Assembly: GCA_017411835.1 (NCBI GenBank)
Contig: JAFQPG010000002.1
Coordinates: 186,001 to 250,000 of the forward strand
Length of the DNA: 64,000 bases
Direction: 5' to 3'
Source of the DNA: Ruminococcus sp.
GTDB taxonomy: Bacteria > Bacillota > Clostridia > Oscillospirales > Acutalibacteraceae
The notes under the pieces are model-generated. The model did no database searches and was not told the DNA's origin. It saw nothing but the letters and a program-made list of their open reading frames with translations. Shown piece after piece: positions 1 through 64,000 of this stretch (position 1 is the stretch's first letter; each line of letters begins with the position of its first letter). The position numbers and the translations under genes were made by a program.

Positions 1-851
1 ATATTTTTCAGTATTCTTACGGCTTCCTTAAGACCGCTTCTGACTCCGTTTGGCAAATCAATCTGGGTTATGTCACCGGTGATGACCATTTTTGAGCCAT
101 TGCCGAGTCTTGTTAAAAACATCTTCATCTGCTCGCTCGTGGTGTTTTGTGCTTCGTCTAAAATGATAAACGAATCGTCGAGCGTTCTTCCGCGCATATA
201 TGCAAGCGGAGCAACCTCGATGTTGCCACGTTCAAGATATTTTTGGTACGTTTCAGCCCCGAGCATATCAAATAACGCGTCATAAAGTGGACGCAAATAC
301 GGGTCAACCTTGCTTTGTAAATCGCCCGGTAAAAAGCCTAAACGCTCGCCTGCTTCTACCGCAGGACGGGTTAAGATGATGCGGTTGATTTCTTTAGCTC
401 TAAAAGCGGTGACTGCCATCGCAACAGCCAAGTATGTTTTACCGGTACCTGCAGGGCCGACACCGATAGTGATGGTGTTGTCTTTGATTGCACCGCAGTA
501 CTGCTTTTGTCCTAAGGTTTTCGGCTTAATCGGCTTACCCTTTGCGGTGATGCAGATGCAGTCAGATGCAAGCTGTTCGATTTTTTCTTCGCTACCATCG
601 TTTATCAGCGAGATGCAGTATCTGACGTTTTGCTCGGATAGCTGTTCGCCACGACTCAAAAGTGACAAAAGTCCGTCGATAGCCTTAGACGCTTTCATCA
701 CGTTTTCAGGTTCACCGCTTATTTTAAGCTCGCTGTCACGAGCCGTCACTCTGACAGAAAATTCTGTTTCAATAAGCTTGATATTTTCGTCAAAGCTCCC
801 GAAAAGCGCAACAGCGTGTTCCATACGGTCGATGTTTATAATTTGTTCCAT
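1..851 (-). CDS. phoH: PhoH family ATPase (3' end outside window)
   Basis: PhoH-like P-loop ATPase, a cytoplasmic NTPase of the type often found near RNA-processing and ribosome-maturation genes. About 283 codons are visible; the C-terminus lies beyond position 1. The Walker A motif GPAGTGKTYLAVAM starts near residue 132 and the Walker B motif FIILDEAQNTT follows about 85 residues later; both are diagnostic of PhoH. The start at 851 is preceded by CAGGAGAATTAT, a good ribosome binding site. It is transcribed divergently from the metallophosphoesterase gene. In many Firmicutes phoH lies upstream of ybeY, which would fall outside this window. The forward-strand open frames over this stretch are antisense shadows. 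Confidence 0.93.
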   Translation of the reverse strand, partial: MEQIINIDRMEHAVALFGSFDENIKLIETEFSVRVTARDSELKISGEPENVMKASKAIDGLLSLLSRGEQLSEQNVRYCISLINDGSEEKIEQLASDCICITAKGKPIKPKTLGQKQYCGAIKDNTITIGVGPAGTGKTYLAVAMAVTAFRAKEINRIILTRPAVEAGERLGFLPGDLQSKVDPYLRPLYDALFDMLGAETYQKYLERGNIEVAPLAYMRGRTLDDSFIILDEAQNTTSEQMKMFLTRLGNGSKMVITGDITQIDLPNGVRSGLKEAVRILKN

Positions 852-892
852 ATAATTCTCCTGTAATCAATGCACAAACTTATACAGAATTT

Positions 893-921
893 AGTATAAC
901 ACAAACAATTTCTAAAATCAA
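893..921 (-). promoter_or_regulatory. phoH sigma-A promoter
   Basis: On the minus strand TTGATT (921-916) and TATACT (898-893) are separated by 17 bases, about 40 bases upstream of the phoH start. Seen in sequence; transcription is inferred. Confidence 0.6.
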
Positions 922-983
922 AGAAAATATAACATTATATATAGAAAAATTAATGTGAGATTATTTTGCCTGTTAATCTTTTG

Positions 984-1012
984 TTGAAAAGCAACTTTTG
1001 ATGGTGTATGAT
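984..1012 (+). promoter_or_regulatory. Promoter of metallophosphoesterase gene
   Basis: TTGAAA (984-989), a 17-base spacer and TATGAT (1007-1012) lie 32 bases before the start at 1044. Together with the phoH promoter this forms a divergent promoter pair. Confidence 0.55.
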
Positions 1013-1043
1013 TAAGAAAAACAAAGTTTGAAGAAGTGTTTAA

Positions 1044-1904
1044 ATGAGCTTAAAAAATAAAAAAAGAACGATTGTGATTTTTGCTTTGGCTATCATATTG
1101 ATTGCGTTGACAGCTTGGGCGGTTTGGGCAAATACAGCTTTGGTGCTTAATACATTCACAATAAGTAGCGACCGCTTGCCAAAAGCATTTGATGGCTTTA
1201 AAATTGCGCAGGTGTCTGATTTACACAACGCCCAAATAGGTAAGGATAATAAAAAGCTTATCAGCACACTTGAGTCTGCAAAGCCTGATATTATTGCTAT
1301 AACAGGCGATATTATTGATTCTCGCAATACCGATACTCAAGTAACGCTTGATTTTGTAAAGAAGGCGGTGGAAATTGCTCCTTGCTACTATGTAACGGGT
1401 AACCACGAATCGCGAATTGAAGAATATGAAAGCTTTAAGACCGAAATGGAAAATTTAGGCGTTGAGGTTTTAGAGGACGAAAAAATCAAGCTTGAGCAAT
1501 CGAGTTCATACATTTCGCTGATAGGCGTAAATGACCCGAGCTTTACAACGGCTTATTTGTTTGGCGATTCTGTGACGGTTATGGCTCAAAAGCTTTCTGC
1601 TCTTACAGATGAAGACAGCTACACTGTTTTGCTTTCGCATAGACCTGAGCTGTTTGAATGTTATTCTAAAGCGAAAGTGGATTTAGTTTTGAGCGGACAC
1701 GCTCATGGAGGTCAGGTTGTACTGCCTTTTGATATCGGTCTGGTCGCACCAAACCAAGGCTTTTTCCCTAAATACGATTTTGGACTGTTTACACAAGAGA
1801 GCACAAATATGATAGTCAGTCGTGGCATAGGCAACAGCATTATTCCAATTCGTATAAACAACAGACCCGAAGTTGTTTTAGTACAGCTAGAGTCAAAGCA
1901 GTAA
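1044..1904 (+). CDS. Membrane-anchored metallophosphoesterase (YaeI/YkuE type)
   Basis: Calcineurin-like metallophosphoesterase of 286 residues. An N-terminal hydrophobic segment (about residues 9-29) follows a basic start and probably anchors the protein with its catalytic domain outside the cytoplasm. Metal-binding motifs appear in the expected order: SDLH (D59, H61), GDIID (near 88), GNHE (near 119), and SHRP then GHAHGGQ in the C-terminal half. YaeI and YkuE homologues act on lipid A precursors or teichoic-acid-related phosphodiesters, but the substrate cannot be read from sequence. It is monocistronic, with its own promoter and terminator. Confidence 0.87.
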   Translation: MSLKNKKRTIVIFALAIILIALTAWAVWANTALVLNTFTISSDRLPKAFDGFKIAQVSDLHNAQIGKDNKKLISTLESAKPDIIAITGDIIDSRNTDTQVTLDFVKKAVEIAPCYYVTGNHESRIEEYESFKTEMENLGVEVLEDEKIKLEQSSSYISLIGVNDPSFTTAYLFGDSVTVMAQKLSALTDEDSYTVLLSHRPELFECYSKAKVDLVLSGHAHGGQVVLPFDIGLVAPNQGFFPKYDFGLFTQESTNMIVSRGIGNSIIPIRINNRPEVVLVQLESKQ

Positions 1905-1912
1905 TTTGTAGC

Positions 1913-1947
1913 AAGCTCCTCGTTTTTGTAGCGGGGAGCTTTTTATT
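1913..1947 (+). terminator. Rho-independent terminator
   Basis: AAGCTCCTCG (1913-1922) pairs with CGGGGAGCTT (1932-1941), one G-T wobble, followed by a T-rich run. It ends the metallophosphoesterase transcript. Confidence 0.85.
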
Positions 1948-1972
1948 TAGTGTAGATTTTTACTTAATTTGC

Positions 1973-2001
1973 TTGACAAGTAGCCACTACTTTGATATAA
2001 T
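1973..2001 (+). promoter_or_regulatory. Consensus sigma-A promoter for ylxM-ffh operon
   Basis: TTGACA (1973-1978) and TATAAT (1996-2001) with a 17-base spacer: both hexamers match consensus exactly. It lies 55 bases upstream of ylxM and probably drives the SRP and ribosome-maturation genes. Confidence 0.85.
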
Positions 2002-2056
2002 CGCTAAGGTGTAAAGTTAATTGCTTTACAGCAAGTAGAGTCAGGAGGGTGATATT

Positions 2057-2416
2057 TTGGATAAAAATCTCGAGATTTCACTGCTTTTTGACTTTTACGG
2101 ACAGATGCTGACAGATACTCAGCAACAGGCTGTTTCGCTTTATTACAATGATGATCTGTCTTTACAGGAAACTGCCGATATCTTAGGTATGTCACGACAG
2201 GGAGTCAGAGATGCTTTAAGCAGAGCAAAAAACAGCCTTTATACTTTCGAAGAAAACCTTAAGCTGTATAATCGCTTTTCAAAAACTCAGCAGGGGCTTG
2301 AAAGCATTATTGTAAAAGCGAAGCAGATTACACAGTTGTCTGACGACAGCGAGGTTGTAAAGCTTTCTGAAGGTATATTAAACGAAGCTAATAAGATTTA
2401 CGAACAGGAGGTCTGA
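2057..2416 (+). CDS. ylxM: YlxM/p13-like DNA-binding helix-turn-helix protein
   Basis: Small (119 residues) sigma-70 region-4-like helix-turn-helix protein. Residues about 18-52 form the core, with TDTQQQAVSLYYNDDLSLQE, then ADILGMSRQGVRDALSRAK as recognition helix. YlxM precedes ffh in most Firmicutes and is thought to modulate the signal recognition particle or its expression; the exact role is not settled. TTG is chosen as start because AGGAGGGTGA sits 6-8 bases before it. ffh follows after 3 bases, so the two are surely cotranscribed. Confidence 0.88.
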   Translation: MDKNLEISLLFDFYGQMLTDTQQQAVSLYYNDDLSLQETADILGMSRQGVRDALSRAKNSLYTFEENLKLYNRFSKTQQGLESIIVKAKQITQLSDDSEVVKLSEGILNEANKIYEQEV

Positions 2417-2419
2417 TTT

Positions 2420-3793
2420 ATGGCATTTGAAGGCTTGAGCGAAAAGCTCTCAAAAGCGTTTAAGAAGCTTAAGAACAAAGGTAAGCTTAGTGAAAAAGAT
2501 GTTAAAGAAGCGATGCGAGAAGTCAGACTTGCTTTACTTGAGGCTGACGTAAACTACAAAGTCGCTAAAGATTTTACAAATAAAGTTACCGAGCGTGCAG
2601 TAGGCTCTGACGTTATGGAAAGTCTTACTCCTGCACAGATGGTTATCAAGATAGTAAACGAGGAGCTCACAGCACTTATGGGCGAAGAAAATGCCCGTCT
2701 TAACTTCTCGTCAAAACCGCCTACAGTTATTATGATGTGCGGTCTGCAGGGTGCCGGTAAAACAACTCACGCAGCAAAGCTTGCACTCTACCTTAAAAAG
2801 CAAAATCACCGACCACTTCTGGTCGCTTGTGATATATACCGTCCTGCTGCTATTGAGCAGTTAAAGGTTGTTGGTAAAAAGGCCGAGACTCCGGTCTTTG
2901 AAATGGGACAGGAAAATCCTGTTAAAATTGCAAAAGAAGCGATTAAACACGCTAAAGACTACGGCAACGATATCGTTATTCTTGATACCGCTGGTCGACT
3001 TCATATTGATGAAGAGCTGATGAACGAGCTCCAAAATATCAAGGCTGAGGTCGATATTAACGAGATACTCCTTGTTATCGACTCGATGACAGGTCAGGAC
3101 GCGGTTAATGTCGCTAAGACCTTCAACGAGCTTTTGGATATTACGGGCGTAATTCTTACTAAGCTTGACGGCGATACCAGAGGCGGTGCGGCGCTGTCAG
3201 TAAAAGCGGTTACCGGCAGACCGATTAAATTCTCCGGTACAGGCGAAAAGCTCGAAGATTTAGAGGCTTTCCATCCTGACAGAATGGCAAGCAGAATTTT
3301 GGGTATGGGTGATGTGCTCTCTCTTATCGAAGATGCTGAGCAAAAGCTCGACGCTAAAAAAGCTGAAAAGCTTGCGCAAAAGATGCTGAGCAATAAAATG
3401 GACTTTAACGATATGCTTGACCAGTTTGAGCAGATTCAGAATATGGGTCCGATAAAAGGCTTTTTATCTAAAATTCCGGGTATGGGCAACAAGCTTGATG
3501 ATGTTGATATCAATGAACGTCAGATTGACTGGTGCAAGGCGATTATCCTTTCGATGACAAAAGCAGAAAGAGAAAAGCCTTCGCTTATTAACCCGTCGAG
3601 AAAACGCCGAATTGCTGCGGGAAGTGGTCGAACTGTTGAAGAGGTTAACCGACTGATTAAACAGCTTGAACAGACTCAAAAAATGATGAAGCAGTTCACT
3701 AAAGCCGGTAAAAAGGGCAAGCGTATGCCGCATTTACCTGGACTTGGAGGTCCGATGGGACCAATGGGCGGCGGAGGTTTCCCGGGCTTTTAA
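2420..3793 (+). CDS. ffh: Signal recognition particle protein Ffh
   Basis: SRP54 GTPase, 457 residues, a normal length. With 4.5S/6S RNA it recognises signal sequences on nascent chains and hands ribosomes to FtsY at the membrane. An N-terminal four-helix bundle (1-95) is followed by the G domain, with G1 GLQGAGKTTHAAK at 108-120 and later DTAGR and TKLDGDTRGG, then the methionine-rich M domain (about 320-457) ending in a Gly/Met/Pro tail. The start follows AGGAGGTC. Second gene of the ylxM operon, upstream of rpsP. Confidence 0.97.
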   Translation: MAFEGLSEKLSKAFKKLKNKGKLSEKDVKEAMREVRLALLEADVNYKVAKDFTNKVTERAVGSDVMESLTPAQMVIKIVNEELTALMGEENARLNFSSKPPTVIMMCGLQGAGKTTHAAKLALYLKKQNHRPLLVACDIYRPAAIEQLKVVGKKAETPVFEMGQENPVKIAKEAIKHAKDYGNDIVILDTAGRLHIDEELMNELQNIKAEVDINEILLVIDSMTGQDAVNVAKTFNELLDITGVILTKLDGDTRGGAALSVKAVTGRPIKFSGTGEKLEDLEAFHPDRMASRILGMGDVLSLIEDAEQKLDAKKAEKLAQKMLSNKMDFNDMLDQFEQIQNMGPIKGFLSKIPGMGNKLDDVDINERQIDWCKAIILSMTKAEREKPSLINPSRKRRIAAGSGRTVEEVNRLIKQLEQTQKMMKQFTKAGKKGKRMPHLPGLGGPMGPMGGGGFPGF

Positions 3794-3872
3794 TCGCATA
3801 ACTTAGTTTATACTGCCAATAATTTACATTGGTAAATAAATATAAAAATTATATATATTGGAGGAACAAAAA

Positions 3873-4112
3873 ATGGTAAAAATCAGATTAAGAAGAATGG
3901 GCGCTAAGAAATCACCTTTCTACAGAATCGTAGTTGCTGATTCAAGATACCCAAGAGATGGTCGTTTCATCGAAGAAATCGGCACATACAACCCACTCAC
4001 AGAGCCATCAGAGGTTAAGGTTGACGCTGACAAGGTTAAGGAATGGATTGCTAAGGGTGCACAGCCTACAGATACTGTAAAGAATCTCTTCAAGAAAAAC
4101 GGCATTCTTTAA
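3873..4112 (+). CDS. rpsP: Ribosomal protein bS16
   Basis: Small-subunit ribosomal protein S16, 79 residues, which helps assemble the 5' domain of 16S rRNA. The conserved opening [20 protein letters not shown] is complete. The ATG at 3873 is preferred to an in-frame TTG at 3858, because that TTG lies within and just before the ribosome binding site GGAGGA (3860-3865) and no family member has the extra five residues. It sits between ffh and khpA, the standard Firmicutes order. Confidence 0.97.
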
Positions 4113-4132
4113 TTTTGAGAGGAACTGTTTAA

Positions 4133-4366
4133 ATGAAAGAATTACTTGTAACGATTGCTAAAGGTCTTGTAGAAGAGCCTAATGAGGTTTCTGTTACACA
4201 GGACGCTCCAAACGAAGAGGGCACAGTCGTATATCACATCCACGTTGCTGAAAATGATATGGGCAGAATTATCGGTAAACAGGGCAGAATTGCTAAGGCC
4301 ATCCGCACTGTTGCACGCTCTGCTGCTATCAGAAACAACGAAAAGATTATGGTCGAAATCGACTAA
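4133..4366 (+). CDS. khpA: KH-domain RNA-binding protein KhpA
   Basis: Single KH-domain protein of 77 residues. The GxxG loop is seen as IIGKQGRIAKAIR (near residues 46-58). KhpA pairs with KhpB/Jag in Gram-positives and is linked to RNA binding and control of cell elongation. AGAGGAACTG precedes the start. It is the last gene before a strong terminator, so rpsP-khpA end a transcript, while rimM begins a new one. Confidence 0.93.
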   Translation: MKELLVTIAKGLVEEPNEVSVTQDAPNEEGTVVYHIHVAENDMGRIIGKQGRIAKAIRTVARSAAIRNNEKIMVEID

Positions 4367-4378
4367 TTTTTTAAGGCG

Positions 4379-4408
4379 AAAGCGGTGCATTTTGCACCGC
4401 TTTTTCTT
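4379..4408 (+). terminator. Rho-independent terminator after khpA
   Basis: GCGGTGC (4382-4388) pairs with GCACCGC (4394-4400), flanked by A's and followed by TTTTTCTTTT. Confidence 0.88.
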
Positions 4409-4412
4409 TTGC

Positions 4413-4441
4413 TTTACTATTTGAGCCCGATGTGATAAAAT
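4413..4441 (+). promoter_or_regulatory. Promoter for rimM-trmD
   Basis: TTTACT (4413-4418), 17 bases, TAAAAT (4436-4441), directly after the khpA terminator and 30 bases before rimM. The terminator/promoter pair splits what is often a single operon. Confidence 0.6.
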
Positions 4442-4471
4442 CACTTTGAAATAAATTATTAGGTGATAGTT

Positions 4472-4984
4472 ATGATTAAAGAGTTTTTAGAAGGCGGGAA
4501 AATTGTTGGTACACATGGCGTCAGAGGTGAAATGCGTGTTGAGTGCTGGTGTGATTCTCCACAGTTTTTAGCACAGTTTAAAACATTGTATTTCGACAAC
4601 GGTGCACAGAAGATTAAGGTTAAATCTCGTGCACATAAAAATATGGTGCTTGTGAAAATGCCCGGCGTTGATACCATCGAGCAAGCAGATTTATTAAGAG
4701 GCAAGGTGCTTTACATAAAGCGCTCTGATATAAAACTCGAAGAGGGCGTTAACTTCGTGCAGGATATGATAGGGCTTGAGGTAGTCGACTCAAATTCAAA
4801 TGAAGTCTATGGCAAAATTACTGACGTATTGCACACAGGCTCAAACGATGTTTACGAAATGAAGGATAAGGATAACAAAGCTTTTTATATTCCTGCTATT
4901 CCCGACATTATTGACGAAATTGATATTAAAGGCGAAAAGCTTTTTATCACTGTGATGAAAGGACTATTTTCTGATGAGGATTGA
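4472..4984 (+). CDS. rimM: 16S rRNA processing protein RimM
   Basis: Ribosome-maturation factor RimM, 170 residues from the chosen start. It binds S19 and helps finish the 30S head. The N-terminal RimM domain begins FLEGGKIVGTHGVRGEMRVE; the C-terminal half (about 95-170) is a PRC barrel with DMIGLEVVDSN and YIPAIPDIIDEID. ATG 4472 is chosen because AGGTGA lies 5 bases upstream; an in-frame GTG at 4463 falls inside that ribosome binding site. The 3' end overlaps trmD by 11 bases, indicating translational coupling. Confidence 0.95.
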   Translation: MIKEFLEGGKIVGTHGVRGEMRVECWCDSPQFLAQFKTLYFDNGAQKIKVKSRAHKNMVLVKMPGVDTIEQADLLRGKVLYIKRSDIKLEEGVNFVQDMIGLEVVDSNSNEVYGKITDVLHTGSNDVYEMKDKDNKAFYIPAIPDIIDEIDIKGEKLFITVMKGLFSDED

Positions 4985-5717
4985 TATAATAACTTTGTTT
5001 CCGCAAATGTTGGAAACTGTACTTTCTGAATCAATAATCGGCAGAGCACAGAAAAAAGGTGTGCTTGAAATACAATGTCACCAGCTTAGAGAATATGCCT
5101 TTGATAAGCACAGACACGTTGACGATGCCCCGTACGGCGGTGGTAAGGGTATGCTGATGATGACACAGCCGATTGCTCTGTGCTATGAGGATATTTGCAG
5201 TAAGCTTGATGAAAAGCCGTATTTTGTGTATATGTCGCCGCAAGGTAGCGTACTAAATCAGCAAAAGCTGATTGATATAGCAGAGCACAAGAACATTTGC
5301 GTGCTATGTGGTCACTACGAGGGCGTGGACCAGCGTGTTATCGACGAGCTTGTAGACGAAGAAATTTCTATCGGAGATTATGTGCTGACCGGAGGCGAGT
5401 TGCCTGCGCTTGTTTTTGTAGATGCTTTAGCCCGTATGGAAAAGGGTGTGCTGTCAGAAGACGAGTGCTTTACTAAGGAAAGCCACTACGACGGGCTTTT
5501 GGAATATCCTCAATATACCCGCCCACAGATATGGCGAAATAGAGAGGTGCCTGAGGTTTTGCTGTCGGGACATCACGAAAATGTCGATAAATGGCGTAGG
5601 GAACAGAGCATAATCGCAACCGCGAAAAAACGCCCTGATATGTTAAAAAATGCTGACCTTACCGATAAAGAGCGTGCACTTGCAGACAGCATAATCGCAG
5701 AGGAAAATGAGGAGTAA
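4974..5717 (+). CDS. trmD: tRNA (guanine-N1)-methyltransferase TrmD
   Basis: TrmD methylates G37 of tRNAs reading CNN codons, using SAM, and so prevents +1 frameshifting. 247 residues. It starts MRIDIITLFPQML and carries the SPOUT trefoil-knot signature: DDAPYGGGKGM (near 42), LCGHYEGVDQRV (near 110) and SIGDYVLTGGELPAL (near 132-146). The start lies inside the end of rimM. A loosely formed hairpin with T-run follows at about 5744. Confidence 0.97.
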   Translation: MRIDIITLFPQMLETVLSESIIGRAQKKGVLEIQCHQLREYAFDKHRHVDDAPYGGGKGMLMMTQPIALCYEDICSKLDEKPYFVYMSPQGSVLNQQKLIDIAEHKNICVLCGHYEGVDQRVIDELVDEEISIGDYVLTGGELPALVFVDALARMEKGVLSEDECFTKESHYDGLLEYPQYTRPQIWRNREVPEVLLSGHHENVDKWRREQSIIATAKKRPDMLKNADLTDKERALADSIIAEENEE

Positions 5718-5743
5718 TCGAAAAATATCGCGTCATTGTATGA

Positions 5744-5786
5744 TGCTTTGCCCTGTTTACTTGTATGCAAAGCACAAAATTTTTTC
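5744..5786 (+). terminator. Probable terminator after trmD
   Basis: TGCTTTGC (5744-5751) pairs with GCAAAGCA (5767-5774) across a 15-base loop, followed within a few bases by TTTTTTC. The large loop makes it weaker than others in the window. The rest of 5718-5972 holds only the ptsH promoter. Confidence 0.5.
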
Positions 5787-5867
5787 AACATTTTAGCAGT
5801 TTTGCACAAATAACCAGTTTGTAAAAATTTACTTGTTATCTATCAAAACAAAAATGGTTTTTCATTG

Positions 5868-5896
5868 TTGACCTTAGCATTTTTTGTGGATATAAT
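5868..5896 (+). promoter_or_regulatory. ptsH promoter
   Basis: TTGACC (5868-5873), 17 bases, TATAAT (5891-5896): near-consensus sigma-A promoter 77 bases before the HPr start. Confidence 0.75.
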
Positions 5897-5972
5897 AACA
5901 ATAATCGAACAGTATTCTCTGTTCCGAATTTAGTAAATTATTATTTTGCAAAGTAAAAGAGAGGGTTTTAGA

Positions 5973-6236
5973 ATGTACACAAAGGAAGTATTAGTTCAGA
6001 ACAAAGCTGGTCTTCATGCACGTCCTGCAACATTTTTCATCCAGAAAGCTAACGAGTTTAAATCTACAGTTTGGGTAGAGAAGGACGAGAGAAAAGTAAA
6101 TGCAAAGAGCCTTCTTGGTGTATTATCACTCGGTATTATCGGTGGTACTACAATCACTATCTATGCTGATGGCGCTGACGAAACAGAGGCTGTTGAAGGT
6201 CTTGTTACTCTTGTAGAGTCAGGCTTTGCTGAATAA
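5973..6236 (+). CDS. ptsH: HPr phosphocarrier protein
   Basis: HPr, 87 residues. It carries phosphate from enzyme I to sugar-specific EIIA proteins. The active His15 lies in KAGLHARPAT, and the HPr-kinase target Ser46 in NAKSLLGVLSLG, so both the transport role and CcpA-linked catabolite repression are expected. ATG 5973 is chosen over an in-frame TTG at 5946: AGAGAGGG lies at the right distance and this start places His15 and Ser46 at canonical positions. It stands alone between its own promoter and terminator, without ptsI. Confidence 0.95.
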   Translation: MYTKEVLVQNKAGLHARPATFFIQKANEFKSTVWVEKDERKVNAKSLLGVLSLGIIGGTTITIYADGADETEAVEGLVTLVESGFAE

Positions 6237-6258
6237 TTTTAAATAATTTTGTACTTAA

Positions 6259-6290
6259 AAGGCGGAAATTATTTCCGCCTTTTTTATTTT
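6259..6290 (+). terminator. Rho-independent terminator after ptsH
   Basis: GGCGGAAA (6261-6268) pairs with TTTCCGCC (6272-6279) around a TTA loop, then TTTTTTATTTT. Confidence 0.88.
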
Positions 6291-6292
6291 GC

Positions 6293-6321
6293 TTTACAAA
6301 GGTGTGTTTTTACTTTATATT
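6293..6321 (+). promoter_or_regulatory. Promoter for uvrC-rsmD-coaD
   Basis: TTTACA (6293-6298), 17 bases, TATATT (6316-6321), 34 bases before uvrC. Confidence 0.6.
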
Positions 6322-6354
6322 TAAAAAGAAGTAGTTTGTGAGAGGAGTGAAAAT

Positions 6355-8205
6355 GTGAGCGAGAAAATAAAAGAGCTTAGAAAAAAAGCAATGGCTTTGC
6401 CTTTAAGTCCCGGCGTATATATTATGAAAAACAAAAGTCGTGAGATTATTTATATCGGCAAAGCAAAAGCGCTTAAAAACCGCGTAAGCCAGTACTTTGG
6501 CTCACAAAACACCCACTCTGACAAGGTGCGTCGTATGGTTGAAAACGTCTACGACTTTGAGTATATTATCACAGATTCCGAATTTGAGGCGTTGATTTTA
6601 GAGTGTAGCCTTATAAAACAGCATACACCAAAATATAATATTCTTTTAAAAGATGACAAAGGCTATAGTTATGTAAAGGTGACAAATGAGCCGTGGCGAC
6701 GTATTTCCTACGCTTTGCAAAAATGCGATGACGACGCGACATATATCGGACCGTATAAAAGCAGTTACTATGTAAAAAACAGCGTTGAGCAGGCGCAGAA
6801 GATTTTTAAACTCCCTACCTGTAACCGACGCTTCCCTCAAGATTTTAAAAAAGGCAGACCTTGTTTAAATTATCATATTAAGCAGTGTTGTGCTCCTTGT
6901 ACGGGCAAAGTTAAGCTTAAAGATTACAACGAATATGTCGATGAGGCACTCGACTTTTTAAAGGGCTCAGACGCAAAATCAATCAAGAGATTAACCGAAA
7001 AAATGCTCGAAGCATCCCATAATCTTGATTTTGAGCGTGCGGCTAAAATCAGAGACCAGATTAATTCGATTAAAAAAATGCGTGACAAGCAAAAGGTGGT
7101 CAATACATCTGTGCAGGAGCAGGATGTTATCGCATACGCAAGTGACTCTAAAAAAGGTTGCTTTGAGGTTTTTCGCTTTTTAAATGGCAGATTGTTTGAC
7201 AGGGAAAGCTTCATTGTTGACGACGAGGGTGACGAGCCGAGTATCAGAAGTGAGTTTATACTGCGTTATTATACTATCAGAGACGATATCCCGCGTAATA
7301 TCGTGCTTGATAAAGAGATAGAAGATGCAGAAATTTTAGAGCAATGGTTGACGGAAAAACGTAAGAGACGAGCATATATCAGCGTACCGAAAATTGGCGA
7401 GCAAAAGCACCTTGTAGATATGTGCTTGCAAAATGCGTTTGAAACACTCGGTCAGCAGGTCGGGGTTGTCGGAAAGCAGTACGCTGTTTTAGAGGCTCTG
7501 CGCGATATTTTGGGCTTAGAAAAGATACCGTATTATATTGAGTCTTATGATATTTCCAATACTTCGGGTAGCGAAAATGTTGCCGGTATGGTTGTGTTTG
7601 AAAATGCAAAGCCGAAGAAATCAGCATATAAAAAGTTCAAGATTAAGTCCTTTGACGGACAGGACGACTACGGCTCAATGGCAGAGGTGCTACAGCGCCG
7701 TTTTAACGAGTATTTAAAAGCTCAAAGCGAGCAAAACGAAAAAGAGAACGGTTTTGCTAAATTGCCTGATTTGATTTTACTTGACGGCGGTAAAGGACAG
7801 GTTGGGGCTGTGAAGCCTGTACTAAAAAAGCTGGGCATTTATGTGCCGCTTTTTGGTATGGTTAAGGACGACCACCACCGCACTCGTGCTATAGTAAGCG
7901 AAGACGGTGAAATCGCAATCAGACCAAACCAGAGCGTTTTCTCATTTGTCACATCAATTCAGAACGAGGTGCACCGCTTTGCAATCAGCTTCCACAGACA
8001 AAAGCGAAAGAAAACAGTAACCTCTTCAACATTGACAAAAATAGATGGTATAGGCGAGAAAAGAGCAAAAGCTTTGCTCAAATTCTTCAGAACAATTCAA
8101 AATATTAAGAAGGCATCACTAAAAGAGCTTGAAAGTGCGCCGACTATGACACACGACAGTGCGCTTTCGGTGTATAACCATTTTCACAGCGAGGAAAATA
8201 TATGA
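6355..8205 (+). CDS. uvrC: Excinuclease ABC subunit C
   Basis: UvrC makes both incisions of nucleotide excision repair after UvrAB marks the lesion. 616 residues. Domains in order: GIY-YIG nuclease (about 12-95; PGVYIM and IIYIGKAKALKNRV), a Cys cluster near 155-180, UVR/UvrB-binding motif (about 205-240), RNase H-like C-terminal nuclease (about 385-545; YDISNTSG and LILLDGGKGQ), and a helix-hairpin-helix (KIDGIGEKRAKALLKF, near 563). GTG is the start, after AGAGGAG. The stop overlaps the rsmD start (ATGA). Confidence 0.97.
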   Translation: MSEKIKELRKKAMALPLSPGVYIMKNKSREIIYIGKAKALKNRVSQYFGSQNTHSDKVRRMVENVYDFEYIITDSEFEALILECSLIKQHTPKYNILLKDDKGYSYVKVTNEPWRRISYALQKCDDDATYIGPYKSSYYVKNSVEQAQKIFKLPTCNRRFPQDFKKGRPCLNYHIKQCCAPCTGKVKLKDYNEYVDEALDFLKGSDAKSIKRLTEKMLEASHNLDFERAAKIRDQINSIKKMRDKQKVVNTSVQEQDVIAYASDSKKGCFEVFRFLNGRLFDRESFIVDDEGDEPSIRSEFILRYYTIRDDIPRNIVLDKEIEDAEILEQWLTEKRKRRAYISVPKIGEQKHLVDMCLQNAFETLGQQVGVVGKQYAVLEALRDILGLEKIPYYIESYDISNTSGSENVAGMVVFENAKPKKSAYKKFKIKSFDGQDDYGSMAEVLQRRFNEYLKAQSEQNEKENGFAKLPDLILLDGGKGQVGAVKPVLKKLGIYVPLFGMVKDDHHRTRAIVSEDGEIAIRPNQSVFSFVTSIQNEVHRFAISFHRQKRKKTVTSSTLTKIDGIGEKRAKALLKFFRTIQNIKKASLKELESAPTMTHDSALSVYNHFHSEENI

Positions 8206-8747
8206 GAGTAATCACAGGAAAAGCAAGAGGCAGAATTTTAGAAACCTTAAAGGGCGATGATGTTCGTCCAACCACCGATAAGGTTAAAGAGGCTATATTT
8301 TCTGCAATACAGTTTGAGCTTGAAGGCAGGCATTTTTTAGACCTGTTTGCAGGCTGCGGACAGATGGGAATTGAGGCATTATCGCGAGGATGCTCAACCG
8401 CTACATTTATTGATAGGAGCAAAGCGTCAATTAAGGTGATTGAGCGCAATTTATCGGTTACAAACTTGAAACAATTTGCTCGTGTTTACACCGCTGACTC
8501 TTTAAATTTTATAAAAACTACTACCGATGAATATGACATAGTCTTCCTTGACCCGCCTTATAACAAGGGGATTTTACAAGAAATTATGCCACTTATTGCA
8601 CAAAGAATGAAAAAAACAGGTGTAATTATTTGTGAAAGTGCATTAAATGACGAAATATTACAAAAATATTACAAATTCACTCTTGACAGACAAAGAACCT
8701 ATGGTAAAATAAAGGTAAGCATATATCGTCACGAGGACTATATATAG
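8202..8747 (+). CDS. rsmD: 16S rRNA (guanine966-N2)-methyltransferase RsmD
   Basis: SAM-dependent methyltransferase of 181 residues that modifies G966 of 16S rRNA. It starts MRVITGKARGR and shows the SAM loop FLDLFAGCGQMGIEALSRG (near 46-64) and the catalytic motif DPPYN (near 123). The start overlaps the uvrC stop. rsmD next to coaD is the classic arrangement. Normal length. Confidence 0.95.
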   Translation: MRVITGKARGRILETLKGDDVRPTTDKVKEAIFSAIQFELEGRHFLDLFAGCGQMGIEALSRGCSTATFIDRSKASIKVIERNLSVTNLKQFARVYTADSLNFIKTTTDEYDIVFLDPPYNKGILQEIMPLIAQRMKKTGVIICESALNDEILQKYYKFTLDRQRTYGKIKVSIYRHEDYI

Positions 8748-8777
8748 TGGTTCGTGAATTTTTCTAAGGGGGCTATT

Positions 8778-9272
8778 ATGGACACTTCAACTGTTATTTG
8801 CCCAGGTAGTTTTGACCCGGTGACACTCGGACATATTGATATCATTAAGAGAGCGTCTAAGATGTTTGATAAGGTTATCGTTGCGGTACTTGTCAATATG
8901 TCTAAGACCCCAAGTTTTACTACACAAGAGCGTATCGCTTTTTTAGAAACCACGCTTGCTGATATCCCTAATGTTGAGATTGTCGGCTTTTCGGGACTCC
9001 TTGCTGATTATGCGAAAGAACGCGGAGCTAAAGCAGTAGTAAAAGGCTTGAGAGCGATGTCTGACTTTGAATATGAATTTCAGATGGCTCTTACTAATAA
9101 AAAGCTCAATCCCGAGCTTGATACCGTCTTTTTGACTTCAGACTCACAGTATATGTATCTGAGTTCAAGTATGGTTAAGCAAATCGCTTCGCTTGGTGGA
9201 GACATTAGTTTTTTTGTCCCTGCGTCTATACATGCACAAGTTTGTGAACGTTTAAAAAATAACAGAAACTAG
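8778..9272 (+). CDS. coaD: Phosphopantetheine adenylyltransferase
   Basis: CoaD adenylylates 4'-phosphopantetheine to dephospho-CoA, the penultimate step of CoA synthesis. 164 residues. The nucleotidyltransferase motif is PGSFDPVTLGHID (TxGH type, near residue 9), with KGLRAMSDFEYE near the middle and SSSMVKQIASLGGD near the end. ATG 8778 is chosen because AAGGGGG lies just upstream; an in-frame ATG at 8754 adds eight residues absent from the family. Cotranscribed with rsmD. Confidence 0.95.
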   Translation: MDTSTVICPGSFDPVTLGHIDIIKRASKMFDKVIVAVLVNMSKTPSFTTQERIAFLETTLADIPNVEIVGFSGLLADYAKERGAKAVVKGLRAMSDFEYEFQMALTNKKLNPELDTVFLTSDSQYMYLSSSMVKQIASLGGDISFFVPASIHAQVCERLKNNRN

Positions 9273-9288
9273 AAAGGAATTATCAAAA

Positions 9289-9744
9289 ATGAGAGTGGAC
9301 GAATTAATCAATGAATTACAGGACTTGATTGCTGACTCTAAGGTTGTACCGCTTACAGGCGGCAAGGTTATGGTTGAAGCAGAGAAAGTCTACGATATTC
9401 TTGACGAAATCCAGGACACTTTGCCTGCAGAAGTAAGACAGGCAAAGAACATTGTTGCTGACAGAAGTCAGATTATTGCGGAAGCAAAGAAAGAGGCTGA
9501 GGATATTATCAGAGCTGCTGAAGAGCGCAAGAAGGCAATGATTGAGGAATCTGAAATCATGCGTGCTGCTAAGGCTGAGGCTACTGAGCTTCTTAACGAG
9601 GTTAAATCTAAGGCTGCTGAAATGCGCAAGGCTGCAAACGATTACGTTGAGAACATTATGAAGAAGACTGACGATGCTATCACAGCTCAGCTTACAGAGC
9701 TTAGAAAGACTCGCCAGAACCTCAGAATTACTAAAAAATCATAA
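9289..9744 (+). CDS. Coiled-coil protein of unknown function
   Basis: Not assigned to a characterised family. The 151 residues are almost entirely helical and charged, with Ala/Glu/Lys heptads from about 50 to 145 (for example AEAKKEAEDIIRAAEERKK), resembling DivIVA-like or ATPase stalk/peripheral-arm coiled coils. There is no signal peptide and no membrane segment. AAAGGAA precedes the start and coaD ends 16 bases upstream, so it is probably in the same operon. A strong terminator follows. A cytoplasmic scaffold role is possible but unproven. Confidence 0.75.
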   Translation: MRVDELINELQDLIADSKVVPLTGGKVMVEAEKVYDILDEIQDTLPAEVRQAKNIVADRSQIIAEAKKEAEDIIRAAEERKKAMIEESEIMRAAKAEATELLNEVKSKAAEMRKAANDYVENIMKKTDDAITAQLTELRKTRQNLRITKKS

Positions 9745-9805
9745 TCTAGTTTTTGTTTTTACATTTATTTTAGTTAGGATTTTTTGTATAGCGGAAAAGT
9801 AAAAG

Positions 9806-9836
9806 AAGGCTCCCTTTTGAGGGAGTCTTTTTTTGT
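9806..9836 (+). terminator. Rho-independent terminator
   Basis: AGGCTCCC (9807-9814) pairs with GGGAGTCT (9821-9828), one wobble, then TTTTTTTG. It ends the uvrC-coaD operon. Confidence 0.88.
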
Positions 9837-9926
9837 TTGCTTTTAAAGACGTTTCTAATTGCTATAAATTTCCAAATTAGAAAATTTCAATTTGTAAATT
9901 TTTTGTTATAAATCGTAACTTTTTCC

Positions 9927-9955
9927 TTGATTTTTTACCGCACATGGTATATAAT
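9927..9955 (+). promoter_or_regulatory. dcw (mraZ) promoter
   Basis: TTGATT (9927-9932), 17 bases, TATAAT (9950-9955). The predicted transcription start falls at about 9962, immediately before the GTGG repeats. Confidence 0.75.
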
Positions 9956-9965
9956 CAATTTATTA

Positions 9966-9989
9966 GTGGAGCAAAGTGGCATTTTGTGG
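9966..9989 (+). promoter_or_regulatory. Candidate MraZ operator: three GTGG repeats at 10-bp pitch
   Basis: GTGG occurs at 9966, 9976 and 9986, exactly one helical turn apart and just downstream of the -10 box. MraZ of E. coli and of Mollicutes is known to bind short G-rich direct repeats at about 10-bp spacing in front of its own gene. Here they cover the likely start of transcription, which fits autorepression. Binding itself is inferred. Confidence 0.65.
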
Positions 9990-10024
9990 CACAAAATTGC
10001 TCAAATCTTACAGGAGGTGGCAGA

Positions 10025-10444
10025 ATGTTTTCAGGTACAACAAATCAAACTATTGACTCTAAAGGCAGAATTATTCTGCCGTCTAAATTCAGAGAAGAGC
10101 TCGGCGACACAGTATATGTTACATCGGGCTTTGAAAACTGTGTGCAGATTTTATCTGCTGACCAGTTTGACAGATTAAGAGAGCAAATCAGACAGCTTCC
10201 TGCTGACAAAGCGCTTTCTTTGCAGTATATTCTGATTTCACCTGCTACACAGGTAGGTGTAAGCTCGCAAGGCAGAGTAATGATTTCCCAAAAGCTTAGA
10301 GAGGATGCCTTTTTGACTAAAGACATCGTGGTTGTCGGTATGGATACCCGTATTGAAGTGTGGGACAAGGATACATTTGAAGCATTTATCGAAAAGCAAA
10401 AGCAAGAGTCTGTAAAAGAAGCTCTTGAGCTTTTGAGACTGTGA
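10025..10444 (+). CDS. mraZ: Transcriptional regulator MraZ
   Basis: MraZ, 139 residues, a double SpoVT/AbrB-like fold DNA-binding protein that controls the division/cell-wall cluster. Two related motifs are visible: SKGRIILPSKFREELG near residue 12 and SQGRVMISQKLREDA near residue 85. ATG 10025 is chosen for the strong AGGAGG (10012-10017) upstream; a longer in-frame ATG at 9944 would begin upstream of the predicted transcription start. First gene of the cluster; rsmH follows after 7 bases. Confidence 0.95.
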   Translation: MFSGTTNQTIDSKGRIILPSKFREELGDTVYVTSGFENCVQILSADQFDRLREQIRQLPADKALSLQYILISPATQVGVSSQGRVMISQKLREDAFLTKDIVVVGMDTRIEVWDKDTFEAFIEKQKQESVKEALELLRL

Positions 10445-10451
10445 GGGGACT

Positions 10452-11375
10452 ATGAGCTTTTCTCACATTCCGGTTTTGTTAAATGAGACTATCGACGGAC
10501 TAAATATAAAAGAAAACGGCATTTATGTTGACGGCACAGCAGGTGGCGGAGGCCATTCAGCCGAGATTTTGTCGCATTTAAAGGAAGGTAAGCTGATTTC
10601 AATCGATCAGGACCCTGATGCTATACGCCACGTAAAAGAGCGTTTTAAGGACAACCCTAATTCAATTATTGTAAAAGGCAACTTCGGCAATATGAAGGAG
10701 CTTTTAAACGCAAGAGGCGTTTACTGCGTTGACGGCGTTATGCTTGATATCGGAGTATCATCACATCAGCTTGATACCTCTGACCGTGGTTTTTCGTTCC
10801 ACGAGGACGCTGTACTTGATATGCGAATGAGCCAAAGTGGAGAGAGCGCTTCTGATTTAGTCAACACATTACCATATAGCGAGCTTGCCCGCATAATAAA
10901 CAACTACGGCGAGGAAAAGTATGCGTCTTCAATCGCAAAGAATATTGTAAAGGCAAGAGAGCAAAAGAAAATCGAAACTACGCTTGAATTAGCAGAAATT
11001 ATAAAAAACAGCGTTCCTCAAAAGGTAAGAAGAGATGGCCATCCTGCACGAAAGACCTTTCAGGCTTTAAGAATTGCGGTAAACCGCGAGCTTGAGGTGC
11101 TTGAATCGGGGCTTGACGACGCGTTTGAACTTTTGTCAAAGGGTGGAAGACTTGCTGTTATTACCTTCCATTCACTTGAAGACAGAATTGTAAAGCAGAA
11201 AATGGCGTCGTGGTGCACGGGTTGTACCTGTCCGAAAGATTTTCCTGTATGCGTATGCGGGAATAAGCCAAAAGCAAAGCTTGTTAATCGCAAGCCGATT
11301 ACTGCAAGTGATGAGGAATTAGAGCTTAACGTCCGTAGCCGAAGCGCAAAGCTTCGAGTATGCGAAAAACTCTAA
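10452..11375 (+). CDS. rsmH: 16S rRNA (cytosine1402-N4)-methyltransferase RsmH
   Basis: RsmH (MraW), 307 residues, methylates C1402 in the ribosomal P site using SAM. It starts with HIPVLLNETIDGL and shows VDGTAGGGGHSAEIL (SAM loop, near 27-41), DGVMLDIGVSSHQLD (near 97) and the C-terminal FHSLEDRIVK. It follows mraZ in nearly all Firmicutes. GAGGGGAC precedes the start. It is followed by an unusually long non-coding gap. Confidence 0.96.
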   Translation: MSFSHIPVLLNETIDGLNIKENGIYVDGTAGGGGHSAEILSHLKEGKLISIDQDPDAIRHVKERFKDNPNSIIVKGNFGNMKELLNARGVYCVDGVMLDIGVSSHQLDTSDRGFSFHEDAVLDMRMSQSGESASDLVNTLPYSELARIINNYGEEKYASSIAKNIVKAREQKKIETTLELAEIIKNSVPQKVRRDGHPARKTFQALRIAVNRELEVLESGLDDAFELLSKGGRLAVITFHSLEDRIVKQKMASWCTGCTCPKDFPVCVCGNKPKAKLVNRKPITASDEELELNVRSRSAKLRVCEKL

Positions 11376-11769
11376 TTTTTCCGTCTTAATTCCATAGGGA
11401 AAATATAGTGGTCAAAAACGCTATACATACAGTTAAATACTTGCTTTATTTGTAGTTATTTACTATGGACTTTGTATATGCTCTATGGTAAAATGATAAC
11501 AAAGTTGTAAATATTGTTACAACTGCGTTTACTATACTACAAGTAGTGATTGCGCACCATTGGTGCACAATATTATGTTATATTTTTATCATTCTGCTGA
11601 TTAGTTTTTTAGATAAAGATTATAGTGATGCGACAAAAAATGTCAAAGTTGTAAATTTTTAATACAGGCAAGTGACGAAATGCTTTGACAGCTTATAGAT
11701 GAGAATTAGTTTATTTACATATCGCCTGAAAAACAGAAACCAAAATTAGTTAGGACATGGGGTGCATTT
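11376..11769. other. 394-bp intergenic gap with several dyads
   Basis: No gene is supported here. The gap holds a perfect 8-bp inverted repeat (AGTTGTAA 11503-11510 / TTACAACT 11517-11524), a short dyad ACTAC-AA-GTAGT (11536-11547), a 21-bp near-palindrome centred at 11560 (TTGCGCACCA / TGGTGCACAA) and a 13-bp direct repeat CAAAGTTGTAAAT (11500-11512 and 11644-11656). No T-run follows the hairpins, so they are not ordinary terminators. No clear promoter for ftsL could be fixed; TAAAAT at 11489-11494 lacks a matching -35. Confidence 0.55.
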
Positions 11770-12309
11770 ATGGTTTACGACAACCGTAATCTGGCTTATG
11801 ATTTGCGCCTGTTTGAAGAAGAAGAAATCTATTCTTCTGCAGTAAAGACCCCAAAAAAGCAGCAAGCAAAGCATCAGCCAAAAAGTGAAAAACAGAATAA
11901 TGTTGTCGATATGACGAAAAAGCCTATCAAAAAGGTAAAAAGAAGAAAGAACAATTTCTTCAGAATTGCCGTAGCGGTTGTTTTTGCAGTATTGGTTGTC
12001 CTTGTGGTTGGACTTATTATCCACGGACAGGTTCAGCTTACTGAGCTTAACCAGCAGATTTCTGCCGCACAGAGAACGCTTGAGGAGCAGGAGAGCCTGT
12101 ATACTCAGCTACAGATGAAGGTGGACGCAAGTATTTCGACAGCGGTCGTGGAAAAGTATGCTAAAGAGAAGCTCAATATGACAAAGGTCGCAAATTCTCA
12201 AAAAGAGTTTGTCAGCCTGTCGCAGGGCGACAAGGTCGAGCTCACACAGGAGTCAAAGGATACTATCTTTGATTCAATAACCGATGCATTTTCAGCAGTA
12301 GGGGCATAA
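11770..12309 (+). CDS. ftsL: FtsL/DivIC-like cell division protein
   Basis: Bitopic membrane protein of 179 residues. A cytoplasmic Lys-rich N-terminus (to about 62) is followed by a transmembrane helix (about 63-83, FRIAVAVVFAVLVVLVVGLI) and an extracytoplasmic leucine-zipper-like coiled coil (about 85-125), then the KYAKEKLNMTK segment typical of FtsL/DivIC. These proteins bridge FtsQ/DivIB to the septal synthase FtsW-PBP2b. Family assignment rests on topology and on position between rsmH and the PBP gene; sequence alone does not separate FtsL from DivIC. GGGGTG precedes the start. Confidence 0.85.
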   Translation: MVYDNRNLAYDLRLFEEEEIYSSAVKTPKKQQAKHQPKSEKQNNVVDMTKKPIKKVKRRKNNFFRIAVAVVFAVLVVLVVGLIIHGQVQLTELNQQISAAQRTLEEQESLYTQLQMKVDASISTAVVEKYAKEKLNMTKVANSQKEFVSLSQGDKVELTQESKDTIFDSITDAFSAVGA

Positions 12310-12343
12310 GAGAAAGCGACCTCTAATAAGAATGTATAAGAAT

Positions 12344-12373
12344 AAGAGTTGAGATTTTGTCTTAACTCTTTTT
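12344..12373 (+). terminator. Terminator-like hairpin between ftsL and pbp
   Basis: AAGAGTTGAGA (12344-12354) pairs with TCTTAACTCTT (12360-12370), one wobble, loop TTTTG, followed by TTTC. A terminator inside the dcw cluster implies partial read-through or a separate promoter for the downstream genes; TTTACA (12428) with TACGAT (12451) is a weak candidate. Confidence 0.7.
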
Positions 12374-12503
12374 CTGCTATTGTAAGGGTCAAAAATTTTG
12401 TTGATAAATATGGCATTTATCGTAAAGTTTACAGTATATTGATATATCCTTACGATTTTTATAGTAGATTTATAGTAGTATTTAAGAAAGGAGAGTGACG
12501 ACT

Positions 12504-14798
12504 ATGGGTGCAAATCAGCGACTAAGACAGCGTACGGTTTGGTTGCTTATTATCGTGTTGGTTTTCGGCTTCGGTGCGGTTATTTCTAGACTTGCGTATT
12601 TGCAGCTTATTAATGGCGAAGACCTCCAGCAAAAGGCGGTTGAACAGCAGCTCTCTGATACAACAGTTAGTGCAAAACGCGGCACCATTTATGACAGAAA
12701 CGGCAAGGTGCTTGCACAAAGCGCGTCTGTATGGCAGGTCGTTTTATCTCCTGCAAACTTTAAAGAAGAATATCAGCGCGAGTATGTTGCGTCTGAACTT
12801 GCGGAAATTTTATCTCTTGAATACGAGGATGTTCTCGAAAAAACAAAGCAAAACAGCTACTACACCGTAGTTAAACGAAAAATCGAGAGCGAAGAGCGAG
12901 AGAAGATACTCGAGCTTATGAACAAGGTTGAGGAAAAGTACGATTTGTCAAGTGTTATTGCTCTGCTTGATGACTATAAGCGATATTATCCGTACAGCGA
13001 GCTTGCCTCTTCGGTCATCGGCTTTACGGGTTCAGATGACCAAGGCCTTTATGGTGTTGAGTTCGAGTACGACGAATATCTGACGGGTACACCGGGACGA
13101 CTCATTACAGCGACTACAGCAAACGGTACGGTTATGCCGTTTGATTACAGCCAGAATGTTGAGGCTATTGACGGCAACTCGGTTGTGCTTACTATCGATG
13201 AAACTATCCAGAGCATTATTGAAAAATATATGCAACAGGCTATCGTAGATAACGACGTTTACAATCGTGGCGTATGCATCGCTATGGATGTAAATACGGG
13301 TGAAATACTCGGTATGGCAACGGTTGATGGATACGACCTTAATGATCCGTTCACTATCAGCAAAGAAGAGCGTAAAAAGATTAACGCTATCGATAGAGAT
13401 TATCTTTTTGAAAACGGTTATCTTACGGAAGACTCAAACGCGACCGGTAAAGAGGTCGACGAGCTTATCAAGCAGGCAAAGAGCGAAGCCGAAAGTGCCG
13501 CACTGTCTAAAATGTGGCGTAATAAGGCTATCAGTGATACATACTATCCGGGTTCTGTATTTAAAATGATTACGCTTTCTATGGCTCTTGAGGAAAGTAC
13601 AATCAGCCAGAAAAGCAAATTTAACTGCAGTGGTTATTTCCAGCTATATGATAAAAAAATCGGCTGTCATAATACCGCAGGTCATGGCACACAAAACTAC
13701 GTAGAAGCGCTGTGTAACTCCTGCAACCCTGCATTTATCCAGATTGGTCAGTCAGTCGGCGAAGAGAAGTTTTGGGATTATTATCAGTCATTTGGCTTTT
13801 CTGAAAAAACCGGCATAGACTTACCGGGTGAGTCTGACGACTTGTTCTTTACAGAGGACGGCTCGATGGGACCTGTCGATTTAGCGGTTGCGTCCTTCGG
13901 TCAGAACTTCTCTATCACCCCTATTCAGATGATTACCGCAGCATCGGCAATCGCGAATGGCGGCAAGCTTGTCCAGCCACACGTTGTTAAACAGATTTTA
14001 GGTGTTGACGGTTCAGTTGTTAAAAATATCAGCACAGATACAAAGCGTCAGGTTATCTCCAAAGAGGTAGCACGTGAAATGTGCGGCATACTTGAAGAAA
14101 ACGCGACAAACGGCAGTGGTAAAAACGGCTATGTCGCAGGCTATCGTGTAGCGGGTAAAACAGGTACATCTGAAAAACTCACCGACTCAAACGGCGACTT
14201 TGTAGATGACTATATCGCATCTTTCTGCGGTTTTGCTCCTGCTGATAACCCTGAGATTGCGATGCTTGTATTCTTTGATACACCGCTTGGCGGTAACTAC
14301 TACGGTAGTGCAGTTGCAGCTCCTGTATTTGCAAACATTATGAGCGAGGTGCTGCCTTACCTTGAGCTTGAAGCTCAGTACACAGAGGATGAGGCTGCTA
14401 ATGTTGATACAATAGCAGGCACATACACAGGACTTTCAGTATCAGAAGCTACTAAAAACGTAAACGCTGATGGCTTCGATGTTACTATAAAGGGCGAGGG
14501 CACAACAGTTGTTGCTCAGGTGCCTGCTGCGGGTAGCTCGATACCTACAGGCGGTACGGTCGTGCTTTATACAGATGATGACAGCGTAACACAAAAGGTT
14601 ACTGTACCAAATCTTATCGGCTACAGCCTGTATGACGTAAACTACCTTGCATCGTATTACGGCATTAACGTAAGCTTAACGGGTGCGGTCAATTCCAGCG
14701 ACTCTACTTCCTACAGCCAGAGTATTCCTGAGGGTACAGAGGTAAGTCCGGGAACAGTAGTAACTGTTGCATTTAATACAAGCGGTATTAATGACTAG
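12504..14798 (+). CDS. Septal/spore penicillin-binding protein (FtsI/SpoVD type) with PASTA domains
   Basis: Class B PBP, a D,D-transpeptidase that crosslinks septal peptidoglycan together with FtsW. 764 residues. An N-terminal membrane anchor (about 10-32) precedes the dimerisation domain (from about 55) and the transpeptidase domain with SVFK (SxxK nucleophile), SCN and KTGT motifs. Two C-terminal PASTA domains follow (about 635-695 and 697-760; the second begins VTVPNLIGYSL). PASTA domains are found in SpoVD, PBP2b and PBP2x. ATG 12504 is chosen since AAAGGAG (12487-12493) is correctly spaced from it; the GTG at 12495 is too close. Whether it serves division, sporulation or both cannot be decided. 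Confidence 0.93.
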   Translation: MGANQRLRQRTVWLLIIVLVFGFGAVISRLAYLQLINGEDLQQKAVEQQLSDTTVSAKRGTIYDRNGKVLAQSASVWQVVLSPANFKEEYQREYVASELAEILSLEYEDVLEKTKQNSYYTVVKRKIESEEREKILELMNKVEEKYDLSSVIALLDDYKRYYPYSELASSVIGFTGSDDQGLYGVEFEYDEYLTGTPGRLITATTANGTVMPFDYSQNVEAIDGNSVVLTIDETIQSIIEKYMQQAIVDNDVYNRGVCIAMDVNTGEILGMATVDGYDLNDPFTISKEERKKINAIDRDYLFENGYLTEDSNATGKEVDELIKQAKSEAESAALSKMWRNKAISDTYYPGSVFKMITLSMALEESTISQKSKFNCSGYFQLYDKKIGCHNTAGHGTQNYVEALCNSCNPAFIQIGQSVGEEKFWDYYQSFGFSEKTGIDLPGESDDLFFTEDGSMGPVDLAVASFGQNFSITPIQMITAASAIANGGKLVQPHVVKQILGVDGSVVKNISTDTKRQVISKEVAREMCGILEENATNGSGKNGYVAGYRVAGKTGTSEKLTDSNGDFVDDYIASFCGFAPADNPEIAMLVFFDTPLGGNYYGSAVAAPVFANIMSEVLPYLELEAQYTEDEAANVDTIAGTYTGLSVSEATKNVNADGFDVTIKGEGTTVVAQVPAAGSSIPTGGTVVLYTDDDSVTQKVTVPNLIGYSLYDVNYLASYYGINVSLTGAVNSSDSTSYSQSIPEGTEVSPGTVVTVAFNTSGIND

Positions 14799-14831
14799 TA
14801 TAATTTTTCTTAAAATAAATGAGGTGTAAAA

Positions 14832-15833
14832 ATGGTTATAGGACTTTGGGCTTTTGCAACAGCCATTGTAGCTTTTGCGGTATCAGCTATATCCGGTAAA
14901 TATCTTGTTCCGTTCCTGCATAAACTCAAGTACGGTCAGACTATCTTAGATATCGGTCCGTCATGGCACAAGAAAAAGCAGGGCACACCTACTATGGGCG
15001 GTTTGATGTTCATTTTAGGTATAGTGTTTGCAACAGTTGTTGCTGTAATTGTTTTCTCTACTACACACGACGGCTTCGGCACTACTGAAAAATTCATTTT
15101 TGCAGGTCTTTTAATGGCTGTGCTTTACGGCGGTATCGGCTTTATTGATGATTACATCAAGGTTGTTAAAAAGCGTAATTTAGGACTCACCGCTATACAG
15201 AAGCTTGTTTTACAATTTACTGTAGTTTCACTTTATCTTTTGGCTATGCATTTGCTTGGTGATGATACCTGTATCGCAGTACCTTTTGCGGGTATGGTTG
15301 ATTTAGGCATTTTCTACTACATCATTATGGCACTCGTTATTGTTGGCATCACAAATGCAGTCAACTTAACCGATGGTATTGACGGCCTTGACGGCTCAAT
15401 TACATTTTTTGTTGCACTGTTTATGATGATGATTGCAAACGTGCTTGATTTTGTTGATTCCAACGTGCTTTTTGCGGCTGCTGTAGCAGGCGGTTGCTTA
15501 GGCTTTTTGGTATGGAACTTCCACCCTGCAAAGGTCTTTATGGGAGATACAGGCTCACTTTTCTTAGGTGGAATTGTGTGTGCTATGGCGTTTGTAATGG
15601 ATATGCAGCTTATTATGCTTTTAATAGGACTTGTTTATCTTATTGAGATGTTTTCTGTTATGCTTCAGGTTACATATTTCAAGCTTACCCACGGCAAGCG
15701 TATTTTCAGAATGAGCCCTATCCACCATCATTTTGAGATGGGCGGCTGGAGCGAAATGAAGATTGTCGTAGTGTTCAGCTTAGTTACTGCTTTATGCGGT
15801 GTAGCTGCGCTGTCCCTTGTTATTTTCGGTTGA
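14832..15833 (+). CDS. mraY: Phospho-N-acetylmuramoyl-pentapeptide transferase MraY
   Basis: MraY makes lipid I from UDP-MurNAc-pentapeptide and undecaprenyl phosphate. 333 residues with about ten transmembrane segments. Signature motifs: KKKQGTPTMGGLMFI (near 52), FIDDYIKVVKKRNLGL (near 111), NLTDGIDGLDG (near 181) and the C-terminal MSPIHHHFEMGGWSE. AGGTG precedes the start. In many relatives murE and murF precede it and murD follows; all three are absent here. Confidence 0.97.
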   Translation: MVIGLWAFATAIVAFAVSAISGKYLVPFLHKLKYGQTILDIGPSWHKKKQGTPTMGGLMFILGIVFATVVAVIVFSTTHDGFGTTEKFIFAGLLMAVLYGGIGFIDDYIKVVKKRNLGLTAIQKLVLQFTVVSLYLLAMHLLGDDTCIAVPFAGMVDLGIFYYIIMALVIVGITNAVNLTDGIDGLDGSITFFVALFMMMIANVLDFVDSNVLFAAAVAGGCLGFLVWNFHPAKVFMGDTGSLFLGGIVCAMAFVMDMQLIMLLIGLVYLIEMFSVMLQVTYFKLTHGKRIFRMSPIHHHFEMGGWSEMKIVVVFSLVTALCGVAALSLVIFG

Positions 15834-15868
15834 TTTTTGCACGTAAATTTTGAAAGGAGATGAATCAG

Positions 15869-17125
15869 TTGAGTACAGATACTTTAAGAAGAGAATCTCA
15901 AAGAAGAAGAGAATACCACGACAGATATGGCGATACTGGTCCATCTTCAGGCAGATCTCACGGAAACGGACCAAATAGAGTCAGAAAAAGAAAAAAGCAG
16001 TTTTCGCTGCTTTCTATCGGTAAGGGACTTGATGTTCCGTTTTGTATGCTTATTGTTTTACTGCTTGCTATCGGTATTACAATGATGTTTTCTGCAAGCT
16101 ATCCGGTTGCTTTTTACGAGATTGGCGACAGCTACTACTACTTAAAGCGTCAGCTTTTGTTTGCGATTGTTGGTCTTGCGATTATGCTTGCGGTATCTTA
16201 CGTTGATTATCACTATTTCCACAGATTTTCTGTGTTGATTTTAGGTATATCCTATTTTGCACTTATACTGGTGCTTTTAATTCCGTCCGAAACGGGTATT
16301 CACCGATGGATTGGTATCGGTGACTATGGTATTCAGGCGTCCGAGATTAGTAAGTTTGCTATCATACTTTTCCTAGCACACTGGGGCAGTAGGTACTACG
16401 ATAAAATGCATACCTTTAAATACGGTGTACTACCCGGTGCTACGATATTTGCATCAACTGCATTCTTACTGCTTTTAGAGCCTCACTATTCCTGTATCGT
16501 TATCGTTGCGATGCTGACGGTTTTGATGCTCTTTATCTCGGGTATTAAAATCAAATGGATAGCTGTGGCGGCGGTTGTGCTTGCTATAGTTGTACTGATT
16601 TTGTGGGCGACAGGACTGCTTTCCTACGCTATGGACCGAATGGACGGCTGGGGCAAAGCGCTTGAATACGTTGATGAAGAGCAGTGGCAGCAAACCTGGC
16701 AGACAAGAAACTCGCTTTATGCTATCGGCTCCGGTGGACTTTTCGGACTTGGTCTTGGACAGTCGCGACAGAAATATCTATACCTGCCTGAACCTCAAAA
16801 CGACTTCGTTTTTGCTATTGTTTGCGAGGAACTCGGACTTATTGGTGCGGTTGCTATTTTGCTTATCTTCGCTCTTTTAGTATGGCGTGGCATTGTTATT
16901 TCACTTAGAGCGAAAGACCGTTTCGGTAAACTGCTCGGCATCGGTCTTACGTCACAGATTGGTATTCAGGTAATTCTGAATATTCTGGTTATTACCGACT
17001 GGCTGCCAAATACCGGTATCAGCTTGCCGTTTTTCAGTTACGGTGGTAGCTCGCTGTTGATGCTTTTGTTCCAGATGGGTATTGTTTTGTCGATTTCCCG
17101 TTCTGCTAATATTGAAAAAGTCTAA
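15869..17125 (+). CDS. ftsW: Lipid II polymerase FtsW (SEDS family)
   Basis: SEDS glycosyltransferase that polymerises lipid II at the septum with its cognate class B PBP. About 418 residues: a basic hydrophilic N-terminus of about 50, then about ten membrane segments. It carries IHRWIGIGDYGIQASEISKF and the signature PNTGISLPFFSYGGSS near the C-terminus. TTG 15869 is preferred as start: the SD AAAGGAG (15853-15859) directly abuts the ATG at 15860, which would give zero spacing. The long Arg-rich N-terminus is unusual but is seen in some clostridial FtsW. Confidence 0.93.
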   Translation: MSTDTLRRESQRRREYHDRYGDTGPSSGRSHGNGPNRVRKRKKQFSLLSIGKGLDVPFCMLIVLLLAIGITMMFSASYPVAFYEIGDSYYYLKRQLLFAIVGLAIMLAVSYVDYHYFHRFSVLILGISYFALILVLLIPSETGIHRWIGIGDYGIQASEISKFAIILFLAHWGSRYYDKMHTFKYGVLPGATIFASTAFLLLLEPHYSCIVIVAMLTVLMLFISGIKIKWIAVAAVVLAIVVLILWATGLLSYAMDRMDGWGKALEYVDEEQWQQTWQTRNSLYAIGSGGLFGLGLGQSRQKYLYLPEPQNDFVFAIVCEELGLIGAVAILLIFALLVWRGIVISLRAKDRFGKLLGIGLTSQIGIQVILNILVITDWLPNTGISLPFFSYGGSSLLMLLFQMGIVLSISRSANIEKV

Positions 17126-17136
17126 GGAGATTTTTT

Positions 17137-18252
17137 ATGAAGGTACTACTTGCAGGTGGCGGTACAGCCGGACACATCAACCCTGCACTTGCTATTGCAG
17201 GATATATTAAAGAGAAAGAGCCTGATGCACAAATTCTGTTTATCGGTAACCGCGATGGTATGGAACAGACTTTGGTAAAAAAAGCAGGCTTTGATATAGA
17301 ATCTATTGTAATAAGCGGATTTAAACGCAACTTTAAACCACAGTCTATTGTACACAATATCAAGACCGTATCACGCGTTTTTACATCTTCTGCAAAGGCG
17401 AAAAAGATTATCGCCCAGTTTGCTCCTGATATCTGTATTGGTACAGGCGGATATGTCAGCGGACCTGTTGTGCGCACAGCGGTTAATATGGGCATTCCTG
17501 CTATTATTCACGAGCAAAATGCTTTTCCGGGTGTTACGACAAAGATGCTTTCTAAAAAGGTGAATAAGGTTATGCTTGCGGTTGAAGATGCAAAAAAGCA
17601 TCTTGAACAGGGCGTTGACTTTGTTGTTACAGGTAACCCTATAAGAGAAGAAATTTTAAAGGTTGATAAAGCACAGGCGAGAGAGGCTTTAGGTCTTGAT
17701 GAGCGTCCTGTTATTTTATCTTTTGGTGGTTCGCTCGGTGCTCGATGCATCAACGAGGCTGTTGCTGATTTGGTTGTGCGTAGCGCTAAAGACCAGAAGT
17801 TTCAGCATATCCACGCCTACGGCCAGCAGGGAACTTGGTTTCCTCAGCTTTTGGAAGAAAAGGGCGTTAAAATAGACGAATATAAAAATCTTGATATCAG
17901 ACAGTATATTGACGATATGCCGCTTTGCTTAGCTGCTTGTGATTTGGTAGTCAGCCGTGCGGGTGCGATTACTTTGTCAGAAATTCAGGCAAAGGGTAAG
18001 CCTGCTGTTTTGATTCCATCACCTTATGTTGCAGAAAATCATCAGTTCCATAATGCTATGGCACTTGTTGACAAAAACGCGGCATCACTCATCGAAGAAA
18101 AAGATTTAAACGGCGAAAAACTTATTAATGCGGTTGATGCTATGGTAAGTGACAGCAATCTTTTAAAAGAGTACAGCAACAACGCGCAGTCAATGGCTAT
18201 CATAGACGCATCACAGCGTATTTATGACATAGTCAAAGAGATTGTAAAATAA
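17137..18252 (+). CDS. murG: UDP-GlcNAc:lipid I transferase MurG
   Basis: MurG adds GlcNAc to lipid I to form lipid II on the inner membrane face. 371 residues, GT-B fold. The N-terminal GGGTAGHINPALAIA (residues 7-21) and GTGGYVSGP bind acceptor and phosphate; the C-terminal half has SFGGSLGARCIN, SRAGAITLSEI and the PSPYVAENHQ donor-binding region. It follows ftsW after 11 bases, with AAGGAG as ribosome binding site. Confidence 0.97.
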   Translation: MKVLLAGGGTAGHINPALAIAGYIKEKEPDAQILFIGNRDGMEQTLVKKAGFDIESIVISGFKRNFKPQSIVHNIKTVSRVFTSSAKAKKIIAQFAPDICIGTGGYVSGPVVRTAVNMGIPAIIHEQNAFPGVTTKMLSKKVNKVMLAVEDAKKHLEQGVDFVVTGNPIREEILKVDKAQAREALGLDERPVILSFGGSLGARCINEAVADLVVRSAKDQKFQHIHAYGQQGTWFPQLLEEKGVKIDEYKNLDIRQYIDDMPLCLAACDLVVSRAGAITLSEIQAKGKPAVLIPSPYVAENHQFHNAMALVDKNAASLIEEKDLNGEKLINAVDAMVSDSNLLKEYSNNAQSMAIIDASQRIYDIVKEIVK

Positions 18253-18332
18253 GATTAATTTAATCACAGTACAAACCCTAGTTTCATAGAATATCTAGCG
18301 TGTAGAGTTATTTTGTGAAAGGGTGTTTGTTA

Positions 18333-19586
18333 GTGGCAAAATTACTTATCAGTGGCGGTAAAAGGCTTAATGGCGAAGTAAAAGTTCAAGGCTCAAAAAA
18401 CAGCACTTTGCCGATACTTGCGGCGACGATTCTGTGTGAAGACGAAAGCGTTTTGTTTAATTGTCCGAAGCTGACTGACGTTGATGCGACGATAAGAATT
18501 TTGCGTTATTTAGGATGCAAAGCAAGTCGAAGTGACTCTACCCTTGTGGTAGATACTACTGATATGACAAGAAGCGATATTCCACACGATTTGATGCGTG
18601 AGATGCGCTCGTCTATTATATTTTTGGGTGTGATTATTGCACGATGCGGTAAAGCGAAGATGTCTTTACCCGGCGGATGTGAATTAGGTCCACGCCCGAT
18701 TGATTTACATTTGTCTGCACTAAGACAAATGGGCATTGAGATAAATGAAGAGCACGGCGAGCTTGAGTGTGTAGCACCATCAGGCATAAAGCCGTCGAAA
18801 ATTGCTTTGTCTTTTCCAAGCGTCGGGGCAACAGAAAATATTATGCTCACCGCCGTAAAAGCAAACGGCACTACTATAATTACCAATGCGGCTAAAGAGC
18901 CCGAGATTACTGACTTGGCAGATTTTTTAAATTCCTGCGGTGCTCGGATATCGGGTGCAGGCGAAAGCACGATTATAATTGAGGGTGTGCAAAAGCTTAG
19001 CGGATGCAGTCACAGCATCATTCCCGACAGAATAGTTGCAGCTACGCTGATGTCGGCTGCGGCGATTACATCTTCAAAGATAACTCTTGATGGAGTAATA
19101 CTAAGTCATTTAGGAGCGATAACACCGGTTTTTGAAAACTGTGGATGTGAGCTCTCGTTTAAAGAGGGAAAGCTCACGCTTGATGCTCCGTACAGACTAC
19201 GCTCACCAAAGCTTATACGCACGATGCCTTATCCGGGTTTCCCGACAGATGCACAAGCACCTGTCATGGCGATGACCTGTAAAGCAAGCGGGCTGACGGT
19301 TTTTGTTGAGAATATTTTTGAAAGCAGATACAAGCACGTTGACGAGCTTAATCGTTTAGGTGCTAATATAAAAGTCGAAGGTAAAATTGCTCTTGTGGAC
19401 GGCGTAAGACATTTGTCGGGTGCTAAGGTAAGGGCGCTTGATTTGCGAGGAGCGGCGGCACTTATTGTTGCCGGTTTGTCATCACAAGGACATACCGAAA
19501 TTTTAGGTGTCAGATATCTTGAGCGCGGGTATGACGATTTTGAGGTTGTACTACAGTCCTTGGGAGCAGACATAAAGAAGATATAA
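18333..19586 (+). CDS. murA: UDP-GlcNAc 1-carboxyvinyltransferase MurA
   Basis: MurA transfers enolpyruvate from PEP to UDP-GlcNAc, the first committed step of peptidoglycan synthesis. 417 residues, two-domain EPT fold. The substrate loop KVQGSKNSTLPILAATIL is near residue 18, and the catalytic, fosfomycin-reactive Cys lies in LPGGCELGPRPIDLHL (near 112-127). GTG 18333 is preferred because GAAAGGGTG ends 8 bases before it; an in-frame GTG at 18315 overlaps that site. murA inside the dcw cluster, between murG and ftsQ, is less common than a remote position. Confidence 0.94.
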   Translation: MAKLLISGGKRLNGEVKVQGSKNSTLPILAATILCEDESVLFNCPKLTDVDATIRILRYLGCKASRSDSTLVVDTTDMTRSDIPHDLMREMRSSIIFLGVIIARCGKAKMSLPGGCELGPRPIDLHLSALRQMGIEINEEHGELECVAPSGIKPSKIALSFPSVGATENIMLTAVKANGTTIITNAAKEPEITDLADFLNSCGARISGAGESTIIIEGVQKLSGCSHSIIPDRIVAATLMSAAAITSSKITLDGVILSHLGAITPVFENCGCELSFKEGKLTLDAPYRLRSPKLIRTMPYPGFPTDAQAPVMAMTCKASGLTVFVENIFESRYKHVDELNRLGANIKVEGKIALVDGVRHLSGAKVRALDLRGAAALIVAGLSSQGHTEILGVRYLERGYDDFEVVLQSLGADIKKI

Positions 19587-19613
19587 ACTAAGAAGTAAAA
19601 AGGAGGGATTTGC

Positions 19614-20780
19614 GTGAGCGATAACAGATATGACGACGACTTTAGCTATCAGGGTTTAGAAAAGCCTGATATTATGGATAAAATCGGTGATAGTGTTTCA
19701 TCAGTTTTTTCACGCAGGTCCCGTAATAACGATAAAGCAGACGATTTGCTGTTAGAGTTTTCGCAAAACGACGACGGCGATAATTACGAGCTTTTTGTTG
19801 ATGAGCGCGTAGAGCGTAAAAGAGTGAAAAAGCAACAAAAGCAAAGCGCAAAAAAGGCTAAAAAAGAAAAGGCTAAAAAGCCGGTATCTCCGCTTGTTCG
19901 AAGAATTCGAAACATAATCACCTCCTGCGTGATTGTTGCAGTCGTGCTGATTGTGTGCGTTGTTCTTTCACTTACAGTGCTGTTTAAAACACAGAATTAT
20001 GAGATTACAGGTACAACAAGATACACGCAAGAGGAAATTATCAAAACCTGCGGTATAGGCGGAAATGACAACATCTTCCTTGCAAATAAAAAAGCGGCAC
20101 AAAAGCGACTGGTTAACACCTACGCTTATATAGAGGAAGCGGATGTTTCCTTTGCTATTCCTGATACCATCACGATTGATATTACCGAGGCTATGCCGTC
20201 GTATATCGTAAGCGTGTCTGAGTCAAACTACCTTATTGCTTCATCAAAGGGTAGGATACTCGAGCAGGTAGAAAGCATCAAAAAATATGACCTGCCTCTG
20301 TTTTTGTGTTCAGAGCTTAAGACCTACGAGGTCGGTGGTTACATAAAATACGAGGATGATAAAACCTCTGATATTATTGATACTATAGTTACTGTATTTG
20401 CAGATAACGGCTATACAGGTATCACCGAAATAAACTCAACAAATCTTGCAGATATCACCTTTACTTACGACGACAGAATTGTTGTAAAGCTCGGCTTGCC
20501 TGAGGACATCAGCTACAAGGTGCGTACGGCGATGACGATTATTGTTGAAAAGCTTGACTTAAACGGTACGCAGACTACCGAGGGTGAGCTTGATGTTTCA
20601 AGCTGCAACACCACCAAAAAATCGTATTTCAAAGAGCAATCTCTTATTGATTCTCAAATTGAAAACCCTATAACAGACGACCCGTTGTCAGACGACTTTA
20701 CTGACCTTGAAGATGGGGAAATAGAGCAAGAAGAGGAAACACAGGCTCCTTTATCACCTGAAGATTGGTATCTTGATTAA
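19614..20780 (+). CDS. ftsQ: Cell division protein FtsQ/DivIB
   Basis: Bitopic divisome protein of 388 residues. A charged cytoplasmic N-terminus (1-about 100, very Lys-rich near 62-95) precedes the transmembrane helix (about 103-125), then a POTRA domain (about 126-200; FKTQNYEITGTTRYTQEE) and a beta domain. The C-terminal tail (about 345-388) is very acidic. DivIB joins FtsL and DivIC in regulating septal peptidoglycan synthesis. GTG start after AAAGGAGGG. Position before ftsZ supports the call, though ftsA, which often lies between, is missing. Confidence 0.88.
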   Translation: MSDNRYDDDFSYQGLEKPDIMDKIGDSVSSVFSRRSRNNDKADDLLLEFSQNDDGDNYELFVDERVERKRVKKQQKQSAKKAKKEKAKKPVSPLVRRIRNIITSCVIVAVVLIVCVVLSLTVLFKTQNYEITGTTRYTQEEIIKTCGIGGNDNIFLANKKAAQKRLVNTYAYIEEADVSFAIPDTITIDITEAMPSYIVSVSESNYLIASSKGRILEQVESIKKYDLPLFLCSELKTYEVGGYIKYEDDKTSDIIDTIVTVFADNGYTGITEINSTNLADITFTYDDRIVVKLGLPEDISYKVRTAMTIIVEKLDLNGTQTTEGELDVSSCNTTKKSYFKEQSLIDSQIENPITDDPLSDDFTDLEDGEIEQEEETQAPLSPEDWYLD

Positions 20781-20917
20781 TATTAATTTTTTTCGAATAT
20801 TTGAAAAAAATATTGAATTTATCAGCAATATGTGTTAAGTTATAAGGTAGTAGAGTATAGTACTCGAAGTGTGCGACTTGTAAATTTGGAAAAATTCCGT
20901 TATGGGAGGACTTTAAT

Positions 20918-22003
20918 ATGGCATTTGAGTTAGAGAAAGAAATGATCGATTACTTACCTGTTATTAAGGTAATCGGTGTTGGCGGTGGCGGCGGAAATGC
21001 TGTTAACCGTATGATTAAAATGGATGTTAAGAATGTTGAATTCATCTCTGTTAATACAGACGAGCATGTTCTGAGATTTTCACAGGCTGACAAAAAGGTT
21101 CAGATCGGCGAAAAATCAACTCGTGGTAAGGGCGCAGGTTCAAAACCTGAGGTTGGACAGGCTGCTGCTGAAGAAAACAGAGAAGAAATCGCTGCACTCT
21201 TAAAGGATACAGATATGGTATTTGTTACTGCCGGTATGGGAGGCGGTACAGGTACAGGTGCTGCTCCTATCGTTGCTAAGATTGCTAAGGATATGGGTAT
21301 CCTCACCGTAGCTGTTGTTACAAAGCCATTTGCATTTGAAGGCAAAAAGCGTATGGCACAGGCTGAGCAGGGTATCGCAGAGCTCGCTGCTTGCGTTGAC
21401 TCACTTATTATCGTTCCTAATGAGCGTCTTAAGTATGTTTCTGACCAGTCTATCACTCTTCAGAATGCGTTTACTATCGCTGACGATGTATTAAGACAGG
21501 GTGTTCAGAGTATCTCTGATTTGATTGTTGTTCCAGGTCTTGTTAACCTTGACTTTGCTGACGTTACTGCTGTTATGAAGGATGCAGGCTACGCTCACAT
21601 GGGTATTGGTAAGGCTACAGGTAAAGATAAGGCTGCTGTTGCTGCTGAGATGGCTATATCTTCTGCATTACTCGAGACTTCTATCGACGGTGCTGAGAGC
21701 GTTATCATCAACATCACAGCTTCTCCTGATATCACACTCGAGGATATCGACGCTGCTTCAACTATGATTTCTCAGAAAGCAAGCGAATCTGCAAACATCA
21801 TCTGGGGTGCTGTTATCAACGAGGATATGAAAGACGAAATCAGCGTTACTGTTATCGCTGCTGGTTGTGGCTCACAGGGCGACAACTCAAAGGCTTTCCC
21901 TAATTCTTCACCTGAAAAGGTTGAAGCTCTACAGACTGTTGAGGTTGACTCATCAGACGATGATGACTCATTCTACGACATTATGTCTATCTTTAATAAC
22001 TAA
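20918..22003 (+). CDS. ftsZ: Cell division GTPase FtsZ
   Basis: Tubulin-like GTPase that forms the Z ring. 361 residues, at the short end for the family. GTP-binding motifs: [15 protein letters not shown] (near 19), the tubulin signature [10 protein letters not shown] (near 108) and [11 protein letters not shown] (near 208). The C-terminal linker is short and acidic and the final peptide reads [10 protein letters not shown] instead of the usual D-I-P-x-F-L-R-R type that binds FtsA, SepF and EzrA. GGGAGG precedes the start. A 137-base leader separates it from ftsQ, so an extra promoter is plausible, though none is clear. Confidence 0.97.
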
Positions 22004-22016
22004 TTTAAAAAAGCAT

Positions 22017-22051
22017 AATAAAAGGGCAACCGATTCGGTTGCCCTTTTTTA
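22017..22051 (+). terminator. Rho-independent terminator after ftsZ
   Basis: AAAGGGCAACCG (22021-22032) pairs with CGGTTGCCCTTT (22036-22047) around ATT, then a T-run. It ends the dcw cluster. Confidence 0.9.
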
Positions 22052-22059
22052 TTTTACAA

Positions 22060-22087
22060 AAAAGAGCCGAATAAGTCGGCTCTTTTA
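22060..22087 (-). terminator. Terminator of the ABC transporter gene
   Basis: AAAAGAGCCGA (22060-22070) pairs with TCGGCTCTTTT (22076-22086); read on the minus strand it is followed by a T-run. It sits back to back with the ftsZ terminator between convergent genes. Confidence 0.85.
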
Positions 22088-22090
22088 GTT

Positions 22091-24904
22091 TTATTCAGAA
22101 CGCAGTGCAGTAACCGGGTCTTTCTTTGCGGCTTTTCTTGATGGGATAAGTCCGCCGATAAGTGTAAGGATTACACTTAAAATTATCAATATACCGGCAG
22201 CTACCGGTGGCAGATAAGCGTTTATTGTTTCTATATCTGTTAAGTGGTGTATTAGTGCATTTGCAGGGATAAGCGTGAGTAGTGATACCCCGACGCCCAT
22301 AATACCCGAGCACAAACCGATGATAAAAGTTTCTGCGTTGAATACCTGGGAGATGTTTTTCTTTGATGCGCCGATAGCACGTAAAATACCGATTTCCTTA
22401 GTACGCTCAAGCACAGAAATATAGGTGATAATACCAATCATAATAGAAGAAACTATAAGCGATACTGCGACAAAAGCGATGAGCACATACGAGATAACAT
22501 CAACTATAGAGGTAATAGAAGATGTCATAAGCGCAATGTAGTCAGTATAGGTAATCTGACTTTCTTCGTCAGCGTTTGTATTGTACTCTTCGATACAAGC
22601 TGTGACAGCATCTTTATGCTCAAATGAATCGGTATAAATGGAAATTGACGATGGAGCATCGTAGCTTACTTTACCAAAGCTTTTGAGGTTGTCATCGTAC
22701 GAAGCACCGTCGATATACTCGTCATAAACCGACAGCAAAATTTCTTTGTCAGGGTCACCCTCAATGTAGCTGTCAAGCTGTTGAGCCATTAGCTTTTCGT
22801 AGTCAATTTCACCGCCCATAGCACCCATTGAATATGAGCTGTAAGCCATATTAGCATTGCCTAAAGCCGACACAGCGTTTGCGCTGTCGTCACCCTCATT
22901 TTCATAGTACATAATAGCCTGATAGAAGGTTGCTTTGTCAGAGTCAGGAAGGTTTAAGATATATTTTTTTGCGTCCTTGATTTTAGCTTTTTCAGATTTT
23001 GCCTCAAAGTTCATATTGTTAAGCACGTTTTTATTCGGGTCACTTTCCTGTGCAACGATAACGTCGCTGTCGTCGGTGTGCTTAATAATATAGTCGGTCA
23101 TAAGCGAGGTGTAGCCGATAGGAGTTGTGATGGTCGCATTTGCAGCATCTTCGATAGGTCTGATTATACCTGTAATTTTAAGCTCTAACGCGTCTTCTAT
23201 CATATCATCAAACTTCGATTCGTCTTCGCCGATGTAGGAGAAAGTGCCGTTGTCGTTTTCGATATACTGGTCGCACATAGGCACCATATAGAGGCTGTGC
23301 TCACATATTTTTTCAAAGTCCCATGAGATTTCTTTAGGGTCTTCGTCGTCTTGAATTTTTTCGCAGATTTCTTCAAACTCATCGGCGCTGATAAAGCCAA
23401 GCTGATAAAGCTTGTCAGCAGAAACAGAGTTTTTGCGGTCAAGCACCAAAACAACCTCGTTGTATTTGTCAGGCCACTCACCGTAAAGAACATCGTAGCT
23501 GTTGGTGATAACCTCGCTGACAACGCTGTCCTGACCGCGCATCATTTCCTGAAAATTCGGAGCATTGTCGGATGCGTTAGATGCTATGGTATACATATCG
23601 GTCATCATCGACATATCCTGTTGCATAAGGTCCATCAAATCGTTGTCAGATTTTTTGCTTGTTTTGATATCCTGTGTGTCAGCATTTGAATTTACTATAT
23701 CGTCGTTTTCATCGTATGAGAAAACAGAGAAGTTTACATCGTATGTGTAAACAATACCGTTGTCACCGAGATAGCTGTTGATTTCGCTTTCCTGGTCGTC
23801 GATATACTTTTTAAATGATGTTAAGTCGTTTTCGGTAACGCTGGAAAAAATCGAATCAGAAAATTCGAGCTCACCGTAGCCGGCATTTACCTGCTTGGTA
23901 TTTACAGGCGTGCTGTCGGTAATCGCTTCAACCGTTTTACCGCGCATATCCATAATCGAAGTGAGGTCAAATGCCTCCTGCGTGATGGTGATAGGGTAGC
24001 TTGTCATGGTGTCACGCTGGATATCTTCAATATACTGGTCAACACCGTTTGATAAAGACAAAATAAGTGCGATGCCAATGATGCCGATAGAGCCCGCAAA
24101 GGCGGTGAGTATTGTTCTGCCTTTTTTAGTCATCAGGTTTTTAAAGCTTAAAGAGAGCGCAGTAAAGAAGCTCATCGAGCTTTTACCCATATTTTCGTGG
24201 TGGGTGTTTTCTGTCGCTGTATCAATAACAAACTCGTTTGAGTCAGAAATGATTTTTCCGTCTTTTAGTTTAACGATACGATTTGCGTAATCTTCAGCAA
24301 GCTCAGGGTTATGGGTTACCATAACAACAAGTCTGTCTTTAGCGACCTCTTTTAAAAGCTCCATAACCTGAACCGAGGTTTCGGAGTCGAGCGCGCCCGT
24401 AGGCTCGTCAGCAAGGAGAATATCAGGGTTGTTGACAAGTGCACGTGCAATAGCAACTCGTTGCATCTGACCGCCTGAAAGCTGATTAGGCTTTTTGTTG
24501 ATATGGTCTTTAAGTCCGACCTCGATTAAAGCTTTTTTTGCACGATTTCTACGATCTTTTTTTGAGATACCCGAGATTGTAAGCGCAAGCTCAACGTTAG
24601 AAAGCACCGACTGATGCTCAATAAGATTGTAGCTTTGAAAAACAAAACCGATAGTGTGGTTGCGGTATGAGTCCCAGTCGCGGTCTTTATACTTTTTTGT
24701 CGAGATATCGCCGATAACAAGGTCGCCGCTGTCGTATCGGTCAAGACCGCCGATGATGTTGAGCAGAGTTGTTTTACCCGAGCCACTTGGTCCAAGGATT
24801 GCAACAAATTCGTTACTGCGTAGATTAAGCGACACATCGTCGAGTGCTTTTGTGATGATACCGCCGACCTCGTATTTTTTAGATATATTTTTAATTTGAA
24901 GCAA
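22091..24904 (-). CDS. Fused ABC transporter ATPase-permease (MacB-like)
   Basis: Single polypeptide of 937 residues joining an ATPase to a MacB/FtsX-type permease. The ATPase (1-about 225) has Walker A GPSGSGKTTLLNIIGG, signature LSGGQMQRVAIARAL and Walker B ILLADEPTGALDSE. A first membrane helix follows near 260-285, then a long extracytoplasmic domain (about 290-770), then three helices near 775-930 (the last region ends LIPSRKAAKKDPVTALRSE). Related type VII ABC proteins move no substrate across the bilayer but act mechanically in lipoprotein, peptide or antibiotic traffic; the cargo here is unknown. TTG start at 24904 after AAAGGGGC. Isolated gene. Confidence 0.9.
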   Translation of the reverse strand: MLQIKNISKKYEVGGIITKALDDVSLNLRSNEFVAILGPSGSGKTTLLNIIGGLDRYDSGDLVIGDISTKKYKDRDWDSYRNHTIGFVFQSYNLIEHQSVLSNVELALTISGISKKDRRNRAKKALIEVGLKDHINKKPNQLSGGQMQRVAIARALVNNPDILLADEPTGALDSETSVQVMELLKEVAKDRLVVMVTHNPELAEDYANRIVKLKDGKIISDSNEFVIDTATENTHHENMGKSSMSFFTALSLSFKNLMTKKGRTILTAFAGSIGIIGIALILSLSNGVDQYIEDIQRDTMTSYPITITQEAFDLTSIMDMRGKTVEAITDSTPVNTKQVNAGYGELEFSDSIFSSVTENDLTSFKKYIDDQESEINSYLGDNGIVYTYDVNFSVFSYDENDDIVNSNADTQDIKTSKKSDNDLMDLMQQDMSMMTDMYTIASNASDNAPNFQEMMRGQDSVVSEVITNSYDVLYGEWPDKYNEVVLVLDRKNSVSADKLYQLGFISADEFEEICEKIQDDEDPKEISWDFEKICEHSLYMVPMCDQYIENDNGTFSYIGEDESKFDDMIEDALELKITGIIRPIEDAANATITTPIGYTSLMTDYIIKHTDDSDVIVAQESDPNKNVLNNMNFEAKSEKAKIKDAKKYILNLPDSDKATFYQAIMYYENEGDDSANAVSALGNANMAYSSYSMGAMGGEIDYEKLMAQQLDSYIEGDPDKEILLSVYDEYIDGASYDDNLKSFGKVSYDAPSSISIYTDSFEHKDAVTACIEEYNTNADEESQITYTDYIALMTSSITSIVDVISYVLIAFVAVSLIVSSIMIGIITYISVLERTKEIGILRAIGASKKNISQVFNAETFIIGLCSGIMGVGVSLLTLIPANALIHHLTDIETINAYLPPVAAGILIILSVILTLIGGLIPSRKAAKKDPVTALRSE

Positions 24905-24992
24905 GGTCTATGCCCCTTTCATAATTTTTCCATATAGTATTGTACCACAATAGATTAAAAAAATATTAACTTTATGAAAATTTTACAAAAAC

Positions 24993-25018
24993 AAAAGGAC
25001 CGAAAATCGGCCCTTTTA
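24993..25018 (-). terminator. Terminator of the GH3-like gene
   Basis: AAAAGGACCGA (24993-25003) faces TCGGCCCTTTT (25007-25017). Read on the minus strand it forms a GGGCCGA/TCGGTCC hairpin with one wobble, followed by TTTTGTTTTTG. Confidence 0.75.
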
Positions 25019-25023
25019 GTTCA

Positions 25024-26304
25024 TTATTCTACAGCTTCGGTTACTGTTACCTGTGTTGCTTCGTTTGAAATTTCAGAAGGTGTTGGTGTTGCAGGTACAG
25101 GAATGATACCATACTTGTATTTTAATGCCAGTATTTTAACAACGCTGTTATCAATTTGCTCTTGTGTGATAGTCTTATTTTCCAAAGCTGTTTTGATAGC
25201 TTTTGTATATTCTTCTACATCGCTAGGACATACAAACACATTGACACCTGCGTTGATAGACTTTGTAACGATGTCGTCAGCGGTGTAAGTGTCGGAAAGT
25301 GCGCTGTCTGTGAGCATAGGAGAAAGCACGAGTCCATTAAATTTGTATTCGTTAATAAGAGTATCGGTGACAACCTTACTAGACATAAATGCAGGAACGT
25401 CTTCAATAGCAGTAGCTTTAGCGCTGCTCATAACGATTGCATCAGCACCGTTATCAATAGCCTGTGCAAATGCTGTGAGTTGTGCTTCTTTAAGTTCATC
25501 TAAAGTTTTGTCTGAATCTGCCCCAACAGGGAAGAGCTTTACTGCAGGGATAACGCCGTTTGCGTTAAAGCCTTTGATAGCGCTTGATGTTAAATCAACT
25601 ACAGTTTTAGCATCAGTAGAAAAAGCATTCTCGCCGTCGAGATTAGCATTTGGAGCAAGGTTTATGTTAATGCCTAATTTCTTTAGCTTTGTAGCGATAG
25701 AGCCTGCATAAGCTTCAACCGCTTGTGCGCCTTCTTTTTGGTAGATGGTTTCTTCAAACTGATTAGAGCTCTCTAGCTTGTTTGCAACAGGAGAGTTTTC
25801 TCCGCCCTCGTCAGTTACCGCGATAAACATCGGGGTTTTTGAATATGACTGAGATTTGTTTACAAGGTCTTTTGCCTGCTTGCCGTCTTCAAAGTTTTGT
25901 GCAGAGTAGTAGATACCGCCAACAGGAAAATCTTTTAAAGCTTCTTTTGTAGCGTCTCCCGCAACGGTCGCAACGTCAACGCCTGTAAGCGCTTCAGGCG
26001 TGACTACGAGCATCTGGTAAATCTTTTCGTCGTCGGTCATATTGCTCATATAATCAGTAGCAAGATTTGTGTACTGAGCCTGAGGGTCTTCTGTTGGTGG
26101 CTCTGTAGCAGGCTCGTCTACAGTAGCAGGTGGTTGCGTTTCTGTAGGAGCAGTAGTTTCTATAATTTCAGGCTCTTTATCAGCAGTAAAATGATACACA
26201 GCGTATGCCGCACCGCCGATAATACCCAGTGATACCAAAACAATTAAAATGATAATAAATACTTTCAAAAAGCCAGGACCTTTGGCGTGACGATATTTAG
26301 CCAT
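25024..26304 (-). CDS. Membrane-anchored GH3-like protein, probably catalytically inactive
   Basis: Glycoside hydrolase family 3 (NagZ-like) fold, 426 residues. Residues 11-38 form a membrane helix, followed by a Pro/Thr/Glu-rich linker (about 42-75) and the barrel (about 80-400) on the outer face. Order and spacing match beta-N-acetylhexosaminidases (VTDEGG near 163; LAPNANL near 217), but the conserved KHFPGHG reads KLFPVGA (256-262), and the nucleophile segment, normally SDDLxM, reads SPMLTD (328-333). Both catalytic His residues and the nucleophile Asp seem lost. It may be a binding or scaffold protein. Start after GGGGAG. C-terminal tail is Thr/Glu-rich. Confidence 0.8.
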   Translation of the reverse strand: MAKYRHAKGPGFLKVFIIILIVLVSLGIIGGAAYAVYHFTADKEPEIIETTAPTETQPPATVDEPATEPPTEDPQAQYTNLATDYMSNMTDDEKIYQMLVVTPEALTGVDVATVAGDATKEALKDFPVGGIYYSAQNFEDGKQAKDLVNKSQSYSKTPMFIAVTDEGGENSPVANKLESSNQFEETIYQKEGAQAVEAYAGSIATKLKKLGININLAPNANLDGENAFSTDAKTVVDLTSSAIKGFNANGVIPAVKLFPVGADSDKTLDELKEAQLTAFAQAIDNGADAIVMSSAKATAIEDVPAFMSSKVVTDTLINEYKFNGLVLSPMLTDSALSDTYTADDIVTKSINAGVNVFVCPSDVEEYTKAIKTALENKTITQEQIDNSVVKILALKYKYGIIPVPATPTPSEISNEATQVTVTEAVE

Positions 26305-26336
26305 TTCGTTCTCCCCTTAAAACATAATATACAATA

Positions 26337-26366
26337 ATGTTAACACACTATATGTCGTATTGTCAA
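26337..26366 (-). promoter_or_regulatory. Promoter of the GH3-like gene
   Basis: Minus strand TTGACA (26366-26361), 18 bases, TAACAT (26342-26337), 33 bases before the start. The -10 is imperfect. Confidence 0.45.
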
Positions 26367-26429
26367 TTAAAATCGCGACAATTTATAGTGTTTTTCGACA
26401 AAAAGCAAGGAGTCATTCCGATAACGAAA

Positions 26430-26467
26430 AATAAAGGTCAGCTCCCGCATTTTACGGGACCTGACCC
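26430..26467 (-). terminator. Terminator of spoVT
   Basis: GGTCAGCTCCCG (26436-26447) pairs with CGGGACCTGACC (26455-26466) with one mismatch; on the minus strand TTTATTTTT follows. Confidence 0.85.
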
Positions 26468-26481
26468 AATGTTTTTTACGC

Positions 26482-27024
26482 TTATTCTTCCATCTGTTTG
26501 CCCAAAAAAGCCGCCGCCGATTGAGCGAGTTTTATCTCGGTTTCGGTAGGCACTTTTATGGTGTCGCCCTTTAGCATCACGACTGCACCGGTGACATCGC
26601 CCGATGCAATAATAGGGTAGATGACAGCCGCTGGCTGGTCCATACCCTCGACCGGCTGAACCTCGTCAACCGAGTTTGTGTGCGCCTGATACGAGCGACG
26701 ATTTTCCATATAGTTTTCAAGCGTTGATGTTACCCTGCGCTCTAAATACTCGCGCTTTGAAACGCCCGCCGCTGCAATCACATGGTCGCGGTCACACACG
26801 AGTGTCGGCATCGAGCTGATGCGCGAAAGAACATCTGCGTACTGAGCCGCAAAGGTGCTAAGCTCGCCGACCGGCGAATATTTTTTAAAGATAACTTCAC
26901 CGTCGGTCGCGGTGTAAATCTCGAGCGGGTCGCCCTCACGAATGCGCAAGGTGCGCCTAATCTCCTTTGGGATAACAACCCTTCCAAGGTCGTCAATTCG
27001 TCTTACAATACCTGTTGCTTTCAT
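26482..27024 (-). CDS. spoVT: Stage V sporulation regulator SpoVT (AbrB family)
   Basis: 180 residues, the length of B. subtilis SpoVT. The N-terminal AbrB swapped-hairpin domain starts MKATGIVRRIDDLGRVVIPK and runs to about residue 52; the remainder is a GAF-like ligand domain. SpoVT modulates SigG-dependent genes in the forespore and affects germination. AAAGGAGAT precedes the start. Its presence implies an organism able, or ancestrally able, to make spores, consistent with the BclA-like gene about 2.5 kb away. Divergent from the radical-SAM pair. Confidence 0.92.
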   Translation of the reverse strand: MKATGIVRRIDDLGRVVIPKEIRRTLRIREGDPLEIYTATDGEVIFKKYSPVGELSTFAAQYADVLSRISSMPTLVCDRDHVIAAAGVSKREYLERRVTSTLENYMENRRSYQAHTNSVDEVQPVEGMDQPAAVIYPIIASGDVTGAVVMLKGDTIKVPTETEIKLAQSAAAFLGKQMEE

Positions 27025-27093
27025 ATATAAATCTCCTTTAATTTTAAATCGTGATGTTATTATCTGTAATTGTGGGAGAAATATACCGCAAGA

Positions 27094-27122
27094 TTTACTT
27101 TTAAGCTAATGTATGTTATAAT
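27094..27122 (+). promoter_or_regulatory. Promoter of the radical-SAM pair
   Basis: TTTACT (27094-27099), 17 bases, perfect TATAAT (27117-27122), 38 bases before the chosen start of the first gene. Confidence 0.65.
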
Positions 27123-27159
27123 ACGAAAAATTATCAATTTATCACGAAATAGGATGCAT

Positions 27160-28062
27160 ATGAAATTATCATCTTTTTCGCATTTTGCCGCCTTTGGTGT
27201 CAAAACGATTCTTTTAAAAAAGAAAACGCCAATTCTTGGAACTGTAATTGTTACTGATAAATGTAATCTACATTGTAAACACTGCTCTGTTAATAACATA
27301 ACCGCCATTGTTCATCCATATAAACAAATTCGTCAGGAAATGCAGCAGCTGTATGATATGGGAGTGCGCATTTTATTCTTTTGTGGCGGCGAAACATTTC
27401 TTTGGAAAGACGGTGGCCGATCACTTCGTGACTTGGTTGTCGAGGCAAAAGAAATGGGGTTTCTTATTGTCAATGTGGTTACAAACGGCACATTCCCGAT
27501 TGATCTACCCGAAGCCGATTTGATTCTTCTGAGTTTAGACGGAGATAAGCAACGTCACAACGAAATTCGCGGCGATACCTATGACACCATTATGGAGAAT
27601 ATCAGCAATGCCACGTCAGATAATATCTGTTTTTATATGGCAATCAATCAAATAAATAAAAACTTTGTTCGAGATGTATGTTTGACTGCCCGTGACACCA
27701 AAAATGTTCGTGCAGTATCTTTTAATTTTCATACACCTTATCTCGATACAAAAGATTTATCTTTAAGCAAAGAGGAAAAAGCCAAGTGCTGTGATACGAT
27801 AACTCAAATGATGAAAGAAGGCGCACCTGTATTCAACCTAAAAAGTGCGTTTCCCTATCTTATTGAAAATTGTTTTCCGACACCTTGTCATCAATGTGTT
27901 GTAATGGAAAACGGAAAGTTATCCACCTGCGGTCGATGCATAGACGTTCCAGGTCTCTGTGAACAATGCGGATACTTTTTCGTTGCCGAATACACCCTTT
28001 TATTTAAAGGTAATCCAAAAATAATTTTTGATATGCTTCGTACATACCTGAAGTACATTTAG
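27160..28062 (+). CDS. Radical SAM enzyme with Cys-rich C-terminus, function unknown
   Basis: 300 residues from the ATG preceded by ATAGG. The radical-SAM motif CNLHCKHC (C35, C39, C42) follows TVIVTDK; the SAM-binding CGGETFLW and NVVTNGT motifs follow in order. The C-terminus holds three CxxC-type pairs (CHQC, CGRC, CEQC, about residues 246-271), suggesting one or two auxiliary iron-sulfur clusters of SPASM/Twitch kind. The last 30 residues are hydrophobic and basic and may touch the membrane. I cannot name the substrate. It is coupled to a HemN-like gene 7 bases downstream and has its own promoter; longer in-frame starts begin at or before the -10 box and are rejected. Confidence 0.85.
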   Translation: MKLSSFSHFAAFGVKTILLKKKTPILGTVIVTDKCNLHCKHCSVNNITAIVHPYKQIRQEMQQLYDMGVRILFFCGGETFLWKDGGRSLRDLVVEAKEMGFLIVNVVTNGTFPIDLPEADLILLSLDGDKQRHNEIRGDTYDTIMENISNATSDNICFYMAINQINKNFVRDVCLTARDTKNVRAVSFNFHTPYLDTKDLSLSKEEKAKCCDTITQMMKEGAPVFNLKSAFPYLIENCFPTPCHQCVVMENGKLSTCGRCIDVPGLCEQCGYFFVAEYTLLFKGNPKIIFDMLRTYLKYI

Positions 28063-28069
28063 GAGAAAT

Positions 28070-29323
28070 ATGAGCTTTATTACAAGTTTAACCAGAATGT
28101 GGCTTACACGAACGGCAAAGCCATTTACATTTATGAATGAATATGATCGAATATTGCCTTTTATGGAATGCGAAAATCTCGGGTTGTATGTTCATATCCC
28201 TTTCTGTAAAAGTATATGCGATTTTTGCCCGTATTGTAAGGTGCGCTATTCAGCCGACTTGTGTAACAAATACATAGATGCTTTAATCAAAGAAATTCAC
28301 ATTGTCGGTGGTCAAAACATTAAAAAGAAAACGGTGACAAGTCTATATTTTGGCGGTGGCACCCCGGCACTTGCGGCAACTCGCATAAAGGAAATTGTTG
28401 ATGCTTTAAATGAGCATTTCATCATCACAGACGGAATAGGGTTGGAACTTCACCCTGACAATGTAAATGTGGAAATATTGCAAATTTTGAAAGATGCCGG
28501 TGTAACAAAAATCAGCATTGGAATCCAATCTTTCTGCGATAAATATCAGAAGATTCTCGGCAGAAAGAAAATTGACACCTCTGCAATGATGTCTGCTTTG
28601 GCGGCTGTTCCTTTTGAAACCGTTTCGATGGACTTTATTTTTGCGCTACCCGGGCAGACCTATAATGATCTGAAATCTGATATTGATACAGCTTTTTCTT
28701 TGGGTGCAAACCACATTGCCATTTACCCTTTTATTGATTTCACTTTTACTAAAAGTCCTGTTGTGGCAATGCCTAAAAAAGAAAAGCGCAAGTTGCTTGA
28801 TGCAATTACGCAATACTGCTTGAGCAAAGGCTATCTACGAGATTCAATCTGGACTTTTTCAAGCAAACCGAATGCAAAATACTCATCAATGACTAGAGAT
28901 AATTTTCTTGGGTTTGGTTGCTCTGCTACCAGTCTTTTTAAGGAACAATTCAAAATTAATACGTTCAATGTAGAATCCTATTGTGAACGAATCGCTTCGA
29001 ACGACCTGGCTACATCTTTGACAATTCGTTTTACCAAACGACAGAGAATGATTTATTGGTTATTCTGGACGGCGTACAGTACAAAAGTAAATACTAAAGA
29101 TTTTGAAAAATTCTTTGGTGTTCCTCTCAAAAAAATGTACGGTTTTGAATTATGGATATCAAAGAGGTTAGGCTTTGTCAAGGAATATAACGGTATTTAT
29201 GAAATGACCTTAAAAGGAGCTTTTTATTACCACTATTATGAAAATTTTTATACGCTGTCATATATCGATAAAATGTGGGGAATTATGCGCAAGGAATCGT
29301 TCCCTAAAGAAATTAAATTGTAA
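28070..29323 (+). CDS. HemN/HemW-like radical SAM protein
   Basis: 417 residues of the coproporphyrinogen dehydrogenase superfamily. YVHIPFCKSICDFCPYC gives C46, C50, C53 and C56; the fourth Cys is spaced CxxC where HemN has CxC. LYFGGGTPAL, KISIGIQSF and DFIFALPGQT are typical superfamily segments. The C-terminal about 110 residues look like the winged-helix HemN_C domain. Members include HemN, HemW (heme chaperone), heme-degrading methyltransferases and others, so the name does not prove heme chemistry. Operon with the preceding radical-SAM gene (7-base gap, GGAGAAAT site). A strong terminator follows. Confidence 0.85.
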   Translation: MSFITSLTRMWLTRTAKPFTFMNEYDRILPFMECENLGLYVHIPFCKSICDFCPYCKVRYSADLCNKYIDALIKEIHIVGGQNIKKKTVTSLYFGGGTPALAATRIKEIVDALNEHFIITDGIGLELHPDNVNVEILQILKDAGVTKISIGIQSFCDKYQKILGRKKIDTSAMMSALAAVPFETVSMDFIFALPGQTYNDLKSDIDTAFSLGANHIAIYPFIDFTFTKSPVVAMPKKEKRKLLDAITQYCLSKGYLRDSIWTFSSKPNAKYSSMTRDNFLGFGCSATSLFKEQFKINTFNVESYCERIASNDLATSLTIRFTKRQRMIYWLFWTAYSTKVNTKDFEKFFGVPLKKMYGFELWISKRLGFVKEYNGIYEMTLKGAFYYHYYENFYTLSYIDKMWGIMRKESFPKEIKL

Positions 29324-29354
29324 AAGCGAGGTGAAATTCACCTCGCTTTTGTTG
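29322..29354 (+). terminator. Rho-independent terminator
   Basis: AAAAGCGAGGTGA (29322-29334) pairs perfectly with TCACCTCGCTTTT (29338-29350), overlapping the stop codon of the HemN-like gene. Confidence 0.88.
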
Positions 29355-29424
29355 TGTATAGGTCAAAATATGATTTGTAAAGTTAAGTCACAATTTATAT
29401 TTTTATGCTATGCTAGAAATAGTT

Positions 29425-29460
29425 AAGGCACATTCCATTTTGAAATGTGCCTTGTTTTTA
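29425..29460. terminator. Terminator-like hairpin facing the collagen-like gene
   Basis: AAGGCACATT (29425-29434) pairs with AATGTGCCTT (29444-29453). A T-run (GTTTTTA) follows on the plus strand; the minus side is poorer. It may serve as a second stop for the forward operon and as the end of the collagen-like gene. Confidence 0.6.
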
Positions 29461-29478
29461 TCAATCAGTTGTTTTTAA

Positions 29479-30504
29479 TTATGCGAGCTGAGTAATTACA
29501 AGATGTGCGGATACAGGTCGTGTTCCGCCTGCGAGCGGTGTAATGGTGAGTGCTGTTGCGTTACCAGCAGGATTTCGTACAGTCAGGACTGAATCTTCAA
29601 CAGTTGTTGTGACAATAGACATACCAACAATCTGGGAAGTGCCTGTTGCTCTGCCAACAACGGTGTAGTCTAAATCTTCTCCGTTTAAGGTAAGAAGTAG
29701 CTGACCCGGTTCGTCTACGCTGACCTCGAAAAGTATCTGATAAGTTCCGATTGGACCTAAACTGAATGAGCTGTCGCTTGTTCTTGTAATATCGGTGCTG
29801 CTTATAGCTCCGTTTTCAGGGAAGCTGACATCAGTACCGGGAGCAACTGTTGCAGCATTGTCTGGTGGCATCAACGCATAAAAATCTGCAAAGTTAAGCA
29901 CTCCGCCCGGTTCGCCCTGCGGACCCTGAGGACCAACAGGACCGATAGGACCGGTAGCACCAGTCGCACCTGTTTCGCCCTGTGGACCCTGTGGACCGGC
30001 AGGACCAATAGGACCGGTAGCACCAGTCGCGCCTGTTTCACCCTGCGGACCCTGAGGACCGGCAGGACCTGTCGCACCTGTTTCACCCTGCGGACCCTGA
30101 GGACCGGCAGGACCGATAGGACCGGTAGCACCAGTCGCGCCCGTTTCACCCTGCGGACCCTGAGGACCGGCAGGACCGATAGGACCGGTAGCACCAGTAG
30201 CGCCTGTTTCGCCCTGAGGACCCTGAGGGCCGGCAGGACCGACAGGACCTGTCGCACCTGTTTCGCCCTGCGGACCCTGTGGACCTACAGCACCTGTAGC
30301 ACCGATAGGGCCTTGTGGGCCGATTGGACCTTGAGGACCGACAGGACCTTGTGGGCCGGCAGGTCCTATTTGACAACAGCAACAGGAATATCTATTCACG
30401 CAGGAATTATTTTGACGCTCGAAATTATAGGCTTGCTGACAGTTATCTATATTATTATCATCATAATAGTTATTATTAAAATCATAACAACTCCATTTGT
30501 TCAT
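29479..30504 (-). CDS. Collagen-like (BclA-type) spore surface protein
   Basis: 341 residues in three parts. N-terminus 1-46 is rich in Asn, Tyr and Cys, ending with four consecutive Cys (41-44). Residues 47-about 199 are an unbroken run of about 51 Gly-X-Y triplets. Residues 200-341 form a globular domain resembling the trimeric C-terminal head of BclA (it starts [15 protein letters not shown]- and L-rich beta strands). BclA proteins form hair-like filaments on exosporia. AAGGAGGTG precedes the start. On the minus strand CATATTATG (30540-30532) resembles a mother-cell sigma-E/K -10, only a weak hint. No signal peptide, as expected for spore-coat delivery. Confidence 0.88.
29908..30366 (-). 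repeat. Tandem repeats encoding Gly-X-Y triplets
   Basis: Coding tandem repeat of the collagen-like gene. The main unit is 63 bp, encoding [21 protein letters not shown], present in several near-identical copies; one copy is 18 bp shorter (lacks GATGPI). The 5' part of the run is more diverged. Copy number is likely to vary between strains through slippage in units that keep the frame. Confidence 0.9.
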
Positions 30505-30615
30505 TCTTGCACCTCCTTAAATGGTGTATTACATAATATGCTTATCCATGCTATAGTGGTACTAAGAGGATAACTCAAAGATGAAAATAACTATTTTATC
30601 AAGCACTATTTTTAA

Positions 30616-30643
30616 TTGCGTTTTTTGATATTTGTAGTATAAT
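30616..30643 (+). promoter_or_regulatory. Possible promoter of the K+ channel gene
   Basis: TATAAT (30638-30643) with TTGCGT (30616-30621) 16 bases upstream. The -10 is perfect, the -35 weak. Confidence 0.45.
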
Positions 30644-30685
30644 AAAAATGATATAGCTGTAAGGTATTTGTAAAGGGGAATGGGT

Positions 30686-31114
30686 ATGAAACGATTAAGA
30701 GTACTTAAAAATATCTTAGTCCGTACTAAGACACATCACATCATAGCTGTATATACGCTTTTTGTATTGCTCTGCGCTCTTGTTATTTTATTTGTTGAGC
30801 CTGATATAAAAAGGTATGCAGATGCGCTTTGGTATTGCTATGCGGTTGTGTCTACTGCGGGCTTTGGCGATGTTGTGGTTACCACCGCAATTGCAAAAAT
30901 TCTTTCTCTGCTTGTTACTATATATTCGATTTTAGTTATCGCAATCGTTACGGGTGTTGTGGTTAATTTTTACACCGAGATAACCGAGCTTCAGAAAAAA
31001 GAAACGCTCACAGCATTTATGTATAAATTAGAGCACCTAGACGAGATGTCAAAAGACGAGTTAAAAGAGATATCTAATCAGGTCAAAAGATTTAACGATA
31101 ACATTAAAAATTAA
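30686..31114 (+). CDS. Two-helix potassium channel (KcsA-like)
   Basis: 142 residues. A short basic N-terminus, TM1 (about 19-38), pore helix and filter, TM2 (about 70-95), then a charged cytoplasmic helix. The filter reads STAGFGD instead of the common TTVGYGD; GFG filters occur in working K+ channels, but the Ala in place of Val is less usual. The second ATG (30686) is chosen because AAGGGGAA (30673-30680) is better spaced from it than from ATG 30680. It stands alone and ends at a bidirectional terminator shared with hydF. Confidence 0.85.
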   Translation: MKRLRVLKNILVRTKTHHIIAVYTLFVLLCALVILFVEPDIKRYADALWYCYAVVSTAGFGDVVVTTAIAKILSLLVTIYSILVIAIVTGVVVNFYTEITELQKKETLTAFMYKLEHLDEMSKDELKEISNQVKRFNDNIKN

Positions 31115-31127
31115 TACCGGCACAAAT

Positions 31128-31162
31128 AAAAACGCTCACCTTTTTCGGGTGAGCGTTTTTTA
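31128..31162. terminator. Bidirectional terminator
   Basis: AAAAACGCTCACC (31128-31140) pairs with GGTGAGCGTTTTT (31148-31160). T-runs on both sides serve the convergent K+ channel and hydF genes; the arm touches the hydF stop codon. Confidence 0.88.
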
Positions 31163-32359
31163 AAGCATTTCTAAAATATCGGGAAAAGGAGCTAAAGAGC
31201 GTTTTAAAATATTGTGCATATGCGCAATCGCAACACCGTAGTTTACAATCGGTATTGACTGGGCATTTGCTTTTTGCATACGGGCTTTCATTTCTTTTTC
31301 ATTTAACATACAACCGCCACAATGTACAATTAGCTTAAACTGCGACAAGTCCTCAGGAAAGGTACCGCCACTTGTAAAGGTGTAATGCGGTTTAGCATTT
31401 GTGAATTTTTCAATCCACATCGGCATTTTGACAGTTCCGATGTCGTTGCATTGGCGGTGGTGGGTACAGCCCTCGGCGATTAAAACCTTGTCGGAGTCCT
31501 TAAGCCTTGATAAGGCTACGGCACCATCTACAAGAGTTTTTAAATCGCCTTTGTATCGTGCCATAAGTATAGAAAAAGATGTAAGCGTAATATCTTTTGG
31601 TGTGATTTCTGCGACTTTTTCAAAAGCCTGTGAATCAGTGATAACAAGCTTTGGCTTTTTAGAAAGCGAGGAAAGTGTCTTATCTAATTCTTCCACCTGT
31701 GTGCAGATACACATACAGTGGTTGTCGAGTATATCGCGCATCACCATTTGCTGTGGGAGTATCAGCCTGCCTTTAGGGGCTGACTTGTCAATCGGTATAA
31801 CAAGCACAACAAGGTCTTGCTCGCTTAGTAAATCTGATACAATCGGTTTATCTTTTTTTGCTTTTTTACTTAGCTTTGCGATTAATTCTTTAAGCTCGTT
31901 TATGTTTTCATTTGTTTTAGCGCTGACGTAGATTTCGTTATCGGCAAGGTTTACTTTTTCACTAATCAAATCAGCCTTATTGTACGCAACGATAAACGGA
32001 AGCTCACGTTCTTTAAAGCTATTAATAAGCTCAATATCCTGCTCGCTTTTTCCTTTTTGAGCGTCGATAACAAGCACAGCGATATCGGTTGAAGAGAGCA
32101 CCTCTTTTGCTCTTTTTACACGCATTTCACCCAAAGCACCCTCATCATCAAGCCCCGGTGTATCGATAATTACAACAGGGCCTAAAGGTAGTAGCTCCAT
32201 TGCTTTTTTAACAGGGTCGGTGGTAGTGCCTTTTATGTCGGATACAAGCGATAACTGCTGATTTGTCACAGCATTCACAACGCTCGATTTACCTGCGTTT
32301 CTCATACCGAAAAAGCCGATGTGCATGCGCTCGCTTGATGGTGTGTTTTGAAGGCTCAT
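31160..32359 (-). CDS. hydF: [FeFe]-hydrogenase maturation GTPase HydF
   Basis: HydF is the scaffold that assembles the 2Fe subcluster and delivers it to apo-hydrogenase HydA. 399 residues. The N-terminal TrmE-like GTPase domain has GMRNAGKSSVVNAV (G1), GTTTDPVKK (G2), DTPGLDDEG (G3) and YNKADL (G4); a dimerisation domain follows. The C-terminal cluster-binding ligands are visible as CTHH near residue 300 and HCGGC near 350 (CxHx~50HCxxC). Last gene of the regulator-hydE-hydG-hydF operon, 26 bases after hydG. Confidence 0.95.
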   Translation of the reverse strand: MSLQNTPSSERMHIGFFGMRNAGKSSVVNAVTNQQLSLVSDIKGTTTDPVKKAMELLPLGPVVIIDTPGLDDEGALGEMRVKRAKEVLSSTDIAVLVIDAQKGKSEQDIELINSFKERELPFIVAYNKADLISEKVNLADNEIYVSAKTNENINELKELIAKLSKKAKKDKPIVSDLLSEQDLVVLVIPIDKSAPKGRLILPQQMVMRDILDNHCMCICTQVEELDKTLSSLSKKPKLVITDSQAFEKVAEITPKDITLTSFSILMARYKGDLKTLVDGAVALSRLKDSDKVLIAEGCTHHRQCNDIGTVKMPMWIEKFTNAKPHYTFTSGGTFPEDLSQFKLIVHCGGCMLNEKEMKARMQKANAQSIPIVNYGVAIAHMHNILKRSLAPFPDILEML

Positions 32360-32385
32360 ATTATCCTCCTTATATTTGACTTATA

Positions 32386-33834
32386 TTAGAATCTGAAATC
32401 TCTGCGGTTTGAGTTCATAATATCGTCGATATTATGCTGGGCTATTTCACGCACTCTGTCTTTTGGAATTCTCAAAAGCTCTTTTTTAATAAGTTCGTAG
32501 CCGACCTTTTTGGTGTCCTCACTTGCGTAGTCCTCTAGATATTCTGTTAATGTCATTAACGCGTTAGGGTGACAGCAGTTAAGAATCTGTCCGCTTTTGC
32601 ACAAGCTCATAAAGCGGTCACCTGTACGACCTTCTCTATAGCACGCAGTACAGAATGACGGAATATGGCCGTTTTCCATAAGCCATTTTACAACCTCGTC
32701 GAGTGTACGCTGGTCAGATACATCAAACTGCTCGGTGTCGTGTGGACGCTCCTGCGTAGTATAACCGCCGACAGATGTACGAGAGCCACCGCTCACCTGC
32801 GAAATGCCAAGTCTTAAAAGCTTTGAACGAACCTCTTCGCTTTCTCGAGTTGAAATAATCATACCTGTGTATGGAACAGCAAGACGGATACACGCTGTAA
32901 TTTTTGCAAAAATTTCGTCGGAAATAGAGTTATCAAAAGCATCTGGGTCGATGTCGTCAGCGCGTTTGATACGAGGCACAGAAATCGTATGCGGGCCGAC
33001 ACCATGAACAGCCTCTAAATGTTCAGCATGCATAATAAGTCCTGCAAACTCGTATTTGTAAAGCTCAAGACCAAATAGTACGCCCAAGCCTACGTCGTCG
33101 ATGCCACCCTCCATAGCTCTGTCCATAGCTTCAGTATGGTAGTCGTAGTCGTGCTTAGGACCTGTTGGATGAAGTTTTAAATAGCTTTCTTTGTGGTAGG
33201 TTTCCTGAAACAGAATGTAAGTACCGATGCCTGCGTCCTTTAGCTTCCGGTAGTTTTCTACGGTAGTTGCCGCGATGTTAACATTAACTCTGCGGATATC
33301 ACCGTTTTTATGGTGAACGCTGTAGATAGTTTTGATACACTCTAAAATGTATTCGATAGGGTTGTTTACAGGGTCTTCACCTGATTCGATCGCAAGACGC
33401 TTGTGACCCATATCCTGCAAAGCGATTACTTCCGCTTTTACTTCTTCCTGTGTGAGCTTTTTGCGTGGAATACGCTTATTTTTTAAGTGATACGGACAGT
33501 ACACACAGCCGTTTACGCAGTAGTTAGATAAATAAAGCGGTGCAAAAATAACGATTCGGTTGCCGTAAAAAGCAAGCTTGATTTCTTCAGCAATCTGATA
33601 AATTTGCTCTACTTTTTCCGGAATATCGCACGCTAAAAGCACAGAAGCCTCTCTGTGGGTAAGACCACTGCAGGTGTAGCCTGTAGCGGTTTTCTTTGGA
33701 CGTGCCTTTTCAAGTATTTTATCAATAAGCTCAACGTTGTTTTTATTTTGTTCAGCATACTCTAGAGTTTCTCTGATTTCAGCATCATTGATAAACTCTT
33801 CTGCTTTTAGTGATTTAGGGTTATAAATTGCCAT
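32386..33834 (-). CDS. hydG: [FeFe]-hydrogenase maturase HydG (tyrosine lyase)
   Basis: HydG cleaves tyrosine to p-cresol and dehydroglycine, giving the CO and CN ligands of the H-cluster. 482 residues, normal. The radical-SAM motif lies in NYCVNGCVYCPYH. The C-terminal auxiliary cluster motif CTACYREGRTGDRFM with a downstream CC pair distinguishes it from ThiH. ATG 33834 is chosen for the upstream AAGGAG, which lies across the hydE stop; an in-frame ATG at 33870 is inside hydE. Translationally coupled to hydE. Confidence 0.95.
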   Translation of the reverse strand: MAIYNPKSLKAEEFINDAEIRETLEYAEQNKNNVELIDKILEKARPKKTATGYTCSGLTHREASVLLACDIPEKVEQIYQIAEEIKLAFYGNRIVIFAPLYLSNYCVNGCVYCPYHLKNKRIPRKKLTQEEVKAEVIALQDMGHKRLAIESGEDPVNNPIEYILECIKTIYSVHHKNGDIRRVNVNIAATTVENYRKLKDAGIGTYILFQETYHKESYLKLHPTGPKHDYDYHTEAMDRAMEGGIDDVGLGVLFGLELYKYEFAGLIMHAEHLEAVHGVGPHTISVPRIKRADDIDPDAFDNSISDEIFAKITACIRLAVPYTGMIISTRESEEVRSKLLRLGISQVSGGSRTSVGGYTTQERPHDTEQFDVSDQRTLDEVVKWLMENGHIPSFCTACYREGRTGDRFMSLCKSGQILNCCHPNALMTLTEYLEDYASEDTKKVGYELIKKELLRIPKDRVREIAQHNIDDIMNSNRRDFRF

Positions 33835-33838
33835 AGTA

Positions 33839-34888
33839 TTACTCCTTAGATATATCGCCTCGGTCGACAACGACCTCGTAGCCGATTTTTTGCATTGATA
33901 TTTTTAGTTTATTTAAGCTCTGGGCTGATTCTTCGCCCGTACTGATTTTGCCGTCATACAAAGTGTACTTTTTGCGAACTGACATAGGGGACAGGTTTGG
34001 CATAATTACGTTTGCGCCAGAAAGTATGCCACGCTCTCTGCCGTCGGTTTCTACCGTACCCAAAGCGGTTGTAGCAGGCAGTAGGATATTCGGTTTAATC
34101 AGCCTTATAATAGACAACAGGTAACAGCAAAGAGAAGCATCTCCTGCTTTATAGTCTTTAAACGGTGTCTGTTTGTGTGGGATAAAAGGCCCGATACCGC
34201 ACATATCAGGCTTGAAACTTTCAATGAATTTTAAGTCCTGTGCAATATTTCTGGTTGTCTGGTACGGTGAGCCCACCATAAACCCGCAACCTGTCTGAAA
34301 ACCGATTTCCTTTAAATTTTCAAGACATTCTATCCTGTCTTTTAAGGTAAGATTTTTTGGATGAAGCTTTGAGTAGTGAAGCTCATCTGCACTCTCGTGC
34401 CTTAAAAGATAGCGGTCAGCCCCCGCATCATATAGCTTTTGGTAGCTTTCTTTAGAGCGCTCACCAATAGATAAGGTAACAGCACAGTCAGGGTAGCTGC
34501 TTTTTATCTTAGATAATAAATCGCACAGCCACTCATCGGAAAAACTGCCGTCTTCGCCTGCTTGCAGTACAAAGGTACGAAAACCTAAAGCGTAGCCTTC
34601 ATCACAGCAAGAAAGTATATCGCTAATACTTAGTCTGTAGCGTTCACAATTTAGGTTGCTTTTTCTGATACCGCAGTAGTAGCAGTCGTTTTTGCAGATA
34701 TTACTGATTTCGATAAGTCCACGCACGAAAACTTTGTTCTGATAAACCTCTTTGCGTTTTTGTACTGCATAGCTTCTAAGTAACTGTGTTGACTCTTCAT
34801 TTCGATTTGCAATCAGGTATTCGTATTCGTCTATGCTAAGACTTTTTGTTTTGTAAAGCTTTTCTATTAAATTTATACACTTATTCAT
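33839..34888 (-). CDS. hydE: [FeFe]-hydrogenase maturase HydE
   Basis: HydE is a radical-SAM enzyme that processes the HydG-derived Fe(CO)2(CN)-cysteine synthon during H-cluster assembly. 349 residues. The CxxxCxxC motif is in SNICKNDCYYCGIR (near 62-75), followed by LQAGEDGSF, GCGFMVGSPYQT and GIGPFIPH, all typical of HydE/BioB-like barrels. It overlaps the upstream regulator gene by 8 bases and hydG follows within a few bases. Confidence 0.94.
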   Translation of the reverse strand: MNKCINLIEKLYKTKSLSIDEYEYLIANRNEESTQLLRSYAVQKRKEVYQNKVFVRGLIEISNICKNDCYYCGIRKSNLNCERYRLSISDILSCCDEGYALGFRTFVLQAGEDGSFSDEWLCDLLSKIKSSYPDCAVTLSIGERSKESYQKLYDAGADRYLLRHESADELHYSKLHPKNLTLKDRIECLENLKEIGFQTGCGFMVGSPYQTTRNIAQDLKFIESFKPDMCGIGPFIPHKQTPFKDYKAGDASLCCYLLSIIRLIKPNILLPATTALGTVETDGRERGILSGANVIMPNLSPMSVRKKYTLYDGKISTGEESAQSLNKLKISMQKIGYEVVVDRGDISKE

Positions 34889-35138
34889 TGCTGATCACGT
34901 TTGAGTAAGCAGTCTTGACGGTAACGCCATCAATATTGCCGATTTTCCCACATAGCGCAGAGATGATATCCTGAGGTGCATCGATTACTACGCTTATTAC
35001 AGAAATATGCTTTTCTCTGTACGGAATACCCATTCTGCCGATTATGTACTCACCTGCCTGATGCAAAACCAAATTAAGTTTTTCGGTAGAGTCATTATTT
35101 TCTACAATAATGCTCATAACTGCAATTCGCTTTTCCAT
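34881..35138 (-). CDS. TM1266-family iron-only hydrogenase system regulator
   Basis: Small ACT-like protein of 85 residues, regularly first in hydEGF operons and annotated as a hydrogenase system regulator; mechanism unknown. It shows MEKRIAVMSIIVEN, then GEYIIGRMGIPYRE and VISVVIDAPQDIISALCGK, the NikR C-terminal/ACT-like pattern. The ATG at 35138 has GGAGG 5 bases upstream; an in-frame ATG at 35180 lies in the terminator hairpin and is rejected. The 3' end overlaps hydE. Expression is probably controlled by the leader described separately. Confidence 0.88.
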   Translation of the reverse strand: MEKRIAVMSIIVENNDSTEKLNLVLHQAGEYIIGRMGIPYREKHISVISVVIDAPQDIISALCGKIGNIDGVTVKTAYSNVISNE

Positions 35139-35150
35139 ATTACCTCCATT

Positions 35151-35274
35151 AAAAAAGCCGTACCCCAACGGATACGGCAAAAAAGCATACTTGCACAGCA
35201 GTATGAAAATATCGTGTTTAGCCGTATCTTTCAGTCAGAGTAGTCTTTGTGTCAGATACATATATATCTTTTAC
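35151..35274 (-). ncRNA. Candidate attenuator/riboswitch leader of the hyd operon
   Basis: Minus-strand 5' leader of about 135 bases. Its 3' end is an intrinsic terminator: GCCGTATCC (35178-35170) pairs with GGGTACGGC (35165-35157) around GTTG, then TTTTTT (35156-35151), ending only 13 bases before the start codon. Its left arm GCCGTATC (35178-35171) is also perfectly complementary to GATACGGC (35228-35221), an antiterminator. That segment can instead close a helix with GTATCT (35259-35254 with 35229-35224). Helices at 35274-35248 and about 35204-35185 also form. I recognise no known riboswitch class. A short frame (MYLTQRLL, from 35261) could be a leader peptide. Confidence 0.6.
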
Positions 35275-35280
35275 ACTTTA

Positions 35281-35309
35281 ATTATACTATGTATATATGC
35301 ATAAATCAA
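35281..35309 (-). promoter_or_regulatory. Promoter of the hyd operon
   Basis: Minus strand TTGATT (35309-35304), 17 bases, TATAAT (35286-35281). The spacer contains TATGCATA (35303-35296), the octamer also found in the argG promoter. Confidence 0.75.
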
Positions 35310-35560
35310 GTGGATAAATACGGGATAATAGCGGTTTTTGTCATAAATTTTTGCATATAAAAGAGCATAATTAACCTCCATAATATGCAGTAAAAATGCA
35401 TATTTTAAATGTTTATGCACAAGCCTTTTGTTAAAATTACCATATTATAAGTATATAGCGTCAAAAACAAGGGTATTTTGAATAAATATGATAAAATCTA
35501 TTGACAAATATGCATAAAATATCTATAATATATGCATACTCAATAAAATTATTGCATATT
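35296..35560. promoter_or_regulatory. Cluster of TATGCA/TGCATA sites, probable ArgR-type operators
   Basis: The 441-bp gap between the hyd operon and argG holds no gene. It carries TATGCATA at 35296, 35509 and 35531, TGCATA at 35352 and 35553, a dyad TATGCA-7 bp-TGCATA (35384-35402) and TATGCA at 35414. Around the argG promoter the centres lie 22 and 21 bp apart (two helical turns), the spacing of paired ARG boxes. The core differs from the E. coli and Bacillus ARG box, so ArgR is an inference from position, spacing and gene context. Confidence 0.55.
35501..35529 (+). promoter_or_regulatory. Consensus promoter of argG
   Basis: TTGACA (35501-35506), 17 bases, TATAAT (35524-35529), perfect in both hexamers. 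TATGCATA lies in the spacer and again 2 bases after the -10. A perfect promoter under operator control suggests strong expression when arginine is low. Confidence 0.88.
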
Positions 35561-35579
35561 TATTCACGGAGGCGTTACT

Positions 35580-36794
35580 ATGAACAAAGAAAATATTAAA
35601 AAGGTTGTACTCGCTTATTCAGGCGGACTTGATACATCTATAATTATTCCATGGCTTAAAGAGAACTACAACAACTGCGAGGTTATCGCAGTATCCGGCA
35701 ACGTTGGTCAGGCTGACGAGTTAGAGGGCTTAGAGGAAAAGGCTATTGCGACAGGTGCTTCTAAGTGCTATATCTTAGACCACACAGACGAGTATGTAGA
35801 CGATTTCATCATCCCTACAATGAAAGCAGGCGCTGTATATGAAGACTATCTTCTCGGCACAAGCCACGCTCGCCCATGTATTGCTAAAGGTCTTGTAGAG
35901 GTTGCTCTTAAAGAGGGCGCTGACGCTATCGTTCATGGCTGTACAGGTAAGGGTAACGACCAGGTTCGTTTTGAGCTTGCTATCAAGCATTTTGCTCCTA
36001 ATATGCCGATTATCGCTCCTTGGCGTGAATGGGATATAAAGAGTCGTGAAGAGGAAATCGAGTATGCTGAAGCACACAACATTCCTTTAAAAATTAATCG
36101 CGAAACAAACTACTCAAAGGACAAAAACCTCTGGCATTTATCCCACGAGGGTCTTGACCTTGAAGATACAGGCAACGAGCCACAGTACGAAAAAGAAGGC
36201 TTCTTGGAGATGGGCGTGTCCCCACTTCAGGCTCCTGATAAGCCAACTTATGTTGAACTTGAATTTGAACAAGGTATTCCGGTTGCTCTTGACGGCGAAA
36301 AAATGAGCGCAAAGAACATCATCTTAAAGCTCAACGAAATCGGTGGTGCAAACGGTATTGGTATTATCGACATCGTAGAAAACCGTTTAGTTGGTATGAA
36401 GTGTCGTGGCGTGTACGAAACACCGGGCGGTACTATCCTTTACAAAGCGCATAAGGTGCTCGAGTCAATCTGTCTTGATAAAATGACAATGCACGAAAAA
36501 GAAAGACTCTCAATCACATTTGCTGAGCTTTTATACAACGGCCAGTGGTTTACTCCACTTAGAGAAGCTCTTTCTGCTTTTGTTGACAAGACACAGGAGA
36601 GAGTTACAGGTAAGGTAAGACTCAAGCTCTACAAGGGTAATATGATTAACGCAGGTGTATGGAGTCCATACTCACTCTATTCCGAGGAAATCGCTACCTT
36701 TGGCGAGTCTGATTACGACCAGAGAGATTCAGCCGGCTTCATCAATCTGTTTGGTCTTCCAATCAAGGTTCAGGCACAAATCGACGGTAAATAA
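35580..36794 (+). CDS. argG: Argininosuccinate synthase
   Basis: Joins citrulline and aspartate with ATP to argininosuccinate. 404 residues. The PP-loop motif is [18 protein letters not shown] (12-29); other family segments are [13 protein letters not shown] and [20 protein letters not shown] precedes the start. It has its own promoter and is followed by a hairpin, so argG is separate from argHCJBDF. Confidence 0.97.
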
Positions 36795-36808
36795 TTATAT
36801 GAAATATC

Positions 36809-36840
36809 TGTCCTGCACAATAAACTGTGCAGGACATTTA
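36809..36840 (+). terminator. Terminator-like hairpin after argG
   Basis: TGTCCTGCACA (36809-36819) pairs perfectly with TGTGCAGGACA (36826-36836); only TTTAA follows, so termination may be partial. Confidence 0.6.
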
Positions 36841-36856
36841 ACATTTAAGAAAAATG

Positions 36857-36885
36857 TTGAAATAATCACAGTTTTATAGTAAAAT
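36857..36885 (+). promoter_or_regulatory. Promoter of argHCJBDF
   Basis: TTGAAA (36857-36862), 17 bases, TAAAAT (36880-36885), 38 bases before argH. Confidence 0.65.
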
Positions 36886-36923
36886 TAACTGGTTAACGAT
36901 TTTTAAGTTAGAAGGTAATAATT

Positions 36924-38294
36924 ATGGCAAAAATGTGGGCAGGCAGAACAAGTGGCGAAACCTCTAAAATCGCTGATGATTTTAACTCTTCAATCCGCTT
37001 TGACTGCAAAATGTACGAGCAGGATATCAAGGGCAGTATGGCGCATGCTATGATGCTTTCAAAACAGAATATCATTACTAAAGCAGATGCAGAAATTTTA
37101 TGCGAGGCTTTAGGACAGATTCTCGATGACATAAACAGCGGTGCACTCGAAATTGATATACAGGCAGAGGACATCCATATGTTTGTTGAGCAGGTGCTCA
37201 CACAAAGAGTCGGAGATGTCGGCAAAAAACTGCACACCGCACGAAGCCGTAACGACCAGGTCGCGCTTGACCTTAGAATGTATCTGCGTGACGAGTGCGA
37301 CGAAATAGTTGAGCTTACGCTAAGCCTTTTAAAAGCTATTTGCTCACAAGCTGAATCTAACAAAGAGACCATTATGCCGGGCTATACACATCTTCAGCGT
37401 GCACAGCCTGTTACCTTTGCGCATCATATAATGGCTTATGCGATGATGCTTTTAAGAGATATTGACAGAATAAAAGATTGCAGAAAGCGTATGAATGTAT
37501 CTCCTATCGGCTGTTGTGCTCTTGCAGGTACTACGTACGACACAGACAGATATTTCGAAGCAGAAAAGTTAGGCTTTGATGAAATCGCTTTAAACTCATT
37601 AGACGGCGTATCCGACAGAGATTTCTGCGTTGAGCTTTTATCGGATATTGCAACACTTATGATGCACCTTTCCCGTTTTTCAGAGGAGCTGATTTTGTGG
37701 TCAAGCTGGGAGTTCAAATTTGTTGAGCTTTCTGACAGCTTTACAACAGGCTCATCAATTATGCCTCAGAAAAAGAACCCTGATATGGCAGAGCTCGTAA
37801 GAGGTAAAACCGCTCGTGTTTACGGCGATTTGATGGCAACACTTACTATGCTCAAAGGCTTGCCTCTTGCATACAACAAGGATATGCAGGAAGACAAAGA
37901 GAGCATCTTTGATGCCTGCGAAACAGTAAAAATGTGCTTAAAGGTTTTTGCTCCTATGATAGAGACCATGACCGTTAAGGCTGACAATATGAGAAAGGCT
38001 GCAAGCGAGGGCTTTATCAATGCTACTGACCTTGCTGACTATTTAGTTAAAAAGGGTATGCCTTTTAGAAGTGCTTACAAAATCTCGGGCAGCTTGGTTG
38101 CTTATTGCATCGAGAATAAGACTATTCTTGAAGACTTGCATTTAGAAAAATACAAAGAGTACTCAGAGCTTTTTGAAAACGATGTGTATGACGAAATCGA
38201 CCTTACAGCCTGTGTCAACAAGCGCATCAGCGTTGGCGGTACATCGGTTGAGTCGGTAAATATGCAGATTAAATATGTGAAAGAGAAAATCTGA
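36924..38294 (+). CDS. argH: Argininosuccinate lyase
   Basis: Splits argininosuccinate into arginine and fumarate, the last biosynthetic step. 456 residues, fumarase/aspartase superfamily. It starts MWAGRTSGETS-like after three residues; TARSRNDQVALDLR is near 107 and the superfamily signature GSSIMPQKKNPD near 277. First gene of a six-gene operon; argC begins one base after its stop. Confidence 0.97.
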   Translation: MAKMWAGRTSGETSKIADDFNSSIRFDCKMYEQDIKGSMAHAMMLSKQNIITKADAEILCEALGQILDDINSGALEIDIQAEDIHMFVEQVLTQRVGDVGKKLHTARSRNDQVALDLRMYLRDECDEIVELTLSLLKAICSQAESNKETIMPGYTHLQRAQPVTFAHHIMAYAMMLLRDIDRIKDCRKRMNVSPIGCCALAGTTYDTDRYFEAEKLGFDEIALNSLDGVSDRDFCVELLSDIATLMMHLSRFSEELILWSSWEFKFVELSDSFTTGSSIMPQKKNPDMAELVRGKTARVYGDLMATLTMLKGLPLAYNKDMQEDKESIFDACETVKMCLKVFAPMIETMTVKADNMRKAASEGFINATDLADYLVKKGMPFRSAYKISGSLVAYCIENKTILEDLHLEKYKEYSELFENDVYDEIDLTACVNKRISVGGTSVESVNMQIKYVKEKI

Positions 38295-38295
38295 T

Positions 38296-39216
38296 ATGAC
38301 AAAAGTTTTTATAGATGGTAGTGCGGGCACAACAGGACTTCGAATTTTCGACAGACTCAAAGACCGCAAGGATATTGAGCTTATTACCTTAAGCGATAAT
38401 TTAAGAAAAGACGTAAGTGCTCGACAGCACGCGCTCAACAACTGTGACGTAGCGTTTTTGTGCTTGCCTGATAAGGCTTCCATTGAGGCAGTAAGTCTTA
38501 TTGAAAACGACAAAACAGCAGTGATTGATACTTCAACTGCGCACAGGGTAGACCCTTTATGGACCTACGGTTTTGCAGAGCTTTTAGAGTCTTATGATGT
38601 AATCAGAAATTCAAAGAGAATTGCAAATCCGGGTTGTCACGCAAGCGGTTTCAACGCACTTGTTGCACCGCTTACAAAGCTCTCTCTACTTAAAAAAGAT
38701 GCAAACCTCTCCTGCTTTTCTTTGACAGGCTATTCGGGTGGCGGAAAGCAAATGATTGCACAGTATGAGCAAGGAAAAGACGCTTTGCTAACTGCGCCGA
38801 GAATGTACGGACTTACCCAGTCACACAAGCATATCCCTGAAATGGTGAAGGTGTGCGAGCTTAAAAACGCTCCTGCGTTTTGTCCGGTGGTGTCAAGCTA
38901 TTACGCAGGTATGCAGGTAACTGTGCCGATATTTAAAAGCGATTTAAACGGCACCTTAAAAGACATCAAAGACGCATACAGGTCCGTATATACGGGCAAG
39001 GTTGTTCACTTTGATGAATGTGCAGACGAAGATGGCTTTATGTCGGCAGGTGCTTTTAACTTAAAGGACGATATGCAGATTACGGTTTGCGGAAACGACG
39101 AGCGTATTTTGCTTGTATCACGCTTTGATAATTTAGGCAAGGGCGCTTCGGGCAGCGCTATTCAGAATATGAACATACTACTCGGTGTTGACGAGTGCAC
39201 AGGATTAAATATATAA
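38296..39216 (+). CDS. argC: N-acetyl-gamma-glutamyl-phosphate reductase (short type)
   Basis: NADPH-dependent reduction of N-acetylglutamyl phosphate to the semialdehyde. 306 residues, the shorter type-2 ArgC. The dinucleotide motif is IDGSAGTTGLRI (residues 6-17) and the catalytic Cys lies in NPGCHASGF (near 114). The next gene follows after 13 bases with AAAGGAT. Confidence 0.95.
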   Translation: MTKVFIDGSAGTTGLRIFDRLKDRKDIELITLSDNLRKDVSARQHALNNCDVAFLCLPDKASIEAVSLIENDKTAVIDTSTAHRVDPLWTYGFAELLESYDVIRNSKRIANPGCHASGFNALVAPLTKLSLLKKDANLSCFSLTGYSGGGKQMIAQYEQGKDALLTAPRMYGLTQSHKHIPEMVKVCELKNAPAFCPVVSSYYAGMQVTVPIFKSDLNGTLKDIKDAYRSVYTGKVVHFDECADEDGFMSAGAFNLKDDMQITVCGNDERILLVSRFDNLGKGASGSAIQNMNILLGVDECTGLNI

Positions 39217-39229
39217 AGGATAAAAGATT

Positions 39230-40444
39230 ATGAAGAAAATTTCTGGCGGTGTGTGTGCGGCACAGGGCTTTAAAGCCTCAGGCGTGCACTGCGGTATCCG
39301 CAAAAATCAGAGCAAAAAAGACCTTGCATTGATTGTAAGTGAAAAAAGGGCTGTCACAGCCTGCGTATATACTAAGAATTTAGTAAAAGGCGCACCGCTT
39401 ACAGTCACTAAGGAGAATATATCTGACGGCTATGCGCAGGCGGTTATCTGTAACTCGGGTAATGCAAATACCTGTAACGCAAACGGCGTTGAAATTGCAC
39501 AAAAGATGTGCAGTTTAGTTGAAAAAACAGTCGGCATTAAAGCAAGTGATGTGGTCGTTGCATCAACCGGTGTTATTGGTCAGCCACTTTGCATTGACCC
39601 GATTAAAAATTCTATTGATAATCTTGCTTCTTTGTTGAGCGTTGACGGTTCATTTGATTGCGCAAGTGCGATTATGACCACCGACACAACTGCAAAGGAA
39701 ATCGCAGTAGAGTTTGAAATAGACGGCAAAGTTTGTCGTATGGGCGGTATTGCTAAAGGCTCCGGTATGATTCACCCTGATATGGCAACTATGCTCGTGT
39801 TTATCACAAGCGATGTCAGCATTTCCAAAGAGATGCTACAAAAAGCTTTGTCCAGCGATGTTGATGCAACTTTTAATATGCTGTCAATCGACGGAGACAC
39901 CTCAACTAACGATATGGTTACTGTTATGTGTAACGGAAAAGCTCAAAACACAGTCATCGATAGTGAGGGCGAGGCTTTTGATACATTTATGAAAGCGCTC
40001 AACACCATCACAGTTGCTTTGTGTCGTATGATTGCTGCTGATGGCGAGGGTGCCACAAAGATGCTTGAGTGCAACTGCACAGGTGCACAAAGCTTAGAGG
40101 TCGCAAGAACAGTTTCAAAAAGCGTTGTATGCTCAAGCTTGCTTAAAGCAGCTATGTTCGGCGCAGATGCTAACTGGGGACGAGTGCTGTGCGCAATCGG
40201 CTACAGCAAAGCGGACGTAGACGTAACAAAGGTGAGAGTAACCTTTAAATCAGCAAAAGGCGAAATACTCGTTTGCGAAAACGGAGCAGGCGTAGAATTT
40301 TCTGAAGAAAAGGCTAAAGAAATTCTGCTTGAAGATGAAATCGAAATTAACATCAGCGTAGGTGACGGAGAGTTTTCTTCAACAGCGTGGGGCTGTGACC
40401 TTACCTACGACTATGTAAAGATAAACGGTGACTACCGTACATAA
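39230..40444 (+). CDS. argJ: Bifunctional ornithine acetyltransferase/N-acetylglutamate synthase
   Basis: ArgJ recycles the acetyl group from N-acetylornithine to glutamate (cyclic pathway). 404 residues. The autocleavage site is GMIHPDMATMLVFI, with the Thr nucleophile near residue 187, so the protein should split into alpha and beta chains. The precursor begins GGVCAAQGFKASGVHCGIRK. ArgJ plus argB and argD without argA or argE indicates the cyclic route. Confidence 0.96.
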   Translation: MKKISGGVCAAQGFKASGVHCGIRKNQSKKDLALIVSEKRAVTACVYTKNLVKGAPLTVTKENISDGYAQAVICNSGNANTCNANGVEIAQKMCSLVEKTVGIKASDVVVASTGVIGQPLCIDPIKNSIDNLASLLSVDGSFDCASAIMTTDTTAKEIAVEFEIDGKVCRMGGIAKGSGMIHPDMATMLVFITSDVSISKEMLQKALSSDVDATFNMLSIDGDTSTNDMVTVMCNGKAQNTVIDSEGEAFDTFMKALNTITVALCRMIAADGEGATKMLECNCTGAQSLEVARTVSKSVVCSSLLKAAMFGADANWGRVLCAIGYSKADVDVTKVRVTFKSAKGEILVCENGAGVEFSEEKAKEILLEDEIEINISVGDGEFSSTAWGCDLTYDYVKINGDYRT

Positions 40445-40453
40445 GAGGTTGTT

Positions 40454-41326
40454 ATGAAAAAGATTAAATTATCTAACCCTGAAAGAGCACAGGTTTTAAC
40501 AGAAGCTTTGCCATACATCAAACGCTACAACGATAAAATTATTGTTGTAAAATACGGCGGTAATGCGATGGTTGACGACGAATTAAAACAGCAGGTTATG
40601 GAAGATTTAGTACTGCTGTGGCTTATCGGTATTAAGGTGGTGCTCGTACACGGCGGCGGTCCTGATATCGACGACATTATGTCAAAGCTTGGCAAAGAGC
40701 CTAAGTGGGTTGACGGCCTGCGTGTTACTGATAAAGAGACTGTAGACATCGTGCAGATGGTGCTTGCAGGTAAGGTTAACAAAACTCTTGTCAATATGCT
40801 TGAAGCAAAGGGTGGCAAGGCGATGGGTATTTCCGGTATGGACGGTATGCTCATTCAGGCCAAGATTAAAGACGAGCGTCTGGGCTATGTCGGAGAGATT
40901 ACAAATGTAAACATCAAGCCTGTTGAAGACTTGCTCAATAATGGCTACATTCCGGTTATCTCAACCATCGGTTGTGATAAAGACGGTAACGCATATAACA
41001 TCAACGGCGACACCGCGGCTGCTCATATCGCGGGCGCACTGTCGGCTGAGCGTCTTATTATGATGACTGATATCGAGGGCGTTTTGCGTGATAAAGACGA
41101 CCCGAATACTCTTATCACAGGTCTTACTGTTGAGCAGGCACAAAATCTCTATAAAGACGGCACAATCAAAGGCGGTATGATTCCAAAAATCGGATGTTGC
41201 ATTGAAGCTATATATAAGGGCGTGCAAAACGTTGTTATTATGGACGGACGAGTACCACATTCTATCCTTATGGAGTTGCTTACCGACGAGGGTGCAGGTA
41301 CTATGATCAGAGGCGATAAAAAATGA
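40454..41326 (+). CDS. argB: Acetylglutamate kinase
   Basis: Phosphorylates N-acetylglutamate, the usual arginine-inhibited step of the cyclic pathway. 290 residues, amino-acid kinase fold. Motifs: IIVVKYGGNAMVD (near 29), LVHGGGPDIDD (near 62) and NGDTAAAHIAGAL (near 184). An N-terminal helix of about 20 residues precedes the core, as in arginine-sensitive hexameric enzymes. The stop overlaps the argD start (ATGA). Confidence 0.96.
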   Translation: MKKIKLSNPERAQVLTEALPYIKRYNDKIIVVKYGGNAMVDDELKQQVMEDLVLLWLIGIKVVLVHGGGPDIDDIMSKLGKEPKWVDGLRVTDKETVDIVQMVLAGKVNKTLVNMLEAKGGKAMGISGMDGMLIQAKIKDERLGYVGEITNVNIKPVEDLLNNGYIPVISTIGCDKDGNAYNINGDTAAAHIAGALSAERLIMMTDIEGVLRDKDDPNTLITGLTVEQAQNLYKDGTIKGGMIPKIGCCIEAIYKGVQNVVIMDGRVPHSILMELLTDEGAGTMIRGDKK

Positions 41327-42483
41327 GTATCAAAGAAATAGATAAAAAATATGTGCTTAATACCTATAACCGTTTTGACCTTTGTTTAGTAGAGGGTAAA
41401 GGCTCTCTTGTTAAAGATGAGAACGGCAAGGAGTACATTGATTTAACAACAGGTATCGGCGTAACTGCGTTTGGTATTGCAGACGAAAAATGGGTAGAGG
41501 CTGTGACTTCTCAGCTTAATACTCTGCAGCACGTATCAAATTTATACTACACCTCTCCTTGTGCTAAATTAGCACAGCACATCTGTGAAAAAACAGATAT
41601 GTCAAAGGTGTTTTTCTCAAACTCGGGTGCAGAAGCAAACGAGTGTGCTTTTAAAGTTGCTCGTAAATATGCATCTGATAAAGGATACGACAGAGTTAAT
41701 ATCTTAACTCTTAAAAATAGCTTCCACGGCAGAACACTCGCAACCTTAAGTGCAACAGGACAAGAGCATTACCATGAGCTTTTTGCTCCGTTACCAGAAG
41801 GATTTGTGCACGCTAAAGCAAACGATATAGACGATGTAATTAAGGTAGCAACTCAAAACAATGTCTGTGCAATTATGCTTGAATGTGTGCAGGGCGAGGG
41901 CGGCGTTATTCGTCTTGATTCAGACTTTGTAAAAGCAATAGACAGCTTTGCAAAAGCAAATGACATTTTGCTTATTGTTGACGAAGTGCAGACAGGTAAC
42001 GGCAGAACAGGCAAGCTGTACGCTTATATGAATTACGACATAAAACCTGATGTGTTTACTACTGCAAAGGGCTTAGGCGGGGGACTGCCAATTGGTGCTT
42101 GCGTAGTAGGAGAGAAAGCACAGAATGCTTTAGGCTTTGGCGACCATGGTTCAACCTACGGCGGCAACCCTGTGGCGTGTGCAGGAGCGTTGTCGGTATT
42201 AGAGCGTATCGACGAAAAGCTTTTAGAAGATGTCAGAAAAAAGAGCAAATATATTTTTGATACACTAAGTATTGCTGACGGTGTCGAGTCAGTTTCCGGT
42301 ATGGGACTGATGATTGGCATCAAAACTAAAAAGAACGTTTCGAATATTATAAAAGAATGTATGGAAAACGGCGTGCTTTGCCTTAGCGCAAAGGATAAGC
42401 TCAGGTTACTTCCTGCACTCAACATTGACTTTGATTTACTCAAAAAAGCAGTCGGCATTATCAAAGATGCCTGCAAAATTTAG
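41323..42483 (+). CDS. argD: Acetylornithine aminotransferase
   Basis: PLP-dependent transfer of an amino group from glutamate to N-acetylglutamate semialdehyde. 386 residues, class III aminotransferase. Visible are FFSNSGAEANECAFKVAR (near 93), LLIVDEVQTGNGRTGKLYAY (near 215) and the PLP Lys in FTTAKGLGGGLPIGA (near 250). Four-base overlap with argB. Confidence 0.96.
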   Translation: MSIKEIDKKYVLNTYNRFDLCLVEGKGSLVKDENGKEYIDLTTGIGVTAFGIADEKWVEAVTSQLNTLQHVSNLYYTSPCAKLAQHICEKTDMSKVFFSNSGAEANECAFKVARKYASDKGYDRVNILTLKNSFHGRTLATLSATGQEHYHELFAPLPEGFVHAKANDIDDVIKVATQNNVCAIMLECVQGEGGVIRLDSDFVKAIDSFAKANDILLIVDEVQTGNGRTGKLYAYMNYDIKPDVFTTAKGLGGGLPIGACVVGEKAQNALGFGDHGSTYGGNPVACAGALSVLERIDEKLLEDVRKKSKYIFDTLSIADGVESVSGMGLMIGIKTKKNVSNIIKECMENGVLCLSAKDKLRLLPALNIDFDLLKKAVGIIKDACKI

Positions 42484-42492
42484 GAGGACATT

Positions 42493-43479
42493 ATGTCATT
42501 GAAAAATAAAGACTTTTTAAAGCTACTCGATTTAACAACTGACGAGATTAACTATCTGCTTGATTTATCAGCAGACTTAAAAGCAAAGAAAAAAGCAGGT
42601 ATCGCTCACCGTTTATGCGAGGGCAAAAGTATTGCGTTGATTTTTGAAAAGACTTCAACCAGAACTCGTTGTGCGTTTGAAGTAGCGGCTGCTGATTTAG
42701 GTATGCACCCTACTTACCTTGACCCTTCGGGCTCGCAGATAGGCAAAAAAGAGTCTATTGCCGATACCGCAAGAGTGCTTTCTCGTATGTACGATGCGAT
42801 TGAGTATCGTGGCTTTGGTCAGGAGATTGTCGAAGATTTAGCAAAATATAGCGATGTACCTGTATATAACGGCTTAACAAACGAATTTCACCCTACTCAG
42901 ATTCTCGCAGACTTTCTGACTATCAAAGAGCATTGCGGTGATTTAGCAGGCAAAAAGCTTGTTTATATGGGTGATGCTAGATACAATATGGGCAACTCGC
43001 TTATGGTAGGCTGTGCAAAGATGGGTATGCATTTTGTCGCTTGTGCACCTAAAAAGTATTTCCCGAATGAAGAGCTTATTAATGAGTGTAAGGCTGTTGC
43101 AGAAGCTACCGGCGCTACACTTGAGTTTATTGAAGACCCAATAAAAGCTACTAAGGGTGCAGATGTTATCTATACAGACGTGTGGGTGTCTATGGGCGAG
43201 CCTGATGAGGTTTGGGAAGAGCGTATCAAAGAGCTGTCCCCATATCAGGTAAACACCGCTCTTATGGAAAACGCCGGAGAAAACTGTAAGTTTATGCATT
43301 GCTTACCTGCTTTCCACGACCTCAATACAAAAATCGGTAAAGAGATTTTTGATAAGTTTGGTATCACCTGTATGGAGGTAACAGACGAGGTGTTCGAAAG
43401 CAAGCAGTCGATTGTTTTTGACGAGGCTGAAAACCGTATGCATACGATAAAGGCTGTAATCGCCGCAACATTAGGATAA
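42493..43479 (+). CDS. argF: Ornithine carbamoyltransferase
   Basis: Makes citrulline from ornithine and carbamoyl phosphate. 328 residues. The carbamoyl-phosphate motif is [12 protein letters not shown] (near 52), ornithine-binding segments include [13 protein letters not shown] (near 133), and HCLPAFHD (near 272) carries the catalytic Cys. Position at the end of the arg operon indicates the biosynthetic enzyme; the ArcB-type and the YgeW enzyme at 60.5 kb are different families. GGAGG precedes the start. Confidence 0.96.
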
Positions 43480-43484
43480 AAAAG

Positions 43485-43520
43485 TAATCCTCCGTAGGAA
43501 AAACTACGGAGGACTTTTTT
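43485..43520. terminator. Bidirectional terminator
   Basis: TCCTCCGTAG (43488-43497) pairs with CTACGGAGGA (43504-43513), T-runs on both sides. Shared by argF and the convergent hydrolase gene. Confidence 0.88.
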
Positions 43521-43525
43521 GTGTT

Positions 43526-44410
43526 TTAAATTACTTTATTTACAAAGTTTGTTATCACATTTTGGTATAATTCGGTTTGCTTATACATTCCGTTACCGTG
43601 ATCGCAACCCGGGAGAATGATTATTTCTGTATCTTTAGGGTTCACATTTTTAATGCTCGTGAACAATTCTTCTAAATTCTCTTTACTACCTGCGGATAAA
43701 AGTATTGGATATTTACTGTTTGATACAATATCCACCCTCTCAAAATCGTTTGCATCAACACCGAATTCTTTTTCAAAGCGCTCTATTGCATGTGAGGCTA
43801 TTTTTTCTGAATCCTTTTTGAATACTTCATTTGCTATGTTTTCGAACATCTTTTTAATGCTTACGCTTGGCGCATCAGCGATAATACCTTTGACATTTTT
43901 CATTTCTTTATCCGCTAAGTCTAAGGCTATTCCTCCGCCCATACTTAAGCCGTGTATGAATATACTGTCGTCTGGGTTCAGTTCGTTTACTTTTTTAACC
44001 CAGTTTAACATATCTTTATGCTCTAACGCTCCAAGTGATATGAACTTACCTTCACTTAAGCCGTGTGCTCTTTGATATGGAATCAGTACATTATATCCCA
44101 GCGATAAGTAAAATAGCCCTGGAAACGCCCATTCTCTTTCTGCGTGGCTTGTGTATCCGTGAACACAGATTACGGTGACATTACTGGCTTTATCACTTGG
44201 ATAATACACACCTTTTAATTTGAGATTATCGTTGCTGGTAATTTCGATAATCTCGTGCGCTGATTTTTGTATTTCTTTTAAAGAATTATGCACTGTGGTT
44301 ATGGTTTTATACCATGAGTCTGTTGGCTCAACCATTGCGTAAGCCTTGTCTATATCCGGTCTTTGCAATAATTTCGTGAACATTATATTTCCCTTTAACT
44401 TCTCGAACAT
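43526..44410 (-). CDS. Alpha/beta hydrolase
   Basis: Serine hydrolase of 294 residues. ICVHGYTSHAEREW carries the oxyanion-hole HG, GLSMGGGIAL the nucleophile Ser (near 154), and PGCDHGNG the catalytic His near the end. It resembles family S9/BAAT-like or YqkD-type hydrolases; the substrate is unknown. Two starts are plausible: ATG 44410 (after AAGGAGCGG) and an ATG ten codons in (after AAAGGGAAA). No signal peptide is clear. It is a stand-alone gene between bidirectional terminator and extended -10 promoter. Confidence 0.85.
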   Translation of the reverse strand: MFEKLKGNIMFTKLLQRPDIDKAYAMVEPTDSWYKTITTVHNSLKEIQKSAHEIIEITSNDNLKLKGVYYPSDKASNVTVICVHGYTSHAEREWAFPGLFYLSLGYNVLIPYQRAHGLSEGKFISLGALEHKDMLNWVKKVNELNPDDSIFIHGLSMGGGIALDLADKEMKNVKGIIADAPSVSIKKMFENIANEVFKKDSEKIASHAIERFEKEFGVDANDFERVDIVSNSKYPILLSAGSKENLEELFTSIKNVNPKDTEIIILPGCDHGNGMYKQTELYQNVITNFVNKVI

Positions 44411-44448
44411 TTAATACCGCTCCTTGAAATTTGAGTTTATCGAAAAGC

Positions 44449-44457
44449 ATTATAGCA
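44449..44457 (-). promoter_or_regulatory. Extended -10 of the hydrolase gene
   Basis: Minus strand TGCTATAAT (44457-44449): a perfect -10 preceded by TG. No good -35 is seen, as allowed for extended -10 promoters. Confidence 0.5.
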
Positions 44458-44493
44458 TAATATTAATGGAAATGCTACGTTTTTAGTTTTGTA

Positions 44494-44522
44494 TTTACAA
44501 ACTAAACACTCTTTGCTATACT
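44494..44522 (+). promoter_or_regulatory. Promoter of trxA
   Basis: TTTACA (44494-44499), 17 bases, TATACT (44517-44522), about 58 bases before trxA. Confidence 0.65.
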
Positions 44523-44579
44523 AAAGATGAAAATAATGTCAGCTTTAAAGGATATAATAAATTTGAAAGGACGATGAGT

Positions 44580-44888
44580 ATGTCAGTATTAAAGGTAACT
44601 AAGGATAATTTTTTTGATGTTAAAAACAGCGATAAAACAGTATTGCTTGATTTTTACGCTGATTGGTGTGGTCCTTGCCGTATGGTAGGCCCGATTATCG
44701 AAGAAATCGCGAAGGAAAATCCACACATTTTAGTTGGTAAAATCAATGTAGATGAGCAGCAGGAGCTTGCGTCTGCTTTTTCGGTTATGAGCATTCCTAC
44801 ACTTGTCGTGCTTAAAGGTGGCGAGGTAGTGAACAAATCAATGGGAGCAAAACCAAAACAGCAGATACTTAATATGATTGAAGTTTAA
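44580..44888 (+). CDS. trxA: Thioredoxin
   Basis: Dithiol carrier of 102 residues that reduces cytoplasmic disulfides. Active site DWCGPCRM (near 26-33) and the cis-Pro loop MSIPTLVVLKGG (near 71) are intact. The second ATG (44580) fits the AAAGGA site better than ATG 44574. trxB follows 49 bases later, making a complete thioredoxin system. Confidence 0.95.
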   Translation: MSVLKVTKDNFFDVKNSDKTVLLDFYADWCGPCRMVGPIIEEIAKENPHILVGKINVDEQQELASAFSVMSIPTLVVLKGGEVVNKSMGAKPKQQILNMIEV

Positions 44889-44891
44889 GCT

Positions 44892-44922
44892 TTTGCCTGT
44901 CAATATCGGCAGGCAAATTTTT
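44892..44922 (+). terminator. Weak terminator/hairpin between trxA and trxB
   Basis: TTTGCCTG (44892-44899) pairs with CAGGCAAA (44910-44917), followed by TTTTTAAAA after the arm. Probably allows partial read-through, giving more trxA than trxB message. Confidence 0.55.
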
Positions 44923-44937
44923 AAAAGAGGAAAATAT

Positions 44938-45858
44938 ATGGAACATATTTATGATATGATTATAATCGGTGGCGGTCCTGCAGGCTATACTTCAGCTCTG
45001 TATGCAAGCAGAGCAGGATTTAACACCCTAGTGCTTGAGCGTATGACTGTCGGCGGGCAGATGACCTTGACTGATGTTATCGATAACTATCCGGGTTTTG
45101 TAGAGGGTATTGATGGCTTTAGTCTTGGTATGAATATGCAGCAGTGTGCAGAGCGCTTTGGTGCACAGACGATGTATGACGAGGTCATTTCGGTCGACTT
45201 TAAAGGCGAAATAAAAGAAATCGAGACCGCTATGTCGGGCAAGCTGTACGCTAAAACGGTAGTTATCGCGAGCGGTGCAAACCCTCGTGAATTAGGGCTT
45301 GAAAATGAAGCCCAGCTTGTAGGACAGGGAGTGCATTACTGCGCGCATTGTGACGGCAGATTTTATAAGGACAAAACCGTAGTTGTAGTTGGCGGAGGCA
45401 ACTCCGCTGTTTCTGATGCGATGTATCTTTCGCATCTTTGCAAAAAGGTTTATTTGGTGCATCGTCGCGATACTTTGCGCGCTACAAAGATATATCACGA
45501 CCAGATAGAAAAAGCTGAAAACATCGAGTTTTGCTACAATAGCGTTCTCTCAAAAATCGATGCGAAAAACGACAAAGTCGAGTCGGTTTCGCTTATTGAC
45601 GTAAAGAGTAACGAAAAGCGTGAGGTAGAATGCGACGGTGTATTTATCAGCATCGGTCGCAAGCCTGCAACCGACTTTTTAGACGGCGAAGTACAGCTTG
45701 ATGAATACGGCTACATTGAAGCTGACGAATCAACTAAGACGAATGTACAGGGCGTTTTTGCGGTTGGTGATGTGCGTACAAAAGTGCTCAGACAGGTTGT
45801 CACCGCAGTTGCCGACGGTGCAGTAGCGGTGCATTTTGCAGAAGAATATTTAGCATAA
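44938..45858 (+). CDS. trxB: Thioredoxin reductase
   Basis: Flavoprotein passing electrons from NAD(P)H to thioredoxin. 306 residues. FAD motif IIGGGPAGYTSALYAS (near 9), redox pair CAHC (near 137-140; CATC in most), pyridine nucleotide motif VVGGGNSAVSDAMYL and C-terminal GVFAVGDVRTK. ATG 44938 is chosen after AGAGGAAA; a longer frame from 44878 would overlap trxA. HRR in VHRRDTLRA suggests NADPH preference. Confidence 0.94.
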   Translation: MEHIYDMIIIGGGPAGYTSALYASRAGFNTLVLERMTVGGQMTLTDVIDNYPGFVEGIDGFSLGMNMQQCAERFGAQTMYDEVISVDFKGEIKEIETAMSGKLYAKTVVIASGANPRELGLENEAQLVGQGVHYCAHCDGRFYKDKTVVVVGGGNSAVSDAMYLSHLCKKVYLVHRRDTLRATKIYHDQIEKAENIEFCYNSVLSKIDAKNDKVESVSLIDVKSNEKREVECDGVFISIGRKPATDFLDGEVQLDEYGYIEADESTKTNVQGVFAVGDVRTKVLRQVVTAVADGAVAVHFAEEYLA

Positions 45859-45899
45859 AAATATGCTTGAATTATTATAATAAAACTGGAGGTAAATTT

Positions 45900-46283
45900 A
45901 TGTGTGAAATAAGATTTTATGTTTGCGAACATTGTGGAAATATCGTTGGTATGATTCATAACGCTGGAGTACCAATGATGTGCTGTGGTATGAAAATGAC
46001 TGAGCTTGTGCCAAATACAGAAGAAGCAAGTACTGAAAAGCATCTTCCTGTAGTTAGTGTTGACGGCGATAAAGTCGTTGTGAAAATCGGAAGCGTTCCA
46101 CACCCTATGATAGAAGAACATCATATAATGTGGGTGTATCTGCAGACTGACCGCGGCGGTCAGCGCAAGTGCCTTGAAGTTGCAAAAGAGCCTGAAGTTA
46201 CCTTTGCTCTTGCAGACGAAAAACCGCTTGCAGCATATGCTTACTGTAATCTCCACGGCTTATGGAAAACTGATATTAAATAA
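45900..46283 (+). CDS. dfx: Desulfoferrodoxin (superoxide reductase)
   Basis: Two-iron superoxide reductase of 127 residues that reduces superoxide to peroxide without forming oxygen, a typical defence of anaerobes. The desulforedoxin domain has C9, C12, C28 and C29. The catalytic domain has EKHLP (Glu-Lys-His of the open site), HPMIEEHHIMW and CNLHG, supplying the His4Cys iron ligands. ATG 45900 follows AGGAGG-type GGAGGTAAA. It directly follows trxB, giving a compact oxidative-stress group. Confidence 0.95.
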   Translation: MCEIRFYVCEHCGNIVGMIHNAGVPMMCCGMKMTELVPNTEEASTEKHLPVVSVDGDKVVVKIGSVPHPMIEEHHIMWVYLQTDRGGQRKCLEVAKEPEVTFALADEKPLAAYAYCNLHGLWKTDIK

Positions 46284-46296
46284 AAAAACGCATCAA

Positions 46297-46331
46297 AAAA
46301 GCTCCTGTCATTTGACAGGAGCTTAATTTTT
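46297..46331. terminator. Bidirectional terminator
   Basis: AAGCTCCTGTCA (46299-46310) pairs with TGACAGGAGCTT (46313-46324); AATTTTT follows on plus, TTTTTTG on minus. Shared by dfx and gdhA. Confidence 0.85.
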
Positions 46332-46349
46332 ATATATTACAGGAAGTTA

Positions 46350-47702
46350 TCAGACAACACCCTGTGCGAGCATAGCATCAGCAACCTTTTCGAAGCCTGC
46401 GATGTTAGCGCCCTTAACAAGGTCGTACTTGCCGTAGTACTTCATTGATGCATCAGCACAAGCCTTGTGGATGTTAACCATAATGTCATGGAGCTGATCA
46501 AGTACCTGCTCTGATGAGAATACTGTCTTGCCGGCGTTCTGACCCATCTCGATACAAGATGTAGCAACGCCACCAGCGTTAGCAGCTTTAGCAGGACCAA
46601 CGATAACACCGTTGTCAATGAGGTACTCAAGAGCCTCGTTTGTTGTAGGCATATTAGAACCTTCGCAAACGTACTTTGTGCCGGAAGCAACGATAGCCTT
46701 AGCATCCTCGATGCGGATTTCGTTCTGTGTAGCACATGGAATGTAGAGGTCAGCATCAGCATATTCCCAAGGCTTTCTGCCAGGGATGAATTTAGCGTTA
46801 GGGAAACGCTCAGCGTATGGAGCAACGATGTTCTTACCTGAATTTCTAAGGTCGAGCATACACTGCCATTTCTCTTCTGTGTTTACGCCGTCTTCGTCAA
46901 TGATGTAGCCGTCAGGACCTGAGATTGTAACACACTTAGCGCCTAAGTCTGTGAGCTTCTTAGCTGTACCCCAAGCAACGTTACCGAAACCTGAAATAGC
47001 AACTCTCTTGCCCTGCATTGTGTCGCCATTGTACTTGAGCATTTCTTCAGCGTACCATACGATACCATAGCCTGTAGCTTCTGCTCTGCCTAAAGCACCG
47101 CCGTATGTAAGACCCTTACCTGTTAAAACACCGCCGTCGAAACGGTCTGTGATTCTCTTGTACTGACCAAACATATAGCCGATTTCTCTTGCGCCAACGC
47201 CCATATCACCGGCAGGAACGTCAGTTTCAGGACCGATGTGTCTGTAGAGCTCTGTCATAAATGACTGGCAGAATCTCATGATTTCAGCATCTGATTTGCC
47301 GTTAGGGTCGAAGTCAGAACCGCCCTTACCGCCGCCGATTGGAAGACCTGTAAGTGAGTTTTTGAAAATCTGCTCGAAGCCTAAGAACTTGATGATGCCG
47401 ATATATACGTTAGGAGCAAATCTGAGACCGCCCTTGTATGGACCGATAGCAGAGTTGAACTGTACGCGGTAACCGGTGTTTACCTGTACCTGACCGTTGT
47501 CATCAACCCAAGGAACTCTGAACTTAACCTGTCTTTCAGGTTCGCACATTCTCTCTAAAAGAGCCTGCTTTTTGTACATTTCTTCGTTAGCCTCGATTAC
47601 TGGTCTTAAAGAGTTTAATACCTCTTCAACTGTCTGTAAAAACTCAGGCTCGCCTGCGTTTTTTTCTTTAACCTTGGCTAATACTTCATCAACATAAGAC
47701 AT
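46350..47702 (-). CDS. gdhA: Glutamate dehydrogenase (NADP type, hexameric)
   Basis: Interconverts 2-oxoglutarate plus ammonia and glutamate. 450 residues, as in bacterial 50-kDa NADP enzymes. The substrate region has GYRVQFNSAIGPYKGGLRF (near 87) and LPIGGGKGGSDFDP (near 121); the nucleotide region has VAISGFGNVAWG (near 233). AGGGGGAT precedes the start. It has its own promoter within a dyad. Lying downstream of nfnB and near the ammonia-releasing purine cluster, it probably recaptures ammonia. Confidence 0.96.
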   Translation of the reverse strand: MSYVDEVLAKVKEKNAGEPEFLQTVEEVLNSLRPVIEANEEMYKKQALLERMCEPERQVKFRVPWVDDNGQVQVNTGYRVQFNSAIGPYKGGLRFAPNVYIGIIKFLGFEQIFKNSLTGLPIGGGKGGSDFDPNGKSDAEIMRFCQSFMTELYRHIGPETDVPAGDMGVGAREIGYMFGQYKRITDRFDGGVLTGKGLTYGGALGRAEATGYGIVWYAEEMLKYNGDTMQGKRVAISGFGNVAWGTAKKLTDLGAKCVTISGPDGYIIDEDGVNTEEKWQCMLDLRNSGKNIVAPYAERFPNAKFIPGRKPWEYADADLYIPCATQNEIRIEDAKAIVASGTKYVCEGSNMPTTNEALEYLIDNGVIVGPAKAANAGGVATSCIEMGQNAGKTVFSSEQVLDQLHDIMVNIHKACADASMKYYGKYDLVKGANIAGFEKVADAMLAQGVV

Positions 47703-47810
47703 AGTAATATCCCCCTATAAATAGAATTAACAAAATTTGGTGTGTGCACCTTTATATGATATAAGTTTTGAATATCAAAAATTCATATAAAAGATTAGAT
47801 AAAAAACAAA

Positions 47811-47860
47811 AATCTTGCACAAGTACCATTATAGAACTAACAGTACAAAAATGCAAGATT
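47811..47860. promoter_or_regulatory. Inverted repeat spanning the gdhA promoter
   Basis: AATCTTGCA (47811-47819) and TGCAAGATT (47852-47860) are a perfect 9-bp dyad, with GTAC (47823, 47843) nested inside. One arm covers the -35, the other lies at the start of transcription. It looks like a DNA operator, not an RNA hairpin, since only one arm would be transcribed. Confidence 0.5.
47828..47856 (-). promoter_or_regulatory. gdhA promoter
   Basis: Minus strand TTGCAT (47856-47851), 17 bases, TATAAT (47833-47828), about 125 bases upstream of gdhA. Confidence 0.7.
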
Positions 47861-47950
47861 ATTGCGTATTTTTTCAATTTTCCATAGAAATATGCGGAAA
47901 ATATGCTGTTTTATGTAGCACTTTTGCAATATCACAAACTAAAAGTTGCG

Positions 47951-49345
47951 TTATTTATCGTCCTTTGCGGATAAATAGTCGTGGATACCGACCGCCGCCG
48001 AGCGCCCTGCACCCATAGCAAGAATAACGGTAGCAGCGCCCGTAACCGCGTCACCACCCGCAAAAACACCTTCTCTTGAGGTCTGACCGTTTATGCTGTC
48101 TGCAACAATACATTTTCTGTCGTTTATGTCAAGACCGTTTGTGGTAGAGGCAATAAGCGGGTTAGGGGTTGTGCCGATTGACATAATAACCATATCGACT
48201 TCCATTAAAAATTCTGACCCCTCAATTATTACAGGCTTACGTCTGCCTGATGCATCGGGTTCTGTAAGCTTCATTTTTACGCATTTCATTGCGCTGACTT
48301 CACCATTATCGTCTGTAATGATTTCAACAGGTGAGGTGAGAGTGTCAAAAATAACGCCCTCTTCTTTTGCGTGGTGGACTTCCTCCGCACGTGCCGGAAG
48401 CTCTGCTTCACTTCGTCTGTATACGATGTGTACCTCGCTACCAAGTCGTAGTGCTGTGCGGGCAGCGTCCATAGCAACGTTACCACCGCCGACAACAGCG
48501 ACCTTTTTAGCACGCATAATAGGAGTAGAAGAGTCCTCTTTGTACGCTTGCATAAGGTTAGAACGGGTGAGGTATTCGTTTGCAGAGAAAACACCATTTG
48601 CACTTTCGCCTTTAATGCCCATAAATTTAGGCAAACCTGCCCCCGAGCCGATGAACACCGCGTCATACCCCTCGTCATCTAAAAGCTGATCGATAGTAAG
48701 CGACTTACCGATGACGGTGTTGAGCTCAAATTTCACGCCCATATGCTTGATAAATTCGATTTCCTTTTTAACGACTGCTTCTTTAGGAAGACGAAATTCA
48801 GGTATGCCGTAAATAAGCACGCCACCTGCTTCGTGCAAGGCTTCAAAAACAGTAACGTCGTAGCCGTATTTTACTAAATCTCCTGCACACGCCAAAGACG
48901 CAGGACCTGAGCCGATAACGGCAACTTTCTTGCCGTTTTTTTCGTGGGAGTGTGGTGGTCGCATACATTTTTCTCTTGCATTGTCAGCGACAAAACGCTC
49001 GAGCTTTCCGATAGATACCGCCTCGCCCTTTATACCGCGTATGCACTTTTTCTCGCATTGTGACTCCTGCGGACAAACTCGCCCGCAGATAGCAGGCAGG
49101 GTGTTACATTCGCAGATAATTTTAAACGCCTGATCAAACTCGCCCTCTTTAACCTTATGGATAAATTCAGGTATAGGTACGCTTACGGGACACCCCATAA
49201 CACATAGCGGGTTTTTACACTCTAAGCATCTGCTTGCTTCAAGCATCGCTTCCTCTTTAGTATATCCAAGGCACACCTCGTCAAAGTTTTTTGCTCTGAC
49301 TTTCGGGTCTTGCTCGCTTATAGGGACTTTCTTTTTAACATCCAT
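47951..49345 (-). CDS. nfnB: NfnB-type subunit, NADPH-binding (glutamate synthase small-subunit family)
   Basis: 464 residues of the GltD/SudA/NfnB family. The N-terminal Fe-S region (CLECKNPLCVMGC; CGRVCPQESQCEKKC) should hold two 4Fe-4S clusters; FAD motif VIGSGPASLACAG and NADPH motif VVGGGNVAMDAARTALRLG follow, then VFAGGDAVTGA. Paired with the ferredoxin-reductase-like gene upstream it matches electron-bifurcating NADH-dependent ferredoxin:NADP+ oxidoreductase. Such proteins are often annotated as gltA/gltD; the absence of a glutamate synthase large subunit speaks against that here. The start overlaps the nfnA stop by one base (TAATG). Confidence 0.88.
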   Translation of the reverse strand: MDVKKKVPISEQDPKVRAKNFDEVCLGYTKEEAMLEASRCLECKNPLCVMGCPVSVPIPEFIHKVKEGEFDQAFKIICECNTLPAICGRVCPQESQCEKKCIRGIKGEAVSIGKLERFVADNAREKCMRPPHSHEKNGKKVAVIGSGPASLACAGDLVKYGYDVTVFEALHEAGGVLIYGIPEFRLPKEAVVKKEIEFIKHMGVKFELNTVIGKSLTIDQLLDDEGYDAVFIGSGAGLPKFMGIKGESANGVFSANEYLTRSNLMQAYKEDSSTPIMRAKKVAVVGGGNVAMDAARTALRLGSEVHIVYRRSEAELPARAEEVHHAKEEGVIFDTLTSPVEIITDDNGEVSAMKCVKMKLTEPDASGRRKPVIIEGSEFLMEVDMVIMSIGTTPNPLIASTTNGLDINDRKCIVADSINGQTSREGVFAGGDAVTGAATVILAMGAGRSAAVGIHDYLSAKDDK

Positions 49346-50235
49346 TAAAAGTCACCTCCACAATGCCCGCACCCACCATGGTGAGTGTCGCCTTCTTTTT
49401 CCTTGAGGTAGGCTCTGCCCTCAAAGGTTTTATATATCTGCTGACGCTTCATAGCCTCGTCAAAATCAACCTTATGTCCATCAAATTCAGGCCCGTCAAC
49501 ACAGGCAAATTTCACTTTGCCTCCAACAGTAACCCTGCACGCACCACACATTCCCGTACCATCAACCATAATCGGGTTTAAGCTAACGATAGTCGGGATA
49601 GAAAGTGCTTTAGTAGTAAGGCAGGAAAACTTCATCATAATCATAGGACCTATGGCAACGCAAAGGTCGTAGTGCTTGTTTTCGTTTTTTACTAAGTCTT
49701 CGATAACCTTAGTGACTAAGCCTTCTCTTTGATACGAGCCGTCATCGGTAGTGATGTATAGGTTTTTAGCAACCTTTTTCATTTCCTGCTCTAATATGAT
49801 AAGCTCTTTTGTCTTAGCGCCGATGATAACATCACAGTCGATATTATGCTGATAAAGCCACTTAACCTGCGGATAAACAGGTGCAGCACCAACACCGCCG
49901 GCAACAAATAAAATACTTTTGTTTTTAAGCTCTTCTATATCCGTATCGCATAGTTTCGATGCACATCCAAGCGGACCTACTACATCGTTTATATAGTCAC
50001 CTTCATTAAGCCTAGAAAGCTTAAGCGAGCCGGCACCAACAACCTGAAAAACAAGTGTTATAGTACCGTCTTCTTTTGAATAGTCGCATATTGTAAGCGG
50101 AATACGCTCGGCATCTTTATCGCTGCGGACAATAACAAATTGACCCGGCAGGCAGTTATCGGCTATACGCTGTGCTTTGACATCAAAAAGATAGATATCT
50201 TTTGCAAGCATTTTTGCACGTGTAATCTGGTACAT
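49345..50235 (-). CDS. nfnA: NfnA-type subunit, NADH-binding ferredoxin reductase-like
   Basis: 296 residues of the dihydroorotate dehydrogenase electron-transfer (PyrK)/SudB family. An FAD-binding domain (1-about 100), NAD-binding domain (about 105-215; FVAGGVGAAPVYPQ) and C-terminal 2Fe-2S motif GMCGACRVTVGG ... FACVDGPEFDGH are characteristic of NfnA. The last residues GGCGHCGGDF add a Cys/Gly tail. With NfnB it should couple exergonic and endergonic electron transfers between NADPH, NADH and ferredoxin. Start after AGAGGG. Divergent from ssnA. Confidence 0.88.
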   Translation of the reverse strand: MYQITRAKMLAKDIYLFDVKAQRIADNCLPGQFVIVRSDKDAERIPLTICDYSKEDGTITLVFQVVGAGSLKLSRLNEGDYINDVVGPLGCASKLCDTDIEELKNKSILFVAGGVGAAPVYPQVKWLYQHNIDCDVIIGAKTKELIILEQEMKKVAKNLYITTDDGSYQREGLVTKVIEDLVKNENKHYDLCVAIGPMIMMKFSCLTTKALSIPTIVSLNPIMVDGTGMCGACRVTVGGKVKFACVDGPEFDGHKVDFDEAMKRQQIYKTFEGRAYLKEKEGDTHHGGCGHCGGDF

Positions 50236-50274
50236 ATTAAACCCTCTGAAAATAGTAGATTTACTTATACACCT

Positions 50275-50303
50275 ATAATACTCCTTTTTAAAATATGTTT
50301 CAA
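50275..50303 (-). promoter_or_regulatory. nfnAB promoter
   Basis: Minus strand TTGAAA (50303-50298), 17 bases, TATTAT (50280-50275), 40 bases before nfnA. Confidence 0.65.
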
Positions 50304-50368
50304 GTTTTTACGCATATTTTTGCAATCTACACTTAGTAAAAATAGGTATATAGGGAAAAGCAAAACTA

Positions 50369-50397
50369 TTGCAAATATAAAGGCGTAATGTTAAAAT
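50369..50397 (+). promoter_or_regulatory. ssnA-ygfK-hyuA promoter
   Basis: TTGCAA (50369-50374), 17 bases, TAAAAT (50392-50397), 30 bases before ssnA. Back to back with the nfnAB promoter. Confidence 0.6.
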
Positions 50398-50426
50398 ATA
50401 TTTATATAAAGTATTGGAGGGATAAT

Positions 50427-51758
50427 ATGTATTTGCTTGCAAACGGTAAAGTTATCACAAGAGACCTTGAATGTCCTTATATTGCTGATGGCGGTGTGCT
50501 GATTGATAACAATGTTATCAAAGAAATCGGCACTACAAAAAAGCTTTTGGAAAAATACCCGGATGCGCAGTTTGTTGATGCCAAAGGCAACGTTATTATG
50601 CCTGCGTTTATTAATGCACATACACATATCTATTCAGCACTTGCAAGAGGCTTATCAATCAACGGCTACAACCCTTCAAATTTCTACGAAATACTCGACG
50701 GTATGTGGTGGAATATTGACCGCAAGCTTGATATAAAAGCGACAAGAGCCTCTGCATATGCGACTTATCTTGATTGCATTAGAAACGGTGTCACCACCAT
50801 ATTTGACCACCACGCAAGCTTTTTTGAGATTAAAAACTCCCTTTTTGAGATTGCCGATGTTGCAAAGGAAATGGGCGTTCGTTCCTGCCTTTGCTACGAG
50901 GTTTCTGACCGCGACGGAAAAGACAAATGCGACGAAGCGATTAAAGAAAACGCTGACTTTATTAAGTACACAAAGGATAAAAAAGACGATATGCTAAAGG
51001 CGATGTTCGGTATGCATGCGCTGTTTACTATATCTGATAAAACCTTTGAAAAATGTGTTAAAGCAAATGATAATATGACAGGCTATCACATACATATATG
51101 CGAGGGTACAAACGATGTTGAAGACTCATTTAAAAACTACGGTATGTCGCCTGTACAGCGCCTTGAAAAATGGGGAATACTGAGCGATAAAACGATACTT
51201 GGCCATTGTATCCACATTAGTGAAGATGAGATGGATATTATCAAATCCTATGATACTATGGTGGTCAATAATCCGCAGTCAAATATGGGCAATGCGGTTG
51301 GATGTTCACCGATTTTAAAAATGTATGAAAAAGGTATAATGCTCGGTTTAGGCACAGATGCTTACACCCACGATATGTTAGAGAGTATGAGCTCAGCACT
51401 TACTATCCAGCGACATAATAACCAAAATCCGAATGTCGGTTGGCAAGAGGTTACAGATATGCTGTTTAAAAATAACGCAAAAATTTGTGCGCGCTATTTT
51501 GACAGTACACTCGGCGTACTAAAAGAGGGAGCAGCTGCTGACGTGGTTGTTATGGACTATAAACCGTTTACTCCGTTTGATAACACAAACATCGACGGAC
51601 ATATGATTTTTGGTATGAAAGGCAGACAGTGCAGGACTACCTTTGCAAACGGCAGATTGCTTTACAAAGACTACGAGTTTGTCGACATAGACGAGGAAAA
51701 AATCAATGCAGAGATTTTAGAGTCAGCAAAGTCATTGTGGCATAAAATCAACGGATGA
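50427..51758 (+). CDS. ssnA: SsnA-type aminohydrolase
   Basis: 443 residues, matching E. coli SsnA. Metal-dependent amidohydrolase: NAHTHIYSALARGL gives the HxH pair (near 58-60), YHIHICEG the third His (near 222), GHCIHISEDE the fourth and GLGTDAYTHDM the Asp (near 312). SsnA belongs to the gut bacterial gene set for anaerobic purine/urate breakdown, where it probably deaminates or opens a ring intermediate; its exact substrate is not settled. ATG 50427 follows GGAGGG; a longer frame from 50388 includes the promoter. Confidence 0.92.
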   Translation: MYLLANGKVITRDLECPYIADGGVLIDNNVIKEIGTTKKLLEKYPDAQFVDAKGNVIMPAFINAHTHIYSALARGLSINGYNPSNFYEILDGMWWNIDRKLDIKATRASAYATYLDCIRNGVTTIFDHHASFFEIKNSLFEIADVAKEMGVRSCLCYEVSDRDGKDKCDEAIKENADFIKYTKDKKDDMLKAMFGMHALFTISDKTFEKCVKANDNMTGYHIHICEGTNDVEDSFKNYGMSPVQRLEKWGILSDKTILGHCIHISEDEMDIIKSYDTMVVNNPQSNMGNAVGCSPILKMYEKGIMLGLGTDAYTHDMLESMSSALTIQRHNNQNPNVGWQEVTDMLFKNNAKICARYFDSTLGVLKEGAAADVVVMDYKPFTPFDNTNIDGHMIFGMKGRQCRTTFANGRLLYKDYEFVDIDEEKINAEILESAKSLWHKING

Positions 51759-51772
51759 TGTAGGAGATTATT

Positions 51773-54724
51773 ATGAGTGAAAGAATGACACCAATAAGCA
51801 TTGAAAAATTGCTTTTAAATATCACGCAGGAGTATGCAAAGTACAATACCGTTTTTGGTGTAAAAAAAGCATACAGACAAAAGGAGAAAAAAGCACTTTC
51901 TATTTTCAATGAAAAGATTGAAACACCTCTTGGCCCTGCTGCAGGTCCGAACACCCAGCTTGCGCAGAATATCGTAGCGGCGTATTTCGCGGGTGCGAGA
52001 TTTTTTGAACTTAAAACTGTGCAGACCTTAGACGGTGAAGACTTAGCAAAATGCATCAGTCGTCCTTGTATCAAAGCAGACGACGAGGGGTATAACTGTG
52101 AGTGGTCAACAGAGCTGACAGTTAAAGATGCATTTGACGAGTATGTTAAAGCGTGGTGCATTTTAAAGGTTATTTCTAAAGCATACAGCTTAGGCGATGA
52201 AAACGGCTTTGTTTTTAATATGAGTGTCGGCTACGACTTAGAAGGCATCAAATCTGAAAAGATTGACAGCTTTATTGAGGGCTTGAAAGATTGCTCTGAC
52301 ACACCTGTTTTTGCACAATGCAAAGAAGCACTTAAAAAGTATTTTCCGGATTTATCTGACTACATAGACACTATCTCTCCAAATGTTTGCACAAGCGTTA
52401 CTTTGTCTACGCTGCACGGCTGTCCTCAAGATGAGATTGAGCGTATCGCCACTTATCTGATAACGCAAAAGCAATTAAACACCTATATAAAATGCAACCC
52501 GACTTTACTGGGTTATCGTAGTGCAAGAGATATTTTAGACTCGATGGGTTACGACTACATTGCGTTTGATGACCATCATTTTAAAGAAGATTTGCAGTAT
52601 AGCGACGCTGTTTCGATGTTTAAGCGTCTTATAAAGCTAGGGAGTGAAAATGATAAGGCTTTCGGTGTAAAGCTTTCCAACACTTTCCCTGTTGACGTTA
52701 AAGCAGGCGAGCTCCCGAGTGACGAGATGTATATGAGCGGAAAATCACTTTTCCCACTCACTATTGAAATGGCAAAAAGACTGTCAAAAGAATTTGACGG
52801 CACTTTGAAAATGAGTTTTTCAGGTGGCGCTGATTACTTTAATATTAAGGAGCTTTTTGAGTGTGGCATTTGGCCTGTAACGGTTGCGACTACTATACTC
52901 AAGCCGGGCGGATATATGCGCCTTACCCAGATGGCACAAAAACTCGAAAATTGTCTATACAGCGATTTTGTGAAAACTGATACCGATGCTATATCAAAGC
53001 TTGCAAAAAACTCTCTTACCGATAAGCATCATATAAAACCGATTAAGCCTGTTAAGAATCGTAAAATCAATGAAAAAGTTCCGCTTATTGATTGCTACTT
53101 TGCGCCTTGTAGCGGTGGCTGTCCAATAAATCAGGATATACCACAGTATCTTACTTTAGTAAAAAAGGGTATGCACAAAGAAGCTCTTTCTGTTATTACC
53201 CAGAAAAACCCGCTTCCGTTTATTACGGGTACTATCTGTGCACACCCTTGTATGGGTAAGTGCACCCGTAACTTCTACGACTCTAGCGTACAAATCAGAG
53301 AAACTAAACTCAAAGCAGCGATAGGTGGATATGACGAGCTTTTAAAAGAGCTTTCACCAAAAGCTAAAGACATCACTAAAAAGGTTGCAATTATTGGCTC
53401 GGGGCCTGCGGGTCTTGCGGCTGCGTATTTTGTAGCACGTGAGGGAATAGATGTCACCGTTTTTGAGCGTGATAGCAACGTCGGTGGTATTGTGCGAAAC
53501 GTTATCCCTGATTTCAGGATTTCTGTAGAAGCGATTGAAAACGATGTTAAACTCATAGAGAAAATGGGTGCAAAAATTCTTACAAATACTGTAGCCCCAA
53601 GTGTTGAAGAGCTAAGAGCGCAGGGATACACTCATATCCTTTTTGCGGTCGGAGCGTATAAGTCACAGAACTTAGGTTTAGGCGAAAACGAGCTTGATGT
53701 AATAAAATTCTTAAGAGATTTAAGAAAAGGCGAAAAGGTTACACTTGGCAAAAATGTTGCTGTTATCGGTGGCGGTAACACCGCGATGGATGCCGCACGC
53801 GCCGCTATGCGTGTAGAGGGCGTTGGACAGGTTACTATCGTTTACCGAAGAACAAAACGCTATATGCCTGCTGACGAGCACGAGCTCGAGCTTGCTATAA
53901 ATGACGACGTTGCGTTTATGGAACTTGTTTCTCCTATGACTCATAAAAACGGAGTACTCTACTGCAAAAAAATGGAGCTCTCAAATCCCGATGCAACAGG
54001 CAGACGACAGGTAGTGGAAACTGACGAAATCGTCCCTGTATTTGCTGATACTGTCATCAGCGCAATCGGGCAAAAACTTGACCCTGCTATCTTTGAGCAA
54101 AACGGAATAAAGGTAGAAAACGGAAAAGTAGAATTTAAAACAAACATTGAAAATGTTTACACAGCAGGTGACTGTCTGCGTGGGCCTTGCACAGTTGTCG
54201 AGTGTATCGCTGACGCACAGCGTTTTGCAAATGAAGTAGTCGGCAAAAAACACGTTATGGATATTCCTCTTGATGCTTACACTACACCAAACAAAGCGAT
54301 TGAGAAGAAGGGCGTGCTGTGCGATTCTTGCGCTGATATTTTTGAAGCTGACCGTTGTCTTAACTGCTCAACTGTCTGTGAAAACTGTGTCGATGTATGT
54401 CCTAACCGTGCTAATGTTGTCATTGTCTTACCTGACACAAGACACGAAATACTCCACGTTGACAGAATGTGTAACGAGTGCGGTAACTGTATGAGCTTTT
54501 GCCCATACGACAGTGCACCATACAAGGATAAGTTTACGCTGTTTAATAGCAAAGAAGACTTTGAAGACAGCGAAAATGCAGGCTTTCTTATTTTAAGCGA
54601 AGACAAAGTGCGTGTGAGATTAGGCAGTGTAAAAGACTACTTATTAGACGAGCTTGATGTCCTTTCAAAAGATATAAAAGCACTTATCCTTACTGTTATA
54701 AACGACTATAAATATTTGTACTAA
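51773..54724 (+). CDS. ygfK: YgfK-type multidomain iron-sulfur flavoprotein
   Basis: 983 residues. Domain order: dihydroorotate-dehydrogenase-like barrel (about 1-430; TPLGPAAGPNTQLAQN, TLHGCPQDEIERIA), GltD-like Fe-S linker (PCSGGCPINQ ... CAHPCMGKC), FAD domain (IIGSGPAGLAAAYFVA, near 538), NAD(P) domain (VIGGGNTAMDAARAAM), and a C-terminal 8Fe ferredoxin region (about 848-925; CLNCSTVCENCVDVCPN, CNECGNCMSFCP). Once annotated as a selenate reductase subunit; now tied to reductive steps of anaerobic purine breakdown. Start after GGAGAT, 14 bases after ssnA. Confidence 0.93.
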   Translation: MSERMTPISIEKLLLNITQEYAKYNTVFGVKKAYRQKEKKALSIFNEKIETPLGPAAGPNTQLAQNIVAAYFAGARFFELKTVQTLDGEDLAKCISRPCIKADDEGYNCEWSTELTVKDAFDEYVKAWCILKVISKAYSLGDENGFVFNMSVGYDLEGIKSEKIDSFIEGLKDCSDTPVFAQCKEALKKYFPDLSDYIDTISPNVCTSVTLSTLHGCPQDEIERIATYLITQKQLNTYIKCNPTLLGYRSARDILDSMGYDYIAFDDHHFKEDLQYSDAVSMFKRLIKLGSENDKAFGVKLSNTFPVDVKAGELPSDEMYMSGKSLFPLTIEMAKRLSKEFDGTLKMSFSGGADYFNIKELFECGIWPVTVATTILKPGGYMRLTQMAQKLENCLYSDFVKTDTDAISKLAKNSLTDKHHIKPIKPVKNRKINEKVPLIDCYFAPCSGGCPINQDIPQYLTLVKKGMHKEALSVITQKNPLPFITGTICAHPCMGKCTRNFYDSSVQIRETKLKAAIGGYDELLKELSPKAKDITKKVAIIGSGPAGLAAAYFVAREGIDVTVFERDSNVGGIVRNVIPDFRISVEAIENDVKLIEKMGAKILTNTVAPSVEELRAQGYTHILFAVGAYKSQNLGLGENELDVIKFLRDLRKGEKVTLGKNVAVIGGGNTAMDAARAAMRVEGVGQVTIVYRRTKRYMPADEHELELAINDDVAFMELVSPMTHKNGVLYCKKMELSNPDATGRRQVVETDEIVPVFADTVISAIGQKLDPAIFEQNGIKVENGKVEFKTNIENVYTAGDCLRGPCTVVECIADAQRFANEVVGKKHVMDIPLDAYTTPNKAIEKKGVLCDSCADIFEADRCLNCSTVCENCVDVCPNRANVVIVLPDTRHEILHVDRMCNECGNCMSFCPYDSAPYKDKFTLFNSKEDFEDSENAGFLILSEDKVRVRLGSVKDYLLDELDVLSKDIKALILTVINDYKYLY

Positions 54725-54744
54725 TTTTTTCGGAGATGAATTCA

Positions 54745-56115
54745 TTGACCATACTTTTACGCGGCGGAACGGTAGTTTCCGCTTCTAATGTAAAAAAACT
54801 TGATGTGCTCATATCAGGTAGCAAAATAACAAAGGTTGCAAGACACATTAGTGCTGACACAGCACAGGTTGTTGACTGCACAGGCAAACTGATTTTTCCG
54901 GGCTTTATTGATGCACACACGCATTTTGATTTAGAAGTCAGCGACACCGTAACTGCCGACGATTTTTCGTCCGGCACAAAAGCGGCGATATGTGGCGGCA
55001 CAACTACCATCATTGATTTTGCAACCCAAAACAAAGGCGAGACCTTAGCAACAGCACTTAATAATTGGCACATAAAGGCTTTTTCAAAATCGAGCTGTGA
55101 CTATGCTTTTCATATGGCGATTTCCGATTGGAACGAGAATATAAAAGAAGAGGTCGCTTCTATGTTTGAGCAGGGTGTTACGTCCTTTAAAGCGTATATG
55201 ACCTACCCTGCAATGATGCTTTCTGACGAAGAACTTTTTGATATGCTTTCTACATTGAAAAAATACGGCGGTATTGTTTCTGTGCATTGTGAAAATCACG
55301 GCATTATAAACGCTCTCACAAAGGAAAAGAAAGAAAAGGGGGAGCTATATGTTGCTACCCATCCGAAGGTTCGACCAAGCGTGTGCGAAGGGGAGGCAAT
55401 CGACCGCTTGCTTTCAATCGCAAAGGTTGTTGACGTGCCTGTCATTATTGTGCATTTGAGTTCTAAAGAGGGCTTACAGGTAGTCAGAACACACCGCAAA
55501 AACGGCTCAAAGGTTTATGTCGAAACATGCCCGCAGTATTTACTTCTTGACGATACAGTTTACGATAAAAAGGGGATAGAGGGCGCAAAATTCGTTTGCT
55601 CTCCGCCAATTAGAAAAAAACAAGACTCTAAAGAACTATGGAACGCTTTAAAAGAGAGCGAAATAGATACTGTCGCGACTGACCATTGTTCCTTTACACT
55701 TGAGCAAAAAAGCAAAGGGTTAGACGATTTTTCAAAAATGCCGAATGGTATGCCGGGAGTTGAAACGCGAGGCGTGCTGATGTACACCTACGGCGTTTGT
55801 AAGAATCGTATCAAGCTTGAGCGTATGTGTAAGCTTTTGTGCGAAAACCCTGCAAAGCTTTATGGTATGTACCCTAAAAAAGGCGTGATAAAAGAAGGCA
55901 GTGATGCGGACATCGTTGTGCTTGATATAAAAGCAAAAGAGATCATTTCAAAAGATACCCATCACAGCAACGCTGACTACTCACCGTTTGAGGGCGTGCG
56001 TACAAAATGCAAAGTGCAGTCAGTTTTCCTAAGAGGTAAACAGGTAGTTAAAGACGGAGAAATAGTGCTCGAAAACAAAGGCAAGTTTGTGCACAGAGCT
56101 CTGTCAGATTTGTAA
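54745..56115 (+). CDS. hyuA: Dihydropyrimidinase/hydantoinase-type cyclic amidohydrolase
   Basis: 456 residues, opens cyclic amides such as hydantoins, dihydropyrimidines or allantoin-like rings. Zinc ligands: DAHTHFD (HxH near 55), carbamylated Lys in TSFKAYMTY (near 147), VHCEN (near 179), VHLSS (near 235) and TDHC (near 311). TTG 54745 is preferred: GGAGATGA (54732-54739) is the ribosome binding site, and the apparent ATG at 54736 lies inside it. Third gene of the ssnA operon; the symbol follows E. coli hyuA, the cluster homologue. Confidence 0.9.
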   Translation: MTILLRGGTVVSASNVKKLDVLISGSKITKVARHISADTAQVVDCTGKLIFPGFIDAHTHFDLEVSDTVTADDFSSGTKAAICGGTTTIIDFATQNKGETLATALNNWHIKAFSKSSCDYAFHMAISDWNENIKEEVASMFEQGVTSFKAYMTYPAMMLSDEELFDMLSTLKKYGGIVSVHCENHGIINALTKEKKEKGELYVATHPKVRPSVCEGEAIDRLLSIAKVVDVPVIIVHLSSKEGLQVVRTHRKNGSKVYVETCPQYLLLDDTVYDKKGIEGAKFVCSPPIRKKQDSKELWNALKESEIDTVATDHCSFTLEQKSKGLDDFSKMPNGMPGVETRGVLMYTYGVCKNRIKLERMCKLLCENPAKLYGMYPKKGVIKEGSDADIVVLDIKAKEIISKDTHHSNADYSPFEGVRTKCKVQSVFLRGKQVVKDGEIVLENKGKFVHRALSDL

Positions 56116-56124
56116 TAAAAAAGT

Positions 56125-56156
56125 AAAAGCACCGACAAAAGTCGGTGCTTTTTTAT
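56125..56156. terminator. Bidirectional terminator
   Basis: AAAAGCACCGAC (56125-56136) pairs with GTCGGTGCTTTT (56141-56152); T-runs both ways. Shared by hyuA and the convergent PLP operon. Confidence 0.88.
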
Positions 56157-56203
56157 GTTAGTTTTTAGTTTTGATAAGCTATGAAGTAAAACTTGATTTT
56201 AAA

Positions 56204-57448
56204 TTACTTAACGATAATACCTCGTTTTTCAAATTCACTTTCAAACTCAGCAAGATCGTTTTTAGAATATACAGGGGATGGACAGTTGTTGATAGCACTT
56301 TCGATGTCCTTAAGTCCGTTACCCGTGACGATAGATACTACAGTAGCGTCCTTTTCAATTTCGCCGTTTTCACAAAGCTTAATGAGACCTGCAGTAGCGG
56401 TAACGCCTGCCGGCTCACCGAACACACCACATTCTTTTGCCAAGAAACGCTGTGCGGCTCTGATTTCGTCGTCAGTAACATTAACGCAGATGCCGTTTGA
56501 ATCTAAGATTGCGTTGATTGCCTTGTCAGGGTTTCTAGGTACGCCTACTGCGATAGAGTCAGCGTACGTGTTCTCTTCCTGTGCGGTCCAGTCATTTGTC
56601 TTGTTTTGTGCGGCAACATTAATCGGACAGCAACCGCTTGCTTGAACAGAGATAAGACGCGGAATTTTGTCGATAAGACCAACACTATACATATCAAAAA
56701 GACCTTTGTAAACGCCTGCGATTGTGCATCCGTCACCGACAGAAACAGCGACGTAGTCAGGAGCACAAAAATCAAGCTGTTCGATAAGCTCTAAGGATAC
56801 TGTCTTTTTACCTTCGCTTAAATATGGATTTATAGCCGCGTTGCGGTTGTACCAGCCATATTTATCTATAGCGGCTTTAGAAAGCTCAAAGGTCTCTTCG
56901 TATGTTCCCTTGACAGCAGTCAGGTTTGCACCGAACATAAGCAGCTGAGCAATCTTGCCCTTAGGCGCGCGCTCAGGTACGAAGATGTAGGTTTCAAGTC
57001 CTGCGGCAGCAGCATTGCCCGCAAGAGAAGATGCCGCATTACCGGTTGATGAACAAGCAATAGTAGTGTAGCCTGCTTCAATCGCTTTAGTAACCGCCAT
57101 TGCAGAAGCTCTGTCTTTTAAAGAAGAAGTCGGGTTGATGCCGTCGTCTTTGATGTATAGCTTTTTAAAGCCGAGCTTTTTAGCGACCTTGTCTGCGTTA
57201 TAGATAGGGGAGTTGCCAACACGCAGTCCTGCTGGAGTGGTGCTTTCTTCGATAGGAAGAAGCTCTCTGTATCTCCACATAGTCTGGTCTTCTCTTTTTG
57301 AAAGCACATCTTTATTGAAAATAGTTTTTATATAGTCATAGTCGTAAATAACGTCGAGAATGCCACCACATTCACAGGTGGTTGCGTCAGCAGTAGCTTC
57401 GTAAGTTTTAGAGCACTTGACGCATTTTAAATATTTAACATTTTTCAT
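56204..57448 (-). CDS. Threonine-synthase-like PLP enzyme with zinc ribbon
   Basis: Fold-type II PLP enzyme of 414 residues. An N-terminal zinc ribbon (C9, C12, C25, C27) precedes the catalytic core: PLP Lys in TSSLKDRASAM (K111), phosphate/substrate loop CSSTGNAASSLAG and SVGDGCTIAGVYKG. By sequence it is closest to archaeal-type threonine synthases, which also carry the ribbon. Its place between purine genes, in an operon with another PLP enzyme and away from hom/thrB, makes a role in breakdown (for example removing ammonia from a diaminopropionate-like product) equally possible. Genuine uncertainty between ThrC and a catabolic lyase. Confidence 0.85.
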   Translation of the reverse strand: MKNVKYLKCVKCSKTYEATADATTCECGGILDVIYDYDYIKTIFNKDVLSKREDQTMWRYRELLPIEESTTPAGLRVGNSPIYNADKVAKKLGFKKLYIKDDGINPTSSLKDRASAMAVTKAIEAGYTTIACSSTGNAASSLAGNAAAAGLETYIFVPERAPKGKIAQLLMFGANLTAVKGTYEETFELSKAAIDKYGWYNRNAAINPYLSEGKKTVSLELIEQLDFCAPDYVAVSVGDGCTIAGVYKGLFDMYSVGLIDKIPRLISVQASGCCPINVAAQNKTNDWTAQEENTYADSIAVGVPRNPDKAINAILDSNGICVNVTDDEIRAAQRFLAKECGVFGEPAGVTATAGLIKLCENGEIEKDATVVSIVTGNGLKDIESAINNCPSPVYSKNDLAEFESEFEKRGIIVK

Positions 57449-57466
57449 TGTATATACTCACCCTGA

Positions 57467-58942
57467 TTAAAGCTTTTTAAGGAGTCCAACCTCGTCGTTA
57501 AACTGGTCGATAAGCACATCGAGCTCGTCAACCTGCTTATGAACATAGTCCCAAGTGCCCTTTGTGTCGTACCATAAATCGTTTAATTCTTCAACGGTTC
57601 TGCCCTGCTGTTCAACCCAGGTGTAGTATTTTAAGTTGTGCACACGCTTTCTGTCAGCGTATGTAAGCTCAATGAGGTTATCAGTCTTAAGACCGAGGAT
57701 GTGGAGCTTGTGGTCGATTTCAGCCTCTTTGAGGTTGTATTCGCCGTGCATATCGTTGAGCTCGTCGATTCTTGACTGATACATACCAGCGCTGTCAGTA
57801 AGAACTGTTGCGATAACATCGTGCTCTGTAAATTCATAGTATTTAGCCATTTTGATACAGCAAAGAATGTTTGCAATACCTGAAATACCAAGCCAAGAAA
57901 GCTTTTCTGCAAAATCTTTATCAAGACCTAAGTCGTTTACAAGGTAAGCCTTACCGTCTGGTGTATTAAAGAGTCTGAGAAGTCTCTGGCTGTCTTCGTC
58001 GTCGATAGCGATAGCCATATCGGTATTCTTAACGTTATGAATCCAAGGAATATGCTTGTCGCCGATACCCTCAATTCGGTGGCCGCCAAAGCCGTTATTC
58101 AAAATAGTAGGGCACTGAAGTGCTTCGCCTACGCCAAGCTTAAGTGTTGGATAGTGGTCTTTTAAGTAGTCGCCTGCGCTCATTGTACCTGCAGAGCCTG
58201 ATGTAAAGCACGCACCGGAGAAGTTGTCGCCGTCACGCTTGATTGCTTCATATACTGTTTTTAAAGCGTGACCTGTGATGTTGTAATGCCACAGCGGGTT
58301 GCCCATTTCTTCAAACTGGTTGAAAATCATTACATCGTCGCGCTGTTTTAATTCCCAAGTTTTATCGAAAATTTCTTTAACGTTTGACTCGCATCCAGGG
58401 GTTGCGATGATTTCGCCTGCAACAGTTTTGAGCCATTCAAATCTTTCCTTGCTCATTTCTTCAGGAAGAATAGCGATGGAATCACAAGCGAGCAGGTGTG
58501 AGTTGAACGCACCGCCACGGCAGTAGTTACCTGTTGATGGCCATACAGCCTTGTGGATTGTAGCATCAAACTGACCGGTAACTAAACGAGGAGCAAGACA
58601 GCCAAAAGATGCGCCAACCTTGTGACAGCCCGTAGGGAACCATTTACCTACTATAGCAAAAATTCTTGCCTTTACGCCTGTAAGCTCACTTGGAAGCTCT
58701 ATGTAGTTAGGAACATCTTGGAACAGACCGCCTGATTCTTTAGCTTCATTTTTCCAGGTGATTCTGAAAAGGTTGACAGGGTCAACGTCCCATAATCCTG
58801 TTTTTGAGAGCTTATCTTTGATTTTCTCAGGGATAGTTTCAGGGTTTTGCATCTGCTTGAAGGTAGGGATAATAATATTGTTTTCCCTAGCTTTTTCAAT
58901 GTTGTGTTTAAGACCTTCGCGGTTGATTTTTAAATCAATCAT
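57467..58942 (-). CDS. Fold-type II PLP enzyme of unknown substrate
   Basis: 491 residues, longer than typical cysteine-synthase-fold enzymes. The core motifs are modified but present: PLP Lys in GCHKVGASFG (K108), Asn loop PSTGNYCRGGAF (135-146) and the phosphate loop TSGSAGTMSAGD (near 245). C-terminal about 120 residues form an added helical region rich in Asp and Leu. I cannot tie it to a characterised enzyme. It is first in a two-gene operon with the threonine-synthase-like gene, inside the purine cluster, where YgeX would be expected. Start after AGGAGG. Confidence 0.82.
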   Translation of the reverse strand: MIDLKINREGLKHNIEKARENNIIIPTFKQMQNPETIPEKIKDKLSKTGLWDVDPVNLFRITWKNEAKESGGLFQDVPNYIELPSELTGVKARIFAIVGKWFPTGCHKVGASFGCLAPRLVTGQFDATIHKAVWPSTGNYCRGGAFNSHLLACDSIAILPEEMSKERFEWLKTVAGEIIATPGCESNVKEIFDKTWELKQRDDVMIFNQFEEMGNPLWHYNITGHALKTVYEAIKRDGDNFSGACFTSGSAGTMSAGDYLKDHYPTLKLGVGEALQCPTILNNGFGGHRIEGIGDKHIPWIHNVKNTDMAIAIDDEDSQRLLRLFNTPDGKAYLVNDLGLDKDFAEKLSWLGISGIANILCCIKMAKYYEFTEHDVIATVLTDSAGMYQSRIDELNDMHGEYNLKEAEIDHKLHILGLKTDNLIELTYADRKRVHNLKYYTWVEQQGRTVEELNDLWYDTKGTWDYVHKQVDELDVLIDQFNDEVGLLKKL

Positions 58943-59063
58943 TACTCATTCCTCCTGTTGTATATAGAAAAATAAAACACAAAAATAAAAAGTGTCAGTA
59001 TTTCGGCGGTAATCAAGACTTTATTAAGTGGATAGTAATAAAAGCAAAAACTACCTCTTTTAT

Positions 59064-59092
59064 ATAGTAATACAACTACACTCATATTTCAA
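59064..59092 (-). promoter_or_regulatory. Promoter of the PLP enzyme operon
   Basis: Minus strand TTGAAA (59092-59087), 17 bases, TACTAT (59069-59064). It leaves an untranslated leader of about 115 bases in which I see no strong structure. Confidence 0.6.
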
Positions 59093-59123
59093 TATTTTTT
59101 ATACAAAAAATTATAATTTTTGT

Positions 59124-59151
59124 TTGACTTAGCAACTAGATACGATATAAT
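59124..59151 (+). promoter_or_regulatory. Promoter of ygeY-ygeW-arcC
   Basis: TTGACT (59124-59129), 16 bases, TATAAT (59146-59151), with 75 bases of leader before ygeY. Confidence 0.75.
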
Positions 59152-59164
59152 GATAGTATAGATT

Positions 59165-59197
59165 ACACAAGGTGTTGTGTGTTTTTATACAACACCT
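59165..59197 (+). promoter_or_regulatory. Alternative hairpins in the ygeY leader
   Basis: ACACAA (59165-59170) can pair with TTGTGT (59175-59180); alternatively AGGTGTTGT (59170-59178) pairs with ACAACACCT (59189-59197). The two exclude each other. No T-run follows, so any switch would act on translation or RNA stability. Confidence 0.4.
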
Positions 59198-59232
59198 ATT
59201 TGTGATACTTTATATAAAAGGGGGACTTTTTA

Positions 59233-60426
59233 ATGAATTTTGATGCTATAAAAAATGCCGCACAAGGCTATGAAAAGGATATGACTAGGTTTTTACGTGA
59301 TTTAGTAAAAATACCGTCAGAAAGCGCAGAAGAAAAAGGCGTGATTATGCGTATAAAAGAGGAAATGGAAAAGCTCTCTTTTGATAAGGTTGAAATTGAT
59401 AAGATGGGCAATATCTTAGGCTATATGGGTGACGGCGAAAAAATCATTGCTTACGATGCCCATATCGATACTGTCGGCTTAGGCGAGCTGTCAAACTGGA
59501 CTTTTGACCCTTATGAAGGATATGAAACTCAAGAGGAAATCGGCGGAAGAGGTACATCTGACCAAGAGGGCGGACTTGTGAGTGCTGTATATGGTGCAAA
59601 AATTATGAAGGACCTCGAGCTTATTCCTGATGGCTACAAGATTTTGGTAACAGGTACTGTGCAGGAAGAGGACTGTGACGGTCTTTGCTGGCAGTATATC
59701 CATAACGAGCTTGGTATCAAGCCTGAATTTGTTGTTATCACCGAGCCTACGGACAAAGGCATCTATCGCGGACAGCGTGGCAGAATGGAAATCAGAGTAG
59801 AGGTTAAAGGCGTTTCCTGTCATGGTTCTGCTCCTGAGCGAGGCGATAACGCGATTTACAAAATGGCTGATATCATCAGAGAAATCAGAGACTTAAATGA
59901 CAGACTGCATTACGATGAGTTTTTAGGTAAAGGCACAGTTACGGTTTCACAGTCTTTCTATAATTCGCCATCGCGATGTGCGGTTGCCGATATGGCGGCT
60001 GTGTCGCTTGACAGACGTCTTACAGACGGCGAAACTTGGGAATCAGCACTTGAGGAAGTACGATCTTTGCCAAGTGTTAAAAAGTACGGTGCAGAGGTTA
60101 CTATGTATACCTACGAGCGTCCGTCGTGGACAGGACTTGTTTATCCTACAGAGTGTTATTTCCCTACTTGGGTTATACCTGAAAATCACCCTGCGACTTT
60201 AGCAGTTGTAGAAGCGCACAGAGGTATGTACGGCGAGCCGCGTGTTGATAAATGGACATTTTCTACAAATGGCGTTTCGATTATGGGCAGATACGGTATT
60301 CCTTGTATCGGCTTTGGTCCGGGCGCCGAAGCACAGGCTCACGCTCCAAACGAAAAAACATGGAAAGAAGACCTTGTTCGCTGTGCTGCTGTATATGCTG
60401 CTATTCCACTAAATTATAAAAAGTAA
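59233..60426 (+). CDS. ygeY: YgeY-type M20 family hydrolase
   Basis: 397 residues, zinc-dependent M20 peptidase/deacylase fold. Metal and catalytic motifs: YDAHIDTVG (His and Asp near 76), [10 protein letters not shown] (Asp near 104), QEEDCDG (Glu pair near 140) and EPTDKG. YgeY is a fixed member of the anaerobic purine/urate gene set and is thought to hydrolyse an open-chain ureido or amide intermediate rather than a peptide. AGGGGGAC precedes the start. First gene of the forward operon. Confidence 0.92.
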
Positions 60427-60453
60427 GATAAAGATTATCTGAGGTGAATATAA

Positions 60454-61647
60454 ATGAGTAAAGCAAAAGATTTAGCAAAGCACTTGAATACGCTTAATAT
60501 TGAAAATATGTTTGAAAACGACTTCTTTTTGACTTGGGATAAAACTGACGACGAGATTGATGCCGTTTTCACCGTAGCGGATGCACTTAGAGATTTAAGA
60601 GAGCGTAACATTTCGACAAAGATTTTTGACAGTGGTCTTGCAATTTCCAATTTCAGAGATAATTCGACAAGAACCCGTTTTTCATTTGCGTCTGCGTGCA
60701 ACCTCTTAGGTCTTGAGGTACAGGATTTAGATGAGGGCAAAAGTCAGATTGCGCATGGCGAAACAGTAAGAGAAACTGCGAATATGATTTCCTTTATGGC
60801 TGATGTTATCGGAATTCGTGATGATATGTATATCGGTAAAGGTCATACATACCAAAAGGAGGTTGTCGAGGCTGTAACCGACGGCTATAAAGAGGGTATT
60901 TTAGAGCAGAAGCCTACACTTGTTAATCTCCAGTGTGATATTGACCATCCTACACAGGCTATGGCAGATATGCTCCACGTTATCCACGAGTTCGGTGGCG
61001 TTGAAAACTTAAAGGGCAAAAAGGTTGCGATGACATGGGCATACTCTCCGTCTTACGGCAAACCTCTTTCTGTTCCACAGGGCGTTATCGGCTTGTTTAC
61101 ACGCTTTGGCATGGACGTTGTGCTTGCACATCCTGACGGCTACGACGTTATGCCTGAGGTAGAGCAGGTAGCAAAAGAGAATGCAAAAAACTCGGGCGGT
61201 AGCTTTACAAAGACTAACAGTATGGAAGAAGCTTTCAAAGATGCAGACATTGTTTATCCAAAGAGCTGGGCATCATTTGCCGCTATGGAAAAGCGTACCG
61301 ACCTTTACGGCGAAGGCGATTTTGACGGTATAAAAGAGCTTGAAAAAGAACTCCTTAAGCAAAACGCTGAGCACAAAGACTGGGAATGTACTGAAGAAAT
61401 GATGAAGCTTACAAAGGACGGCAAGGCACTTTATATGCACTGCTTACCTGCTGATATTACAGGTGTTTCCTGTAAAGAGGGCGAAGTAGAAGCCTCTGTT
61501 TTTGACAGATACAGAAATCCACTTTACAAAGAGGCGTCTTTTAAGCCGTATATCATTGCGGCTATGATTTTCCTTGCAAAGGTAAAAGACCCTGCGAAGG
61601 CACTTGAAACTCTTGAAAAAGCGGCTAAAGAAAGAAAAGAATTTTAA
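60454..61647 (+). CDS. ygeW: YgeW knotted carbamoyltransferase
   Basis: 397 residues of the transcarbamylase superfamily, distinct from argF. The carbamoyl phosphate motif is NSTRTRFSFASACN (near 69), followed by the YgeW-specific HGETVRETANMISFMADVIGI, DIDHPTQAMADML and HCLPADITGVSC near the end. YgeW enzymes lack the ornithine and aspartate binding sites; the natural acceptor is unresolved. In the breakdown direction it would produce carbamoyl phosphate, which the next gene converts to ATP. GAGGTGAA precedes the start. Confidence 0.94.
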   Translation: MSKAKDLAKHLNTLNIENMFENDFFLTWDKTDDEIDAVFTVADALRDLRERNISTKIFDSGLAISNFRDNSTRTRFSFASACNLLGLEVQDLDEGKSQIAHGETVRETANMISFMADVIGIRDDMYIGKGHTYQKEVVEAVTDGYKEGILEQKPTLVNLQCDIDHPTQAMADMLHVIHEFGGVENLKGKKVAMTWAYSPSYGKPLSVPQGVIGLFTRFGMDVVLAHPDGYDVMPEVEQVAKENAKNSGGSFTKTNSMEEAFKDADIVYPKSWASFAAMEKRTDLYGEGDFDGIKELEKELLKQNAEHKDWECTEEMMKLTKDGKALYMHCLPADITGVSCKEGEVEASVFDRYRNPLYKEASFKPYIIAAMIFLAKVKDPAKALETLEKAAKERKEF

Positions 61648-61651
61648 ATAG

Positions 61652-61690
61652 AATTTGCCGACAGTTATCTGTCGGCAAATTACTTTATCT
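61652..61690 (+). other. Perfect hairpin between ygeW and arcC
   Basis: AATTTGCCGACAG (61652-61664) pairs perfectly with CTGTCGGCAAATT (61669-61681) around TTAT. Only ACTTTATCT follows, so it is a poor terminator; it may stabilise or tune the ygeYW message relative to arcC. Confidence 0.6.
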
Positions 61691-61713
61691 ATATTAAGGG
61701 GTAAAAGGGTACT

Positions 61714-62643
61714 ATGAGAATAGTAGTAGCTTTAGGTGGAAACGCTTTAGGTAAAAACCTGCCTGAACAGTATATCGCCGTAAAAGAAACGGCAAAGGCG
61801 ATTGCTGATTTGATTGAATGCGGACACGAGGTTATTATAACCCACGGCAACGGACCACAGGTCGGAATGATTGATTCTGCCATGGCGTTGCTTGCAAAAG
61901 AAGATAATCTGCAGAGCAAAACACCGCTTTCTATGTGTGTTGCGATGAGTCAGGCGTATATTGGTTACGATATGCAAAATGCACTTAGAAGAGAGCTCAA
62001 AGAGCGCGACATTCCTCGTCCTGTAAGCACAGTGCTTACACAGGTCAGAGTCGACAAAGACGACGAGGCTTTTAAAAATCCGACAAAGCCAATCGGTAAA
62101 TTTATGAGCAAAGCAGATGCACAGCTTGCACGCGAAAAATACGGGCACACGATTGTCGAGGATAGTGGCAGAGGCTACCGCAGAGTAGTTGCATCACCAA
62201 TGCCACAGGAGATTATCGAGCTTTCGGTTGTGCGTTCACTTGTAAAAGCGGGTGATGTTGTAGTATGCTGTGGTGGCGGTGGTATTCCTGTCATTGCTCA
62301 AAATGAGCATTTGCGTGGAGTGTCGGCTGTTATTGACAAAGACTATGTCAGCTCGCTTCTTGCAAAAGAGCTTGATGCAGATTTGTTTATCATTCTGACT
62401 GCAGTTGAAAAGGTGGCGCTGAATTTTAAAAAAGAAAACGAAACCTACCTTGATGAAATGAGCGTCGAGCAAGCTAAAGAGTATCTGCGCCAAGGCCATT
62501 TTAAAAAAGGCAGTATGTACGAAAAGGTCGATGCAAGCGTGCAGTTTGCCCAGTCAAAACAAGGCAGGATAGCGATAATAACAGAGCTAAAAAAGGCAAA
62601 GGACGCAATCTTAGGCTTAACAGGAACAAAAATAGTGAAATAA
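61714..62643 (+). CDS. arcC: Carbamate kinase
   Basis: Carbamoyl phosphate plus ADP gives ATP, CO2 and ammonia; the energy-yielding end of the pathway. 309 residues, amino-acid kinase fold. ALGGNALGKNLPEQ (near 6), ITHGNGPQVGM (near 46), DSGRGYRRVVASP (near 148) and VVCCGGGGIPV (near 184) are typical of ArcC. No arcA or arcB is nearby, so it serves the purine route (the YqeA role in E. coli), not arginine deimination. Site AAGGGG precedes the start. Confidence 0.95.
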   Translation: MRIVVALGGNALGKNLPEQYIAVKETAKAIADLIECGHEVIITHGNGPQVGMIDSAMALLAKEDNLQSKTPLSMCVAMSQAYIGYDMQNALRRELKERDIPRPVSTVLTQVRVDKDDEAFKNPTKPIGKFMSKADAQLAREKYGHTIVEDSGRGYRRVVASPMPQEIIELSVVRSLVKAGDVVVCCGGGGIPVIAQNEHLRGVSAVIDKDYVSSLLAKELDADLFIILTAVEKVALNFKKENETYLDEMSVEQAKEYLRQGHFKKGSMYEKVDASVQFAQSKQGRIAIITELKKAKDAILGLTGTKIVK

Positions 62644-62646
62644 AGA

Positions 62647-62677
62647 AAGGCTTGTGCAAAAACGCACAAGCCTTTTT
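62647..62677. terminator. Bidirectional terminator
   Basis: AGGCTTGTGC (62648-62657) pairs with GCACAAGCCT (62664-62673), then TTTTTGTT; A-rich on the left, so it also serves the convergent deaminase gene. Confidence 0.87.
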
Positions 62678-62678
62678 G

Positions 62679-63953
62679 TTATATGATTTTTTTACCTTTT
62701 ACAAATTTAGCATTAATAGAAAGTAAATCAGCAGACAGGTAGACGCTTCGCTCAACTCTTTGCCTGATGTTTAGCTCTTGCGGATGAGGTAGCACGCTGT
62801 CGTCAATTATAACGGCGTCAAATTCATAGCCTTTTTCAAAAGAACCGACCTTCCCGAAAAACTCTCCGCCACCCTTTGTTGCAAGATAAAATGCGTTTTC
62901 AAAGGTAAGCGCAGAAAAGCTTGAATTGACAAGTCGCTGATAGAGCTTTGAAGACTTGATTGTCTGTACGATGGTTGAAAACATAGATATAGTTTCTCCG
63001 CCTGCAACATCGCTTCCCAAACCGATTTTTAAATCCTTATCCATAAGCTTTCTGACAGGGGAAATACCGGAACGCAGGTTGATATTTGATGCAGGACAAT
63101 GTGCAACAAAAACTTCATTTTTCTTAATAAGCTCGATTTCATCATCGTTTAAATGTACGCAATGTGCCATAATTGTCTTTGCACCATTTCCAAAAAGTGA
63201 GAAACGGTCGTATGCATCTGCATAAGATTTTGAATCAGGGCAAAGCTCTTTAACCCATTGTATTTCGTCGAGGTTTTCACTAAGATGTGACTGCACGGGT
63301 ACAGCGTACTTTTTCTGTAATTCACCGAGTTTTTTGAGTAACTCGTCTGAGCAGCTTGGTACAAAGCGCGGGGTTATAATCGGCTTTGTGTTTTCATATT
63401 TATCGAGTGTGTCTGCTATAAAGCTTTCTGTGTCCAAAGCTGATATTTGCGCACTTTCTTCGCACAGACTTTTGATTGAATTTCTGTCCATATTAACCTT
63501 GCCGACAAAGCTTACAAGACCTGAATTTTCCATCATATCCATCAAAAGTTCAGTAGATTTATTATGGATGGTTGCAAATATGCACGCTCTTGTTGTAGCG
63601 CTGTTTTTTATGCAATCAGCAAAAATCGAATAAGCCTTTTTTGCGTAGTCTAAATCGCTGTATTTTGCTTCTTCACAAAAGGCGTTAGTGTCAAGCCACT
63701 GCAAAAGCTCCATATCCATATTCATACCGCGAAAAGCAAACTGCGGTGCGTGTAAATGTAAATCTACAAGACCCGGGATGATAAGCTTGTCGGTGTAATC
63801 AAGTACAGGCAAAGCTTCAAAATCTTTTGGTATGTGCTCAAAAACGCCCTGACAAATTGAGTCGACACAAACAGCGTAGCAGTTTTCTTTTGTGATAAGT
63901 TCGTCTATATTTTTGCTGTAGCAAAAATTTCCTTTGACTATAAAATTCTTCAA
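62679..63953 (-). CDS. guaD: Guanine deaminase
   Basis: Hydrolyses guanine to xanthine and ammonia, the entry of guanine into breakdown. 424 residues, zinc amidohydrolase. PGLVDLHLHAPQFAFRG gives HxH and the guanine-deaminase-specific PQ (near 60-76); RFVPSCSDELL, QSHLSEN (third His near 221), HCVHL (fourth His) and GLGSDVAGG (Asp near 313) follow. The start at 63953 lies just inside the window, so its promoter is only partly visible. Closely related SsnA-type enzymes are possible, but the motif set favours GuaD. Confidence 0.9.
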   Translation of the reverse strand: MKNFIVKGNFCYSKNIDELITKENCYAVCVDSICQGVFEHIPKDFEALPVLDYTDKLIIPGLVDLHLHAPQFAFRGMNMDMELLQWLDTNAFCEEAKYSDLDYAKKAYSIFADCIKNSATTRACIFATIHNKSTELLMDMMENSGLVSFVGKVNMDRNSIKSLCEESAQISALDTESFIADTLDKYENTKPIITPRFVPSCSDELLKKLGELQKKYAVPVQSHLSENLDEIQWVKELCPDSKSYADAYDRFSLFGNGAKTIMAHCVHLNDDEIELIKKNEVFVAHCPASNINLRSGISPVRKLMDKDLKIGLGSDVAGGETISMFSTIVQTIKSSKLYQRLVNSSFSALTFENAFYLATKGGGEFFGKVGSFEKGYEFDAVIIDDSVLPHPQELNIRQRVERSVYLSADLLSINAKFVKGKKII

Positions 63954-64000
63954 AGAATCACCACTTTTTTATTTTGGTATAGTGTATCTTTATTGTATAT

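Follow-up and report, generated by a model that had tools for sequence, protein, structure and literature searches.

The leader upstream of the [FeFe]-hydrogenase maturation genes of Ruminococcus sp. is not a private leader: it carries a widespread RNA module that also occurs at hydG ribosome-binding sites and before other genes, and that constitutes a cis-regulatory RNA class undescribed as far as our literature and Rfam searches reach. We consider it highly probable that a real RNA switch for [FeFe]-hydrogenase maturation is present here. Based on sequence comparison, our preferred reading, toward which the balance tips modestly, is that the leader would be a member of a new class (working name, TM1266/hydE module) acting as an OFF switch for H-cluster maturation, with the TM1266 protein as its most probable partner. 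Held more tentatively, at a little under even chances, is the broader proposal that TM1266 may be an unrecognized RNA-binding regulator that senses the state of H-cluster assembly and, via a pseudo-two-fold-symmetric hairpin, acts through attenuation and Shine-Dalgarno masking on hydE, hydG, hydF, aspA, importers, and at least one nitrogenase-like operon across Clostridia-like bacteria.

The window (the whole stretch of DNA that was analyzed, 64,000 nucleotides) carries the hyd operon on its minus strand in the order TM1266-hydE-hydG-hydF, with all four genes above the cut-off in a TIGR profile scan; for hydG, the ATG start at 33834 is favored over the listed TTG at 33870. The features of the region, all on the minus strand, are the following.

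35281..35309, minus: sigma-70-type promoter TTGATT-17-TATAAT, 10/12 match (promoter scan)
35224..35259, minus: conserved RNA module of ~36 nt (lone fold, R1 match, covariation)
35259-35254/35229-35224, minus: P1, outer helix of the module
G35253.A35230 and A35252.A35231, minus: first 2x2 loop of the module
C35251-G35232 and A35250-U35233, minus: central helix of the module, with C35249.C35234 nonstandard in the window
A35248.A35235 and A35247.G35236, minus: second 2x2 loop of the module
35246-35244/35239-35237, minus: P2, inner helix of the module, closing the loop 35243-35240
35221..35228, minus: antiterminator strand GATACGGC, shared with the P1 3' strand (exact complement of 35178-35171; mix-and-match test; free fold)
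35179..35205, minus: extra hairpin CATACTGC-TGT-GCAAGTATG, then C and six T (sequence; minimum-energy fold of the leader)
35151..35178, minus: intrinsic terminator GCCGTATCC-GTTG-GGGTACGGC plus TTTTTT, with a 9-bp stem, GTTG loop, and T6 (terminator scan)
35143..35147, minus: Shine-Dalgarno GGAGG of the TM1266 gene (by eye)
34881..35138, minus: TM1266-family regulator gene, 85 aa (TIGR03959, 114.5 bits; PF21699; homologue PDB 2nzc)
33839..34888, minus: hydE (TIGR03956, 555 bits)
32386..33834, minus: hydG (TIGR03955, 920 bits)
31160..32359, minus: hydF (TIGR03918, 570 bits)

The two halves of the module are almost alike, following the consensus CUGA-NNN(N)-NAAG-loop-CUGA-N'N'N'(N')-NAAG, and together they form a pseudo-symmetric hairpin made up of an outer helix, a 2x2 loop, a central helix, a second 2x2 loop, and an inner hairpin. 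By itself, the window copy adopts this shape (−8.3 kcal/mol), and it matches R1, a model built from a 24-module alignment, with 48 bits (E = 2e-11, the window sequence being part of the model). In an 11-row alignment, restricted to modules whose central helix is 4 bp long, standard pairing holds in 33 of 33 cells for three of the central positions, which show 3, 4, and 3 pair types, and in 7 of 11 rows for the fourth; 92.9% of all cells pair, compared with 74.7% when shuffled and at most 49.5% when slid. The corresponding 24-row values are 81.4% versus 76.3% for pairing and 0.197 versus 0.111 for the covariation score. Across 122 distinct modules, which are covariance-model matches (so that pairing is favored) and mutually related, standard pairing at the three central positions is seen in 104, 114, and 120 cases, where 49.7, 71.0, and 54.6 would be expected from column make-up, and at the optional fourth position in 50 of 56, where 40.9 would be expected. 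This set derives from 148 model matches, segmented by anchors rather than by pairing, with 12 unsegmentable matches dropped. We observe one hallmark of a riboswitch, an aptamer-like conserved fold with covariation.

A kink-turn consists of an asymmetric 3-nt bulge beside tandem G.A pairs; no such arrangement was found in the 11-row module alignment, where both internal loops are symmetric (2x2). The earlier failure to assign the leader to a known aptamer is borne out by Rfam, which gave no match at gathering score in the window and only tRNA among 20 module-bearing loci; no T-box model match was obtained in the window or in these 20 loci. Sub-threshold Rfam matches in the leader and its relatives belong to unrelated families, with none for L057 3500-3620. 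Literature searches on hyd maturation, TM1266, riboswitches, RNA motifs, attenuation, and ACT-domain RNA binding returned nothing describing the module in the portions of text covered. A word search of the main texts of bacterial RNA-motif surveys and reviews (PMC11109978, PMC8632094, PMC6429828, PMC7266159) gave zero occurrences of hydE, hydG, and hydrogenase, and an unnamed orphan motif in their supplements is possible.

With respect to the leader as a whole, the preliminary description had proposed an attenuator with three mutually exclusive helices, and our results support this, with helices that covary in relatives. The promoter scan locates the promoter at 35309-35281, as claimed, and the leader of about 135 nt between promoter and operon is confirmed in place; promoter-like sites in positions 30000-40000 are not above chance (24 versus 22.8 expected), and terminator-like sites there number 13 versus 8.4 expected. 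The terminator stands at the position given for it, with its 9-bp stem, GTTG loop, and T6, and only its distance needs correction: 12 nt, not 13, separate the end of the T run from the ATG at 35138. The described 8-nt complementarity is exact, GATACGGC (35228-35221) being the reverse complement of GCCGTATC (35178-35171), and the upstream pairing of GTATCT (35259-35254) finds its complement AGATAC at 35229-35224. The whole leader folds more stably than its shuffles (z-score of −2.34), 6 of 200 shuffles being equally good; its conservation in other genomes, described below, is the weightier evidence. Between the module and the terminator, the extra hairpin at 35205-35179, which is missing from the terminator scan list, may be a pause site or a second, tandem terminator; a hairpin likewise lies directly before the terminator in L002 and L003 (by eye).

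The competition between module and terminator is also visible in relatives, where a terminator-like stem lies downstream of the module in 70 of 71 leaders examined. For 66 distinct leaders, the duplex of module end and terminator arm has a mean energy of −12.4 kcal/mol for cognate and −9.2 kcal/mol for non-cognate combinations (0 of 20,000 permutations as good), in a test weakened by the retention of some terminators picked inside coding sequence (e.g., L034, L130). The cognate duplex outranks every other combination in only 4 of the 66 leaders and comes within the top 5% in 16, since the leader sequences resemble one another. When the window transcript is folded up to 35168, the free fold is the antiterminator (−22.7 kcal/mol, versus −18.5 kcal/mol with P1 enforced), and the full leader is near balance between the terminator (−32.9 kcal/mol), the antiterminator (−32.7 kcal/mol), and P1 plus terminator (−31.7 kcal/mol). 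An expression platform that is exclusive with the aptamer helix, a second riboswitch hallmark, was found in this way. Because the antiterminator folds freely and the full leader is near balance, the folding models suggest that read-through is likely the default state and that a stabilized module would be needed for termination.

What the sequences show directly is the module and its covariation, the helices that compete, the set of genes, and the co-occurrence with TM1266. From these we infer a direction of control that would be OFF in both modes of action, as well as binding of the module by TM1266 and any signal that TM1266 may sense. With no partner present, the P1 3' strand and the next bases (GATACGGC) would pair with the 5' arm of the terminator, giving read-through into TM1266-hydE-hydG-hydF. 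If the module were held closed, P1 would retain its 3' strand, the terminator would form, and transcription would stop; the closed module should be the OFF state because its outer helix competes with the antiterminator that excludes the terminator. On the Shine-Dalgarno sequence of hydG, hydF, or an ABC importer, a closed module would hide the ribosome-binding site. The closing partner would most probably be the TM1266 protein, as an RNA-binding repressor that is often autogenous and perhaps ligand-responsive; this role is favored by the co-occurrence of TM1266 and the module in genomes.

The module was compared across 80 hydE loci, obtained by a HydE scan of genomes that are mostly Clostridia metagenome assemblies such as Ruminococcus. 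Upstream of TM1266/hydE, relatives carry a string close to CCUGACAYAAAG-N-CUGASUGAAAGG, in many cases soon after a promoter-like box, and by eye a TATAAT-like box lies shortly upstream of the module in many of them. The conservation check suggested in the preliminary description came out in favor of the module: at E <= 1e-3, R1 recognizes 40 of the 80 loci, among them 23 that went into its construction, and the central helix covaries. In the genome from which the window comes, R1 finds a single strong match, the leader itself, and no second module was seen before the window hydG, either on reading the hydE-hydG spacer or with R1 and a further model, R2, which match only the leader copy across genome and window. 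Further afield, R1 matches 28 of 200 genomes of the family (E <= 0.1), 36 of 394 genomes of the order (E <= 0.01), and only 3 of 398 genomes of the phylum (E <= 0.001); at E <= 0.01, R2 matches 67 of 391 genomes sampled from the class and 15 of 249 from the phylum. More than 100 related genomes appear to share the module. Weak R1 matches in L101, L102, L105, L107-L111, L113, L083, and L084 were rejected as coding or unrelated sequence, as were R2 matches in L184, L185, L191, L192, L194, and L206, which are excluded from the count. TM1266 lies directly downstream of 16 of the 19 family R1 matches at E <= 1e-3, and the remaining three are L090 (TM1266 1.2 kb off), L112 (a Shine-Dalgarno-type copy before hydG), and L101 (chance). 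The match in L149 (G718) lies away from any hyd gene.

In other genomes, the hydE-hydG spacer holds a copy of the module that extends into the hydG Shine-Dalgarno sequence, as in CUGA-CGGG-GAAG-loop-CUGA-CCCA-AAAG-AAAGGA. These copies first surfaced as weak R1 matches, and the leader and Shine-Dalgarno forms have one common architecture. The regulon was counted on 65 fetched loci with 69 R2 matches, a subset of all matches, leaving 67 after removal of a duplicate locus and a partial match. The next gene is hydG in 27 cases, TM1266 in 20, hydE in 4, and hydF in 1 (52 of 67), with 23 of the 27 hydG copies being of the Shine-Dalgarno type by script and L187 by inspection; 6 of the 15 matches outside the hyd/TM1266 set look like chance. 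In L158 and L161, the module precedes aspA and then hydF (gene names confirmed). Aspartate ammonia-lyase can provide ammonium for the dithiomethylamine ligand of the H-cluster, which makes aspA a fitting target, and this gene is frequently located close to hyd genes (PMC11736057, in the part covered); the main text of that paper contains zero occurrences of TM1266 and of "regulator", and no RNA element appears in the part covered. Finally, the module directly precedes hydE in seven loci (L014, L030, L033, L064, L122, L124, L130), and autoregulation of TM1266 as its sole role was rejected on that account.

Five R2 matches precede ABC-importer gene sets (L170, L178, L197, L199, L201). The importer binding protein is SsuA/NMT1/phosphonate-like in L178, L197/L218, and L199/L222, and also in L217; the binding protein of L170/L225 has no Pfam match, although its permease and ATPase do, and that of L201/L223 is a fragment without a match. 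ABC importers recur under the module (L217, L218, L222, L223, L225, L227), once after a TM1266 paralogue. A TM1266 gene is followed by an ABC importer in L196 and by an ECF component in L213. In genome G1020 (L198/L221), the module is followed by a nifH-like gene, two nitrogenase-component-like genes, a FecCD-type ABC system, and hydE, an operon that is possibly a nitrogenase-like system tied to H-cluster genes. In L164, the module is found after hydE, near a contig end.

If true, the broader proposal would mean that Clostridia-like bacteria have an RNA regulon devoted to [FeFe]-hydrogenase maturation. In our judgment, little is known about how bacteria control synthesis of the H-cluster, which is the metal site of [FeFe]-hydrogenases and costly to make, and a module common to hydE, hydG, hydF, aspA, and uncharacterized importers would define a regulon and give TM1266 a testable job. 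The module would also offer a handle on the hydrogen metabolism of gut and acetogenic bacteria, and the importers that it would control, of the ABC and ECF types, may hint at a so far unrecognized substrate for assembling the H-cluster.

The case for TM1266 as partner comes from its distribution. TM1266 is absent for 17 of the 80 hydE loci (genome searches and adjacent genes), and a whole-genome search of 23 genomes behind hydE loci found it in 7. Among the 78 assessable loci (contig-edge loci L074 and L081 left out), a model detected the module close to hydE in 52 of the 62 whose genome encodes TM1266 versus 2 of the 16 whose genome does not (Fisher, P = 1.7e-7, ancestry ignored), or 60 of 62 versus 2 of 16 when variants seen by eye are counted (P = 1.3e-11, ancestry ignored). 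Independent pairs on the HydE tree number 5 supported, of which about 2 agree and 0 oppose, a test without significance because the pairs are too few. One of the two exceptions is L019, where 2296-2500 still hold the module and terminator and, behind them, a truncated stretch resembling the TM1266 start, with an early stop (by eye), apparently a case in which the regulator was lost and the RNA kept. R2 matches at E < 0.001 occur in 56 genomes, of which 54 (47 of 49 among good assemblies) encode TM1266, a set that includes at least two chance-like matches (G684, G1230) and six uninspected ones (G1091, G1039, G978, G1160, G998, G1223). Where TM1266 is separate from the hydE unit in G239, a module copy precedes each (L134; L147 by eye, missed by R1). 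R1 detected no module at the detached TM1266 genes of G564, G566, G482, G540, and G434, indicating that TM1266 autoregulation is not universal. As expected for a protein-dependent attenuator, a cognate protein that co-occurs with the RNA site was found, a result that may partly reflect ancestry. Five Lachnospiraceae loci without TM1266 (L016, L021, L022, L028, L039) have a different hydE-hydG string, ~UCUGACCGRAG...CAGAGAAAAU (by eye), which is perhaps a relic of the module.

In the phylum sample, TM1266 is found in 126 of 249 genomes, of which only 13 have an R2 match, and 13 of the 15 R2-positive genomes have TM1266, including all 11 with a match in sensible context. The scarcity of R2 matches among these TM1266 genomes is due in part to a variant form, CUGA-N4-RAGG, which occurs in the upstream 320 nt of 7 of 28 distant TM1266 loci versus 1 of 560 shuffles (the 7 include two clusters of near-alike modules, and L281 and L286, with TM1266 near a contig edge, were left out). 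Upstream of TM1266 in L273, L280, and L287, two tandem CUGA..RAGG module-like hairpins are seen by eye, unscored by the pattern scan. The protein is also present in Thermotoga maritima (search control), and its invariant residues across 42 sequences include R4, R35, and K75. The family is annotated as a putative regulator only, 2nzc, deposited under the title hypothetical protein, is the sole relative found in the PDB, and a literature search on TM1266 listed no RNA-related paper on the family, which we take to have an ACT/NikR-like fold.

The main alternative, a serious one that we nevertheless rate clearly below our preferred reading, is a true riboswitch, in which the ~36-nt module would bind a small molecule or metal complex of H-cluster maturation, closed would again be OFF, and TM1266 would merely be a co-inherited member of the regulon. 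The ligand might then be SAM, tyrosine, or iron, among the candidates named in the preliminary description. The module is compact and has conserved purine-rich internal loops, terminator and Shine-Dalgarno platforms are both in use, and the targets, a biosynthetic pathway plus importers (ABC, ECF component), are the usual set for feedback riboswitches. Known transcriptional and translational OFF riboswitches likewise combine an aptamer-like module with an antiterminator/terminator or Shine-Dalgarno masking at biosynthesis and importer genes, but the present module has no Rfam match and its presence follows that of TM1266. The gene pattern cuts both ways: TM1266 is located elsewhere in several genomes, and G1137 and G971 (93 and 97% complete, from genera in which other genomes have TM1266) and G565 have a module and no TM1266 match, whereas 14 of the 16 assessable hydE loci from TM1266-less genomes lack the module (ancestry uncorrected), which a TM1266-independent switch does not predict. 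Moreover, hydE/G/F, aspA, importers, and a nitrogenase-like operon have no one obvious linking metabolite.

A TM1266-controlled attenuator would have well-known counterparts. Attenuators under protein control include PyrR, TRAP, HutP, and LicT/BglG-RAT; they too have a conserved leader RNA by a terminator, reuse the same site at Shine-Dalgarno sequences, and often have the gene of the RNA-binding regulator (here the candidate TM1266) first in the operon. The shape of our module differs from theirs, with two 2x2 purine loops around a covarying helix of 3 to 4 bp. In Clostridium thermocellum, Rex targets include hydG (a DAP-seq peak), and the neighboring putative iron-only hydrogenase system regulator has only a predicted Rex site (PMC8457756, in the part covered). 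That control of hydG is redox control at the DNA level, with no RNA element described in that part of the paper.

The remaining explanations fare much worse. A constitutive read-through terminator without a signal, or a merely stabilizing 5' structure, is very improbable, given that the alternative helix to the terminator arm is conserved and that the module is reused at Shine-Dalgarno sites without a terminator. Marginally less probable still is that the conserved sequence serves a repressor as its DNA operator, just past the promoter, with an incidental terminator: the module does lie near the −10 box in leaders and resembles an imperfect direct repeat, but its loop varies from 4 to 17 nt in relatives, the central strands covary as RNA pairs across that loop, copies sit at the Shine-Dalgarno sequence in the hydE-hydG spacer, and the 3' strand can pair with the terminator arm. 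Translation-coupled attenuation via the once-suggested leader peptide MYLTQRLL, readable in the window as an ATG-TAT-CTG-ACA.. frame, is refuted by the lack of conservation of that frame, which lies inside the module, has ATGTAT in 2 and any start codon in 3 of the 24 aligned modules (first 12 nt), with no conserved short ORF among them and with changes that are compensatory in the RNA helix, and we regard it as practically dismissed.

Elsewhere in the window, the ORF at 29479-30504 (minus strand, 341 aa), downstream of the hyd operon, encodes long collagen-like Gly-Pro-X repeats. On the plus strand, a perfect consensus promoter (TTGACA-17-TATAAT, 12/12 match) lies at 35501-35529, upstream of divergent arginine-biosynthesis genes (gene names from reading). 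ATGCATA strings, which we take to be possible ArgR-type boxes, recur across the intergenic region shared with these genes. A strong 12-bp hairpin, TGTCCTGCACAG..TTGTGCAGGACA, at 36836-36809 (minus strand) lies just beyond the end of the ORF 35580-36794 and is probably the terminator of that ORF, seen on the opposite strand.
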